Origin: Synergistaceae bacterium
GTDB lineage: Bacteria > Synergistota > Synergistia > Synergistales > Synergistaceae
DNA length: 39,882 nucleotides
Reading direction: 5' to 3'
NCBI GenBank assembly: GCA_031263445.1
Contig: JAISFV010000118.1
Location: 1 to 39,882 of the forward strand
Shown: positions 1 through 39,882 of the stretch, one piece after another
How the letters are laid out: each line of letters begins with the position of its first letter
Position numbering within the stretch: position 1 is the first letter of the stretch
Made by a program: the position numbers and the translations under genes
The notes under the pieces: model-generated
The model's database searches: none
What the model was told of the DNA's origin: nothing
The model's input: only the letters and a program-made list of their open reading frames with translations

Positions 1-32
1 ACTGAACCGTATCCATAAAACCTTGTCACCTG

Positions 33-57
33 CCTGCGGCTTTGGCCGCAGGTTTTT
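33..57 (+). terminator. Rho-independent terminator
   Basis: A perfect 8-bp stem (33-40 with 45-52, CCTGCGGC/GCCGCAGG) with a TTTG loop is followed by five T residues on the plus strand. It would end a plus-strand transcript entering from outside the window. The glycosyltransferase on the opposite strand stops directly beside it, at 59. The minus strand lacks a T tract after the stem, so it is probably one-directional. Confidence 0.8.
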
Positions 58-58
58 A

Positions 59-1087
59 TCAGGCATTGGAGCGCCCTCCTGTGTTTGTCAGGCTATATTT
101 CAGTTCTTTGCATAAAATCAATATTGTTTTTGTCATTTCGTTATGAACGATGTCCTTATAAATACGCGAAAATATCTTTTTATAACACTGCTGGGTGTGT
201 GCGTGCGTCAGAGGGGAACGCTCGAAGACATCAAACAGGAGATCCGCGACTTGATCGGGTTCAAGCCTGCCCCAGGGTGTTTTTAGGAAAGTTTTCCAGT
301 AAAGGCGATCCAGCGCCTTGAATTTCGGCCCGTTCCAAGGTTTTCGGGGGCCTACCGCATGCAGGATGGCATCCGAGACGTCCCCGTCATGATGGTGGCA
401 GTTGTTGAATTTGCTTTCTATGACCTTTATGTCTCCCCTGAAACATGAATTGATCAAGTCTTGATCCACATGTCTGCCGCGATGGGCGTGACGCCCGTAC
501 CACTCCATGCTTTGTGGGATCAGGTCATACCTCTCCCTTATCCGGGTAATATTCAGCAATAAAACACCAGCATTTATGTACGTCCTTCTATCACAGCCAA
601 ACAGGGAAAATTCCAGCGCGACCGATGAGAAACGGCCATAGGGCATCAAGTCTCCTCTGTCCAGAGCGCCCGCGACGGAATTTTCGCCTAGTGGGATGTC
701 CCACAACTGCCTGATGTCCATGTTGACTACGATATCGCTGTCAAGGTAGATTACCTTGTCCAAGGCGAGGACATCGGGAATCAGCAGACGAAAGAGAGCG
801 CCTACTGAAAGCCTCTCCTTAGCCAAGCGGACGGCGTCACTCCCAATCCGTTCGATAACCTGCGATACGTCGTGAAACTCAATTCGCTGCGCGGCGGCTT
901 CCGCGACTTCCGTAAGACGCGACATATTTTTCTCCGTCATAGTCTCGTCATGCAGGATATGTACGCAAACCGGGCTTGCCGTCCGCTCGAAAATGGACAC
1001 CATCACGACCCCAGAATGCCTCGAGTAGCCGCCATTCGGGTCATGGATGGCCAGGGCGACGTGAATTGTTTCCCGCTCTTTCGTCAA
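59..1087 (-). CDS. Glycosyltransferase family 8 protein
   Basis: The 342-residue protein looks like a GT8 retaining glycosyltransferase, the family that includes LPS galactosyl/glucosyltransferases and glycogenin. It would transfer a sugar from a nucleotide-sugar donor, probably to a cell-surface glycan. The visible support is the DSD metal-binding motif (D116, D118) after a hydrophobic strand, and a C-terminal HAVGPRKPW block matching the GT8 HxxGxxKPW signature. There is no signal peptide, so the protein is cytoplasmic or peripheral. The start is TTG at 1087, preceded by a strong GGAGGGG seven bases upstream. It stands alone, divergent from the zinc transporter, and no other glycan genes are in view, so donor and acceptor are unknown. 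Confidence 0.85.
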   Translation of the reverse strand: MTKERETIHVALAIHDPNGGYSRHSGVVMVSIFERTASPVCVHILHDETMTEKNMSRLTEVAEAAAQRIEFHDVSQVIERIGSDAVRLAKERLSVGALFRLLIPDVLALDKVIYLDSDIVVNMDIRQLWDIPLGENSVAGALDRGDLMPYGRFSSVALEFSLFGCDRRTYINAGVLLLNITRIRERYDLIPQSMEWYGRHAHRGRHVDQDLINSCFRGDIKVIESKFNNCHHHDGDVSDAILHAVGPRKPWNGPKFKALDRLYWKTFLKTPWGRLEPDQVADLLFDVFERSPLTHAHTQQCYKKIFSRIYKDIVHNEMTKTILILCKELKYSLTNTGGRSNA

Positions 1088-1240
1088 AACAAAGCCCCTC
1101 CCTCAAGCACGAAAATACCAAAGCCGTGTAATTTTACCGTAAACGCAGCCGATTTGCCAGCATACCGACATGCACTGAAAAACATATCCGGCACGCGCTT
1201 TTATCGGGCAACCCAAAGATGCGCTGATGCCAATCTTTGC

Positions 1241-1269
1241 TTGACATACGCCTGCGTTGTTGGTAAAAA
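1241..1269 (+). promoter_or_regulatory. Likely sigma-70 promoter of the ZIP transporter
   Basis: TTGACA (1241-1246), a 17-base spacer and TAAAAA (1264-1269) lie 55 bases before the transporter start. The -35 box is perfect and the -10 box is 4/6. It sits in the 237-base divergent gap between the glycosyltransferase and the transporter. Confidence 0.5.
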
Positions 1270-1324
1270 GGCTCTGGGCTTGCGCGGGCAAACCGCCGAC
1301 ATTCGCGGACGAGGGGGAGAGAAC

Positions 1325-2152
1325 ATGGGCATGAACAGCGTCCTTCTGGCCTTTGTGCTGACGCTCTTCGCCGGGCTTTCAACAGGCGTGGGCGCGGCGC
1401 TGGCTTTTTTCGTCAAGCGCGCGAACAATCGATTCCTGGCCGTGAGCATGGGTTTTTCCGCCGGTGTGATGATCTACGTCTCGTTTGTCGAGATCCTGTC
1501 AATAGCGAAGGATTACCTCACTGCCGAGTGGGGGGACGCAGGAGGGGCGTGGGGGACGGCCGGCGCGTTTTTCGGTGGGATAGCGCTTGCCGCCGTCATA
1601 GACAAACTTGTCCCGGAGGGGGAGAACCCGCACGAGGCGCACACCATCGAAGAGCTGTCGATGACCGCCGACGAGCACGCGCTAAAACACCATGACATCT
1701 CAAAGCTGCATCGCACGGGCGTATTCACCGCGTTCGCCCTGGCCATCCATAACTTCCCGGAGGGCATGGCCACTTTCACCGCAGCGCTGATCGAACCCGC
1801 GCTCGGGACGGCGATTGCCATCGCGATAGCCATTCACAACATACCGGAGGGCATCTCCGTATCAGTGCCTATATTCTACGCGACGGGCGACCGCAAAAAG
1901 GCCTTCGTCTATTCTTTTCTCTCCGGCCTCGCTGAACCCCTCGGCGCGCTCATCGGATACCTGCTCATCATGCCGTTCTTCTCCCCCGCCCTTTTCGGGG
2001 TGCTTTTCGCGGCAGTGGCAGGGATCATGGTATTCATTTCCTTTGACGAGCTGCTCCCCACGGCAGAAGAGTACGGAGAGCACCACCTCTGCATTTATGG
2101 GCTCGTATCTGGCATGGCCGTCATGGGCCTTTCGTTGCTGCTGTTTATCTGA
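1325..2152 (+). CDS. zupT: ZIP family metal (zinc) transporter
   Basis: The 275-residue integral membrane protein belongs to the ZIP family and resembles ZupT, which imports Zn2+ and other divalent cations. It has about eight hydrophobic segments. The family metal-binding motifs HNFPEG (fourth helix) and HNIPEG (fifth helix) are both present, and a histidine/acid-rich loop lies between helices three and four. The frame is open far upstream, but the ATG at 1325 is preferred. It has GAGGGGGAG just upstream and begins the first membrane helix immediately, whereas the upstream extension is not ZIP-like. It is a single gene, followed 87 bases later by an oxidoreductase on the same strand. The gene symbol is a family assignment. 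Substrate preference cannot be read from sequence. Confidence 0.88.
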   Translation: MGMNSVLLAFVLTLFAGLSTGVGAALAFFVKRANNRFLAVSMGFSAGVMIYVSFVEILSIAKDYLTAEWGDAGGAWGTAGAFFGGIALAAVIDKLVPEGENPHEAHTIEELSMTADEHALKHHDISKLHRTGVFTAFALAIHNFPEGMATFTAALIEPALGTAIAIAIAIHNIPEGISVSVPIFYATGDRKKAFVYSFLSGLAEPLGALIGYLLIMPFFSPALFGVLFAAVAGIMVFISFDELLPTAEEYGEHHLCIYGLVSGMAVMGLSLLLFI

Positions 2153-2239
2153 CATCCCATGGACCTGTCCTGTGATGTATGACGGGCTTTGGGCATTGAT
2201 CGGATATTACTTGACTTTACGCTGGAGAGGGGATTTGCC

Positions 2240-3541
2240 ATGCTTGGCATGAATTACAAACTGAAGGGGCTTGAAGAATCCGGCCAGCCGATACTGACCG
2301 GCATCGTCGGCGCGGGGCAGATGGGCCGGGGGCTGGTCGGTCAGATGATGTCCATGAAGGGGATGCGGCCCGCCGTCGTGGCCGACGTAGCGCTGGAGAA
2401 CGCTAAGACCGCGTATGACCGTGCCGGGCTTTCAGAGGGCAGGGACTACTATTTCGCCCGAACTGTCGAGGAAGGCGACAGGCTGCTCGCGGAGGGCAGG
2501 TTCGTCGCCTCGGAGAACAGCGAATTAGCGACGAAGTGCAGGGCCATTCACTGCGTCGTGGACGCCACCGGCGTCCCGGAAGCGGGGGCGAAGGCGGCAA
2601 TCGACGCGATCAACAACAAAAAGCACATCGTCATGCTCAACGTCGAGACCGACGTCTGCATAGGCCACATCCTGTACAAGCTCGCATCGAACGCCGGCGT
2701 CGTCTACACAGGCAGCGCCGGGGACGAGCCGGCGGCCACGATAGAGCTCTTCGACTTCGCGGATGCCCTGGGCTTTGACGTTCGCGTGATCGGCAAGGGC
2801 AAGAACAACGCGGTCGATTACGGCTGTACGCCGGAAAGCGTCGCGGAAGAGGCGAAGGACAAGGGTGCCAGCGCCAAGATGATCTGTTCGTTCAAGGACG
2901 GCACGAAGACGATGGTCGAGATGACCGCGATGGCGAACGCCACCGGCTTCCTGCCAGACGTCATGGGGGCGCACGGCGCTTCGGGGAGCGTAAAGGACTT
3001 GCCTGACCTGCTCAGCCTCAAGAGCGAGGGGCGTGGCGGCATCCTGAACAGCTACAGGACGGTCGAGTACGTCAACGGCGTCGCACCTGGCGTATTCCTC
3101 ATTTTCGCATCTGACCAGCAGGACGTCAATCATGAGCTGCAATACGTGAAGCTCGGCAGCGGCCCGAACTACGCGCTTTACAGGCCATACCACCTGACGA
3201 GCCTGGAGACCCCTCTGTCCGTCGCCAGGGCGTGTCTCGACGGGATGCCGACCATCGTGCCGCGCGCCGGGTTCGTCGCAGAAACAGGCACAATCGCAAA
3301 GCGGGACCTCAAGGCGGGCGAACGCCTGGACGGGATCGGCGGCTACACCGTCCGCGGGACGTTCATCTCATCTGGCGACGCTAAGGAGAAAAACGCCCTG
3401 CCTCTGGGCCTCGTCAACGGGGACACGGTGATGAAAAGGGACGTGAAGCGCGGCGAGCTCATGACATACGCAGACGTGGACCTGGATCAATACGCCGTGG
3501 TCCTGCAACTCCGCAAGCTCCAGGACGCCCTTTTTATTTAG
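2240..3541 (+). CDS. Homoserine dehydrogenase-like NAD(P)-dependent oxidoreductase with SAF domain (COG4091 type)
   Basis: The 433-residue protein has an N-terminal Rossmann fold with GAGQMG at about residues 24-29. A homoserine-dehydrogenase-like middle and a C-terminal SAF-like segment follow from roughly residue 340. This architecture matches COG4091, predicted dehydrogenases distinct from true homoserine dehydrogenase, which usually act in carbohydrate-acid or polyol catabolism. The ATG at 2240 is chosen because GGAGAGGGG lies just upstream. A second ATG at 2249 is also possible. The substrate is unknown and the neighbours give no pathway. It converges on the PQ-loop protein with three bases between stop codons. 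Confidence 0.8.
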   Translation: MLGMNYKLKGLEESGQPILTGIVGAGQMGRGLVGQMMSMKGMRPAVVADVALENAKTAYDRAGLSEGRDYYFARTVEEGDRLLAEGRFVASENSELATKCRAIHCVVDATGVPEAGAKAAIDAINNKKHIVMLNVETDVCIGHILYKLASNAGVVYTGSAGDEPAATIELFDFADALGFDVRVIGKGKNNAVDYGCTPESVAEEAKDKGASAKMICSFKDGTKTMVEMTAMANATGFLPDVMGAHGASGSVKDLPDLLSLKSEGRGGILNSYRTVEYVNGVAPGVFLIFASDQQDVNHELQYVKLGSGPNYALYRPYHLTSLETPLSVARACLDGMPTIVPRAGFVAETGTIAKRDLKAGERLDGIGGYTVRGTFISSGDAKEKNALPLGLVNGDTVMKRDVKRGELMTYADVDLDQYAVVLQLRKLQDALFI

Positions 3542-3544
3542 GGA

Positions 3545-3856
3545 TCAAGCAGACCGTGTCCCTTTGACCTCCCTGCCGCCGTCCAGGGACGCGTTCCTGA
3601 AATAAAGCACGGTATCTACTGATACCATAATGAAGTTCAGCGAATACGCTACCATCAGCAGACTAAGGGCGCCATCAAGCAGGATGGTTTTCGCCAGGCC
3701 CGCAAGGTAACCCGCTAAGACGATAAAGAGGAAGAACAGGCTCTTTCCCTTTGCTGTCCTCGACCTCCACGACTTCAATATAGACACAGGCCACGCTGCC
3801 CCGAAACACAGGATCATGGCCAGCTCTAAGAACTTCGCTATTTCCTCGGCGCTCAT
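3545..3856 (-). CDS. Small PQ-loop/SemiSWEET-like membrane protein
   Basis: The 103-residue protein has three hydrophobic segments (about residues 8-26, 38-60 and 62-84). A WPVSILKSWRSRTAKGKS stretch between helices one and two resembles the PQ-loop/SemiSWEET pattern, with WP in place of PQ. Members of this family dimerise to form small-solute transporters, and many are uncharacterised. It lies 18 bases downstream of the threonine dehydratase on the same strand, so the two are probably co-transcribed. No convincing ribosome binding site precedes the ATG, consistent with translation from a polycistronic message. The substrate is unknown. An amino acid or 2-oxobutyrate-related role would be guesswork from context. 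Confidence 0.65.
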   Translation of the reverse strand: MSAEEIAKFLELAMILCFGAAWPVSILKSWRSRTAKGKSLFFLFIVLAGYLAGLAKTILLDGALSLLMVAYSLNFIMVSVDTVLYFRNASLDGGREVKGTRSA

Positions 3857-3874
3857 AAATGCATTGCCATCGCG

Positions 3875-4855
3875 TCAGGCGTTCTGGCCGGTACGTAACA
3901 GATATTCCGCAAGCTGAGGCATGGCGACGTTGCCCCCGCTCAAAAGCGCTACAACTTTCCCGCCCTTCGTAAAACGGGCCAGCGCGCCCGACAGGATCGC
4001 CGCAAGCGCAACCGCGCCGGTCGGCTCCGCGAGGAGTTTGCAGCGCTCCAGCAGCATGCGTTGCGCGTACAGGATCTCCCCGTCCGTGACCTCGATCATC
4101 CCGTCAACGTACTTTTGAACCAGCGGAAATGTCAGTTCGCCCGGTATAGTCGTCCTGATCCCGTCCGCGACTGTCTCTATCTTGTCGAGAGCAGTCCGTC
4201 TGCCGTTCCTGTATGACAGCCCCGTGCTGTTGCTGCCTGCCGGCTCGACCCCGAAGACCTTTATGCCCGGTTTTTTTTCCTTCACTGCGACAGCGATCCC
4301 GGAAATGAGACCACATCCCCCGGTGGGTGCGAGGACTACGGAAGCGTCCTCAAGATCCTCTATTATCTCTAGTCCTGCCGTCCCCTGGCCGGCCATGACC
4401 AGCGGGTCGTCGTATGGATGGATGAAAACCGCCCCTCTGTCCTTGCGGAGCTTTTCCGCGAAGGCGAGCCTCTCCTGAGAGGTCGTTCCGCAGTAGATAA
4501 GGTTCGCGTCGTAGCCTTTTATGGACGCCGCCTTAGCCGGCGAGCCGCCCTCCGGCATGACGACAGTGGCGCCGTATCCGAACCGGGCCGCAACACACGC
4601 GACAGCCTGCCCGTGATTGCCCGACGACCCAGTTACGACGCCCTTCCGACCTTCTTCCGGCGAAAGAGACATAACTTTGTTGGACGCGCCCCGGAACTTG
4701 AAGGATCCTGTCTTTTGCAGGTTTTCAGCCTTGAGGAATACTTCAAAACCGCTCCACTCGCTGAAAGTCGACGACCTGAGGAGCGGCGTCCTCTTTACGA
4801 CCCTAGAGATTCGCTCTTGGGCCTCGAGGACATCTTTTATTGTAATTGCTAACAA
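3875..4855 (-). CDS. Threonine/serine dehydratase (PLP-dependent)
   Basis: This 326-residue fold-type II PLP enzyme is of the threonine dehydratase/serine racemase group. It would deaminate L-threonine to 2-oxobutyrate and ammonia, or L-serine to pyruvate. The PLP lysine is K53 in SFKFRGA. The substrate loop SSGNHG is intact, the phosphate-binding loop reads GGCG instead of the usual GGGG, and SGGN lies near the C terminus. There is no C-terminal ACT regulatory domain, so it resembles the short catabolic (TdcB-like) form rather than biosynthetic IlvA. The start is an inferred TTG with GGGGG about nine bases upstream. It is probably the first gene of an operon with the PQ-loop protein. Confidence 0.85.
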   Translation of the reverse strand: MLAITIKDVLEAQERISRVVKRTPLLRSSTFSEWSGFEVFLKAENLQKTGSFKFRGASNKVMSLSPEEGRKGVVTGSSGNHGQAVACVAARFGYGATVVMPEGGSPAKAASIKGYDANLIYCGTTSQERLAFAEKLRKDRGAVFIHPYDDPLVMAGQGTAGLEIIEDLEDASVVLAPTGGCGLISGIAVAVKEKKPGIKVFGVEPAGSNSTGLSYRNGRRTALDKIETVADGIRTTIPGELTFPLVQKYVDGMIEVTDGEILYAQRMLLERCKLLAEPTGAVALAAILSGALARFTKGGKVVALLSGGNVAMPQLAEYLLRTGQNA

Positions 4856-4921
4856 CTATAAGACCCCCACGCGACATATAAAAACAGAACGACGTGATAT
4901 TTTTATCTGTCAGTCAGCGAC

Positions 4922-6109
4922 TTAATCGCTTATGTTTGAACTATCCCCGGTACCCTCGCTGCCCGCGTTCGAGCCGCCCTTCCCGTCGCCGGCGTTAGAG
5001 CCGGAACCCTCGTTGCCGGCGCTAGAGCCGCCGTTCGCCCCGCCGGCGTTGGAACCAGAGCCCTCGTTCGAACTGCCGGCGTTAGAACCAGAGCCGTCAC
5101 CACCCGTGCCGCCCTTCCCGCTGCCGGCGTTAGAGCCGGAACCCTCGTTGCCAGCGCCCGAACCGCTGTTCGCGCCGCCGGCGTTAGAGCCAGAGCTATC
5201 ATTGCCTGTGTTCGAATCGCCGTTCGCACTGTCGGTGTTCGAGCCGGAACCCTCGCCCGTATTCGAGCCGCTCTTCCCGCTGCCGGCGTTAGAGCCGGAA
5301 CCCTCGCCGCCCGTGTTCGAGCCGCTGCCGATGCTTGAGCTGGTACCCTGTGAAGAAGCGCCGCCGCTGGCGATCGCGCCCGATGAAGACGAGCCTCTGG
5401 CGGGATTACCGGACTGATTTCTGCCGGCCCCGGCCGCAATCATGTCACCGCCGCTGCCGCCGCGCCCGCCCTTCTCTCTCATCTCAGCCTCTTTCTGGGC
5501 CATCAGGACCCGCTGTTTCTCCTTCTCCCTGGCCGAGGCAAGCACTATCTCCTTTTGCAGGACCTGGATCTTTTCCCGCCCTGCGGCCAGCTTGCGGATC
5601 TGCGCGCACAGCGCAACCCCGCGGTCTGGCAAGGATGAAGCGCGGACAAACTCCGAAGCCTGCTGAATGACAGACACCGCCGCGTCGAACGCGTACCCGT
5701 TCCCGGCAAGCACCGAAAAAGTCTCCGAAGCCGTCTCGGCGATCAGGCCGGCCCGTACGGAACGCATCATCAGCGACGCCGTGTCGTGCAGTTTTTTATC
5801 CCCGTATACCCTGTACGCGGTGCCCAATGCCTTGCCGAGGGCGGTGCCTGTTTTTTCAGATTGAGCGAGCAGCGCCGAAGCGGTTTCGGCGGGAACGTAC
5901 CGAGGCGTACTGAGCATCACCGTGCCGATGAACATGTAGCGCCTGGCGATACCGTCTGCGGTTTTCCCCTGAATACCGGCCTTTATGAGCGTGTCCCTCA
6001 TGCTCTGCTCGATGGCGGACTCAATTTCAGAAGCCGAGACGAGAGAGGGGCAGAGCAGCAGAGCGACCACGATAAATGCGGCGAGAACGCGCTTAAACAT
6101 GGACATCAT
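4922..6109 (-). CDS. Secreted protein with long Gly/Ser/Asn-rich repeat tail
   Basis: The 395-residue protein has an N-terminal signal peptide (residues 1-26, cleavage probably after VSA). An Ala-rich helical region follows to about residue 190, then a charged Lys/Glu segment. The final 180 or so residues are built almost entirely of G, S, N, A, T and E, with repeated GSGSNAG and EGSGSN units. Larger near-duplicate blocks of about 40 residues are also visible. It is the last gene of the sigma/anti-sigma operon, its ATG overlapping the anti-sigma stop by four bases. Envelope or surface location is inferred. No enzymatic motif was recognised. The tail resembles flexible or adhesive low-complexity linkers and could vary in length between strains. 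Confidence 0.75.
   Translation of the reverse strand: MMSMFKRVLAAFIVVALLLCPSLVSASEIESAIEQSMRDTLIKAGIQGKTADGIARRYMFIGTVMLSTPRYVPAETASALLAQSEKTGTALGKALGTAYRVYGDKKLHDTASLMMRSVRAGLIAETASETFSVLAGNGYAFDAAVSVIQQASEFVRASSLPDRGVALCAQIRKLAAGREKIQVLQKEIVLASAREKEKQRVLMAQKEAEMREKGGRGGSGGDMIAAGAGRNQSGNPARGSSSSGAIASGGASSQGTSSSIGSGSNTGGEGSGSNAGSGKSGSNTGEGSGSNTDSANGDSNTGNDSSGSNAGGANSGSGAGNEGSGSNAGSGKGGTGGDGSGSNAGSSNEGSGSNAGGANGGSSAGNEGSGSNAGDGKGGSNAGSEGTGDSSNISD
4940..5345 (-). repeat. Imperfect tandem repeats coding the Gly/Ser/Asn tail
   Basis: About 400 bases of degenerate tandem repeats encode GSGSNAG/EGSGSN units. Codon-level variation between copies shows they are diverged rather than freshly duplicated. 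Near-identical longer blocks recur, for example around 5010-5090 and 5130-5200. The opposite strand reads as a spurious Pro/Glu-rich frame. Reads or assemblies may collapse here. Confidence 0.75.
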
Positions 6110-6813
6110 TTGTACACCGTCTTCTCTCCGAGGCTTTCCCAGTGTTCAGCGACCTCATACGGGGAGTTCCCGGTCCGGATTTCGAGATACGCCATATGGA
6201 TAGTCAGCAACTCCAGATCGGTCCGGAGTTCCCCTATGGCCTCGACCAGCTCGCGCACCCTGATCCAGTCCACGTCATCCCTGCGTAGCTCCTGGCCGAC
6301 CGCCAGCCTGTACTGGCTTATGCTGTCTGTAAATGGCTGCTCCGTGTCAATGCTTTCAGTAAGAAGCGCGTCACCCGCGAGCTTCCGCGCGGCCCACATT
6401 GACGGGGTCGTGACCGAGACAGGGGAAACGCCCTTCGCGATCTCCCTCTTGGTGTTGTAGGAACCGGCGAAGCCCCCGGCCATGAAAAACAGGAAGCAGG
6501 CAACGGCTGCGGCAGCGCGGAGCGCGCACCTTTTCGCCCTCGGTGACGCCAGAACCTTCATTACAAACGGAGCGCTCTCCGTAACAGACGGGGCAGGGGG
6601 GCAGGAAATCGCGGTATGCCTTGCAGACATAAGCGCGGTGATACCTCGGTACTCCGCGAACGCCCTGCGGCATTCAGGGCATACTTTGAGGTGCTCCCTC
6701 ATGAGCGCCGTCTCCTCAGGGGTACACTCATTGTCGCAAGCCTTGCTTAACAGCGGCTCGCACTCGAAACATGAAATTTTCCTCGTTCTTTCGTCTGGCA
6801 TTTCGCGACTCAC
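6106..6813 (-). CDS. Anti-sigma factor with zf-HC2 zinc finger and one membrane helix
   Basis: The 235-residue protein is a putative membrane-anchored anti-sigma factor that would hold the adjacent ECF sigma factor inactive. The N-terminal zinc-binding motif H41-x3-C45-x2-C48 (HLKVCPEC), with C30 upstream, is typical of ZAS/zf-HC2 domains. A single hydrophobic helix lies at about residues 97-118, and roughly 115 residues follow outside the membrane. The GTG start shares its G with the sigma stop codon (TAGTG), indicating translational coupling. An ATG at 6801 is an alternative start. It is followed by a four-base overlap with the secreted repeat protein. The outer domain was not recognised, so the inducing signal is unknown. 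Confidence 0.85.
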   Translation of the reverse strand: MSREMPDERTRKISCFECEPLLSKACDNECTPEETALMREHLKVCPECRRAFAEYRGITALMSARHTAISCPPAPSVTESAPFVMKVLASPRAKRCALRAAAAVACFLFFMAGGFAGSYNTKREIAKGVSPVSVTTPSMWAARKLAGDALLTESIDTEQPFTDSISQYRLAVGQELRRDDVDWIRVRELVEAIGELRTDLELLTIHMAYLEIRTGNSPYEVAEHWESLGEKTVYK

Positions 6814-7355
6814 TATTTTTCTCCCATCCTCGCCATTTTCATCTTTAAAGCCCTTCTGCCTCTCAGAACGAGCTGCGCAAACGCGTCTACCGATATCTGG
6901 AGCATTTCTGCGCCCTCACCATACGTGACGCCGCCGGCTATGAGTATGAGTGCCTCTTTCTGCCTCGGCGGCAGGAGCGAGAGCATCCGCTCAATGTCGA
7001 TGCTGTACAGAACCGATTCCTCGGGCGAATAACTCAGGCTCTCCGGGTGAGGCAGCGCTTCGTCCTCGATAATTTCCGTAAGGGAGTCCACCTGCTTGCC
7101 GTGCCTGAAGCGCCCTCTGACTATATTCCCCGCTATCCTGAATACAAAGGCGCCGAACTTGCCCTCGGCCCTGTAAGACGGAGCGGCCCTGTACACCTGG
7201 ATAAAAGTCTCCTGAACGACGTCCTGCGCTTCGTGCAGATCGCGCAACGATCTGAACGCATAAGCCATAACCCTCTTGCACCACAGCCCGTACAGCTCTG
7301 TAAAAGAATCCTCGTCACCCTCAGCTATCCGCATCATCAAAACGTCTTCTTGCAT
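6813..7355 (-). CDS. ECF-type sigma-70 family RNA polymerase sigma factor
   Basis: This 180-residue protein is an extracytoplasmic-function sigma factor. Region 2 contains LHEAQDVVQETFIQVYR, the core-binding and -10-recognition helix. Region 4 has LPPRQKEALILIAGGVTYGEGAEML, a helix-turn-helix for the -35 element. The ATG at 7355 is preferred because GGAAGG lies about nine bases upstream and the N terminus then matches usual ECF starts. A GTG at 7373 would add six residues. It heads a three-gene operon with its anti-sigma factor and a secreted repeat protein. Autoregulation is typical of such operons, but no clear ECF promoter was identified upstream. Confidence 0.88.
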   Translation of the reverse strand: MQEDVLMMRIAEGDEDSFTELYGLWCKRVMAYAFRSLRDLHEAQDVVQETFIQVYRAAPSYRAEGKFGAFVFRIAGNIVRGRFRHGKQVDSLTEIIEDEALPHPESLSYSPEESVLYSIDIERMLSLLPPRQKEALILIAGGVTYGEGAEMLQISVDAFAQLVLRGRRALKMKMARMGEK

Positions 7356-7528
7356 TCGACAGCCCTTCCTCACGAAGCCGGGGTCTATATAAGGCTAAAT
7401 GACGCAATCGCCCCATTAATTACGCGCCCTCGGCAAAAATCAAAAACATGCAGTTCATCCATGCCTCACGTATTTTACACCATCTCTGGAAAAAACCACG
7501 AAATTTTTAAAATCCTCGCGTCATTTTT

Positions 7529-7736
7529 CGGAGCCCCAATACATTTTGCTTATTGTAAGCTGGTTTCTTTCACTAACGCGGCAGGTAGTGTCGCAAACAG
7601 CACGGCTGGCACGATCAAAGCATCCTGTTTGCAAAAACTGGCGAAAGGCCATTCCCAGCGTTCCCGTCGCTCAGGGCAAGGGCCTTTCAGAGTCTCGGGG
7701 GGCTTCGCTCAGACTTTTCGCGGAGCCCCGTTTTTT
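7529..7736 (+). ncRNA. Candidate structured RNA or leader upstream of cysE
   Basis: On the plus strand, GCAAACAG (7593-7600) pairs perfectly with CTGTTTGC (7625-7632). GAAAGGCC (7643-7650) pairs perfectly with GGCCTTTC (7681-7688) and encloses an inner CCC-AGCG/CGCT-GGG hairpin with a 7-base loop. A terminator hairpin with a T run follows. A nine-base copy of the terminator's 3' arm (CGGAGCCCC) at 7529-7537 could pair with the 5' arm as an antiterminator. It was not recognised as any known riboswitch, 6S, SRP or tmRNA. The boundaries and the existence of a transcript are inferred. Confidence 0.4.
7697..7736 (+). terminator. Rho-independent terminator
   Basis: The stem GGGGCTTCGC (7699-7708) pairs with GCGGAGCCCC (7720-7729), ten pairs including one G-U, with an 11-base loop. 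Six T residues follow at 7731-7736. It acts on the plus strand, yet the only gene immediately upstream is on the minus strand, so it must end a noncoding transcript or leader. Confidence 0.75.
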
Positions 7737-7771
7737 ATGCCTTTACGCGACGCGCTGCCCTCCCCGGCCAT

Positions 7772-7799
7772 TTGATTTAGAGTCGGAATATAGTATAAT
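7772..7799 (+). promoter_or_regulatory. Promoter of cysE
   Basis: TTGATT (7772-7777), a 16-base spacer and a perfect TATAAT (7794-7799) lie 79 bases before the cysE ATG and 36 bases after the terminator T run. This would give an untranslated leader of about 70 bases. Confidence 0.6.
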
Positions 7800-7878
7800 T
7801 CCTAGTATTAACATGTTTTATGGGGGAACAAATTTTGGCCCATCTAACATTATCTAAGTTCGTTTCTGGGGTGATACG

Positions 7879-8832
7879 ATGCGACACGCAGAGAACACGC
7901 ACGAAGAGGCAAAAGGGAAAAACAGGACGTATCCGGACATAGAAAAAATCCTCGACTCTTTCATCACGCCCTCGAACGGCCGCGAGAGGAATATCCCCCT
8001 CCCTGCGACGGACATGCCGTCCTCCCCTGAGCTGGCCAGGATGATGGAGATGATCCGGGCGGTCGTCTTCCCCGGTTTTTTCGGGACGGGTGGCATAGAC
8101 GAGCAATCGATGCGACACCACATGGCGTCCGGGCTGGACGACATCTTCCGCATACTGGCCGAGCAGATACGCCTGGGCATGTGCTTTATCGGGCGCGACC
8201 AGGCCCTGTCCTGCAAGGAGTGCGAGGATGACGCGCTGGAACTGGCCGGCGCGTTCATGGGGCGCCTCCCTGATGTCCGCAACCTCCTGGACAGCGACGT
8301 CTTGGCGGCCTTTGAGGGGGATCCGGCGGCCAAGAGCAAGGCGGAGACGATATTCTGCTACCCGTCGATACACATAATGACGAACCACAGAGTAGCTCAC
8401 GAGCTGTACAAGCTGGAAGTCCCTGTGATACCCAGGATAATCAGCGAGATGGGGCACTCGCGCACCGGGATAGACATAAACCCCGGCGCCTCGATAGGCG
8501 AGGAGTTCTTCATAGACCACGGCACGGGGGTGGTCATTGGTGAGACGGCGGTAATAGGCAGCCGGTGCAGGCTTTACCAGGGCGTCACGCTGGGCGCGCT
8601 CTCCTTCCCGAAGGACGCGCTCGGCAACCCCATAAAGGGGCTGCCGCGGCACCCGGTACTCGAGGACAACGTAGTCGTGTACGCCGGCGCCACGATATTA
8701 GGCCGCGTTACGATAGGGGCTGGCTCGATGATAGGCGGCAACGTATGGATAACGGGCGACGTGCCGAAGGGCTCCAAGGTGGTGCAGCAACGGTCGACAT
8801 CACCTGCTAAAACCGACCGGATGCAGGGCTGA
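7879..8832 (+). CDS. cysE: Serine O-acetyltransferase
   Basis: The 317-residue enzyme would acetylate L-serine with acetyl-CoA, giving O-acetylserine for cysteine synthase. An alpha-helical N-terminal half of about 180 residues precedes a left-handed beta-helix of hexapeptide repeats (residues 195-300). The catalytic D213-H214 pair lies in IDHGTGVVIGE, and the conserved RHP (H258) is present. It is longer than the E. coli enzyme (273 residues) and resembles the long form common in anaerobes. GGGGTGA precedes the ATG. It stands alone, far from cysK at 25479-26411, which completes the pathway. No cysteine-sensing leader was recognised, but the structured RNA just upstream makes one worth testing. 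Confidence 0.9.
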   Translation: MRHAENTHEEAKGKNRTYPDIEKILDSFITPSNGRERNIPLPATDMPSSPELARMMEMIRAVVFPGFFGTGGIDEQSMRHHMASGLDDIFRILAEQIRLGMCFIGRDQALSCKECEDDALELAGAFMGRLPDVRNLLDSDVLAAFEGDPAAKSKAETIFCYPSIHIMTNHRVAHELYKLEVPVIPRIISEMGHSRTGIDINPGASIGEEFFIDHGTGVVIGETAVIGSRCRLYQGVTLGALSFPKDALGNPIKGLPRHPVLEDNVVVYAGATILGRVTIGAGSMIGGNVWITGDVPKGSKVVQQRSTSPAKTDRMQG

Positions 8833-8855
8833 GGGACGCCAGGGCCGCTTACGGC

Positions 8856-10955
8856 TTAAAAACCCAGCAGCCTCGCGACACGGAATACGACGAACGACCC
8901 GCCCCAGGCCGTGATCAGCCAAAAGGCTATCGTCGTCCATATCCACCTGGCGCTGCGCATCTCGCCGTTTGCCGACGCGACGGCCGCCATGCATGGCACC
9001 GAGAGCAGGTTGAACGTCATGAACGAGAGGGCGGCAGCCGGCGAGAAATTCGCGACCAGTGCAGCGGCTAGTGCGCCCGACGCGGCTTCGTCCTCCAGCG
9101 CGTCCCCCTCGACCTGCGGGTTGTACAGGACGCCCAGAGTGGAGACGACCATCTCCTTCGCTATGAGACCTGTGACGATGGCGACCACGGCCTTCCACGC
9201 GTCAGGCGTGGACGCGAACCCGAGCGGCGCGAAGACCGGGACGGCCAGGCGCCCCAGTATGCCCACGATGCTTTCCGGGCTGTTTCGCTCGACCATGGAG
9301 AGGCCGAAGCCGAAGTTCGAGAGAAACCAGATCACGACCGTGGCCCCAGCGATGATCGTGGTCGCCCTTATCACGAACCCCTTCATCTTCTCCCACAGGT
9401 GGATCGCGAGGTTGAGCGGACGAGGCAGGTGATATGCCGGCAGTTCCATGATGAAGACCGAGGCCGCGCCCTTCAGGAGCGTCTTCCTCAGTATGACGGA
9501 CGTTATGACGGCGGCGGCGATACCGATGGCGTAAACCGCGAATACGGCGTTCCCCGCATTGCCCGGGAATATGGCCGCTCCGAACATCGCCCATATCGGC
9601 AGCTTCGCCCCGCATGAGAAGAAGGGCATCAGCATCACCGTGAGCCGCCTCTCCTTTTCGTCATCGAGCGTCCTCGTCCCCATCATGGCCGGCACTGAGC
9701 AGCCAAAGCCCATCAAAAGCGGCAGGAACGCCTTCCCGGAGAGGCCGAAGCGGCGCAGCGGCCTGTCCATCAGAAAGGCGGCCCTCGCCATATAGCCGCT
9801 GTCTTCCATGAGTGACAGGAACAAAAAGAGCATCAGTATCTGCGGGAGGAAGCTCAGGACAGAGCCGACGCCGGCGAATATGCCGTCCACGACCAGCCCC
9901 TTAGCCCATTCCGACGCCCCCAGGGATTCCAGCGCGCCGCCTGCGGCGTCAGAGGCCCACTCCGTGAGCGCACCCATCCAGCCCTGCATCATCACGCCCG
10001 GGGACGGTATGCCGCCTTCCGCAATCAGGTCGGAAAAGATAAGCGGGTCTGCGAACGTGAGGTGAAAGACGCAATACATGAACAGGAAAAAGATGGGCAG
10101 CCCCAGCAGCTTGTGTGTCAGCACGCTGTCTATCCTGTCCGAGGCCGTAAGCCCGCGCGCGCTGGATGTGTAAGCGACGACGCTGCTGAAACCCTCTGTG
10201 ATGCGGCTGTACCGCGCGTCGGCCACGGCCGCCTCGAAGTCGCCCTCGAAAAGCTCGTCCAGGCCGATCTCGCCCTTTATCTCGTCTATCCTCGCGGAAA
10301 GGCTCAGGCCGCCCGTCTGCGGCATGTCCCCCTCGATGGCCTTCACCGCGCGGAACGTCGGGTTCGAGAGGCCGCGCTCGCAGAACAGGTGCGCGATCTT
10401 ATGGACGGCTTCCCCCATGGCGGAGCCCTCCAGCACGGAAGAGCCGCTCCGGCGGTCAGCCGCCGCCCGAACGGCGGCCTCCATCAGCTCGCCAATGCCC
10501 TCTGAGTGCAGGGCGCTGATGTTCACGACCGGCACCCCGAGCCGCCGCGACAGCTCATGCGTATCAACGGCGCCGCCGTTCTTGCGGAGGACGTCCGTCA
10601 TGTTGAGCGCCACGACCATGGGTATGTCCGACTCCATGATCTGGGTCGTGAGGTATAGGTTCCTCTCGAGGTTGGTCGAGTCTATGATGTTTATCACGAG
10701 GTCGGGCCCGTCGTCTAAGATGTAGTTTCTGGCGACTGCCTCCTCAGGGGTGTACGGCGACAGGGAGTAGATTCCCGGCAGGTCTATTATGTCTATTTTT
10801 TGCGCGCCGCCTTTGCCCGGCGCGCCCCTGTAAACGCCCTCCCTGCGGTCTACCGTCACCCCGGGCCAGTTCCCGACGTGAGCGGTGCTGCCCGTCAGCA
10901 GGTTGAAAAGCGTCGTCTTGCCGCAGTTCGGGTTGCCGGCCAGGGCGAACCTCAC
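8856..10955 (-). CDS. feoB: Ferrous iron transport protein B
   Basis: The 699-residue Fe2+ transporter has an N-terminal cytoplasmic GTPase. G1 is GNPNCGKTT (residues 7-15), G3 is DLPG (58-61) and G4 is NMTD (118-121). A helical GDI-like domain follows to about residue 270, then two Gate domains with roughly ten membrane helices. Gate motifs such as GFGCSVPAMMGTRTL and FSCGAKLPIW are visible. The length is at the short end of the family and no FeoC-like or C-terminal cysteine tail is present. The start overlaps the feoA stop by four bases, so translation is coupled. It converges on cysE with 23 bases between. Confidence 0.95.
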   Translation of the reverse strand: MRFALAGNPNCGKTTLFNLLTGSTAHVGNWPGVTVDRREGVYRGAPGKGGAQKIDIIDLPGIYSLSPYTPEEAVARNYILDDGPDLVINIIDSTNLERNLYLTTQIMESDIPMVVALNMTDVLRKNGGAVDTHELSRRLGVPVVNISALHSEGIGELMEAAVRAAADRRSGSSVLEGSAMGEAVHKIAHLFCERGLSNPTFRAVKAIEGDMPQTGGLSLSARIDEIKGEIGLDELFEGDFEAAVADARYSRITEGFSSVVAYTSSARGLTASDRIDSVLTHKLLGLPIFFLFMYCVFHLTFADPLIFSDLIAEGGIPSPGVMMQGWMGALTEWASDAAGGALESLGASEWAKGLVVDGIFAGVGSVLSFLPQILMLFLFLSLMEDSGYMARAAFLMDRPLRRFGLSGKAFLPLLMGFGCSVPAMMGTRTLDDEKERRLTVMLMPFFSCGAKLPIWAMFGAAIFPGNAGNAVFAVYAIGIAAAVITSVILRKTLLKGAASVFIMELPAYHLPRPLNLAIHLWEKMKGFVIRATTIIAGATVVIWFLSNFGFGLSMVERNSPESIVGILGRLAVPVFAPLGFASTPDAWKAVVAIVTGLIAKEMVVSTLGVLYNPQVEGDALEDEAASGALAAALVANFSPAAALSFMTFNLLSVPCMAAVASANGEMRSARWIWTTIAFWLITAWGGSFVVFRVARLLGF

Positions 10956-11188
10956 TGTTCAGCGGCCTCCATCAGGATGGCTTCCGCCTCCGCCTTGCGG
11001 ACGGACAGCTCGTAGCCGCGAATCGTGACCTCCATCGGGTCTCCCAGCGGTGCCGCCTTGCGCATAGTGATCTCCGCGCCGGGCGTAATGCCCATGTCAA
11101 ACAGCCGCTGCCTGATGAGCCCTTTCCCGGACACGCGGACAACTCTTCCTGTCTCGCCAGGAGTAAACATATTCAAACACTTTCTCAC
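10952..11188 (-). CDS. feoA: Ferrous iron transport protein A
   Basis: This 78-residue SH3-like FeoA partner of FeoB has the family pattern LTPGETGRVVRV...LRQRLFDMGITPGAEI in slightly varied form. The start is a GTG at 11188, with a perfect GGAGGG eight bases upstream. A longer frame opening at 11221 lacks such a site and would exceed the usual length of about 75 residues. It overlaps feoB by four bases. It follows the small GNAT gene by 43 bases on the same strand, so all three could share a transcript. No Fur or DtxR box was confidently identified. Confidence 0.9.
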   Translation of the reverse strand: MRKCLNMFTPGETGRVVRVSGKGLIRQRLFDMGITPGAEITMRKAAPLGDPMEVTIRGYELSVRKAEAEAILMEAAEQ

Positions 11189-11231
11189 GTACGGTACCCT
11201 CCAATTCCGCGACGGCGGCATGCCGCATCGC

Positions 11232-11510
11232 CTAGCGGCTTATAAGAATGTCCCTCTTGCCCTCGTTCCGCTCAAACCATTTGACGGCGTAGCCGCACGA
11301 GAGGACGGCCTTTTTACCGTCGCCCTTTATCCTCTCATACGCGGCTTCCAGCAGCTCGCCCGCGACGCCGCCGCCCCGAAGCGAGTCGTCCACGAACGTG
11401 TGTTCGATATCCACGACGCCCGCGCCTGCGGGAGGGAACGTCACCTCCGCTATGAGCCGCCCGTTTTCGTCGTTTGCGTACACCCTGTTGTACTCGCTCG
11501 TAAGTTTCAC
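11232..11510 (-). CDS. Small GNAT-fold N-acetyltransferase (YjdJ-like)
   Basis: The protein has about 92 residues and matches the short GNAT domain seen in YjdJ-type proteins. It contains IEHTFVDDSLRGGGVAGELLEAAYE, whose RGGGVAG serves as the acetyl-CoA pyrophosphate loop. The YAVKWFERNEGKRDI ending is typical. It would acetylate an unidentified small molecule or protein. The GTG at 11510 is chosen because GGGGGTGG lies just upstream. An in-frame ATG at 11570 would overlap the probable -10 element and so is unlikely. It sits upstream of feoAB on the same strand. No functional link to iron is known. Confidence 0.75.
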   Translation of the reverse strand: MKLTSEYNRVYANDENGRLIAEVTFPPAGAGVVDIEHTFVDDSLRGGGVAGELLEAAYERIKGDGKKAVLSCGYAVKWFERNEGKRDILISR

Positions 11511-11558
11511 TTGACCACCCCCGCCATTTTTCAGGCAAAACATGCCAGAAGTGTTATA

Positions 11559-11587
11559 ATAATAAAACACTTTCCCCTTTTTGGCAA
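11559..11587 (-). promoter_or_regulatory. Promoter of the GNAT-feoA-feoB gene group
   Basis: Reading the minus strand, TTGCCA (11582-11587), a 17-base spacer and TATTAT (11559-11564) lie 48 bases before the GNAT start. Both boxes are 5/6 matches. Confidence 0.55.
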
Positions 11588-11704
11588 CGGTCTATATGTA
11601 TCCTCAAATCACAGGTTCATTCTACGAAGACCTGGAAGCCTCAGCGAAACGATCAAAAAAATCCCTCTGAAATTCAGGGGCAATGCGGGATGCGACACGG
11701 CACC

Positions 11705-11733
11705 TTGACAACAATAAACTCTTGATATATTAT
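11705..11733 (+). promoter_or_regulatory. Promoter of the GntR/PTS operon
   Basis: A perfect TTGACA (11705-11710) is followed by a 17-base spacer and TATTAT (11728-11733). Overlapping alternatives (TATATT, TATAAT) are present. AT-rich sequence with short inverted repeats (11735-11785) lies between it and the regulator and may hold the GntR operator, but no clear operator was defined. Confidence 0.55.
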
Positions 11734-11792
11734 AATAACTAGGCATTAATAACAAGAATTTATTATAATTAATCATTGAATAGGGATGAAAT

Positions 11793-12542
11793 ATGCTAGA
11801 GTTTGCCGTAGACAGGGACAGTGGAAAGGCGCTGTATTATCAGCTTTACGAATACCTGAAGGAGCGCATAATAACTGGCGACTTCAAGCCAGAGGAAATG
11901 CTCCCGTCTGAAAATGAGATGATTTCCCTTTATAAATTAAGCAGGATAACCATACGGCGTGCGATTGACGAGCTTGAAAGAGAAGGATATCTCGAAAAGA
12001 CGCGCGGCAAAGGCACAAAGGTTTTGCTAAGAAAACCGCTTAGGGACAATAACGCGCTGTACAGTTTTTCAGAGATGGCGACAATGAACGGAAATCGCAT
12101 AAGTTATGTGGTTATATTCGCTGGCAAATGCCGCGCAACATCGGAAGTGGCCGATGCGCTAGGGATTTCCGCTGTTGCGGAAGTCTTCAGGTTACAGCGA
12201 CTTATCCTGTTTAACGAGCGCATCGCTGGCCTTACAACGGCGATTATGCCGTATAAAGAGGAATTGAGGCAGGTATTCGAGGAATTTGACGGAACGACAT
12301 CACTGTACGCGAAGATAGAAAAATCCAATGTCATTATAGATTGGGCAGAGGAGGTTCTTGAGGTTGTCATTCCACCGAACGAGGTTAGAAAAGCGACATA
12401 TATAAAAAAAAATGAGCCTATGGTTTACAGTGAACACAGGTCGTATGACAGGAACGACAAGATAGTGACGGTTACATATTCATACTTTATTTACAATACG
12501 TTTAAATGCTCGTTTAAGGCTAAGAGAGGATGGACTCGATGA
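11793..12542 (+). CDS. GntR family (HutC/UTRA) transcriptional regulator
   Basis: The 249-residue protein has an N-terminal winged helix-turn-helix (about residues 10-75) containing LPSENEMISLYKLSRITIRRAIDELEREGYL, the GntR signature. A C-terminal UTRA ligand-binding domain follows. UTRA regulators usually sense a phosphorylated or free sugar-like substrate of the adjacent pathway and act as local repressors. It is the first gene of a tightly spaced operon, and its stop overlaps the start of the first amidohydrolase (ATGA). Sequence here is visibly more AT-rich than the flanking regions. The ligand is inferred to be the PTS substrate or its phosphorylated form. Confidence 0.88.
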   Translation: MLEFAVDRDSGKALYYQLYEYLKERIITGDFKPEEMLPSENEMISLYKLSRITIRRAIDELEREGYLEKTRGKGTKVLLRKPLRDNNALYSFSEMATMNGNRISYVVIFAGKCRATSEVADALGISAVAEVFRLQRLILFNERIAGLTTAIMPYKEELRQVFEEFDGTTSLYAKIEKSNVIIDWAEEVLEVVIPPNEVRKATYIKKNEPMVYSEHRSYDRNDKIVTVTYSYFIYNTFKCSFKAKRGWTR

Positions 12543-13273
12543 AGTATTATGACTTCCACTCACATCTCGGAACTACAAGTTCGGGGGAAGCAAACGACTC
12601 TGACATGCTTGTGGAGCAACTTAGAGCCTATGGTGTGGAAAAGGTGGGAATCAGCAACCTGACAATGTTGACGATGGAGGAGCGTAACGATCTCATTTAC
12701 GACGCGAAACTGAAATACCCTGATTTTATTAGGGCATACATGTATGTGAGTCTAAATCACTCAGGCATATACGATGAGATAGACAAGCGTCTCGGTGACC
12801 AAAAATTCGACGGCTGCAAGATCGTAACATCGCGCGACGGGATACGTGGGGACAACTGCGCGGCAATTTTCAAGGTTCTGCCGTACATAGAAAAATACGG
12901 CAAGGTAGTCCAGGTATTTGCGGGGGCTAATCCGTATTGTACGCCATTTGTATGGGCAGATCTGGCAGAAAAAAGGCCTAAACTGAAGCTCTGCTTCACT
13001 CACATCGCTTGCAGGGAATACGGTTTTACTCTCGTCAATCTTGTAAAAAATCTTCCAAACGTTGTTGTGGAAACGTCACAGCAGTTTGAGTATTTCATAC
13101 TGAAAAAGGCGATTGACGAACTCGGCTCGGAGCGTATGCTCATGGGTACGGACTGGCCGTACAAGCCTACAAATACAGAGATAAGCAAATTCAGGCACCT
13201 CGGCTTGACTGACGACCAACTTGAGAACATATATTATAAAAACGCGGCGAGACTATGGGACGAGGAGCTATAA
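12539..13273 (+). CDS. Amidohydrolase_2 family metal-dependent hydrolase (first paralogue)
   Basis: This 244-residue TIM-barrel protein of the amidohydrolase-2 type includes lactonases, decarboxylases and amide hydrolases among its relatives. H7 and H9 (DFHSH) match the strand-1 HxH. H155 (FTHIA) matches the strand-6 histidine and D205 (GTDWP) matches the catalytic strand-8 aspartate. The strand-5 histidine is not evident. The ATG at 12539 is chosen because AGAGAGG lies nine bases upstream and it overlaps the gntR stop as ATGA. An ATG at 12530 lacks such a site. It overlaps PTS IIA by one base (TAATG). A role in hydrolysing the imported compound is inferred. Confidence 0.8.
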   Translation: MKYYDFHSHLGTTSSGEANDSDMLVEQLRAYGVEKVGISNLTMLTMEERNDLIYDAKLKYPDFIRAYMYVSLNHSGIYDEIDKRLGDQKFDGCKIVTSRDGIRGDNCAAIFKVLPYIEKYGKVVQVFAGANPYCTPFVWADLAEKRPKLKLCFTHIACREYGFTLVNLVKNLPNVVVETSQQFEYFILKKAIDELGSERMLMGTDWPYKPTNTEISKFRHLGLTDDQLENIYYKNAARLWDEEL

Positions 13274-13662
13274 TGAAAATTATCATTGCTTCTCACGAAA
13301 ATTTGGCACAGAATATGCTCCAGACCGCCGAAATTTTTCTTGGCAAGACGGAGGATGTATCTGCGGTTGGACTTTACGAGGGTGACAGCCCGGAGGATTT
13401 TGAGGAGATGCTCCTCAAGCTTGTTGGCAAGGATGATGAACAGACACTGTTCCTCTGCGATATAAAATCGGGAACGCCGTTTAACTCGGCGTGCCGGTTT
13501 TCACACGGCAGGAAGAATATCAGCGTGTTGTATGGTATGAATCTTGCGATGGTTTTGGAGTGTATAACATCGCGTAGCGAAATGAACGTACACTCGCTCG
13601 CAGAGCGCATAGTTGGCATGATGTCCAAGACATACGGGGCGTTTAGGCATGATACACAATAA
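13273..13662 (+). CDS. Mannose-family PTS EIIA component
   Basis: This 129-residue cytoplasmic IIA protein of the mannose/fructose/sorbose PTS would accept phosphate from HPr and pass it to IIB. The phosphorylated histidine is H8 in IIASHENLA. The rest follows the EIIA-Man fold, including DIKSGTPFNSACR. It is a stand-alone domain rather than an IIAB fusion. The start ATG shares a base with the amidohydrolase stop, and GAGGAG lies upstream. HPr and Enzyme I are not in the window. The transported substrate is unknown. Confidence 0.88.
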   Translation: MKIIIASHENLAQNMLQTAEIFLGKTEDVSAVGLYEGDSPEDFEEMLLKLVGKDDEQTLFLCDIKSGTPFNSACRFSHGRKNISVLYGMNLAMVLECITSRSEMNVHSLAERIVGMMSKTYGAFRHDTQ

Positions 13663-13709
13663 ACGGCTTGCTTCTACAGATTTTCAGGAAATGAGAGGCG
13701 GAGACAGCA

Positions 13710-14210
13710 ATGAAAATATTGGAAACGAGGATTGACGACCGGCTTATTCACGGGCAGATTGTCACAGCGTGGATTCAAGCGACAGGAGCTGACGCGATTA
13801 TCGTTGCAGATGACAATGCGGCAGGAGACGCATTGTCGCAGTCGATATTGAAAATGGCTACTCCTGACAGTGTGCAGCTTATCATAAAATCCTTGTCCGA
13901 TGCGGCAGAACTTATCAAAAAAGATAAGTCTGAAGTTGGCGTTTTGCTTATCGTGAGCAACGCCTCTGGCGCCAGAAAACTGTTGGAGTCAGATGTCAAA
14001 CTCGAAAAAATCACGCTGGGAAACATCACGAACAAGAAGTCGGGGCAAGAGCGGAAAATGGTCCTCAAATTCATCTTTGCATCAGAAGATGACGCGGAAA
14101 ATCTACGGGCCATATCAAACATGGGTGTTATTATCACGGCGCAGACCGTTCCAAACGACAAGGCGTATGATGTCATGGAGATTATGAAAAAAGCAGGATT
14201 TTATAAATAA
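13710..14210 (+). CDS. Mannose-family PTS EIIB component
   Basis: This 166-residue IIB protein of the mannose/sorbose PTS would transfer phosphate from IIA to the incoming substrate. The active site is H14 in the family-defining DDRLIHGQI. A later TLGNITNKKSG block matches the usual substrate-side loop. GGCGGAGA precedes the ATG. It follows IIA by 47 bases and precedes the membrane components, the standard order for this PTS class. Confidence 0.92.
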   Translation: MKILETRIDDRLIHGQIVTAWIQATGADAIIVADDNAAGDALSQSILKMATPDSVQLIIKSLSDAAELIKKDKSEVGVLLIVSNASGARKLLESDVKLEKITLGNITNKKSGQERKMVLKFIFASEDDAENLRAISNMGVIITAQTVPNDKAYDVMEIMKKAGFYK

Positions 14211-14244
14211 TAAATAAATTTTATATCTGGAGAGGAGCCTGTGC

Positions 14245-15012
14245 ATGAACTACTTGTTTATTAGCATTGCGTGCGGTTTGCTCGCTTGGATCGCGCAGAT
14301 GGATCGCCTCATGGTTCATATGTTTATCTATCGCCCTATAATTTTGGGTCCGATCACCGGTCTAATTCTCGGCGATGTTTCGACAGGACTTGAGATGGGT
14401 GTCACGATTGAAATCATGTTTCTGGCCACTGTTTTCGTCGGTACAGCGATTCCATGTGATGAGGTTATGAGTACGATAATCAGCACGGCGTTTGCTGTTG
14501 CTGCAGGCGGAGATACGTCGATAGGAATAGCGGCTGCCCTCCCTCTCTCTGTAATAGGGCAGATTATAAGGTACATACGTAGCTCCACATATCATTTATG
14601 GACAAATATGCAAATGGAAAAGGCTGTAGCGCGAGGAGATTTAAAGGGCATGTATTTTTGGCACATCGTCATGCCGCTCATTATCAATTTGATAGTTTTC
14701 AGTGTTCCGACCTTCATCGCAGTATACGTAAGCGCTGACATTGTTCAGGCTCTCATCAACGTCATACCTGAGAAGCTTATCGACGGAATAGGCGTAGGCG
14801 CCGGAATGATAGGCGCGGTAGGACTCGCGATGCTGCTCAAATCGATAAATGTCAAAGACGCTTGGCCGTATCTGCTTATCGGTTTCTTCCTGTCTGCATT
14901 CCTCAACGTCAACATGATAGGCATAAGCATTATAGCTGTAGCCATAATCGCAATATCCATATACTCGAACCAGAAGAACGAAAAATCCAAAAACAGAATA
15001 GCATTAGACTAA
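14245..15012 (+). CDS. Mannose-family PTS EIIC membrane component
   Basis: The 255-residue integral membrane protein with about seven hydrophobic segments matches the EII-Sor (IIC) family. It shows the N-terminal RPIILGPITGLILGD block and the conserved GxxxEIMFLATVFVGTAIP segment. With IID it forms the translocation channel. GAGAGGAG precedes the ATG. The lysine-rich C terminus is probably cytoplasmic. It is followed 14 bases later by IID. Confidence 0.9.
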   Translation: MNYLFISIACGLLAWIAQMDRLMVHMFIYRPIILGPITGLILGDVSTGLEMGVTIEIMFLATVFVGTAIPCDEVMSTIISTAFAVAAGGDTSIGIAAALPLSVIGQIIRYIRSSTYHLWTNMQMEKAVARGDLKGMYFWHIVMPLIINLIVFSVPTFIAVYVSADIVQALINVIPEKLIDGIGVGAGMIGAVGLAMLLKSINVKDAWPYLLIGFFLSAFLNVNMIGISIIAVAIIAISIYSNQKNEKSKNRIALD

Positions 15013-15026
15013 GGAGGTGCGAAATA

Positions 15027-15863
15027 GTGGAACAGAAAGAGACGGCAGTCAAGCGGATCACCAGAAAAGACCTTTGGAAATGTTTTTGGAGTCAAATGTT
15101 CTTTGAACTCGGCAACGGCGCATTGAAGGAAGAGGCCCCCGGTTTCGTTACTTCCATGGTTCCCATAATAGAAAAAGTCTACGATAGCAAGGAGGATAAA
15201 ATAGAAGCATATAAGCGTCACACGGAATATTACCTTTCAGAGGGGCGCGCGGCTGGCCTGAACGTAGGTATCGCCGCAGCCATGGAAGAACGGCTTGCTC
15301 TGCAAAGGGATATTGAGCCAGAGAGTATCAACGCAGTAAAGTCGGCGCTTATGGGACCACTTGCAGCGCTCGGAGACAGCATAATTCACGGCACATTCAG
15401 GCCACTGTTCGCAGGGATCGCCTGCTCCCTTGTCATCGCGAGCGGTTATAAGAGCGTATTCGGACCAATTATGTTCGTAGTTATCATGACTGCCATAGGG
15501 TTTCTCGTGAGATACTACGGTACATTCCTCGGCTACTCAAAGGGTACCGAAATAATTGACGCCATTCAGAACAGCGGGCTTGTCCGTAATATGACTCATT
15601 TAGCTGGAACAGCGGCGTATTTGTTGGTAGGAGGCTTTTCGGTAGGGCTAGTGACGGTGAAAATACCGTGGGAGTTCAAGTTTGAAGAGACAGTTGTTTC
15701 ATTTCAGTCCATGCTCGATGGCCTCTGTCCGGGACTTCTTTCAATGTTGCTCATTGGACTCATGTACTTCCTCATGACAAAGAAGAAGATAAGCCCAACG
15801 TTCCTGTTGTTCGCGTGCCTCGCGTTAGGAATCATAGGCAAATATGCGGGCTTCCTCGGATGA
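15027..15863 (+). CDS. Mannose-family PTS EIID membrane component
   Basis: This 278-residue IID protein completes the mannose-type transporter. Family features include ITRKDLWKCFWSQMFFELG at the N terminus, and FNTxPxxxxxxxG-like and GPLAALGDSIIHGT segments. GPLAxxGD is the best conserved IID motif. C-terminal hydrophobic helices follow. The GTG at 15027 is chosen because a near-perfect AAGGAGGTG lies seven bases upstream. A longer frame opening at 14862 would overlap most of the end of IIC. It is followed by the second amidohydrolase. Confidence 0.9.
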   Translation: MEQKETAVKRITRKDLWKCFWSQMFFELGNGALKEEAPGFVTSMVPIIEKVYDSKEDKIEAYKRHTEYYLSEGRAAGLNVGIAAAMEERLALQRDIEPESINAVKSALMGPLAALGDSIIHGTFRPLFAGIACSLVIASGYKSVFGPIMFVVIMTAIGFLVRYYGTFLGYSKGTEIIDAIQNSGLVRNMTHLAGTAAYLLVGGFSVGLVTVKIPWEFKFEETVVSFQSMLDGLCPGLLSMLLIGLMYFLMTKKKISPTFLLFACLALGIIGKYAGFLG

Positions 15864-15894
15864 CAATCGTTCTTAATGATTAAGGATAGCACTT

Positions 15895-16641
15895 ATGCCT
15901 ATTATTGATTTTCATTCGCATATCATTAGGGATCGCGAGACGAAGGAATATTGCACGGAAGCCCTTCTGCGCGATATGGGCGATAATGCTATCGATATAA
16001 GAATGATCGCTGCGATGGAGGGAAAATCAATCTCCCATCAGAATTTCTTCGTTTCGCATCTCGCTGCTGAACATCCTCAAATGCTCATACCATGCGCTGC
16101 CATAAATCCCAAGGAGGACAACGGCGTTGAGGAAATGCTGAGAGTAGCGGAGGAGGGAAACTTTAAGGCGATCGAGCTTGACTCGCTTGAACATGGATAC
16201 CTGCCGGAAACGTGCGATGCCCTTGACGAAATTTTCGACATTTGTCATGAGGCAGGTTTGGTCGTGTGTGCGTTTACGGGCTGGGGTCCTAGGACAGCGC
16301 CTATGCAGTGGGCTTATTATGCGAAACGTCATCCCAAAGTGCCGCTTGTGTTGCTGCATATGGGCGGATACGATTTCGGTTACAACTGCATAGAAGTGGC
16401 GAAAAAATTTCCGAACATATATGTCGAGACATCGGACGTATACGAATTGCCTATAATGCACATCGCGTTGCGGGAAATACCACACGAGAAGATCCTTTTC
16501 GGTTCGCAATACCCAGAGAAAATAACGGCATGCTCAAAGGACTTCTTCGACATGTTTGACCTCAGTGACGAGGATAGAGAGCTTTTCTTTTGGAAAAACG
16601 CCGCGAGACTTCTTAAGATAGAAGGCTTGAACGGGATTTAA
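15895..16641 (+). CDS. Amidohydrolase_2 family protein (second paralogue, altered active site)
   Basis: This 248-residue TIM-barrel protein is paralogous to the first amidohydrolase of the same operon and similar in length and layout. H7 and H9 (DFHSH) and H155 (LLHMGG) are kept. The strand-8 position that should be Asp reads Q205 (GSQYP, against GTDWP in the paralogue). Asp at this position is the general catalytic residue across the superfamily, so this copy may be inactive, use other chemistry, or partner the first. AAGGAT precedes the ATG. It lies between IID and the ADP-ribosylglycohydrolase. Substrate unknown. Confidence 0.78.
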   Translation: MPIIDFHSHIIRDRETKEYCTEALLRDMGDNAIDIRMIAAMEGKSISHQNFFVSHLAAEHPQMLIPCAAINPKEDNGVEEMLRVAEEGNFKAIELDSLEHGYLPETCDALDEIFDICHEAGLVVCAFTGWGPRTAPMQWAYYAKRHPKVPLVLLHMGGYDFGYNCIEVAKKFPNIYVETSDVYELPIMHIALREIPHEKILFGSQYPEKITACSKDFFDMFDLSDEDRELFFWKNAARLLKIEGLNGI

Positions 16642-16667
16642 CGCACTTTGAGCAAAGGGAGGACATT

Positions 16668-17702
16668 ATGAGTGCTCTGATGTTTGACAAAATACTTGGC
16701 TGCCTCATAGCGGCAGGTGTTGGTGACGCGATGGGAGCCCCCTCAGAGGGCATGTGCAAGAGTGAGATTGTTGAAGCGTATGGCGGGAGAATTGAGGGGT
16801 TTGTTGACGGTAAGGACAACGAGTACTCATACGGAAACCATATCGGCGAGATAACAGACGATGCCTCTCAGATGTACGAAATGGCAAAGGCCGTCGCTGA
16901 TTGCGGCGGACATCTCACAGTGGAAGCCGCCGCTGCCGCTCTAGTTACTTGGAGCGAGTCGTACCCAAAATACTACCCGCGCAACGCAGGCCTTACGACG
17001 TCAAAGGTCATTAATGCTTTGCGTGGAGGCGGAAACCCGTATGAGCTTGGCAAGCTCGGGAAAATGGTTGGGCGAGGGACGACGAACGGCGCTGCGATGC
17101 GCGTTGCCGCAGCAGGGTTGTGTAAACCAGGCGATTATGAGCTAGCGATAGAAAACGCCGTGAATATGTGCCGTCCATCTCACGCTACTCAGCACGCCTT
17201 TTCCGGCGCTTGCGCAATAGCTTGCGGTATAAGCGAGGCTCTTATCAGTACGGCTACGACCGTCTCAATCGTAAAGGCATGCGTCTATGGAGCGAGGAGA
17301 GGAGAGGAGATAGGGCTAAAAACCGCTAGGAAGGCATCTGGGATACGCGTTATTAACAACATAGGCTCTGCTATCCAGGCGGCTCTTTTGAGCGCTGATA
17401 TGGTTGATGCGGAGGACAGCATAGATGCCGTCACTGGCAGCGACGGCTCGATTCAGTCATCAGTAGCCGCCGTGTTGGGTCTGTTTTTAGCGGCTGACGG
17501 CGATATTCGTAAGACGATTTTAAGCTGCGCGAACCTCGGCGGCGATTCCGACACGAACGCTTGTATAGCTGGAATGCTGTGCGGAGCGTTCAAGGGTTGC
17601 GGTACAATTCCTGAAGACTGGATCGGACAGTTTAAAGAGGCAAACCCAATGATAGACTTTGAAAGTGTTGCGGCAAGGCTGTGTGCAATCACAGAGACGT
17701 AA
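16668..17702 (+). CDS. ADP-ribosylglycohydrolase family protein
   Basis: This 344-residue all-helical enzyme belongs to the ADP-ribosylglycohydrolase (DraG/ARH) superfamily, which cleaves N- or O-glycosidic bonds to ribose using two Mg2+ ions. Expected metal ligands are present: GDAMGAP near residue 19, T63-D64-D65, and D293-S-D295-T296 in GGDSDTNA. The family also includes enzymes acting on small nucleoside-like compounds. Here the operon context suggests a role on an imported, phosphorylated glycoside rather than on modified protein. GGGAGGA precedes the ATG. It is the last gene of the operon, and no clear terminator follows, although a 7-bp hairpin lies at 17805-17842. Confidence 0.87.
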   Translation: MSALMFDKILGCLIAAGVGDAMGAPSEGMCKSEIVEAYGGRIEGFVDGKDNEYSYGNHIGEITDDASQMYEMAKAVADCGGHLTVEAAAAALVTWSESYPKYYPRNAGLTTSKVINALRGGGNPYELGKLGKMVGRGTTNGAAMRVAAAGLCKPGDYELAIENAVNMCRPSHATQHAFSGACAIACGISEALISTATTVSIVKACVYGARRGEEIGLKTARKASGIRVINNIGSAIQAALLSADMVDAEDSIDAVTGSDGSIQSSVAAVLGLFLAADGDIRKTILSCANLGGDSDTNACIAGMLCGAFKGCGTIPEDWIGQFKEANPMIDFESVAARLCAITET

Positions 17703-17804
17703 AACACTTGTATAAAATCTTCATGACTATCAAGTTTGTTTCAAGAGGACGCGAAGGCTTTTCAGCTCACTACGCGAACCGTGCCGCGCAAAGCCGCCAC
17801 AAAA

Positions 17805-17842
17805 CGGCGTCTGCCGCTCGTTCGACTTCCTGTCGGACGCCG
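17805..17842. repeat. Inverted repeat between convergent genes
   Basis: CGGCGTC (17805-17811) is complementary to GACGCCG (17836-17842) with a 24-base loop. The 191-base gap between the PTS operon and the vWA gene holds this and further CG-rich partial repeats (17850-17870), but no T tract and no gene. It may serve as a weak bidirectional transcript end. Confidence 0.3.
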
Positions 17843-17893
17843 GTTCGCTACGTTCGCTCGAAAAACCCTCTTACAGGCACATCAACGGCGCGC

Positions 17894-19852
17894 TCAGTCT
17901 CTCTCGCCAGGTATCGCGTCAGCCAGCTTCACGAGACTCAAGAACTCAGCGCGGTAGGGATCTCTGCCTCTCGCGGCGTCGGCCCACGACTCAATCTGAC
18001 GCCACGTTGTCTCATTCAAGCTGGGGTTGCCCCTCAGTTTCTGGCCGAACGCCGCCACGGAGGCAAAGAAGCGCAGACCCTCCCCAGCCGCCTCGAAACG
18101 GCTCGCCGACTTTTCCTTTAAGATCGGCAGTTCGGCGAGCGAGCTCTTTTTGCCGTCCGGCTCTTTCCAGCGGAACTTCAGATACGCGATCTCTCCTGCC
18201 TTGTCCGCCTGAGACGAGATTTCCCGGTAGCGGCTTTGCGTCGCTTTGTCGCCGCTCGCCAGCGTCAGCTCGTACATGACAGTGACGCGGCGCCCAGCGC
18301 CTACGTCGCCGGCATCGACGGCATCGTCGCTGAAATCCTCGTTTCTGAGCTGCCGCTTCTCGTAACCTATCTGCCTGTACATGGCGACGTTGGCCGGGTT
18401 GAACTCTATCTGCGCCTTCACGTCCTTCGCGACCGTCACGAGAGTGGAAGCCATCTCCTCGTCCAACACCTTGCGGGCCTCCGCCATGCTGTCCACGTAG
18501 CTGTAGTTCCCGTTGCCGACACTCGAGATGCGGGTCATCATCTCGTCGTTGAGGTTGTCCGTCCCGAACCCGAATACGGACAGGGTGACCCCGCTCTCCC
18601 TCTCCTTCGTGACCATAGCCTCGAGTTCCCCCGAACCTGAAACGCCGACGTTGAAGTCGCCGTCCGTGCAAAGTAGAATCCTGTTCACCCCGCCTTTTAT
18701 AAACGCCTTCCTGGCCTGTTCATATGCCAGCGTCAAACCAGCGGCGCCGGCGGTACTCCCTCCCGCGCCGAGACTGTCTATTGCGGCGATGATTTTAGCC
18801 CTCTCTCTCCCCTGCGTCGCGGGGAGCGCGACCTGCGTGGAGCCGGCATACGTGACAATGGAGATGCTGTCCCGCTGGCGGAGTTTGCCGGCGAGCATCT
18901 TAAGCGCGGATTTCACAAGGGGCAGCCTCTCAGGGGGACTCATCGAGCCGGAGACGTCCACGAGGAAAACGAGGTTCGCTGGCGGGGCTGCGGAGTAATC
19001 CAAGCCACGGGCGGCAAGAGACAGCCACAGGAGGGTCTTGTCCCCGTCCCACGGACAGGGCGCAAGCTCGTAGGCGATGTAAAAGGGCGAATTTTCGAGA
19101 TGATCCGGTTTTTTATCGCCCGCCGCCGGAGGGAAGTAGTTGACCAGCTCCTCCACCCGCACGGCATCTGCCGGAGGCAGCGAGCCGCCGTTCAAAAACC
19201 TCCTGACGTTTGAGTAGCTAGTGGTGTTGACGTCAAGCCCGAACGTGGCTACCGAGTCAGTCTCGACCTGCTTCACGGGGTTGTCTGAATACGAACCGTA
19301 ACGGGCCGTGTCCTGTGCCGGCATGGGCCGTGAATACGCGTAACCACTGGCTCCAGGTTTCGGAGCCCCTGCAGCGCCGAGCACATATCCAGGAATGTTT
19401 CTCACAGTTCCTGGCGCAGACATCGACATTGGCCCTGCGTATGAGTCATCCGGGTAATAGCTTATGACGCCGCTAGAAGACAACTGGCGTATCGCGTCAT
19501 AGACCCAGTGCTCACCAGGGACCAGATCCATGGACCTCGAAAGGCCCGCGTCGGGCGAAGTTACCATTTCTATGTCGGCGACGTCAGTGAAGGAGGCCAG
19601 GAACAGCTTGAGGTTCACGCCCAGATACTCCAGATCGTCCCAAAACTCGAGCGCAATTTTTTTAGCCAGGGCAAGGTCATCGGCGCTCGCCTTCTCTGGG
19701 TCTATTCTGGCAAAAGAACGCGCGATTGTCAGAGCTATTTCATGCCGGGTATATGAACCCTGTCTCGCGCCATGCGAGGGAACCGCCGTGAAACACACCA
19801 TTGAAAGGGAAATAAACAGGGCGATCACCGCGAACGACAAAATTTTCTTCAT
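17894..19852 (-). CDS. Exported von Willebrand factor A protein with S-layer-like N terminus
   Basis: The 652-residue protein has a signal peptide (about residues 1-29). Residues 34-140 resemble SLH-type sequence of Synergistota/Negativicutes porins: a TRHEIALTIARSFARID helix and an EFWDDLEYLGV linker, followed by HWVYDAIRQLSSSGVISYYPDDSY. A vWF_N-like segment (about 191-260) and a vWA domain (about 292-470) follow, with MIDAS D299-x-S301-x-S303. The final region resembles the DUF3520 ending of YfbK-type proteins. GGAGG precedes the ATG. It would bind divalent metal and a protein ligand in the envelope. It is monocistronic, 42 bases downstream of an Rpn-type gene. The partner is unknown. Confidence 0.82.
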   Translation of the reverse strand: MKKILSFAVIALFISLSMVCFTAVPSHGARQGSYTRHEIALTIARSFARIDPEKASADDLALAKKIALEFWDDLEYLGVNLKLFLASFTDVADIEMVTSPDAGLSRSMDLVPGEHWVYDAIRQLSSSGVISYYPDDSYAGPMSMSAPGTVRNIPGYVLGAAGAPKPGASGYAYSRPMPAQDTARYGSYSDNPVKQVETDSVATFGLDVNTTSYSNVRRFLNGGSLPPADAVRVEELVNYFPPAAGDKKPDHLENSPFYIAYELAPCPWDGDKTLLWLSLAARGLDYSAAPPANLVFLVDVSGSMSPPERLPLVKSALKMLAGKLRQRDSISIVTYAGSTQVALPATQGRERAKIIAAIDSLGAGGSTAGAAGLTLAYEQARKAFIKGGVNRILLCTDGDFNVGVSGSGELEAMVTKERESGVTLSVFGFGTDNLNDEMMTRISSVGNGNYSYVDSMAEARKVLDEEMASTLVTVAKDVKAQIEFNPANVAMYRQIGYEKRQLRNEDFSDDAVDAGDVGAGRRVTVMYELTLASGDKATQSRYREISSQADKAGEIAYLKFRWKEPDGKKSSLAELPILKEKSASRFEAAGEGLRFFASVAAFGQKLRGNPSLNETTWRQIESWADAARGRDPYRAEFLSLVKLADAIPGERD

Positions 19853-19894
19853 GCCATCGTCCTCCAGCCTTTTCAGGGATCAAATTTTTCCCGC

Positions 19895-20875
19895 TTACTC
19901 GATATAGTTGCGGACGTCGCTCTCGGGGAGGCCCATCGTGGCTGCTATCTCCTCGACGGACATGCCCAGCTCGGTAAATTTGATGGCGGCCTTGCGCTCC
20001 CTCTGGACGAGCCTGCGGTTCTCCTCCGCCAGATCGGACTTGTCCTTCGCCAGCTTCTGCGTGCGGGCGCCGCGCTTCCGCTCGGAGTACATGTCCATCA
20101 GGTCATCGATGTACGACATCCTCATACGCTCGTCCATCAGGAAGATCTGTTCCTGCTTCAAGGCGAGGCCGATGACCGGCTCAGCCTCGACCGCGTCAGG
20201 CATGATCTCGTCCTCCAGCCCCACGAAGAAACAGAGCCACCTTTCCAGCTTGCTCTTCATCTTCCTGCCGGGTTTTCTGAGTTCACGTATGAATTTCGGC
20301 AGCTCTATGAAAATAATCTTGAGGTCGTCAGTCAATACCCTGCTGCTGCCGTCGTTGCGGATGGAATAGGTGTTGCAAAAGTTCTTTTCGAGCTTCAGCA
20401 TGTCGAAGCCCAGGATGTTGACGCTCACGGTCTTGTCTATGTCCTTGAAGAGGTCGCCGGACTCGAGCTGGTTTGTGTGAACCAGCGACCAATAGTATAC
20501 AGCCCTGCTCGCGTGTGCGGCGTCGTAGTTGAGCTGGATTTCGACGTTCATCTTAGACCCGTCGTCGATGGTTGCGTATACGTCGATCCTGCTCCCGCGG
20601 CCGCGGAGGCGCGCCGGCGACAGGTTCCTGTCGAGCAGTTCCACGCCGGTGAACTCCCTGTGCCCTTCCGGGAAGATCACGGCGTTCAGGAAATCGCGGC
20701 AGATCTCCTCGCTCTCGGGACGGGCCAAGAGGAACTTCACGATACTGTCCAGGAGACGGAAAAGACGCCCCTGTTTCAGCCGCTCGATCGCGTCGTCCCT
20801 CGTTTTCGGAATCAGTTCGTCGAGTTCCGGAGAATATGATTCCTCAAGATATTCATCGTCGATTGATTCGTTCAT
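19895..20875 (-). CDS. Rpn family PD-(D/E)XK nuclease (recombination-promoting/transposase-like)
   Basis: This 326-residue protein is of the Rpn/PDDEXK_2 (pfam12784-like) family, predicted DNA endonucleases once called transposases. The N-terminal nuclease core shows D98 in RIDVYAT and E112-x-Q114 in VEIQL, the family's variant of the D...ExK site. SRAVYYWSLVHTNQLESGDLF is also typical. The C terminus carries a charged coiled-coil stretch and a helix-turn-helix-like end (FTELGMSVEEIAATMGLPESDV), common in this family. GAAGGGA precedes the ATG. No terminal inverted repeats were found, so it is not evidently part of an insertion sequence. Confidence 0.85.
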   Translation of the reverse strand: MNESIDDEYLEESYSPELDELIPKTRDDAIERLKQGRLFRLLDSIVKFLLARPESEEICRDFLNAVIFPEGHREFTGVELLDRNLSPARLRGRGSRIDVYATIDDGSKMNVEIQLNYDAAHASRAVYYWSLVHTNQLESGDLFKDIDKTVSVNILGFDMLKLEKNFCNTYSIRNDGSSRVLTDDLKIIFIELPKFIRELRKPGRKMKSKLERWLCFFVGLEDEIMPDAVEAEPVIGLALKQEQIFLMDERMRMSYIDDLMDMYSERKRGARTQKLAKDKSDLAEENRRLVQRERKAAIKFTELGMSVEEIAATMGLPESDVRNYIE

Positions 20876-20901
20876 CGGCTCACATCCCTTCTTTAAAAGT
20901 A

Positions 20902-20929
20902 ATTATAACAGAGAAACGGCTGATACCAA
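20902..20929 (-). promoter_or_regulatory. Promoter of the Rpn-type gene
   Basis: Minus strand TTGGTA (20924-20929), a 16-base spacer and a perfect TATAAT (20902-20907) end 27 bases before the ATG. Confidence 0.55.
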
Positions 20930-21023
20930 TTTGAAATCATGGGCTTTAAATTTAAAGTTTAATTTTAATGGCACCGTTGATGCGCCATAATAACCTAATG
21001 AAGTAAGGCTTTAAACCACATTA

Positions 21024-21836
21024 TCACTTCGTTTCACTTTTCGTCAAAGTTTCGTTCATGCTGCCTGTCCGGTAACCCAGCAGGTCGAGCGACACGTAAG
21101 TAAAGCCTATATCACGAAATTCCCGGTGAACCCGCTCGCGTGTCCCTTGTTCCATAAGCGTGTTGAAACCGTCCTCGTCCGTCTCGATGCGGGCGATTGT
21201 CCCGTGGTGGCGGACCCTGACCTGGCGCAGCCCCATGTCGAGCAGGAACTGCTCCGCGCGGTCGACCATACCCAGCCGCTCGGACGTGATGGTCTCGCCG
21301 TAGGGAAAGCGCGAGGAAAGGCAGGCGAAGGGCTGCTTGTCCCATGTCGGCAGGCCGAGTTCCCTAGACAGCTCGCGTATCTCGCTCTTGTAAAGCCCGA
21401 CGTGCCGGAGCGGGCTCTTGACCCCTTGCTCGCGGACAGCGGCCAGCCCGGGCCGGTAATCCCCGCTGTCGTCCATGTTAGAGCCTTCCGCCACGTGCCT
21501 GACGCCGTTCTCACGGGCGATGCCCCATATTTTCTCGAACAGCTCGCTTTTACAGAGGTAACACCTGTTCTCAGGGTTTTGAGAGAAACCGTCTATCTCC
21601 AGCTCTTCCGAGTCGCAGACGAAGTGAGAGACGCCTTCGTTCTCACAAAAAGCCCTCGCCTCGTTCAATTCACGCTCCGGGAACGAGCAGGAGCGGGCGG
21701 TAACGGCTATGGCATCGTCGCCAAGCACGTCGTGGGCGGTTTTGAGGAGGAAGGTGGAATCGACGCCGCCGGAAAACGCCACGGCCACGCTCCCCAGCTC
21801 GGCCAGGTATCGTTTGAGATCCTCGTACTTGTTCAT
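21024..21836 (-). CDS. larE: ATP-dependent sacrificial sulfur transferase LarE
   Basis: This 270-residue PP-loop enzyme adenylates a pyridinium dicarboxylate carboxyl group and donates sulfur when building the nickel-pincer cofactor of lactate racemase and related enzymes. The ATP-binding SGGVDS is at residues 22-27. C172 in PFACLSSRFPYG occupies the position of the sacrificial cysteine (C176 of Lactobacillus LarE). C92-x2-C95 (RCYLCK) plus C172 also fit the three-cysteine type reported to hold an iron-sulfur cluster. AAGGGAG precedes the ATG. larA, larB and larC are not in the window. It follows hydE by 37 bases on the same strand. Confidence 0.9.
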   Translation of the reverse strand: MNKYEDLKRYLAELGSVAVAFSGGVDSTFLLKTAHDVLGDDAIAVTARSCSFPERELNEARAFCENEGVSHFVCDSEELEIDGFSQNPENRCYLCKSELFEKIWGIARENGVRHVAEGSNMDDSGDYRPGLAAVREQGVKSPLRHVGLYKSEIRELSRELGLPTWDKQPFACLSSRFPYGETITSERLGMVDRAEQFLLDMGLRQVRVRHHGTIARIETDEDGFNTLMEQGTRERVHREFRDIGFTYVSLDLLGYRTGSMNETLTKSETK

Positions 21837-21873
21837 CGGAGCGCTCCCTTCAGGCTGTAATACTAATTTGAAA

Positions 21874-22920
21874 TCAAACGGGCATAATGGCTTCTCTTTC
21901 CCTCTTCACATCGCCTCTGTCGACGGCTATCCCGTACCCCGCGCCGGTAACACGGCGATCCAGGCAAAATCTGCACTCAGCGGCCTCTTCGCCCGTGCAT
22001 ATTTTATCCTCGTACAGCTCGTACAGCTTCCTGACGCCCACCGGGGAGAGGTTCGGCATGACTACGTTCGCCCCGTGCGCAAGGCCCTGCTCCCTTCCGT
22101 CCGGGGCGATCGTCCCCAGGGCCGTCGTAGCAGGTATCAGCGCGTATGGGAACATCAGCCTTATGACGCTCAAGACCCTGAGCGAGAGTTCGAGGCTTCC
22201 GCTCGGGAAGTCACGAAACGGCGTCCCGCCGTGCGTGATGTAAGGCCCGATCCCTATCATATCGGGGCGGAGTTCCTGGAGGAAGCGTATATCGGAAACG
22301 ATGTTCGATATGGTCTGGTAGGGCGATCCGACCATGAACCCCGCGCCGACCTGATATCCGATTTCCTTTAAATTCCAGAGGCACTCCTTGCGGTTTCTGA
22401 GGCTCATCGACTCCGGATGCAGACGGCGGTAATGCCCTTCGTCGGCGGTCTCGTGGCGCAGCAGGTAGCGGTCCGCGCCCGAGTCGAAGAGCGCCTGGTA
22501 GCTCTCGCGCGGCCTCTCCCCCAGAGAGAGCGTGACAGCGCAGTCGCTGAACATATCCTTTATCCGCGACACTATCCCGCACATCAGGCCGTCGTCATAA
22601 TAAGGATCCTCGCCGCCCTGGAGGACGAAGGTGCGGAAGCCCAGCCCGTAGCCCTCCTCACAGCAGGAAAGTATCTGCTCGCTGCTCAGCCTGTAGCGCT
22701 TGACGGTGCTGTTGCCGTGCCGTATGCCGCAGTAGAGGCAGTCATTCTTGCAGTAGTTGGAGAACTCGATGAGGCCGCGTATGTAGACGTCCTTCCCGTA
22801 GACGCCACGCCGAACCATGTCGGCGCTCCGTGCCAGCTCCCCGTCGTATTCGTCCGTAGAAAGGAGCGATGCAAGTTCCCCGTCGCTCAGATCCCTCGTT
22901 TGAAGCAGTCTGTCGATCAT
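21874..22920 (-). CDS. hydE: [FeFe]-hydrogenase H-cluster maturase HydE (radical SAM)
   Basis: This 348-residue radical SAM enzyme matches HydE, which makes an early organometallic intermediate of the H-cluster. The radical SAM cluster motif is C57-x3-C61-x2-C64 (CKNDCLYC). VLQGGEDPYY, SLGERP and the C-terminal PNLSP...CRFCLDRRV region are HydE-like. The ATG at 22920 is chosen because GAGGAG overlaps the mnmA stop region just upstream and the length then matches the family. A frame opening at 23004 would overlap mnmA deeply. hydF, hydG and a hydrogenase are not in the window. A related family (PylB-like) is a less likely alternative. Confidence 0.88.
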   Translation of the reverse strand: MIDRLLQTRDLSDGELASLLSTDEYDGELARSADMVRRGVYGKDVYIRGLIEFSNYCKNDCLYCGIRHGNSTVKRYRLSSEQILSCCEEGYGLGFRTFVLQGGEDPYYDDGLMCGIVSRIKDMFSDCAVTLSLGERPRESYQALFDSGADRYLLRHETADEGHYRRLHPESMSLRNRKECLWNLKEIGYQVGAGFMVGSPYQTISNIVSDIRFLQELRPDMIGIGPYITHGGTPFRDFPSGSLELSLRVLSVIRLMFPYALIPATTALGTIAPDGREQGLAHGANVVMPNLSPVGVRKLYELYEDKICTGEEAAECRFCLDRRVTGAGYGIAVDRGDVKREREAIMPV

Positions 22921-22930
22921 GCCCTTCTCC

Positions 22931-24013
22931 TCAGTCGTCGTCCGTCGCAGATACCGTCCCGCCCCCCAAGACGACGTCCTCCCTGCCAGTCTCGTACAGG
23001 ACAACCGCCTGCCCGGGCGCAGCCAGCCGCTGTGGCTCGTCGAACGTCACGACGACCCTGTCCTGGCTCGTCCACACGGCGGTCGCGAGACACTCCCTTT
23101 GGCGGTAGCGCGTCATCGCCCTGACCCTTAGGGGCGCGTCAGGGATTTCGCACGATATCGTGTTGAAATCCTCCGCGACGAGGGTCTTCGAGCAGAGCGA
23201 TTCCTCCCCGCAGAGCGTTACGGTGTTGTCCAGGGGGTTCTTGCCCCGCACGAAGAACCTCTCAGGGCGGGCTATCCCCAGCCTGCGGCGCTGGCCGATT
23301 GTGTAGCGGATAAGCCCCTTGTGCCGTCCGATGGCTCTGCCAGATTCATCTATGAAGTCCCCTGGCTCGCTCTTCCTGCCCGTCCGCCTCTCGATGAAAT
23401 CGGCGTAGCGCCCGTCAGGGACAAAGCATATATCCTGGCTCTCGGGCTTTTGCGCGTTTGCGAACCCGTACGCAGACGCGACCTCCCTGACCTCGCTCTT
23501 CCTCATGCCGCCAAGCGGGAACAGCGTCCGAGCGAGCTGCTCCTGGGTGAGCATGTACAGAACATAGCTCTGATCCTTCGCCTTGTCCAGGGCTTTTTTC
23601 AGTAGATACCTGCCGCTCTGCCCGTCCAAGCCGACCCCCGCGTAATGTCCCGTGGCTATAAAGTCGCACCCGGCTTGCCTCGCCGTCAGGAACAGCCTCT
23701 CGAACTTCAAAAAGCGGTTACAGTCGACGCAGGGGTTCGGCGTGCGCCCTAGCTCGTACTCCCGGACGAACTTGCCTATGACGCGTTCGTCGAAGTCGCG
23801 CGAGAAATTGAAGGTATAGTGCGGGATGCCGATCTTATCCGCCACCCGCCGCGCGTCGAGCGAACTGCTCAACGAACAACATACATCGTTGCTTTCGGCC
23901 CCGATGTCGTCGTTTTCGAAGAGCTTCATCGTCACTCCGATACACGCGTAACCCTGCTCACACAGCAAATGAGCGGCTACGGAACTGTCCACGCCTCCGC
24001 TCATTGCAATCAT
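22931..24013 (-). CDS. mnmA: tRNA-specific 2-thiouridylase MnmA
   Basis: This roughly 360-residue enzyme makes 2-thiouridine at the wobble position of Lys, Glu and Gln tRNAs. It uses ATP to activate U34 and a persulfide relay. The PP-loop SGGVDSS lies at the N terminus. The first active-site cysteine is in TPNPCVDCN and the second in SQDICF, both family hallmarks. The ATG at 24013 is preferred because AAAGGGA lies just upstream. An ATG at 24031 would add six residues but lacks a clear site. Ten bases separate its stop from the hydE start, so the two are probably co-translated. It lies downstream of metY and cysK, consistent with a sulfur-handling cluster. Confidence 0.92.
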   Translation of the reverse strand: MIAMSGGVDSSVAAHLLCEQGYACIGVTMKLFENDDIGAESNDVCCSLSSSLDARRVADKIGIPHYTFNFSRDFDERVIGKFVREYELGRTPNPCVDCNRFLKFERLFLTARQAGCDFIATGHYAGVGLDGQSGRYLLKKALDKAKDQSYVLYMLTQEQLARTLFPLGGMRKSEVREVASAYGFANAQKPESQDICFVPDGRYADFIERRTGRKSEPGDFIDESGRAIGRHKGLIRYTIGQRRRLGIARPERFFVRGKNPLDNTVTLCGEESLCSKTLVAEDFNTISCEIPDAPLRVRAMTRYRQRECLATAVWTSQDRVVVTFDEPQRLAAPGQAVVLYETGREDVVLGGGTVSATDDD

Positions 24014-24151
24014 AACATTTCCCTTTGTCATTCGCCAGTTCTTTTTAACCTTTACGACACAGTGTTTTTAAGGGTTTAAATCTTTACCCGTTAAACCATA
24101 GCCATAAGCCAACGTTCCCTTGACGCCGGCCCTTCCGCGCCGACCTATTAT

Positions 24152-24160
24152 ATTATAACA
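24152..24160 (-). promoter_or_regulatory. Extended -10 promoter element before mnmA-hydE
   Basis: On the minus strand TGTTATAAT (a TGn-extended perfect -10, TATAAT at 24152-24157) lies just after the metY stop, about 140 bases before mnmA. No good -35 is visible. A GC hairpin follows in the leader (about 24122-24145). Confidence 0.35.
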
Positions 24161-24167
24161 CCTGATT

Positions 24168-25460
24168 TTACGCGAACGCCTGTTCCAAATCCGCTATGAT
24201 GTCCTTTATGTTCTCGGTGCCGATGGAGAGCCGGACCGTGTTCGGCTTTATGCCTTGGTCGAGCAGCTCCTCCGGGCTGAGCTGAGAGTGCGTCGTCGTC
24301 GCAGGGTGGATGACCAGCGACTTCAAATCGGCCACGTTCGCCAGAAGCGAGAATATCTCCAGGCGGTCGATGAAATCCTTGGCTTCCTTCTCACCGCCCT
24401 TGACCTCGAAGGTGAAGATCGAGCCAGCGCCGTTCGGGAAATATTTATTGTACAGCGCGTGGCTGGGATCGTCGGGGAGGGAGGGGTGGTGAAGCTCCTC
24501 GACCTTTGGATGCCCCTTCAGGTAGTCCAGAACTTTCAGCGTGTTCTCGATATGGCGCTCTACCCGGAGAGAGAGGGTCTCCACTCCTTGCAGCAAAAGG
24601 AACGCGTTGAACGGAGAGATAGCCGCGCCTGTGTCACGAAGCAGGATGGCGCGTATTTTCACGACGTAAGCGGCGGGGCCGACCGCCTTGGTAAAAGACA
24701 GGCCGTGGTAGCTCGGGTTCGGCTCTGTGATCGACGGGAACTTCCCGGAAGCCTCCCAGTCGAACTTGCCGCTGTCGACGATCACCCCGCCTAGCGTCGT
24801 GCCGTGGCCGCCTATGAATTTCGTGGCGGAGTGGACTATGATGTCCGCGCCGTATTCGATGGGGCGCAAAACGCACGGCGGCGTAAACGTGCTGTCCACG
24901 ACGAGCGGGATCTTGTTCTTGTGGGCGAGCGCGGCGAGCTTTTCTATGTCCACTATGTTCGAGTGTGGGTTGCCCAAGGTCTCGATGAAGATCGCCTTCG
25001 TGTTTGGCCTGATAGCCCGCTCGAAAGCCCCTTCCTCGTCGGGATCCACGAACGTGGTGGTTATGCCGTAAAGGGGCAGCGTGTGCTCCAGCAGGTTGTA
25101 GGTGCCGCCGTATATGGTCTTCTCCGACACTATGTGATCCCCCGCCTGAGCGAGGTTCAGCAGCGCGTAAGTCACCGCCGCCGCGCCGGACGAAAGCGCC
25201 AAGGCTGCCACCCCGCCCTCCAGGGACGCCAGGCGCTTCTCCAGGACGTCCTGGGTCGAATTCGTCAGCCTGCCGTAAATATTGCCGGCGTCCGTCAGGC
25301 TAAAGCGGGCCGCCGCGTGCGCCGTGTCATGAAATACATACGACGTCGTCTGGTAAATGGGGACAGCACGTGCGTCTGACGCAGGATCAGGCGTTTCCTG
25401 CCCGATGTGGAGCTGCTTTGTCTCGAATGCCCAGGAATCGGTGTTTTTAGCGATTGCCAT
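24168..25460 (-). CDS. metY: O-acetylhomoserine sulfhydrylase/aminocarboxypropyltransferase
   Basis: This 430-residue fold-type I PLP enzyme of the Cys/Met metabolism family would join sulfide to O-acetylhomoserine to give homocysteine. Some relatives also make cysteine from O-acetylserine. The PLP lysine is K214 in HSATKFIGGHGTTLGG. YGRLTNST, SSGAAA and the family ending with HPATTTHSQLSPEEL are present. The length (about 430) separates it from the shorter MetB/MetC. AGAGGG precedes the ATG. It follows cysK by 18 bases in the Rrf2-cysK-metY operon. Confidence 0.92.
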   Translation of the reverse strand: MAIAKNTDSWAFETKQLHIGQETPDPASDARAVPIYQTTSYVFHDTAHAAARFSLTDAGNIYGRLTNSTQDVLEKRLASLEGGVAALALSSGAAAVTYALLNLAQAGDHIVSEKTIYGGTYNLLEHTLPLYGITTTFVDPDEEGAFERAIRPNTKAIFIETLGNPHSNIVDIEKLAALAHKNKIPLVVDSTFTPPCVLRPIEYGADIIVHSATKFIGGHGTTLGGVIVDSGKFDWEASGKFPSITEPNPSYHGLSFTKAVGPAAYVVKIRAILLRDTGAAISPFNAFLLLQGVETLSLRVERHIENTLKVLDYLKGHPKVEELHHPSLPDDPSHALYNKYFPNGAGSIFTFEVKGGEKEAKDFIDRLEIFSLLANVADLKSLVIHPATTTHSQLSPEELLDQGIKPNTVRLSIGTENIKDIIADLEQAFA

Positions 25461-25478
25461 ATGCTGACCCTCTTTTCA

Positions 25479-26411
25479 TTATTCGGACGCGAAGAGCGGC
25501 GTCGAGAGGTAACGCTCGCCCGTATCCGGCAGAATTACCACGATATTCTTGCCCTCGTTTTCCGGGCGCTTCGCTAGCTGGGTCGCCGCCCACGCCGCAG
25601 CACCGGAGGAGATGCCCACTAGCACGCCCTCCGCCCTCGCAATCGCCCGGCCGGCCGCGAAGGCGTCTGCGTCCTGTACGGGGATTATCTCGTTATAGAG
25701 GGACGTGTCGAGCACGTCTGGGACGAACCCTGCGCCTATCCCCTGTATTTTGTGCGGGCCGCTCCTGCCCTCGGAGAGGACAGGGGAATTCGCCGGCTCG
25801 ACGGCGACTATCCTGAGCGACGGGTTTTTCGACTTCAGGAAGCTGCCCGCCCCGGTCAGCGTCCCGCCCGTGCCTACCCCTGAAATGAACACGTCCACCT
25901 TGCCGTCCGCGTCATCCCATATCTCGGGGCCCGTCGTGGCGCGGTGGACGGCCGGGTTCGCGGGGTTGACGAACTGCCCGGGTATGAAGCTGTCAGGGGT
26001 CTCCTGCGCGAGCTCGTCCGCCTTCGCGATGGCGCCCTTCATCCCCTTCGTGCCCTCAGTGAGCACCAGCTCAGCTCCGTATGCCTTGAGCAGGTTCCGG
26101 CGCTCTATGCTCATCGTCTCCGGCATGGTCAGGATGATCCGGTAGCCGCGAGAGGCCGCGACCGCCGCGAGGCCGATGCCCGTGTTGCCGCTCGTCGGCT
26201 CTATTATCACAGAACCAGGCTTGAGCAGGCCCTTCTCCTCCGCGTCCTCTATCATCGCCTTCGCGATGCGGTCTTTGACGCTCCCGGCCGGATTGTAATA
26301 CTCCAGTTTCGCCAATATCTTCGCCTTAAGGCCGTTCTGCGCCGCGTAGTTAGCCAGATCGAGAAGCGGCGTCCTTCCGATCAGGTCAGTCAATTTCGCG
26401 TATACTGCCAC
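25479..26411 (-). CDS. cysK: Cysteine synthase (O-acetylserine sulfhydrylase)
   Basis: This 310-residue fold-type II PLP enzyme converts O-acetylserine and sulfide to cysteine. The PLP lysine is K46 in PAGSVKDR, the substrate loop TSGNTG lies at about 73-78, and the phosphate loop GTGGTLTG is present. The start is a GTG at 26411 with AGGGGG upstream. It is followed by metY 18 bases later, and preceded by the Rrf2 regulator, whose gene lies 75 bases upstream. Together with cysE at 7879 it makes the cysteine pathway complete in this window. Confidence 0.94.
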
Positions 26412-26486
26412 TGTTCACGCCCCCTACGTTGATTTTTTGGATCTGACGCCAAACAACGTCTGCCCGCGCGGGCATTTCGCCTCCTT

Positions 26487-26924
26487 CTAGATGGAATAAT
26501 CGAAGCCTCCCAAGCTCTTGTCCCGTTCGGCGAGTTCATCCAGGGTGATCCCGTCGAGGTACTCGTTTATTACCCTGTCGAGCCCGGCCCACACGTGCAA
26601 CGTCGAGCAATCCGCCCGCTTAGGACATCGGTTCGGCTCGTCCTCGACGCAGACGACCGGCGCAAGGCTTCCCTCTACGGCCCTCAGGATCCCTCCGACA
26701 GTGTAATCCTTGGCCGGCATGGCCAGGCGGTACCCGCCGTCCTTGCCCCTGGTGCTTCTCAGGAAGCCCGCTCTGTTCAGAAGCGGTATGATCTGTTCGA
26801 GATACTTGATCGTTATCTCCTGCCGCTTGGACACGTTCCTGAGCGATATGAATTCCCCCGTGTCGTGTACAGCCAAGTCGATCATCACGCGCAACGCATA
26901 CCTTCCCTTTGTCGATATTTTCAT
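26487..26924 (-). CDS. Rrf2 family transcriptional regulator (IscR/CymR-like)
   Basis: This 145-residue winged-helix regulator has the Rrf2 features KISTKGRYALRVMIDLA and the recognition-helix region EQIIPLLNRAGFLRSTRGKDGGYRLA. C92, C100 and C106 lie where IscR holds its Fe-S cluster, though spacing is C-x7-C-x5-C rather than C-x5-C-x5-C. CymR lacks these cysteines. It precedes cysK and metY and probably controls them, responding to Fe-S status or to cysteine via CysK. GGGGGTAAGG precedes the ATG. A strong promoter and an adjacent perfect palindrome lie upstream, suggesting autoregulation. Confidence 0.88.
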   Translation of the reverse strand: MKISTKGRYALRVMIDLAVHDTGEFISLRNVSKRQEITIKYLEQIIPLLNRAGFLRSTRGKDGGYRLAMPAKDYTVGGILRAVEGSLAPVVCVEDEPNRCPKRADCSTLHVWAGLDRVINEYLDGITLDELAERDKSLGGFDYSI

Positions 26925-26953
26925 GACCTTACCCCCGAATCCATTCTACTTTT

Positions 26954-26982
26954 ATCATACATATTTAGTAGGTAAATGTCAA
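26954..26982 (-). promoter_or_regulatory. Promoter of the rrf2-cysK-metY operon
   Basis: On the minus strand a perfect TTGACA (26977-26982), a 17-base spacer and TATGAT (26954-26959, 5/6) lie 30 bases before the Rrf2 ATG. Confidence 0.75.
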
Positions 26983-27000
26983 GGGTGTAATTTTACACCC
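26983..27000. promoter_or_regulatory. Perfect palindrome abutting the -35 box, candidate operator
   Basis: GGGTGTAA (26983-26990), two bases, TTACACCC (26993-27000) form a perfect 8-bp inverted repeat directly against the -35 box of the Rrf2 operon promoter. No T tract follows, so an operator is likelier than a terminator for the MATE gene that ends at 27028. Confidence 0.45.
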
Positions 27001-27027
27001 CTGCCAGTGGCGTGGCAGCGAAATGTT

Positions 27028-28416
27028 TCAGCTTTTACCCTTCAGCCCCCTGGCCGTAAAGAGGCTCATGCCCCTGGATCTTTGCAGCCGCGCCGTCACG
27101 TCCGCGACGAACCATAAAAAGATCCACAGGCCGCGCAAGGAGGCGCTTATCGTTATTCCGAGCCAGATGCCGTCAGTGCCGAGAGCCCCCCGTGCCAGGG
27201 CGTAGGCGACGGGGATGCGTAGGGCGTTGCACGAAACGCTCACGGCCGACGGCGGGAGCGTCCGGCCGAAGCCCCTGAAAACGCCGGACGAGACGGCTTC
27301 CAGGCAGCCGAATATCTGGCAGACGGCCATGATCCTCAAAAATGACCTGCCCATATCGAGGAGGGCCATGTCCGGGAGGAAGAACCAGAAGAGCGCCCCT
27401 CCGGCCCCGACGAGCAGTACGCTCACCACAGTACCCCAGACGCAGGCCCAGGCGAGCGCTATGCGGCAGCAGCCCCTTATCCGTTCCCACGCCCCGGCGC
27501 CGTAGTTCTGCCCCACGAAAGCGGTGACGGCAGTGGAGATGCCGATGCCGACGAGCCAGCTCAGCGACTCGATCTGGGTGCCGACGCGGTAGACCGCTAT
27601 AGCGCCCGCGCCGAAGCCCGCGACGAACCTGGACACGACTAGCGTGAAAAACGTGAAGAGGACGCTCTCCGCAGCTATCGGGAAACTCCAGCGCAAGATG
27701 TCTGCGAAGTACCGGGCCTCCGGCCTCATGACGAAGCAAAAGCGCGCGAACGGGCGATCCTTCTTCAGCGTCAGTGCGGCGAGCGCCAGACCCGCAGCCA
27801 CCGCCTGGGCAATGACGGTCGCTATCGCAGCGCCCTCGACGCCCATTCCGAGCGTAAAAATGAAGACAGGGTCAAGGACGGCGTTAGCCACGAGTCCGAC
27901 GGAGTTTATCAAAAACGGCACCCGCGAGTTGCCGGAACCGTTGAAGATGCCGGCGATCACGGCGCTCATAAAGACGACAGGCATACCGAGGGCCACTATT
28001 AAAAGATAGTTCTGTGCGCTCTTTGTGACCAGGGCGTCCTCCAGCCGGAAGAAGCCGATCATGGGCCGTGCGAATACGATACAGGCCGCCGCGAAGACCA
28101 AGCCGCAGAGCGTGCCGATGTACATCGAAAATACGGCGAACTTCCGGGCCGACTCCTCGTCGCGTCTGCCAAAATTCTGGGCGACGCCGATTTCCGCGCC
28201 CATCCTGCCTATCAGCATGACCCCGTTAGAGAGCCACATGTACATGCCAGCCATGCCAGACGCCGCTACGGCCTGGCGCCCGACCATGCCCAGCAGGAAC
28301 ACGTCAACCATATTATAGCTCATCAGCATGAGCTGTGTGCCTATTATAGGAAGCGCTACAAGGATCAGCTTGTCGGAGATCCCGCCTCGCGTGAGGTCGT
28401 ATTTACCGTCGGTCAT
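27028..28416 (-). CDS. MATE family efflux transporter
   Basis: This 462-residue membrane protein has about twelve hydrophobic helices in two related halves. It fits the MATE family, cation-coupled exporters of drugs and metabolites. The N terminus DLTRGGISDKLILVALPIIGTQLMLMSYNMVDVF is typical of the DinF/NorM-like anaerobe branch. The second half begins around the AESVLFTFFTLVVSRF helix. The ATG at 28416 is chosen because GAGAGGAG lies just upstream. A longer frame opens at 28452. It is a single gene and the substrate is unknown. Confidence 0.88.
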   Translation of the reverse strand: MTDGKYDLTRGGISDKLILVALPIIGTQLMLMSYNMVDVFLLGMVGRQAVAASGMAGMYMWLSNGVMLIGRMGAEIGVAQNFGRRDEESARKFAVFSMYIGTLCGLVFAAACIVFARPMIGFFRLEDALVTKSAQNYLLIVALGMPVVFMSAVIAGIFNGSGNSRVPFLINSVGLVANAVLDPVFIFTLGMGVEGAAIATVIAQAVAAGLALAALTLKKDRPFARFCFVMRPEARYFADILRWSFPIAAESVLFTFFTLVVSRFVAGFGAGAIAVYRVGTQIESLSWLVGIGISTAVTAFVGQNYGAGAWERIRGCCRIALAWACVWGTVVSVLLVGAGGALFWFFLPDMALLDMGRSFLRIMAVCQIFGCLEAVSSGVFRGFGRTLPPSAVSVSCNALRIPVAYALARGALGTDGIWLGITISASLRGLWIFLWFVADVTARLQRSRGMSLFTARGLKGKS

Positions 28417-28725
28417 GCCGCTCCTCTCAGCGTTTCCCGCAGCGCGCGTCACACCTGGCCTGAGATGGCCGTCCGCCCCCGGCGAAAGCGAAAGATATAA
28501 GAATCGCTGACGACTGAATGCCCTTTGCGCTAAGTCGTTCAGGAGAATTAATCAGCGTTCCCTTATGGTCAGTGGTTCCCATTATACATCAATGCGGGCT
28601 TGCGCGATGAAGTTGCGCTCCTTCGGCCCTTGAAGGATAATGAAACAAATGGTATTTTAGCGCTGACGCCGTTTGAAAATGTAACCGAAGGACGGCATAA
28701 ATATGGTAATTTCTGGAGGTTGCAA
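28417..28725. other. Divergent intergenic region
   Basis: About 310 bases between the MATE gene and an uncharacterised membrane protein. It holds a perfect TATAAT on the minus strand (28581-28586), a possible MATE promoter with a poor -35, and the GGAGG site for the rightward gene. No convincing gene or stable RNA structure was seen. Confidence 0.5.
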
Positions 28726-29565
28726 ATGGCAGGCAGGGGATTGATCCGTTATTGCGCAGTGTTGGCTTCGTCGTCGTTGCTGTGGCTTTTCGCTTATTTT
28801 ATGAATAATTTTTATGAGGCGGCCAGGCTGGACGTAGCCGTGCCCAGGATATCCATTTTGATCAGCTTTTTCAACTGGCTCGCTTACTTTTCGCTGTCCG
28901 CCGCCGCCCTCATCCCATCCGTCATAATGCGCTACTTTGTCCCTGGCAGGGAGATGGAGGCGGAGTGGGCTGTTTTAGGCGCTTTCGTGAACGGCGGCAC
29001 CGTGATCATGGCTATGGCCCTCCCCTGGCGGCTCGTCACCGACGGGATCGGCAGCGGCCTCGCGTATTACCTGATCTCCTGCCTTTTGAAAATCATCGTG
29101 GCCGGGATGATCATCCTTTGCGGTTACTGGATCGTCACGCAACCGGACAGCGGCGACGCAAGGGAGGGCTTCGCGCCGCCCTTGGACAATGCCGCAAAGT
29201 GTATGCTGTGCCTGAAAGATTTCATCGACCTGGCGAAGACGAGGCTCAGCCCGCAAACTGACGCGGAGAAGCTCTGGCAGACCGTTTTCTCGTATATCAA
29301 AAACGACGCGCTCATCACCGACGCCGTAAACAAAGGGATGCCGATCGACTCCATCGTGATGAACGCGGTCGGGGCGGTCGCCTACAAGCTGATAGAGAGC
29401 GGCCTCTTCCACAGCTCCAAGGGGGTGCTGTCGCCAGAAGGCCATTACATAGCCCTGGTGTGGAAGCTGGCAGCCGACGAACTCATAAACCGCTCCTACA
29501 ACACCAGGGAGGACATGGAAAGAGGGCTTGCCGCGCTGACGGAAACGATCGCGCGCACCGGCTGA
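28726..29565 (+). CDS. Four-helix membrane protein of unknown function
   Basis: The 279-residue protein is not recognised. It shows four hydrophobic helices at about residues 8-27, 42-67, 82-100 and 110-137. A soluble, mostly helical C-terminal region of about 140 residues follows. The C-terminal part contains two nearby cysteines (CMLCLKD) and charged helices, but no family motif. The ATG at 28726 is chosen because of a clear GGAGG seven bases upstream. The frame is open 42 codons further but without a site. It stands alone between a MATE exporter and a DtxR-like regulator. No function is proposed. Confidence 0.7.
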   Translation: MAGRGLIRYCAVLASSSLLWLFAYFMNNFYEAARLDVAVPRISILISFFNWLAYFSLSAAALIPSVIMRYFVPGREMEAEWAVLGAFVNGGTVIMAMALPWRLVTDGIGSGLAYYLISCLLKIIVAGMIILCGYWIVTQPDSGDAREGFAPPLDNAAKCMLCLKDFIDLAKTRLSPQTDAEKLWQTVFSYIKNDALITDAVNKGMPIDSIVMNAVGAVAYKLIESGLFHSSKGVLSPEGHYIALVWKLAADELINRSYNTREDMERGLAALTETIARTG

Positions 29566-29886
29566 GGCGTGCGCTGCATATCCAAATATGACTTTATTGT
29601 CATATATATAAACTCCTTGCGAGAAAGGCATTTTTAATGTTGACTGTTTCGGACAATCACACTATAGTTGAATGAAGGGTCGTTTTTACAGGCCGCCCTT
29701 TTATGTGACGTTTTGTCTGATGACGGTTCCGTGTTGTGTGTTTTTTGTCATTCGAGCATCTGGCAAGAAATCGGTTAATTTGCTTGTGAAATTTTGCGCG
29801 AGAATATTGACAACGTGGGATTATGTAGTAAACTATCCCCTAGTTAGAGACATCAAACTTAACGGCGCGATGTCAGAGGAGCCAAG
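29566..29886. other. Intergenic region before the metal regulator
   Basis: Around 320 bases, AT-rich. It contains a perfect inverted repeat ATATGAC/GTCATAT (29586-29592 and 29599-29605, 6-base loop) just after the membrane protein gene, and the regulator promoter near 29807. A 74-codon frame (29672-29896) overlapping the regulator start is probably spurious. Confidence 0.5.
29807..29834 (+). promoter_or_regulatory. Promoter of the DtxR/MntR-like gene
   Basis: A perfect TTGACA (29807-29812), a 16-base spacer and TAAACT (29829-29834, 4/6) end 52 bases before the ATG. Confidence 0.5.
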
Positions 29887-30567
29887 ATGGATCTAACCGC
29901 CAGGGTCGAGGACTACCTTGAGGCCATACTGGGAATTGAGATGACCGGCGAGATAGCTACCGTAACGCAGATCGCCACTAATTTAGGCGTCACCAAGGCT
30001 ACTGTTACTGCCGCTCTCAAGAGGCTGGAGTCTGAGGGGTTCTTGGAGCACGAGAGGTACGGCGACGTAGTTCTCACAGACCTAGGGCGCAAAAGGGCGC
30101 TCACCGTTTACCGGAGGCACGAGTTCCTGTCTGACTTCTTTGTGAGGATACTCGGCTTCACGCGAGAACGGGCGCAGAAAGTGTCCTGCGCGATGGAGCA
30201 CGAGATCGACGAGCAGACCGAGCGCAGGCTGGCCGCCTTTACCGACGCGCTGGCTCATGCGGAACGCGAGAAAGAAGAATGGCTGAAGAGACTGCAGGAG
30301 ACGCTTGATTTTCCGAAGGCCCTTCCGTTGCCGCTCTGTATGATGCCAGACGGTTCCGGGGGTGCGATAGCGCGCCTGACGGCACAGTATGAATTGCGCA
30401 GGAGGCTCAACTCGGCTGGTTTTGTCCCGGACGCCTTCATAAGCGGCATAAAAAAGCTCGACGGCGCCCCAGGAGGGCTCTTCACGTTCACGATGAACGA
30501 GATCCAGCTCCGGATCGGCATCACGGAGGCGTCCGCGATTTGGCTCTATCAGCCTGACGCCGCATGA
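29887..30567 (+). CDS. DtxR/MntR family metal-dependent transcriptional regulator
   Basis: This 226-residue regulator has an N-terminal winged helix (residues 1-65: VEDYLEAILGIE, then VTQIATNLGVTKATVTAALKRLESEGFLEHERYG), diagnostic of the DtxR/MntR family. The metal-binding/dimer region includes RRHEFLSDFFVRILGF and the CAMEHEIDE helix. The last 75 residues resemble a FeoA/SH3-like domain. Such proteins repress uptake genes when Fe2+ or Mn2+ is abundant. The FeoAB and ZIP genes of this window are plausible targets, but this is inference. GAGGAG precedes the ATG. It is monocistronic. Confidence 0.85.
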   Translation: MDLTARVEDYLEAILGIEMTGEIATVTQIATNLGVTKATVTAALKRLESEGFLEHERYGDVVLTDLGRKRALTVYRRHEFLSDFFVRILGFTRERAQKVSCAMEHEIDEQTERRLAAFTDALAHAEREKEEWLKRLQETLDFPKALPLPLCMMPDGSGGAIARLTAQYELRRRLNSAGFVPDAFISGIKKLDGAPGGLFTFTMNEIQLRIGITEASAIWLYQPDAA

Positions 30568-30697
30568 TCAGAAATATGATTTATAGTTAGGAACCTGAAG
30601 GGTAAAGATTTATAATTATCGTTGCATCCGCTTCTAAACGGCAAAGTGTTGTTTTCGCTGATTGGTTGGCGTTTCATTAAGATTTTATTATGGCTTG

Positions 30698-30862
30698 AGT
30701 CAAGTTAGTAATGCCAAACTAAGATGCTATGTAATGCCGTGCCTTCGGGCTGTGGCTTTGCGTCATGAAAGGCTTGGGCGACTTGGGAGCCCTGCCGATT
30801 CCTCCCATTCTTCCTCGTATTAACGCCGAAGGGACCGCGAACCCTTCGGCGTTAAATTTTTG
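30698..30862 (+). ncRNA. Candidate small RNA ending in a strong terminator
   Basis: TTGGTT (30662-30667), an 18-base spacer and TATTAT (30686-30691) would start a transcript near 30698. A GCC-UUCG-GGC tetraloop hairpin follows near 30740, and GGGAG/CTCCC arms lie around 30785-30808. The stretch ends at the terminator at 30820-30861. The length would be about 165 bases. No known RNA family was recognised. Confidence 0.35.
30820..30861 (+). terminator. Perfect 14-bp stem terminator
   Basis: TTAACGCCGAAGGG (30820-30833) pairs perfectly with CCCTTCGGCGTTAA (30842-30855), with an 8-base loop, followed by ATTTTT. It lies 253 bases after the nearest plus-strand gene, so it may end a separate transcript. 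Confidence 0.65.
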
Positions 30863-30869
30863 ACTCCAA

Positions 30870-30894
30870 GCCGGCTCGAATATTACGAGCCGGC
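30870..30894. repeat. Second perfect hairpin
   Basis: GCCGGCTCG (30870-30878) and CGAGCCGGC (30886-30894) form a 9-bp perfect stem with a 7-base AT loop, nine bases after the terminator T run. It has no T tract on either side. Confidence 0.6.
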
Positions 30895-31197
30895 GTTTAG
30901 GAAGGCGGATGCCATAAGGGTTCAAATCTTCATCCATTAGGCAAATGACGATAAATCAATCTTTTCTTAAGAATCGGTATTACAAAAACAGCTCCTTTGC
31001 CAGGAGCATAAATAATCTCATCGATTGGCTTGTATACGAGACTCTTAAAAGAGGAAAAAGGAATTTACACGGCGTTTTACCCAGCGAAAGAAATCGCTGT
31101 AAAATTTTCGTTGCGAACCGCTGTTTGATTCTCCGACAGACAGCAAGGGCGTACCTAGCATTAAGTTGTTTTGAATTTGCGTTTCTGTCCAACCAGT

Positions 31198-31923
31198 TCA
31201 GACTCCGTTGTCCGGCGGCGAAATGACAACCATCACGCGCCCGCATATGCGAGGCCCCCACTCTTCGGACAGATCCTCGTGGGTGACGTGTATTTTCTCC
31301 CCGTTCGAAGCCAGGAGGTCTTTCCCGTCCGGGGTGGCGTATATCTTTTTGATGCTCGCCCTCCCGTCGTAAATCACCATGGCAACGGAACCGGAAAACA
31401 CGTCTTCAGCGGGGTTTATTATGACCGTACTCCCCTCTTTTATGCCGTAGCCTTCCATGCTGCGGCCTTCCGTTTTTACGGCGTAGGGCAGCATGTCCGG
31501 TCGCAGCGTGCCTACCTCTTTGAGGGTCGCGGCAACCGCGTCGCCGATGGCGTAACTGTCAAACACTTCGAAGCCGGCGCCGCAGCAGGCGGCGATGCTT
31601 GACATTGGCACGTATACTTTGTCCCCGAGCGCGTACAGGCCGCAGTCTAGCCTTTCCAGCCCGGCGTCGGCGAGCATCTCGATGTCTTTCCGTCCCCCGT
31701 CTTGGACGAGTGCCGGGCCGACGCCGCGCAAAAGCCACTCGCTCGAAAGCGCGGTCGTTTCGAGGAAGCCTTTCAAGAACTGGTACGACGGCTCCTTTTC
31801 TCCCCGCTCGATCTGGGCGAGGTAGCTCCTGTCAGCTTTAATGCTGTCCGCCAGCCGTTGCTGCGAAAGATTCATGGATACCCGGTATTCTCTGATGCGT
31901 TCGCCGACGCCGCCGATCTGCAT
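31198..31923 (-). CDS. HTH-S24 (LexA/CI-like) repressor
   Basis: This 241-residue repressor has an N-terminal Cro/CI helix-turn-helix (LSQQRLADSIKADRSYLAQIERGEKEPS, residues 19-46) and a C-terminal S24 peptidase. The catalytic serine is S155 (EGRSMEGYG) and the lysine K192 (ASIKKIY). An Ala-Gly pair (A116-G117) lies 38 residues before the serine, where LexA-type self-cleavage occurs. This suggests induction on DNA damage. The ATG at 31923 is preferred because earlier starts (GTG 31950, TTG 31971) fall inside the promoter region. It diverges from the umuD-like and umuC genes and probably represses them and itself. Confidence 0.82.
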   Translation of the reverse strand: MQIGGVGERIREYRVSMNLSQQRLADSIKADRSYLAQIERGEKEPSYQFLKGFLETTALSSEWLLRGVGPALVQDGGRKDIEMLADAGLERLDCGLYALGDKVYVPMSSIAACCGAGFEVFDSYAIGDAVAATLKEVGTLRPDMLPYAVKTEGRSMEGYGIKEGSTVIINPAEDVFSGSVAMVIYDGRASIKKIYATPDGKDLLASNGEKIHVTHEDLSEEWGPRICGRVMVVISPPDNGV

Positions 31924-31957
31924 CTTTCCCGTCGATGTTATTTGTATCACTCCTGTC

Positions 31958-31985
31958 TTGACATGACGCAAATAGCACCTATAAT
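31958..31985 (+). promoter_or_regulatory. Consensus promoter of the umuD-like/umuC genes
   Basis: A perfect TTGACA (31958-31963) and perfect TATAAT (31980-31985) are separated by 16 bases, about 85 bases before the TTG start of the umuD-like gene. The -10 box lies inside the inverted repeat 31972-31996. Confidence 0.75.
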
Positions 31986-31996
31986 ATCGATGCTAT
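31972..31996. promoter_or_regulatory. Candidate operator of the S24 repressor
   Basis: The inverted repeat ATAGCA (31972-31977) / TGCTAT (31991-31996), with a 13-base centre, straddles the -10 box of the rightward promoter and a probable leftward -10. Its position would let one repressor dimer shut both directions. Confidence 0.55.
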
Positions 31997-32070
31997 GATT
32001 ACCAAAAAAAAATTGCAGATACAATTAATATCATTTTAACACAATTGCGCCTTTTGCGGGGGGTGGCGTT

Positions 32071-32367
32071 TTGCCTTTTGATTCGAGTTACACGGACTTC
32101 GACAAGCATAGGTATTCCGATTCACAGGATTTGCTGGCCGGGATAGCGCGGCGCATCGTCCGCGACCCGTTGGCGACGCACGTGATAAAGACGGCCACGC
32201 CGTCCGGCAAGACCCGTTATCTCGTCGTCGACAGGGCGAGAACGCCGGAGGAGGGCAGCCTCGTCATCGCCGTCACCGATTGCGGCCTCCGCCTCGGCCG
32301 GGTCAGACGGGCTGTTTCGATGAAACACATATGGGGAACGGTAACCTGGTTCCTGCAAGAAGGCTGA
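32071..32367 (+). CDS. UmuD-like small protein lacking catalytic residues
   Basis: The 98-residue protein resembles the C-terminal half of UmuD/LexA. YLVVDRARTPEEGSLVIAVTDCGLRLGRVRRA corresponds to the UmuD strand region LLIVDR...TPxxGDIVIA...FTVKRL, and the end KHIWGTVTWFL matches the UmuD ending. No GxSM serine motif is present, and the lysine position reads Arg (GRVRRA). It would therefore be a pre-processed, non-cleavable UmuD' analogue. The TTG start is preceded by GGGGGGTGG. Its stop is three bases before umuC. The assignment is by eye and should be checked structurally. Confidence 0.65.
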   Translation: MPFDSSYTDFDKHRYSDSQDLLAGIARRIVRDPLATHVIKTATPSGKTRYLVVDRARTPEEGSLVIAVTDCGLRLGRVRRAVSMKHIWGTVTWFLQEG

Positions 32368-32370
32368 ACC

Positions 32371-33615
32371 GTGCTGGCGCTATGCGACTGCAACAATTTT
32401 TTCGTCTCCTGCGAGCGGCTGTACCGCCCTGAGCTGCTGGGACGGCCCGTCGTCGTCCTCTCAAACAACGACGGCTGCATCGTCGCGAGGTCGAACGAGG
32501 TCAAGGCGATGGGCATAGCGATGGGACAGCCGTACTTCCAGGTGCAGGGGCTTCTCAGGCGGAAGGGCGTCGTCGTGTGTTCCGGCAACCTCGTCATGTA
32601 CAAGGAAATATCCGAGAAGGTCATGAAGCTGCTGTCGCGCTTCACGGACAGGATGGAGGAATATTCCATAGACGAGGCTTTTCTCTGCCTCCCTGCCTCG
32701 GCGGGCGACCCGGCCAAATTCGCGGCCGCGATCCGCGAGAAGGTTGACAGATGGATCGGGATACCGATATCCGTAGGCCTGGCCTCCACCAAGACGCTCG
32801 CCAAGCTCGCCTCCGAGAAGGCCAAGAAAACTGAGTCCGGCATCCTGGAGATAACTGCGGGGAACGCGCGCGGGCTGCTCGAAGCGACGGAGATAGGGGA
32901 TGTCTGGGGGATTGGGCGGAAGACGGCGGAACAGTTGAACAGGCACGGTGTTTTAAACGCCGCTCATTTCACGGACAGGGATCCTGCGTGGGTGAAAAAA
33001 CGATTCACCGTCAGGGGCCTCATGACGCAGATCGAACTCAAAGGCCAGCCGTGCCTCCCGCTCGTCACGGAGGCCGCGCCGCCGAAGTCCATTCAGGTGT
33101 CCCGCACGTGGGGGAACGTCCTGGAGTCATTCGGCGACGTGAGCCTCGCGATGACCGACAACGTGTTGAAAGCCGCGCGCCAGCTCAGGCAAAACGGGCT
33201 TGCCGCCGGGGTGATATCGGTCTACATGCGCTACGGATACCGCCATCACGGCGAGTGCGGGTACCTGACCAGGGATCTCATTTTCCAAAGCCCTGTGTTG
33301 AGCGACTTCGAGCTATCATACGCGGCCCGTCTGCTGATCCAGGAAATCTTTCAGCCGGGCCGCAAGTACACGCAGGGCGGGGTGATCCTCTGCCGCTTCA
33401 CCGACGCGCGGTTCCGCCAGCGCGAGCTGTTCGACGAAAAGTATTACAGGGAGCGCTCGAAGCTGGAGCGGTTCTCCCATGCCGTGGACGAGATAAACGG
33501 GCATTTCGGCGAACGCGTCATTTACCCTGCTTCCCTGGCCGTGAAGGAGAAGATATGGCGTCCGAACCGCAAGCACCTGTCGGAAAAATGGGAAGGCCTG
33601 GAAGTGCGTTCTTAG
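32371..33615 (+). CDS. umuC: Y-family DNA polymerase (UmuC, Pol V catalytic subunit)
   Basis: This 414-residue translesion polymerase has palm-domain residues D6 (LCDCNNFF) and D101-E102 (YSIDEAF). GIPISVGLASTKTLAKLASEKAKK and the helix-hairpin-helix IGDVWGIGRKTAEQL are present, as is a C-terminal UmuC-specific region with RPNRKHLSEKWE. The length matches the E. coli protein (422). The GTG start has GAAGG upstream and follows the UmuD-like gene by three bases, so the two are co-translated. Regulation by the divergent S24 repressor is likely. Confidence 0.93.
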   Translation: MLALCDCNNFFVSCERLYRPELLGRPVVVLSNNDGCIVARSNEVKAMGIAMGQPYFQVQGLLRRKGVVVCSGNLVMYKEISEKVMKLLSRFTDRMEEYSIDEAFLCLPASAGDPAKFAAAIREKVDRWIGIPISVGLASTKTLAKLASEKAKKTESGILEITAGNARGLLEATEIGDVWGIGRKTAEQLNRHGVLNAAHFTDRDPAWVKKRFTVRGLMTQIELKGQPCLPLVTEAAPPKSIQVSRTWGNVLESFGDVSLAMTDNVLKAARQLRQNGLAAGVISVYMRYGYRHHGECGYLTRDLIFQSPVLSDFELSYAARLLIQEIFQPGRKYTQGGVILCRFTDARFRQRELFDEKYYRERSKLERFSHAVDEINGHFGERVIYPASLAVKEKIWRPNRKHLSEKWEGLEVRS

Positions 33616-33696
33616 GATGTACCCGAATTCGCCGTTATTACAGACAATAAAATTCCATTAAGGCTGTTGCCTCGAAGAATCAAGTTTACGGAATGA

Positions 33697-34389
33697 TCAA
33701 GGATTGCATATTTTGCAAGGCCGGTACCCTCGATCTAGCGCGTCCTCCCTGCTTTTTATTTCAACTTTGTTCTTTGCGCTCATTTTAAGCGCGGCGGAAC
33801 ATTGAGCTTTATGAAATATCTTGCTGTTCCCGTTCCCGACATAGCCGGATTCGGATATCTCGTTTTTCGCTTCCTTGGCTGGAATACCGCCCCACAGTCC
33901 TCTGTCCGATTCCCGCGCCTCTGTCTGATACGCCTTGAAGAAGTCGACATACCTGACGTTCGGGGGAAACGTCGCGAGCTGGGCGTACCCATCAAGGAGC
34001 AGCCGCGCGTTGAACATTTTTTCACGGATCTCCTTGTCTGTCCTGCCCGATGGCCTGGCCGTCCAGACGTATGCCAGTAGCCGCCCGTAACGGTCTCTTT
34101 GCTCTACGTCCCATTCAAGCCAGACGCTACGGCCTTCCAGGGACTCCTTCGTAAACGCCGACGCTTCCGGCCCATACGGCTGCACTCCTTTTGTCGGGTG
34201 CTTGGTTTCCGGTGTGTCTACGCCGATTAAACGGACTGATTCCTTCTTGCCGTTGTAGGCTATCTCCACGGTGTCCCCGTCGATGACGCGATTGACCCGC
34301 GCGCTGAAGAGATCGGTGGCGGCGGCCCTCAGTGAAAGAATCAGCAGGATCGTGATCGCTATCCAGAGAATTCTTTGTGATTTGACCAT
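33697..34389 (-). CDS. Exported thermonuclease (SNase-like) with zinc-ribbon-like tail
   Basis: The 230-residue protein has an N-terminal membrane anchor or signal (residues 6-24) and a staphylococcal-nuclease domain (about 28-170). Catalytic R53, E61 and R103 are spaced as in SNase, with D37-G-D39 for calcium. The C-terminal 45 residues hold the FHKAQC...SREDALDRGYRPCKICNP pattern found at the end of many SNase and competence-type proteins, probably metal-binding. It would degrade nucleic acid at the cell surface. No clear ribosome binding site precedes the ATG. It converges on umuC. Confidence 0.88.
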   Translation of the reverse strand: MVKSQRILWIAITILLILSLRAAATDLFSARVNRVIDGDTVEIAYNGKKESVRLIGVDTPETKHPTKGVQPYGPEASAFTKESLEGRSVWLEWDVEQRDRYGRLLAYVWTARPSGRTDKEIREKMFNARLLLDGYAQLATFPPNVRYVDFFKAYQTEARESDRGLWGGIPAKEAKNEISESGYVGNGNSKIFHKAQCSAALKMSAKNKVEIKSREDALDRGYRPCKICNP

Positions 34390-34452
34390 TTGGTATTTTG
34401 GCGTGTATTGAGTTTTCTAGCTCAACACAACCTAGCTCAAAGCAAACAGGCT

Positions 34453-35628
34453 CTAATTTATAGCCTGCAAGGCTTGCTTAATGGCATTAAGCGCTTGTTT
34501 CAAGATTTTTCTTGGGCAAGCTATATTCATTCTGACAAAAGATGCTCCATTCTCACCGAACTCATGTCCCTGGGTCAGTGCGACAGATGCTTTTTGGATA
34601 AAAAAATCCTCGATTTCATGCTGGGTTAGATTAAGCCCTCTGCAATCTATCCACAGCAAAAACGTACCTTCTCCATTTATGAGTTTCATTGCAGGAATAT
34701 TCCGTTTGAGATAATCTTCTACAAATTTTCGATTGTCTTCAATATAACGAATAACCTGCGTGAGCCAGTCGTGCCCTTTTGTGTACGCAGCTTCCAATGC
34801 TATCGCGCCAAATAAGTTGTCCAACCGCGTTTGCGCAATATTCATGACCTCGTCATATCTGGCTTTGACTATAGGATTAGGGATTATAACAGTCCCCATC
34901 TGCAAACCTCCTAAATTGAAGGTTTTATTTGTTGAATAACACGCCATTGAATTATCAGCAAATTCCTTGTTGACGGAATAAAAAGGAATATGTTTGTAAT
35001 CGCTAAAAACAATGTCACTATATATTTCGTCAGATATGACGAACGCGCCGTTTGATAAACACATCTCCCCGATTCTGGAAAGCTCCTCGAATCCCCACAC
35101 CCGCCCGGTAGGATTGTTCGGGCTCGACAAGATCAGCATTTTAGTTCCTTTAAGCCTATGTTCGAGGTCGTCGAAATCAATTCTATAGCCTTCATCCGTG
35201 CATATCATGGGATTGACTGAAAGTTCTCTGCCATTTTTCTTAACCACATCAAAAAGAGGGCCATAGTTAGGAGACTGGAGTACGATTTTTTCTCCTCTCT
35301 TCGTCATCAGGTGTACCATTGTGTTTATTGCGTAGATGACCCCAGGCGGAGAAAAAGAAATCCACTCTTTTTTTAAATCAACCGCATGTCGACTCTTGAA
35401 CCACCCAATTATAGCCTCGACATACCCTTTTGTTCGCATGGTATAGCCCAAGATCGGATGTTCCATTCTCTCTCGGATGGCTTCCAAGATAGGGGCTGCG
35501 CAGGGGAAATCCATATCAGCGACCCAAAGCGGTATAACGCCATCTTTACCGAAATTCGAGAAAGTATCGTCCCATTTGTACGAATCAGTGTTTTTTCTGT
35601 CAATAAGTCTATTAAAATTATAGCGCAT
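34453..35628 (-). CDS. patB: MalY/PatB-type aminotransferase, cystathionine beta-lyase
   Basis: This 391-residue fold-type I PLP enzyme resembles MalY/PatB, which splits cystathionine and other cysteine S-conjugates to thiol, pyruvate and ammonia. The PLP lysine is K235 in YSTNKTFNLGGLQ. The N terminus NFNRLIDRKNTDSYKWD and VADMDF are family hallmarks, and SSPNNPTGRVW binds the cofactor. The ATG at 35628 is preferred as in relatives. A TTG at 35637 has AGGTG closer by. It lies 18 bases downstream of the NhaC gene, forming an AT-rich two-gene operon. The gene name is a family assignment. Confidence 0.87.
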   Translation of the reverse strand: MRYNFNRLIDRKNTDSYKWDDTFSNFGKDGVIPLWVADMDFPCAAPILEAIRERMEHPILGYTMRTKGYVEAIIGWFKSRHAVDLKKEWISFSPPGVIYAINTMVHLMTKRGEKIVLQSPNYGPLFDVVKKNGRELSVNPMICTDEGYRIDFDDLEHRLKGTKMLILSSPNNPTGRVWGFEELSRIGEMCLSNGAFVISDEIYSDIVFSDYKHIPFYSVNKEFADNSMACYSTNKTFNLGGLQMGTVIIPNPIVKARYDEVMNIAQTRLDNLFGAIALEAAYTKGHDWLTQVIRYIEDNRKFVEDYLKRNIPAMKLINGEGTFLLWIDCRGLNLTQHEIEDFFIQKASVALTQGHEFGENGASFVRMNIACPRKILKQALNAIKQALQAIN

Positions 35629-35646
35629 TTCGCTCAAGCACCTGCG

Positions 35647-37068
35647 TTACGCCACTAAAGCGGTTATGACCCACAGAATTATTGAAATAGCGCCTATTAA
35701 AATGGCATAAGGAAGCTGCGTTCGAACATGATCCATATGGTCGCATGCTGCGCCAAGCGAAGAAAGCACCGTGGTGTCTGATACCGGTGAACAATGGTCG
35801 CCAAACAAGCCGCCGCTGACAACAGCGCCGACTGCTGCATACATCAGAGTCCCTAGGTTCCCATCGGTAAAAGAATAAGCCATTGGTATGGCAATGGGGA
35901 CACATATAGCGTAAGTACCCCATGAAGTTCCTGTGAAAAACGAGATGACAGCGCCCATTACGAACGTCATGGCGAGAAACAATGAAGGCGTCATCCAGCC
36001 TTCGGTTATAGACAGAATGAAATCCGCAGCTCCCATATTTTTCGTGATGGTATTGATGCAGTATGCCAGAGCCAGAATAAGCGTAGCTGACAGGACGCTC
36101 TTAATGCCGCCGACCGCAGTTCCCACCATATCTCCGACATTGGAGAAAACCTTCCTTAACGAAAGCTCAATTAATAGATATAAGTCGGCGTATATGAAAC
36201 ACTCTAAAATTTTCACGCTGCCTTTAGTAAGATAAGAGTAAACTGCAATCGCTACCAAAATTAACACAGGGATACCGAAATCTAGCACGATATTGGGTTC
36301 GACACTTGATTTTCCCCTCTGTTGCAACTCATCAAGCTCCGTTCCGATCAGCGGTATCGCTCCGTCCGCAATGACTTTTCCGGTATCCTTCGCTCGCTTT
36401 TCAGCAATCCGCATCGGGCCAAAATCCGGAATAATTTCTAACGCATTTAATAGCACGAACAGAACCATTAAAATAGCGTAAAAATTAAACGGGACTGATT
36501 TGATATATACCGCGACGCCCTGATCAACTGAAGTCACCGCTCCTCCTAAATCCGCTATTAAACCGGCCACATACGCACCCCATGCCATAAACGGCACGAT
36601 GGTGCAAATGGGAGCGCACGTCGAATCCAATATAAAAGAAAGTTTTTCGCGGGAAATTTTCTTTTCATCGGTCAGCGGACGCATTACGATACCGCGAATT
36701 AGCGGACTCATGTAGTCATCTACCGTAAAGAGCCCAATAAGCCACGTAGTAAATTTAACTCCTCGCTTAGATTTTATCTTGCCTGAGATTAATTTGACGA
36801 ATGCATCTACAACTCCGGCTCTAACAAAAAAGGCGATCATTATACCGATGGAGATTTGTATTGACAGTATCCAAATGAAGTCTTCATTGCCCAAAGCTTC
36901 CTGGGTCAGTGTCGCTAGGCCAGATGCCGGGCTCATGCCCAGTATCAAGACGCCGGATAAGCAACCTATAAAAAGCGCAAAGATCGCATCTTTTTTCCAA
37001 AACGCAAGAAAGAGCGTAATAGCAAGAGGGACAAGAGATAGTATCCCGTGGTCTGCAGCTTCAGGCAT
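35647..37068 (-). CDS. nhaC: NhaC family Na+/H+ antiporter-type transporter
   Basis: This 473-residue membrane protein has about eleven hydrophobic helices and NhaC-family sequence. TVDDYMSPLIRGIVMRPLTDEKKISREKLSFILDSTCAPICTIVPFMAWGAY and the conserved GGLFGDHCSPVSDTTVLSS are both present. Some family members exchange Na+ for protons, while others exchange organic or amino acids. Pairing with a C-S lyase suggests that the substrate may be a sulfur amino acid or its product. AAGGAGGAG precedes the ATG. The region is visibly AT-richer than its surroundings. Confidence 0.85.
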   Translation of the reverse strand: MPEAADHGILSLVPLAITLFLAFWKKDAIFALFIGCLSGVLILGMSPASGLATLTQEALGNEDFIWILSIQISIGIMIAFFVRAGVVDAFVKLISGKIKSKRGVKFTTWLIGLFTVDDYMSPLIRGIVMRPLTDEKKISREKLSFILDSTCAPICTIVPFMAWGAYVAGLIADLGGAVTSVDQGVAVYIKSVPFNFYAILMVLFVLLNALEIIPDFGPMRIAEKRAKDTGKVIADGAIPLIGTELDELQQRGKSSVEPNIVLDFGIPVLILVAIAVYSYLTKGSVKILECFIYADLYLLIELSLRKVFSNVGDMVGTAVGGIKSVLSATLILALAYCINTITKNMGAADFILSITEGWMTPSLFLAMTFVMGAVISFFTGTSWGTYAICVPIAIPMAYSFTDGNLGTLMYAAVGAVVSGGLFGDHCSPVSDTTVLSSLGAACDHMDHVRTQLPYAILIGAISIILWVITALVA

Positions 37069-37329
37069 TTTTATTTTCTCCTCCTTATATTTTGTTTATC
37101 GGAACCACATTAATCCGCTAGTTATGGGATAACTTTAAATCGGCTTTTCATGCAAAAAAGACTTCATGAATTTATCCCCCATATTTTATAAGATATTGCG
37201 CTGTGTGCGATATTATAACATGTCAAATGTCCAAAGTTATCGTTTTGTGGTTTCTGGTTGTTATCGGCATCGTTAAAGTGCATCATTTAAAATCCTGAAT
37301 TTACGTGCCGAGCGCCGCGAGGGGTTAAT

Positions 37330-37422
37330 TCAACTCCATCCGTTATCCTCCATCGAAAGCCACTTCTCATAGCCTTTGGCAAACTCACGCCACATATTAA
37401 GCTCTGACCCGTAACCCCTCAC
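37330..37422 (-). CDS. Possible 30-residue peptide or gene remnant
   Basis: A GTG-started frame of 30 codons has aromatic and charged composition (MWREFAKGYEKWLSMEDNGW), more protein-like than chance. Its GTG overlaps the TGA of an upstream fragment (GTGA). Such overlaps are common among small phage genes. No ribosome binding site is evident and the product is not recognised. It could be a degenerate end of a former gene. Confidence 0.25.
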   Translation of the reverse strand: MRGYGSELNMWREFAKGYEKWLSMEDNGWS

Positions 37423-37514
37423 AGCACCGAATCAAGCCCGTCAATCAGATAGCGCCTGACTGCCCTGCCGCAGACGACCCTGCCGCCCTTATGCGCTCTC
37501 TGCGTCGCCGTGCG
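37419..37514 (-). pseudogene. Possible gene fragment without start
   Basis: An open frame of about 30 codons ends in GRAVRRYLIDGLDSVL. It begins at a stop codon with no start or ribosome binding site, just after the end of the restriction-like gene. It may be the C-terminal remnant of a deleted gene. No family was recognised. Confidence 0.2.
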
Positions 37515-37527
37515 TCACTCGTTTACC

Positions 37528-38643
37528 CTATTGCTCCTCCGCAGCTTTTTGATATGTCCTGAGCGCGTCAACAAGGGCATCCTCGTGGTCGTAGATTTCT
37601 TCTAATGAATTTAATTTGACGCGTGTCTCTGTTTTTTTATTCCACTTTTCAGGGTCAGGCGCTCCGATTAAGGCAAGTTGCATATTAGCCTTTGTATTAA
37701 AATAAAAACGGCATATTGGTTTAAGATTTGAATTTTTATACAAGACGCTGCTATATGATTTTGCGTCGCGGAACGACAGGTCTTGGACGGGGACATACTT
37801 TCTCAGGATCGCCCTGACGATGTTGCACCCGTCGATCTCGTCTTGTGTCGTAATTTTTCCAGAATCGGGCGAAGCCTCTACTTTGTCAGCAGTCTCAGGT
37901 TCTGGCTTGGATGAAGAGGGTTTCTCCTCTTGCATTGCCGATTCCAGACGCTCGTTCAATTTTTCGTTCAAGAACTGGTTCAACGCATTTTTTGTGTACA
38001 CCTTAAAGGCATCGACGACATTAGCAAACGCTTTCCCTGGATACTCTATGCCCATTATGACGCATCTGACGAAAGCCTCCTCTGGATTGGACATCTGTGA
38101 TTCGATATAACGTTTGATCTCTCTGGTGTATTTCAGCTCCGTGGCGGCGCTGAGGATGCTGTCGATTTTAAATTCGGGCTTCGCGTATTTTCCGAGTTCT
38201 TTGATTTCGTGGTTCTTTATCTCGCGGATATCGAACTGAAAATAAGGTTTCGCATCGAGCTGGCTTTCGCGGTCGATGTCTGTATAGAATTGATAAACTA
38301 AGCCGTTGGTCAGGATTGCTATTTTCGTATCCGGAAGCGTGACGAAATATCGGATGAGCTGGTTTTTATTCTCGTCTGTCAGGCTAGCGCCGCTCCATTT
38401 GCACTCGATGATCATAATCGGCTTGCCGTCGCTCAGTATGGCGTAGTCGATTTTTTCCCCTTTTTTCGTGCCTACATCCGCGATGAACTCCGGCACGACT
38501 TCGGACGGATCGAAAATGTTATAACCGAGAGCTTGTATAAGGGGCGCTATCAAGGACATTTTTGTAGCCTCTTCCGTTTGTATGCTATTGCCCCTTTCAC
38601 TGAAAATTTTCACTATCTGGCGTATAGAATTTTCTAAATCCAT
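37528..38643 (-). CDS. Restriction endonuclease-like protein (HsdR N-terminal-type PD-(D/E)XK domain)
   Basis: The 371-residue protein has an N-terminal nuclease-like domain matching the HsdR_N/type I restriction R-subunit family. The site is D66 (EKIDYAI) followed by E80-C-K82 (IMIIECKW), and NQLIRYFVTLPDTKIAILTNGLVYQFYTD is typical. There is no helicase. A central helical part and a Ser/Pro/Glu linker (about 240-270) lead to a C-terminal domain of about 100 residues that was not recognised. GAAGGTGGAG precedes the ATG. It lies 66 bases downstream of a CI-like repressor, so it would be expressed with it in the lysogen. A defence or exclusion role is inferred. Confidence 0.75.
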   Translation of the reverse strand: MDLENSIRQIVKIFSERGNSIQTEEATKMSLIAPLIQALGYNIFDPSEVVPEFIADVGTKKGEKIDYAILSDGKPIMIIECKWSGASLTDENKNQLIRYFVTLPDTKIAILTNGLVYQFYTDIDRESQLDAKPYFQFDIREIKNHEIKELGKYAKPEFKIDSILSAATELKYTREIKRYIESQMSNPEEAFVRCVIMGIEYPGKAFANVVDAFKVYTKNALNQFLNEKLNERLESAMQEEKPSSSKPEPETADKVEASPDSGKITTQDEIDGCNIVRAILRKYVPVQDLSFRDAKSYSSVLYKNSNLKPICRFYFNTKANMQLALIGAPDPEKWNKKTETRVKLNSLEEIYDHEDALVDALRTYQKAAEEQ

Positions 38644-38709
38644 TTTTAGTCTCCACCTTCAAATATGAATTTTTTTATTATCTACCCCCGCCCGATCTGT
38701 TCCGCCCAT

Positions 38710-39603
38710 CTACCCGTTCAGCGGCTTCGTGACGACCTGGACGACCTTGCCCACGACGCTGAAAAAGTCATTTTCTATGTCCTCTCTGCTGAAAGTCCGG
38801 GGCTGGTAGCGTCGGTTCGCGGAACGGATCGTCACGCCCCCGTCGTTCTCCCAGTACACCCACTTGACGGCGTACTCCCGATTCGGCCCGTAGCAGACGA
38901 GCGCCGCGTTCCCGTCTTTCACCTCCACGGCGTGGTTGACGATGATCTTGTCCCCGCCGCGTATCCCCGCCCCCTCCATGCTGTCGCTTTCCATCCGGAC
39001 GATGAAAGGGGGACGCTTTTCCTCTATAGGCCCCAGCTCCCTGCGGTTGACGCATTCCCATCCCTCGATGGCCATGCCCACATCGTCGAACGGAACGCCC
39101 TCCCCCAGGTCGAAATCCGGATTTATCGCGACCACGGGGATTTTAATGAGTTCGCAGTCCGCCGGGCATTCGCAGTCTTTGCCCGTTTTCCCGGGCGCTG
39201 CGCCCGAACCGGGCGCAGCCTGGCCTTGCCCGGACGGGAAGAACGGACGGAGGTTCGGGGGCAAGGGCGGCGGGGCGTCACCTTCCTCGCCGCGAACCTT
39301 CCTGATCTCACGCACCTCTTCCCCGCCCCGGAGCGCGCCTGACAAGGCGGTGGCGTTGCTCATTTCGCCTTTCAGGGAATGTTCTTCTGAGTTGTCTGTC
39401 TCGCCGATGAGGTAAGCGACGGAGGTATCCAATGCTTTTGCCAAATTTTGTAGGTTTTCCCGCTCTGGTAAATATTTTCCCCTCTCCCAATCAGACACAG
39501 CGGTTTTAGAAGACCCAATTAATTTGCTTAAATCTTCTTGGGTGAGTTTTTTTGCCTTTCTAAGAGCGCGAATTCTTGATTTTATAACTTCCCCGTCTGA
39601 CAA
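38710..39603 (-). CDS. CI-like prophage repressor (HTH-S24)
   Basis: This 297-residue repressor has an N-terminal XRE helix-turn-helix (LTQEDLSKLIGSSKTAVSDWERGKYLPE, residues 20-47) and a Pro/Gly-rich linker (about 90-145). Its C-terminal S24 domain has S208 (MESDSMEGAG) and K247 (YAVKWVYW). No Ala-Gly or Cys-Gly pair is seen in the roughly 55 residues before S208, where self-cleavage usually occurs. The start is TTG with GAGGTGA just upstream. It is divergent from a Cro-like gene, with three related operator-like sites between them, as in lambdoid immunity regions. Confidence 0.85.
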   Translation of the reverse strand: MSDGEVIKSRIRALRKAKKLTQEDLSKLIGSSKTAVSDWERGKYLPERENLQNLAKALDTSVAYLIGETDNSEEHSLKGEMSNATALSGALRGGEEVREIRKVRGEEGDAPPPLPPNLRPFFPSGQGQAAPGSGAAPGKTGKDCECPADCELIKIPVVAINPDFDLGEGVPFDDVGMAIEGWECVNRRELGPIEEKRPPFIVRMESDSMEGAGIRGGDKIIVNHAVEVKDGNAALVCYGPNREYAVKWVYWENDGGVTIRSANRRYQPRTFSREDIENDFFSVVGKVVQVVTKPLNG

Positions 39604-39628
39604 AGTATCACCTCGGACTCAAAAAATA

Positions 39629-39640
39629 CAAGCACAGTTT
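39629..39640 (+). promoter_or_regulatory. Operator-like site 1
   Basis: CAAGCACAGTTT, one of three copies of CAAGCAnnnTTK in the repressor/cro gap. It overlaps the probable leftward -10 of the repressor promoter (minus-strand TTGACG, 16 bases, TAAACT). Confidence 0.5.
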
Positions 39641-39688
39641 AACTTTTTGTAGAGTTCCGTCAATACAAATTGATTTGGTAAAAAATTT

Positions 39689-39700
39689 CAAGCAGGGTTG
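39689..39700 (+). promoter_or_regulatory. Operator-like site 2
   Basis: CAAGCAGGGTTG overlaps the -35 box (TTGACA, 39698-39703) of the rightward promoter. Confidence 0.55.
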
Positions 39701-39726
39701 ACAAACCCCAAAAAAGGTCTTAATAT
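39698..39726 (+). promoter_or_regulatory. Rightward promoter of the Cro-like gene
   Basis: A perfect TTGACA (39698-39703), a 17-base spacer and TAATAT (39721-39726) end 34 bases before the start codon. It is flanked by operator-like sites 2 and 3. Confidence 0.75.
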
Positions 39727-39727
39727 C

Positions 39728-39739
39728 CAAATGTGCTTG
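39728..39739 (-). promoter_or_regulatory. Operator-like site 3
   Basis: CAAGCACATTTG on the minus strand (39739 to 39728) covers the expected transcription start of the rightward promoter. Confidence 0.55.
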
Positions 39740-39760
39740 AATAAAGGAGGTGGAATATGG

Positions 39761-39882
39761 ATGAGCTACGGAGAAATAATCAAGTCAACTAGGAAAAATA
39801 TGAGCCTTTCCCAGGGAGAACTTGCTGGAAAAGTTGGTGTTAGTAAAACCACAATCCTTGATTGGGAGAAAGAACATTACGC
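39761..39882 (+). CDS. Cro-like helix-turn-helix regulator (partial, cut by window end)
   Basis: Forty codons are visible. YGEIIKSTRKNMSLSQGELA followed by GKVGVSKTTILDWEKEHY is an XRE-type helix-turn-helix. AAAGGAGGTGG lies eight bases before the ATG at 39761. Another ATG at 39756, in a different frame, stops after eleven codons. The divergent position opposite the CI-like repressor indicates a Cro or early-gene regulator. The C terminus lies outside the window. Confidence 0.8.
   Translation, partial: MSYGEIIKSTRKNMSLSQGELAGKVGVSKTTILDWEKEHY

Follow-up and report, generated by a model that had tools for sequence, protein, structure and literature searches.

Mannose-family phosphotransferase systems (PTSs) of known substrate carry hexoses, amino-hexose derivatives and fructosamines, and none is known to carry a nucleoside. 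In the sgc operon of Escherichia coli, which also encodes an epimerase, a PTS of a different type adjoins a BtpA-family protein, SgcQ, an adjacency that recurs in 14 of the 17 operons considered here. The E. coli yegTUV-yegW locus combines uptake, an ADP-ribosylglycohydrolase-family protein (ADP-GH), phosphorylation and a GntR regulator, and has been linked to ADP-glucose and glycogen (2024; PMC10819704). These four elements are also brought together, around a mannose-family PTS, in an operon of a Synergistaceae bacterium (assembly GCA_031263445.1, contig JAISFV010000118.1), for which no description was found in the open-access literature searched.

The operon and its genes

The operon occupies positions 11705-17702 on the + strand of the window, the whole 39,882-nucleotide stretch of DNA that was analysed. 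Its eight genes encode, in order, a GntR/UTRA regulator, AH1, PTS IIA, IIB, IIC and IID, AH2 and the ADP-GH, where AH1 and AH2 are two amidohydrolase-family proteins. All eight proteins pass curated Pfam cut-offs, and the gene order given in an earlier note on this DNA is confirmed, as is its remark that the usual sugar genes are lacking: there is no kinase, isomerase, aldolase or deaminase within the eight genes. The junctions, in order -4 (ATGA), -1 (TAATG), 47, 34, 14, 31 and 26 nt, overlap or are short, which supports the proposed single transcription unit.

The first base of the operon interval is that of a candidate sigma-70-type promoter, TTGACA-N17-TATTAT (11705..11733, +), which by consensus match only (11 of 12 positions) is the best of 15 found in the region, where 9 are expected by chance. 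Overlapping its -10 box is a perfect 10-bp inverted repeat, ATTATAATAA ... TTATTATAAT (11729-11738 / 11760-11769, +). The stretch 11729..11769 is a possible operator for the GntR regulator, but since the repeat is composed of A and T alone it could have arisen by chance. The regulator itself (11793..12542, +; Pfam GntR 8e-19, UTRA 1e-15) is of the HutC type and is 31-36% identical to the regulators in most of the related operons.

The PTS consists of separate IIA (13273..13662; EIIA-man 4e-23) and IID (15027..15863; EIID-AGA 4e-75; GTG start after AAGGAGG) proteins of the mannose family and IIB (13710..14210; PTSIIB_sorb 2e-40) and IIC (14245..15012; EII-Sor 3e-61) proteins of the mannose/sorbose family, all on the + strand and each over its Pfam cut-off, whilst every cut-off of the NCBIfam galactosamine, N-acetylgalactosamine and mannose equivalogs is missed. 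Genes for HPr and EI are found elsewhere in the genome, and two of the related operons have EI or HPr plus EI beside them. Phosphorylating import, as the note had suggested, is thus supported.

AH1 (12539..13273, +; Pfam Amidohydro_2 2.5e-19) is a TIM-barrel protein whose AlphaFold model has a pLDDT of 89.7. Its fold neighbours include PDC hydrolase (a lactonase), ACMSD and resorcylate decarboxylase, that is, decarboxylases as well as hydrolases. The alignment of metal ligands shows all five intact in 16 of 17 AH1 proteins; the sole exception is the window copy, which retains HxH, H155 and D205 but has Phe in place of the third His (position 127) and so may be impaired or altered. AH2 (15895..16641, +; Pfam 2e-25; pLDDT 90.6) is a degenerate Amidohydro_2 paralog of AH1, at 24% identity. 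In the window copy the third His is Phe and the catalytic Asp is Gln, and the loss is general: the third His is missing in 16/16 AH2 proteins and the Asp in 15/16. Since none keeps the full ligand set, AH2 is probably a non-catalytic partner. The description of two amidohydrolases was therefore correct as to family but overstated as to catalysis, AH2 and the window AH1 both lacking canonical metal ligands; the suggestion that both hydrolyse an amide or lactone is not supported, given a degenerate AH2 and the decarboxylases among the fold neighbours of AH1.

The ADP-GH (16668..17702, +; PF03747, 3e-54) has intact TDD and GDSDT metal-site motifs in the motif alignment, and a TNGAAM loop; the aligned DraG sequences have NGAAMR here, preceded by a different residue. 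It scores 69.4 of the 337 bits required by the NCBIfam DraG equivalog and 28.5 of the 490 required for Tri1.

Related operons and the exchanged gene for the putative cleaving enzyme

The combination of GntR, AH1, mannose-family PTS and AH2, which we define as the cassette, is present in the window and in 16 relatives (genomes or plasmids) from Klebsiella, Citrobacter, Clostridia, Bacilli and Coriobacteriia, giving 17 operons. The genome-contig search used an AH1 alignment, so that the presence of AH1 in the relatives is by construction; the Klebsiella operon came from tblastn of plasmids and has no near DNA match among 5,426 E. coli genomes. The best eight AH1 matches on genome contigs (40-78% identity) lie in the cassette in 8/8 cases, and the next match falls to 29%; amidohydrolases of Niallia, Shinella and E. 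coli (26-29% identity) are not members of such operons. A genome-contig search with the ADP-GH alone, whose search patterns fell on poorly conserved stretches, gave no relative.

The PTS and the amidohydrolase pair are conserved across these distant bacteria, AH1 being the most strictly conserved cassette enzyme, whilst the gene in the putative cleavage position is exchanged for one of an unrelated family. An ADP-GH occupies it in three operons (window, Klebsiella and Citrobacter), an IF-2B-like protein with BtpA in 12, and BtpA alone, of a distant kind (26-27% identity), in two. Conservation of the hydrolases with the PTS, on which the earlier proposal depended, is thus upheld for the two amidohydrolases but not for the ADP-GH. 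The IF-2B-like protein does not have MtnA's catalytic Cys and Asp and therefore need not be a sugar-1-phosphate isomerase; we do not claim an isomerase step. Two Hungatella operons add a dihydropyrimidinase.

The ADP-GH operons have separate origins. In a core tree of IIB, IIC, IID and AH1, the window groups with Bacillota and Collinsella operons of the IF-2B/BtpA type (support 100/100), and monophyly of the operons with an ADP-GH is rejected (p-AU 3e-7). The ADP-GH gene tree likewise rejects a clade of the three genes (p-AU 3e-5) and places the Klebsiella and Citrobacter genes as sister to a kinase-linked Salmonella gene (100/99). Since both trees reject a single origin, ADP-GH probably entered the cleavage position twice. 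A long branch leads to the window in each of the two trees.

No ortholog of the operon was found in the other species of the phylum examined, and the operon is AT-rich (GC 0.475, against 0.59 in the left flank and 0.576 in the right). These two features support the horizontal acquisition suggested in the note. Genomes of the same genus were searched for an empty insertion site, but they do not have the gene that flanks the operon on the right. The ADP-GH gene has a higher GC (0.534), which was considered as a sign of separate origin and rejected, its GC3 being like that of the other genes.

A possible pathway and its alternatives

There is perhaps an even chance that the operon represents a PTS-linked catabolic cassette, mobile and conserved though rare, that provides for the uptake, phosphorylation and cleavage of a glycoside, most likely ribose-like. 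The PTS would import the glycoside and phosphorylate its sugar, and a cleaving enzyme would then free the sugar phosphate and the aglycone. This enzyme would be the ADP-GH in the window, Klebsiella and Citrobacter, and in the other relatives BtpA, usually accompanied by the IF-2B-like protein, a member of a sugar-phosphate-binding family. AH1 would act as a metal-dependent enzyme on the substrate or the aglycone, with AH2 as its degenerate, probably non-catalytic partner, and the regulator would answer to the substrate or product. If the sugar is ribose-like, the product would be ribose 5-phosphate. We infer that phosphorylation precedes cleavage, that ADP-GH and BtpA are equivalent and that the substrate is ribosyl; the replacement of ADP-GH by BtpA lends only indirect support to the glycosidic-bond cleavage proposed earlier.

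The gene neighbourhoods of related ADP-GHs bear on the sugar. These proteins occur with a PfkB kinase, or with another PTS and no kinase (Listeria, Enterococcus). In a Clostridia sample, PfkB lies beside the ADP-GH in 3/3 genomes scoring >300 bits; at <220 bits, the reference families used reveal neither a PfkB nor a PTS neighbour in 8/9 genomes, so the kinase rule fails for the family as a whole. In ten control windows none of the reference genes, PfkB and PTS included, was present. The related ADP-GHs repeatedly have ribose and nucleoside genes next to them: PnuC, RpiB and a nucleoside permease; purine nucleoside phosphorylase with IF-2B and a class II aldolase; and nucleoside hydrolase with nicotinate phosphoribosyltransferase. 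A ribose-like or nucleoside-like glycoside, as first suggested, is thus supported as a reasonable substrate class. A more specific version can be put forward tentatively, in which the compound taken up and phosphorylated by the PTS is a nucleoside-like riboside, possibly of the alpha-N type, ADP-GH and BtpA are interchangeable phospho-riboside hydrolases, and the active and inactive amidohydrolases together finish the aglycone. The alpha-N-riboside is the anomer cleaved by known ADP-ribosylarginine hydrolases.

The cargo may instead be a conjugate of a hexose or amino-hexose, such as an N-glycosylamine or Amadori-type compound (cf. the glucoselysine and fructoselysine systems), in which case ADP-GH or BtpA would split hexose 6-phosphate from the amine, leaving the aglycone to be processed by AH1. 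The general cargo of mannose-family PTSs fits this, as does a SIS-domain protein (the fructosamine-phosphate deglycase fold) and PfkB kinase beside near ADP-GH relatives in E. coli M8 and Yersinia; however, no SIS protein was seen in the 17 operons, and elsewhere in the clade it is ribose and nucleoside genes that repeatedly adjoin the ADP-GH, making such a substrate rather unlikely. An acidic-sugar pathway, in which the PTS imports an aldonate or lactone, AH1 as lactonase or decarboxylase performs the main chemistry and the exchanged proteins only bind sugar phosphate, agrees with the fold neighbours and strict conservation of AH1, but is improbable, as it does not account for a glycosidase-family enzyme having been recruited on two separate occasions and the window AH1 lacks one canonical metal ligand. 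Finally, the ADP-GH might have no catabolic role and be a DraG- or ARH-like regulator that reverses the ADP-ribosylation of a protein, perhaps a subunit of the PTS or an amidohydrolase. The Pfam family is best known for this activity, and the intact metal motifs are compatible with it, but it is very improbable for a protein that is encoded at the end of a catabolic operon, misses the DraG and Tri1 cut-offs, differs from the aligned DraG sequences around TNGAAM, is replaced in relatives by a TIM-barrel family and has relatives paired with sugar kinases and transporters.

If the glycoside reading is right, it adds a glycoside class to the presumed cargo of PTSs and provides a conserved pair of active and degenerate amidohydrolases for study. 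Because ADP-GH and BtpA share one position in one conserved operon, it would also allow direct tests of two poorly understood families, the metabolic ADP-GHs (such as YegU) and BtpA/SgcQ. Were the riboside version correct, PTSs would gain a new substrate class and BtpA/SgcQ its first role in catabolism. Because Hungatella, Collinsella, Klebsiella and Citrobacter, all genera represented in the human gut, carry the cassette, its substrate may come from the gut or the diet.

Comparison with described systems

The Listeria locus, which we take to be bvr, and its Enterococcus counterpart resemble the window in having a PTS followed directly by an ADP-GH, without a kinase. However, their PTS is a bgl-type beta-glucoside IIBCA rather than one of the mannose family, amidohydrolases are absent, a PRD-domain protein stands in place of GntR, and the ADP-GH is only 23% identical to that of the window. 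The ADP-GHs of E. coli M8 and Yersinia are among the closest (34-35%), in an operon of GntR, ADP-GH, SIS, PfkB and a phytase-like esterase (with UshA in Yersinia); this operon differs in its kinase, MFS transporter and SIS protein, and has neither PTS nor amidohydrolase. In yegTUV-yegW, uptake and phosphorylation fall to a nucleoside permease and a PfkB kinase, again without amidohydrolases, whereas the window operon lacks the PfkB kinase expected of a yegTUV-type pathway and has a PTS instead.

Organization and arrival of the operon

All eight genes of the operon lie on the plus strand (11793-17702) in the order given by the earlier note: a GntR/UTRA regulator, a first Amidohydro_2 protein (AH1), the mannose-family PTS components IIA, IIB, IIC and IID, a second Amidohydro_2 protein (AH2) and an ADP-ribosylglycohydrolase-family protein (ADP-GH), with successive junctions of -4, -1, 47, 34, 14, 31 and 26 nt. 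A sequence match to a near-consensus promoter starts at 11705. Its -10 box is overlapped by a 10-bp inverted repeat, which is AT-only, so that an operator role is only a guess.

Horizontal acquisition, which the same note had proposed, is likely. The GC content of the operon is 0.475 versus 0.58-0.59 in its flanks, and no AH2 ortholog was found across 188 genomes of the phylum, where other AH2 matches are at most 32% identical (mostly below 30%) and the best ADP-GH beyond the window is 35% identical. Other genomes of the genus hold only distant AH2 homologs and no ADP-GH match. The PTS can function, since adjacent HPr and EI genes are present on a different contig of the genome and EI or HPr+EI adjoins the operon in two relatives.

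A second AT-rich stretch (34453-38643, GC 0.445), with genes resembling by eye a MalY/PatB aminotransferase, an NhaC antiporter and a type I restriction N-terminal domain, is possibly a further acquired island. Two XRE/LexA-like repressors and a UmuC-like polymerase, seen by eye only at 31198-33615 and 38710-39603, are possibly mobile-element remnants.

An exchangeable slot after AH2

A search with AH2 uncovered a Klebsiella pneumoniae plasmid with the order AH1-IIA-IIB-IIC-IID-AH2-ADP-GH-GntR. This 203-kb plasmid (CP067510, locus L052), where the cassette lies near tellurite (ter) genes and an IS630 element, was the sole record with the entire cassette in a DNA similarity search of a plasmid collection. 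Searching 84,980 genomes with an alignment of the window and Klebsiella AH1 gave eight matches at 40-78% identity, the next falling to 29%. All eight carry the operon: Citrobacter braakii, Hungatella effluvii, H. hathewayi, Clostridium polynesiense, Collinsella phocaeensis, Neobacillus kokaensis and Oscillospiraceae and Erysipelotrichaceae MAGs. AH1 frequencies, which include some known carriers, were 2/391 in Clostridia, 6/248 in Coriobacteriia, 2/349 in Bacilli and 1/246 among Enterobacteriaceae-level relatives of Citrobacter.

In the 17 operons read, AH1 is present by construction. The conserved co-occurrence to which the earlier note looked holds for IIB, IIC and IID (17/17, independent of the AH1 query) and for AH2 (16/17), but ADP-GH follows AH2 in only three (window, Klebsiella and Citrobacter). 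In 12 it is replaced by BtpA and an IF-2B-family protein without the Cys and Asp that MtnA-type isomerases use for catalysis, and in two a distant BtpA alone fills the slot. Both Hungatella operons have a dihydropyrimidinase as an extra gene.

A core tree of IIB+IIC+IID+AH1 groups the window with Bacillota/Collinsella IF-2B+BtpA operons (100/100) and places Klebsiella and Citrobacter in another part; a single clade of the three ADP-GH operons is rejected (p-AU 3e-7). The ADP-GH tree likewise rejects Klebsiella, Citrobacter and the window as one clade (p-AU 3e-5), with a kinase-linked Salmonella plasmid gene sister to the first two (100/99). The simplest reading, at some risk because the window is a long branch in both trees, is that ADP-GH displaced BtpA(+IF-2B) twice. 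Such independent replacement suggests that BtpA and ADP-GH perform an equivalent job.

Candidate substrate and chemistry

Related ADP-GHs adjoin a PfkB sugar kinase and a transporter in Yersinia, E. coli (two kinds), Plesiomonas, Salmonella, Pantoea, Lactiplantibacillus, Paracoccus and genome G036 of the window's phylum, and lie immediately 3' of a beta-glucoside PTS in Listeria and Enterococcus. Among 177 Clostridia sampled separately, PfkB adjoins ADP-GH in all three genomes scoring above 300 bits and in one with a weaker match, but not in the remaining eight, all below 220 bits; none of the reference genes occurred in ten control windows. A kinase or PTS thus accompanies ADP-GH within this clade, as expected if its substrate is a phosphorylated glycoside.

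Other neighbours (a PnuC-type transporter, RpiB, purine nucleoside phosphorylase with IF-2B and class II aldolase, nucleoside hydrolase, nicotinate phosphoribosyltransferase and nucleoside permeases) point to ribose. Since none of these ribose/nucleoside genes lies within the window's operon, a ribosyl substrate is inferred there.

Genome G237 (L180) clusters GntR, a PnuC-type transporter, PfkB and ADP-GH, a combination that suggests a nicotinamide-riboside-like substrate for its ADP-GH. A large nucleoside cluster in G336 (L179, L203) holds nucleoside-type ABC permeases, purine nucleoside phosphorylase, an MtnA-like IF-2B, class II aldolase, an RbsB-type binding protein, PfkB and two tandem ADP-GHs. 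In G036 (L202, L023), PfkB and a sugar ABC transporter precede two tandem ADP-GHs, the second with altered metal motifs (TDA for TDD, ETS for DTD), predicted to be another active/degenerate pair. The E. coli M8 chromosome (L175) carries an uncharacterised operon of GntR, ADP-GH, SIS, PfkB, a phytase-like esterase and a KdgM-porin, whose core stretch occurs in 404 of 5,426 complete E. coli genomes.

When five metal-ligand positions were compared over all amidohydrolase copies, AH1 was intact in 16/17, the exception being the window copy, where Phe replaces the third His. In AH2 that His is missing from 16/16 copies and the Asp from 15/16, and the Klebsiella and Citrobacter copies have also lost the HxH and fourth His. 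AH2 is thus a conserved yet degenerate paralog that probably works together with AH1. The folds of both proteins, which the earlier note had suggested modelling, were predicted with confidence. Among solved structures, resorcylate decarboxylase, ACMSD and PDC hydrolase come closest to AH1; as these include decarboxylases, hydrolysis is not the sole possible reaction.

Relation to known systems

No description of the operon was found in an open-access collection of papers, a weak negative given that subscription papers fall mostly outside its coverage. YegTUV, related by content, is still without a clear function (PMC10819704). The operon described here is a PTS catabolic operon whose enzyme swap is unusual and open to test.
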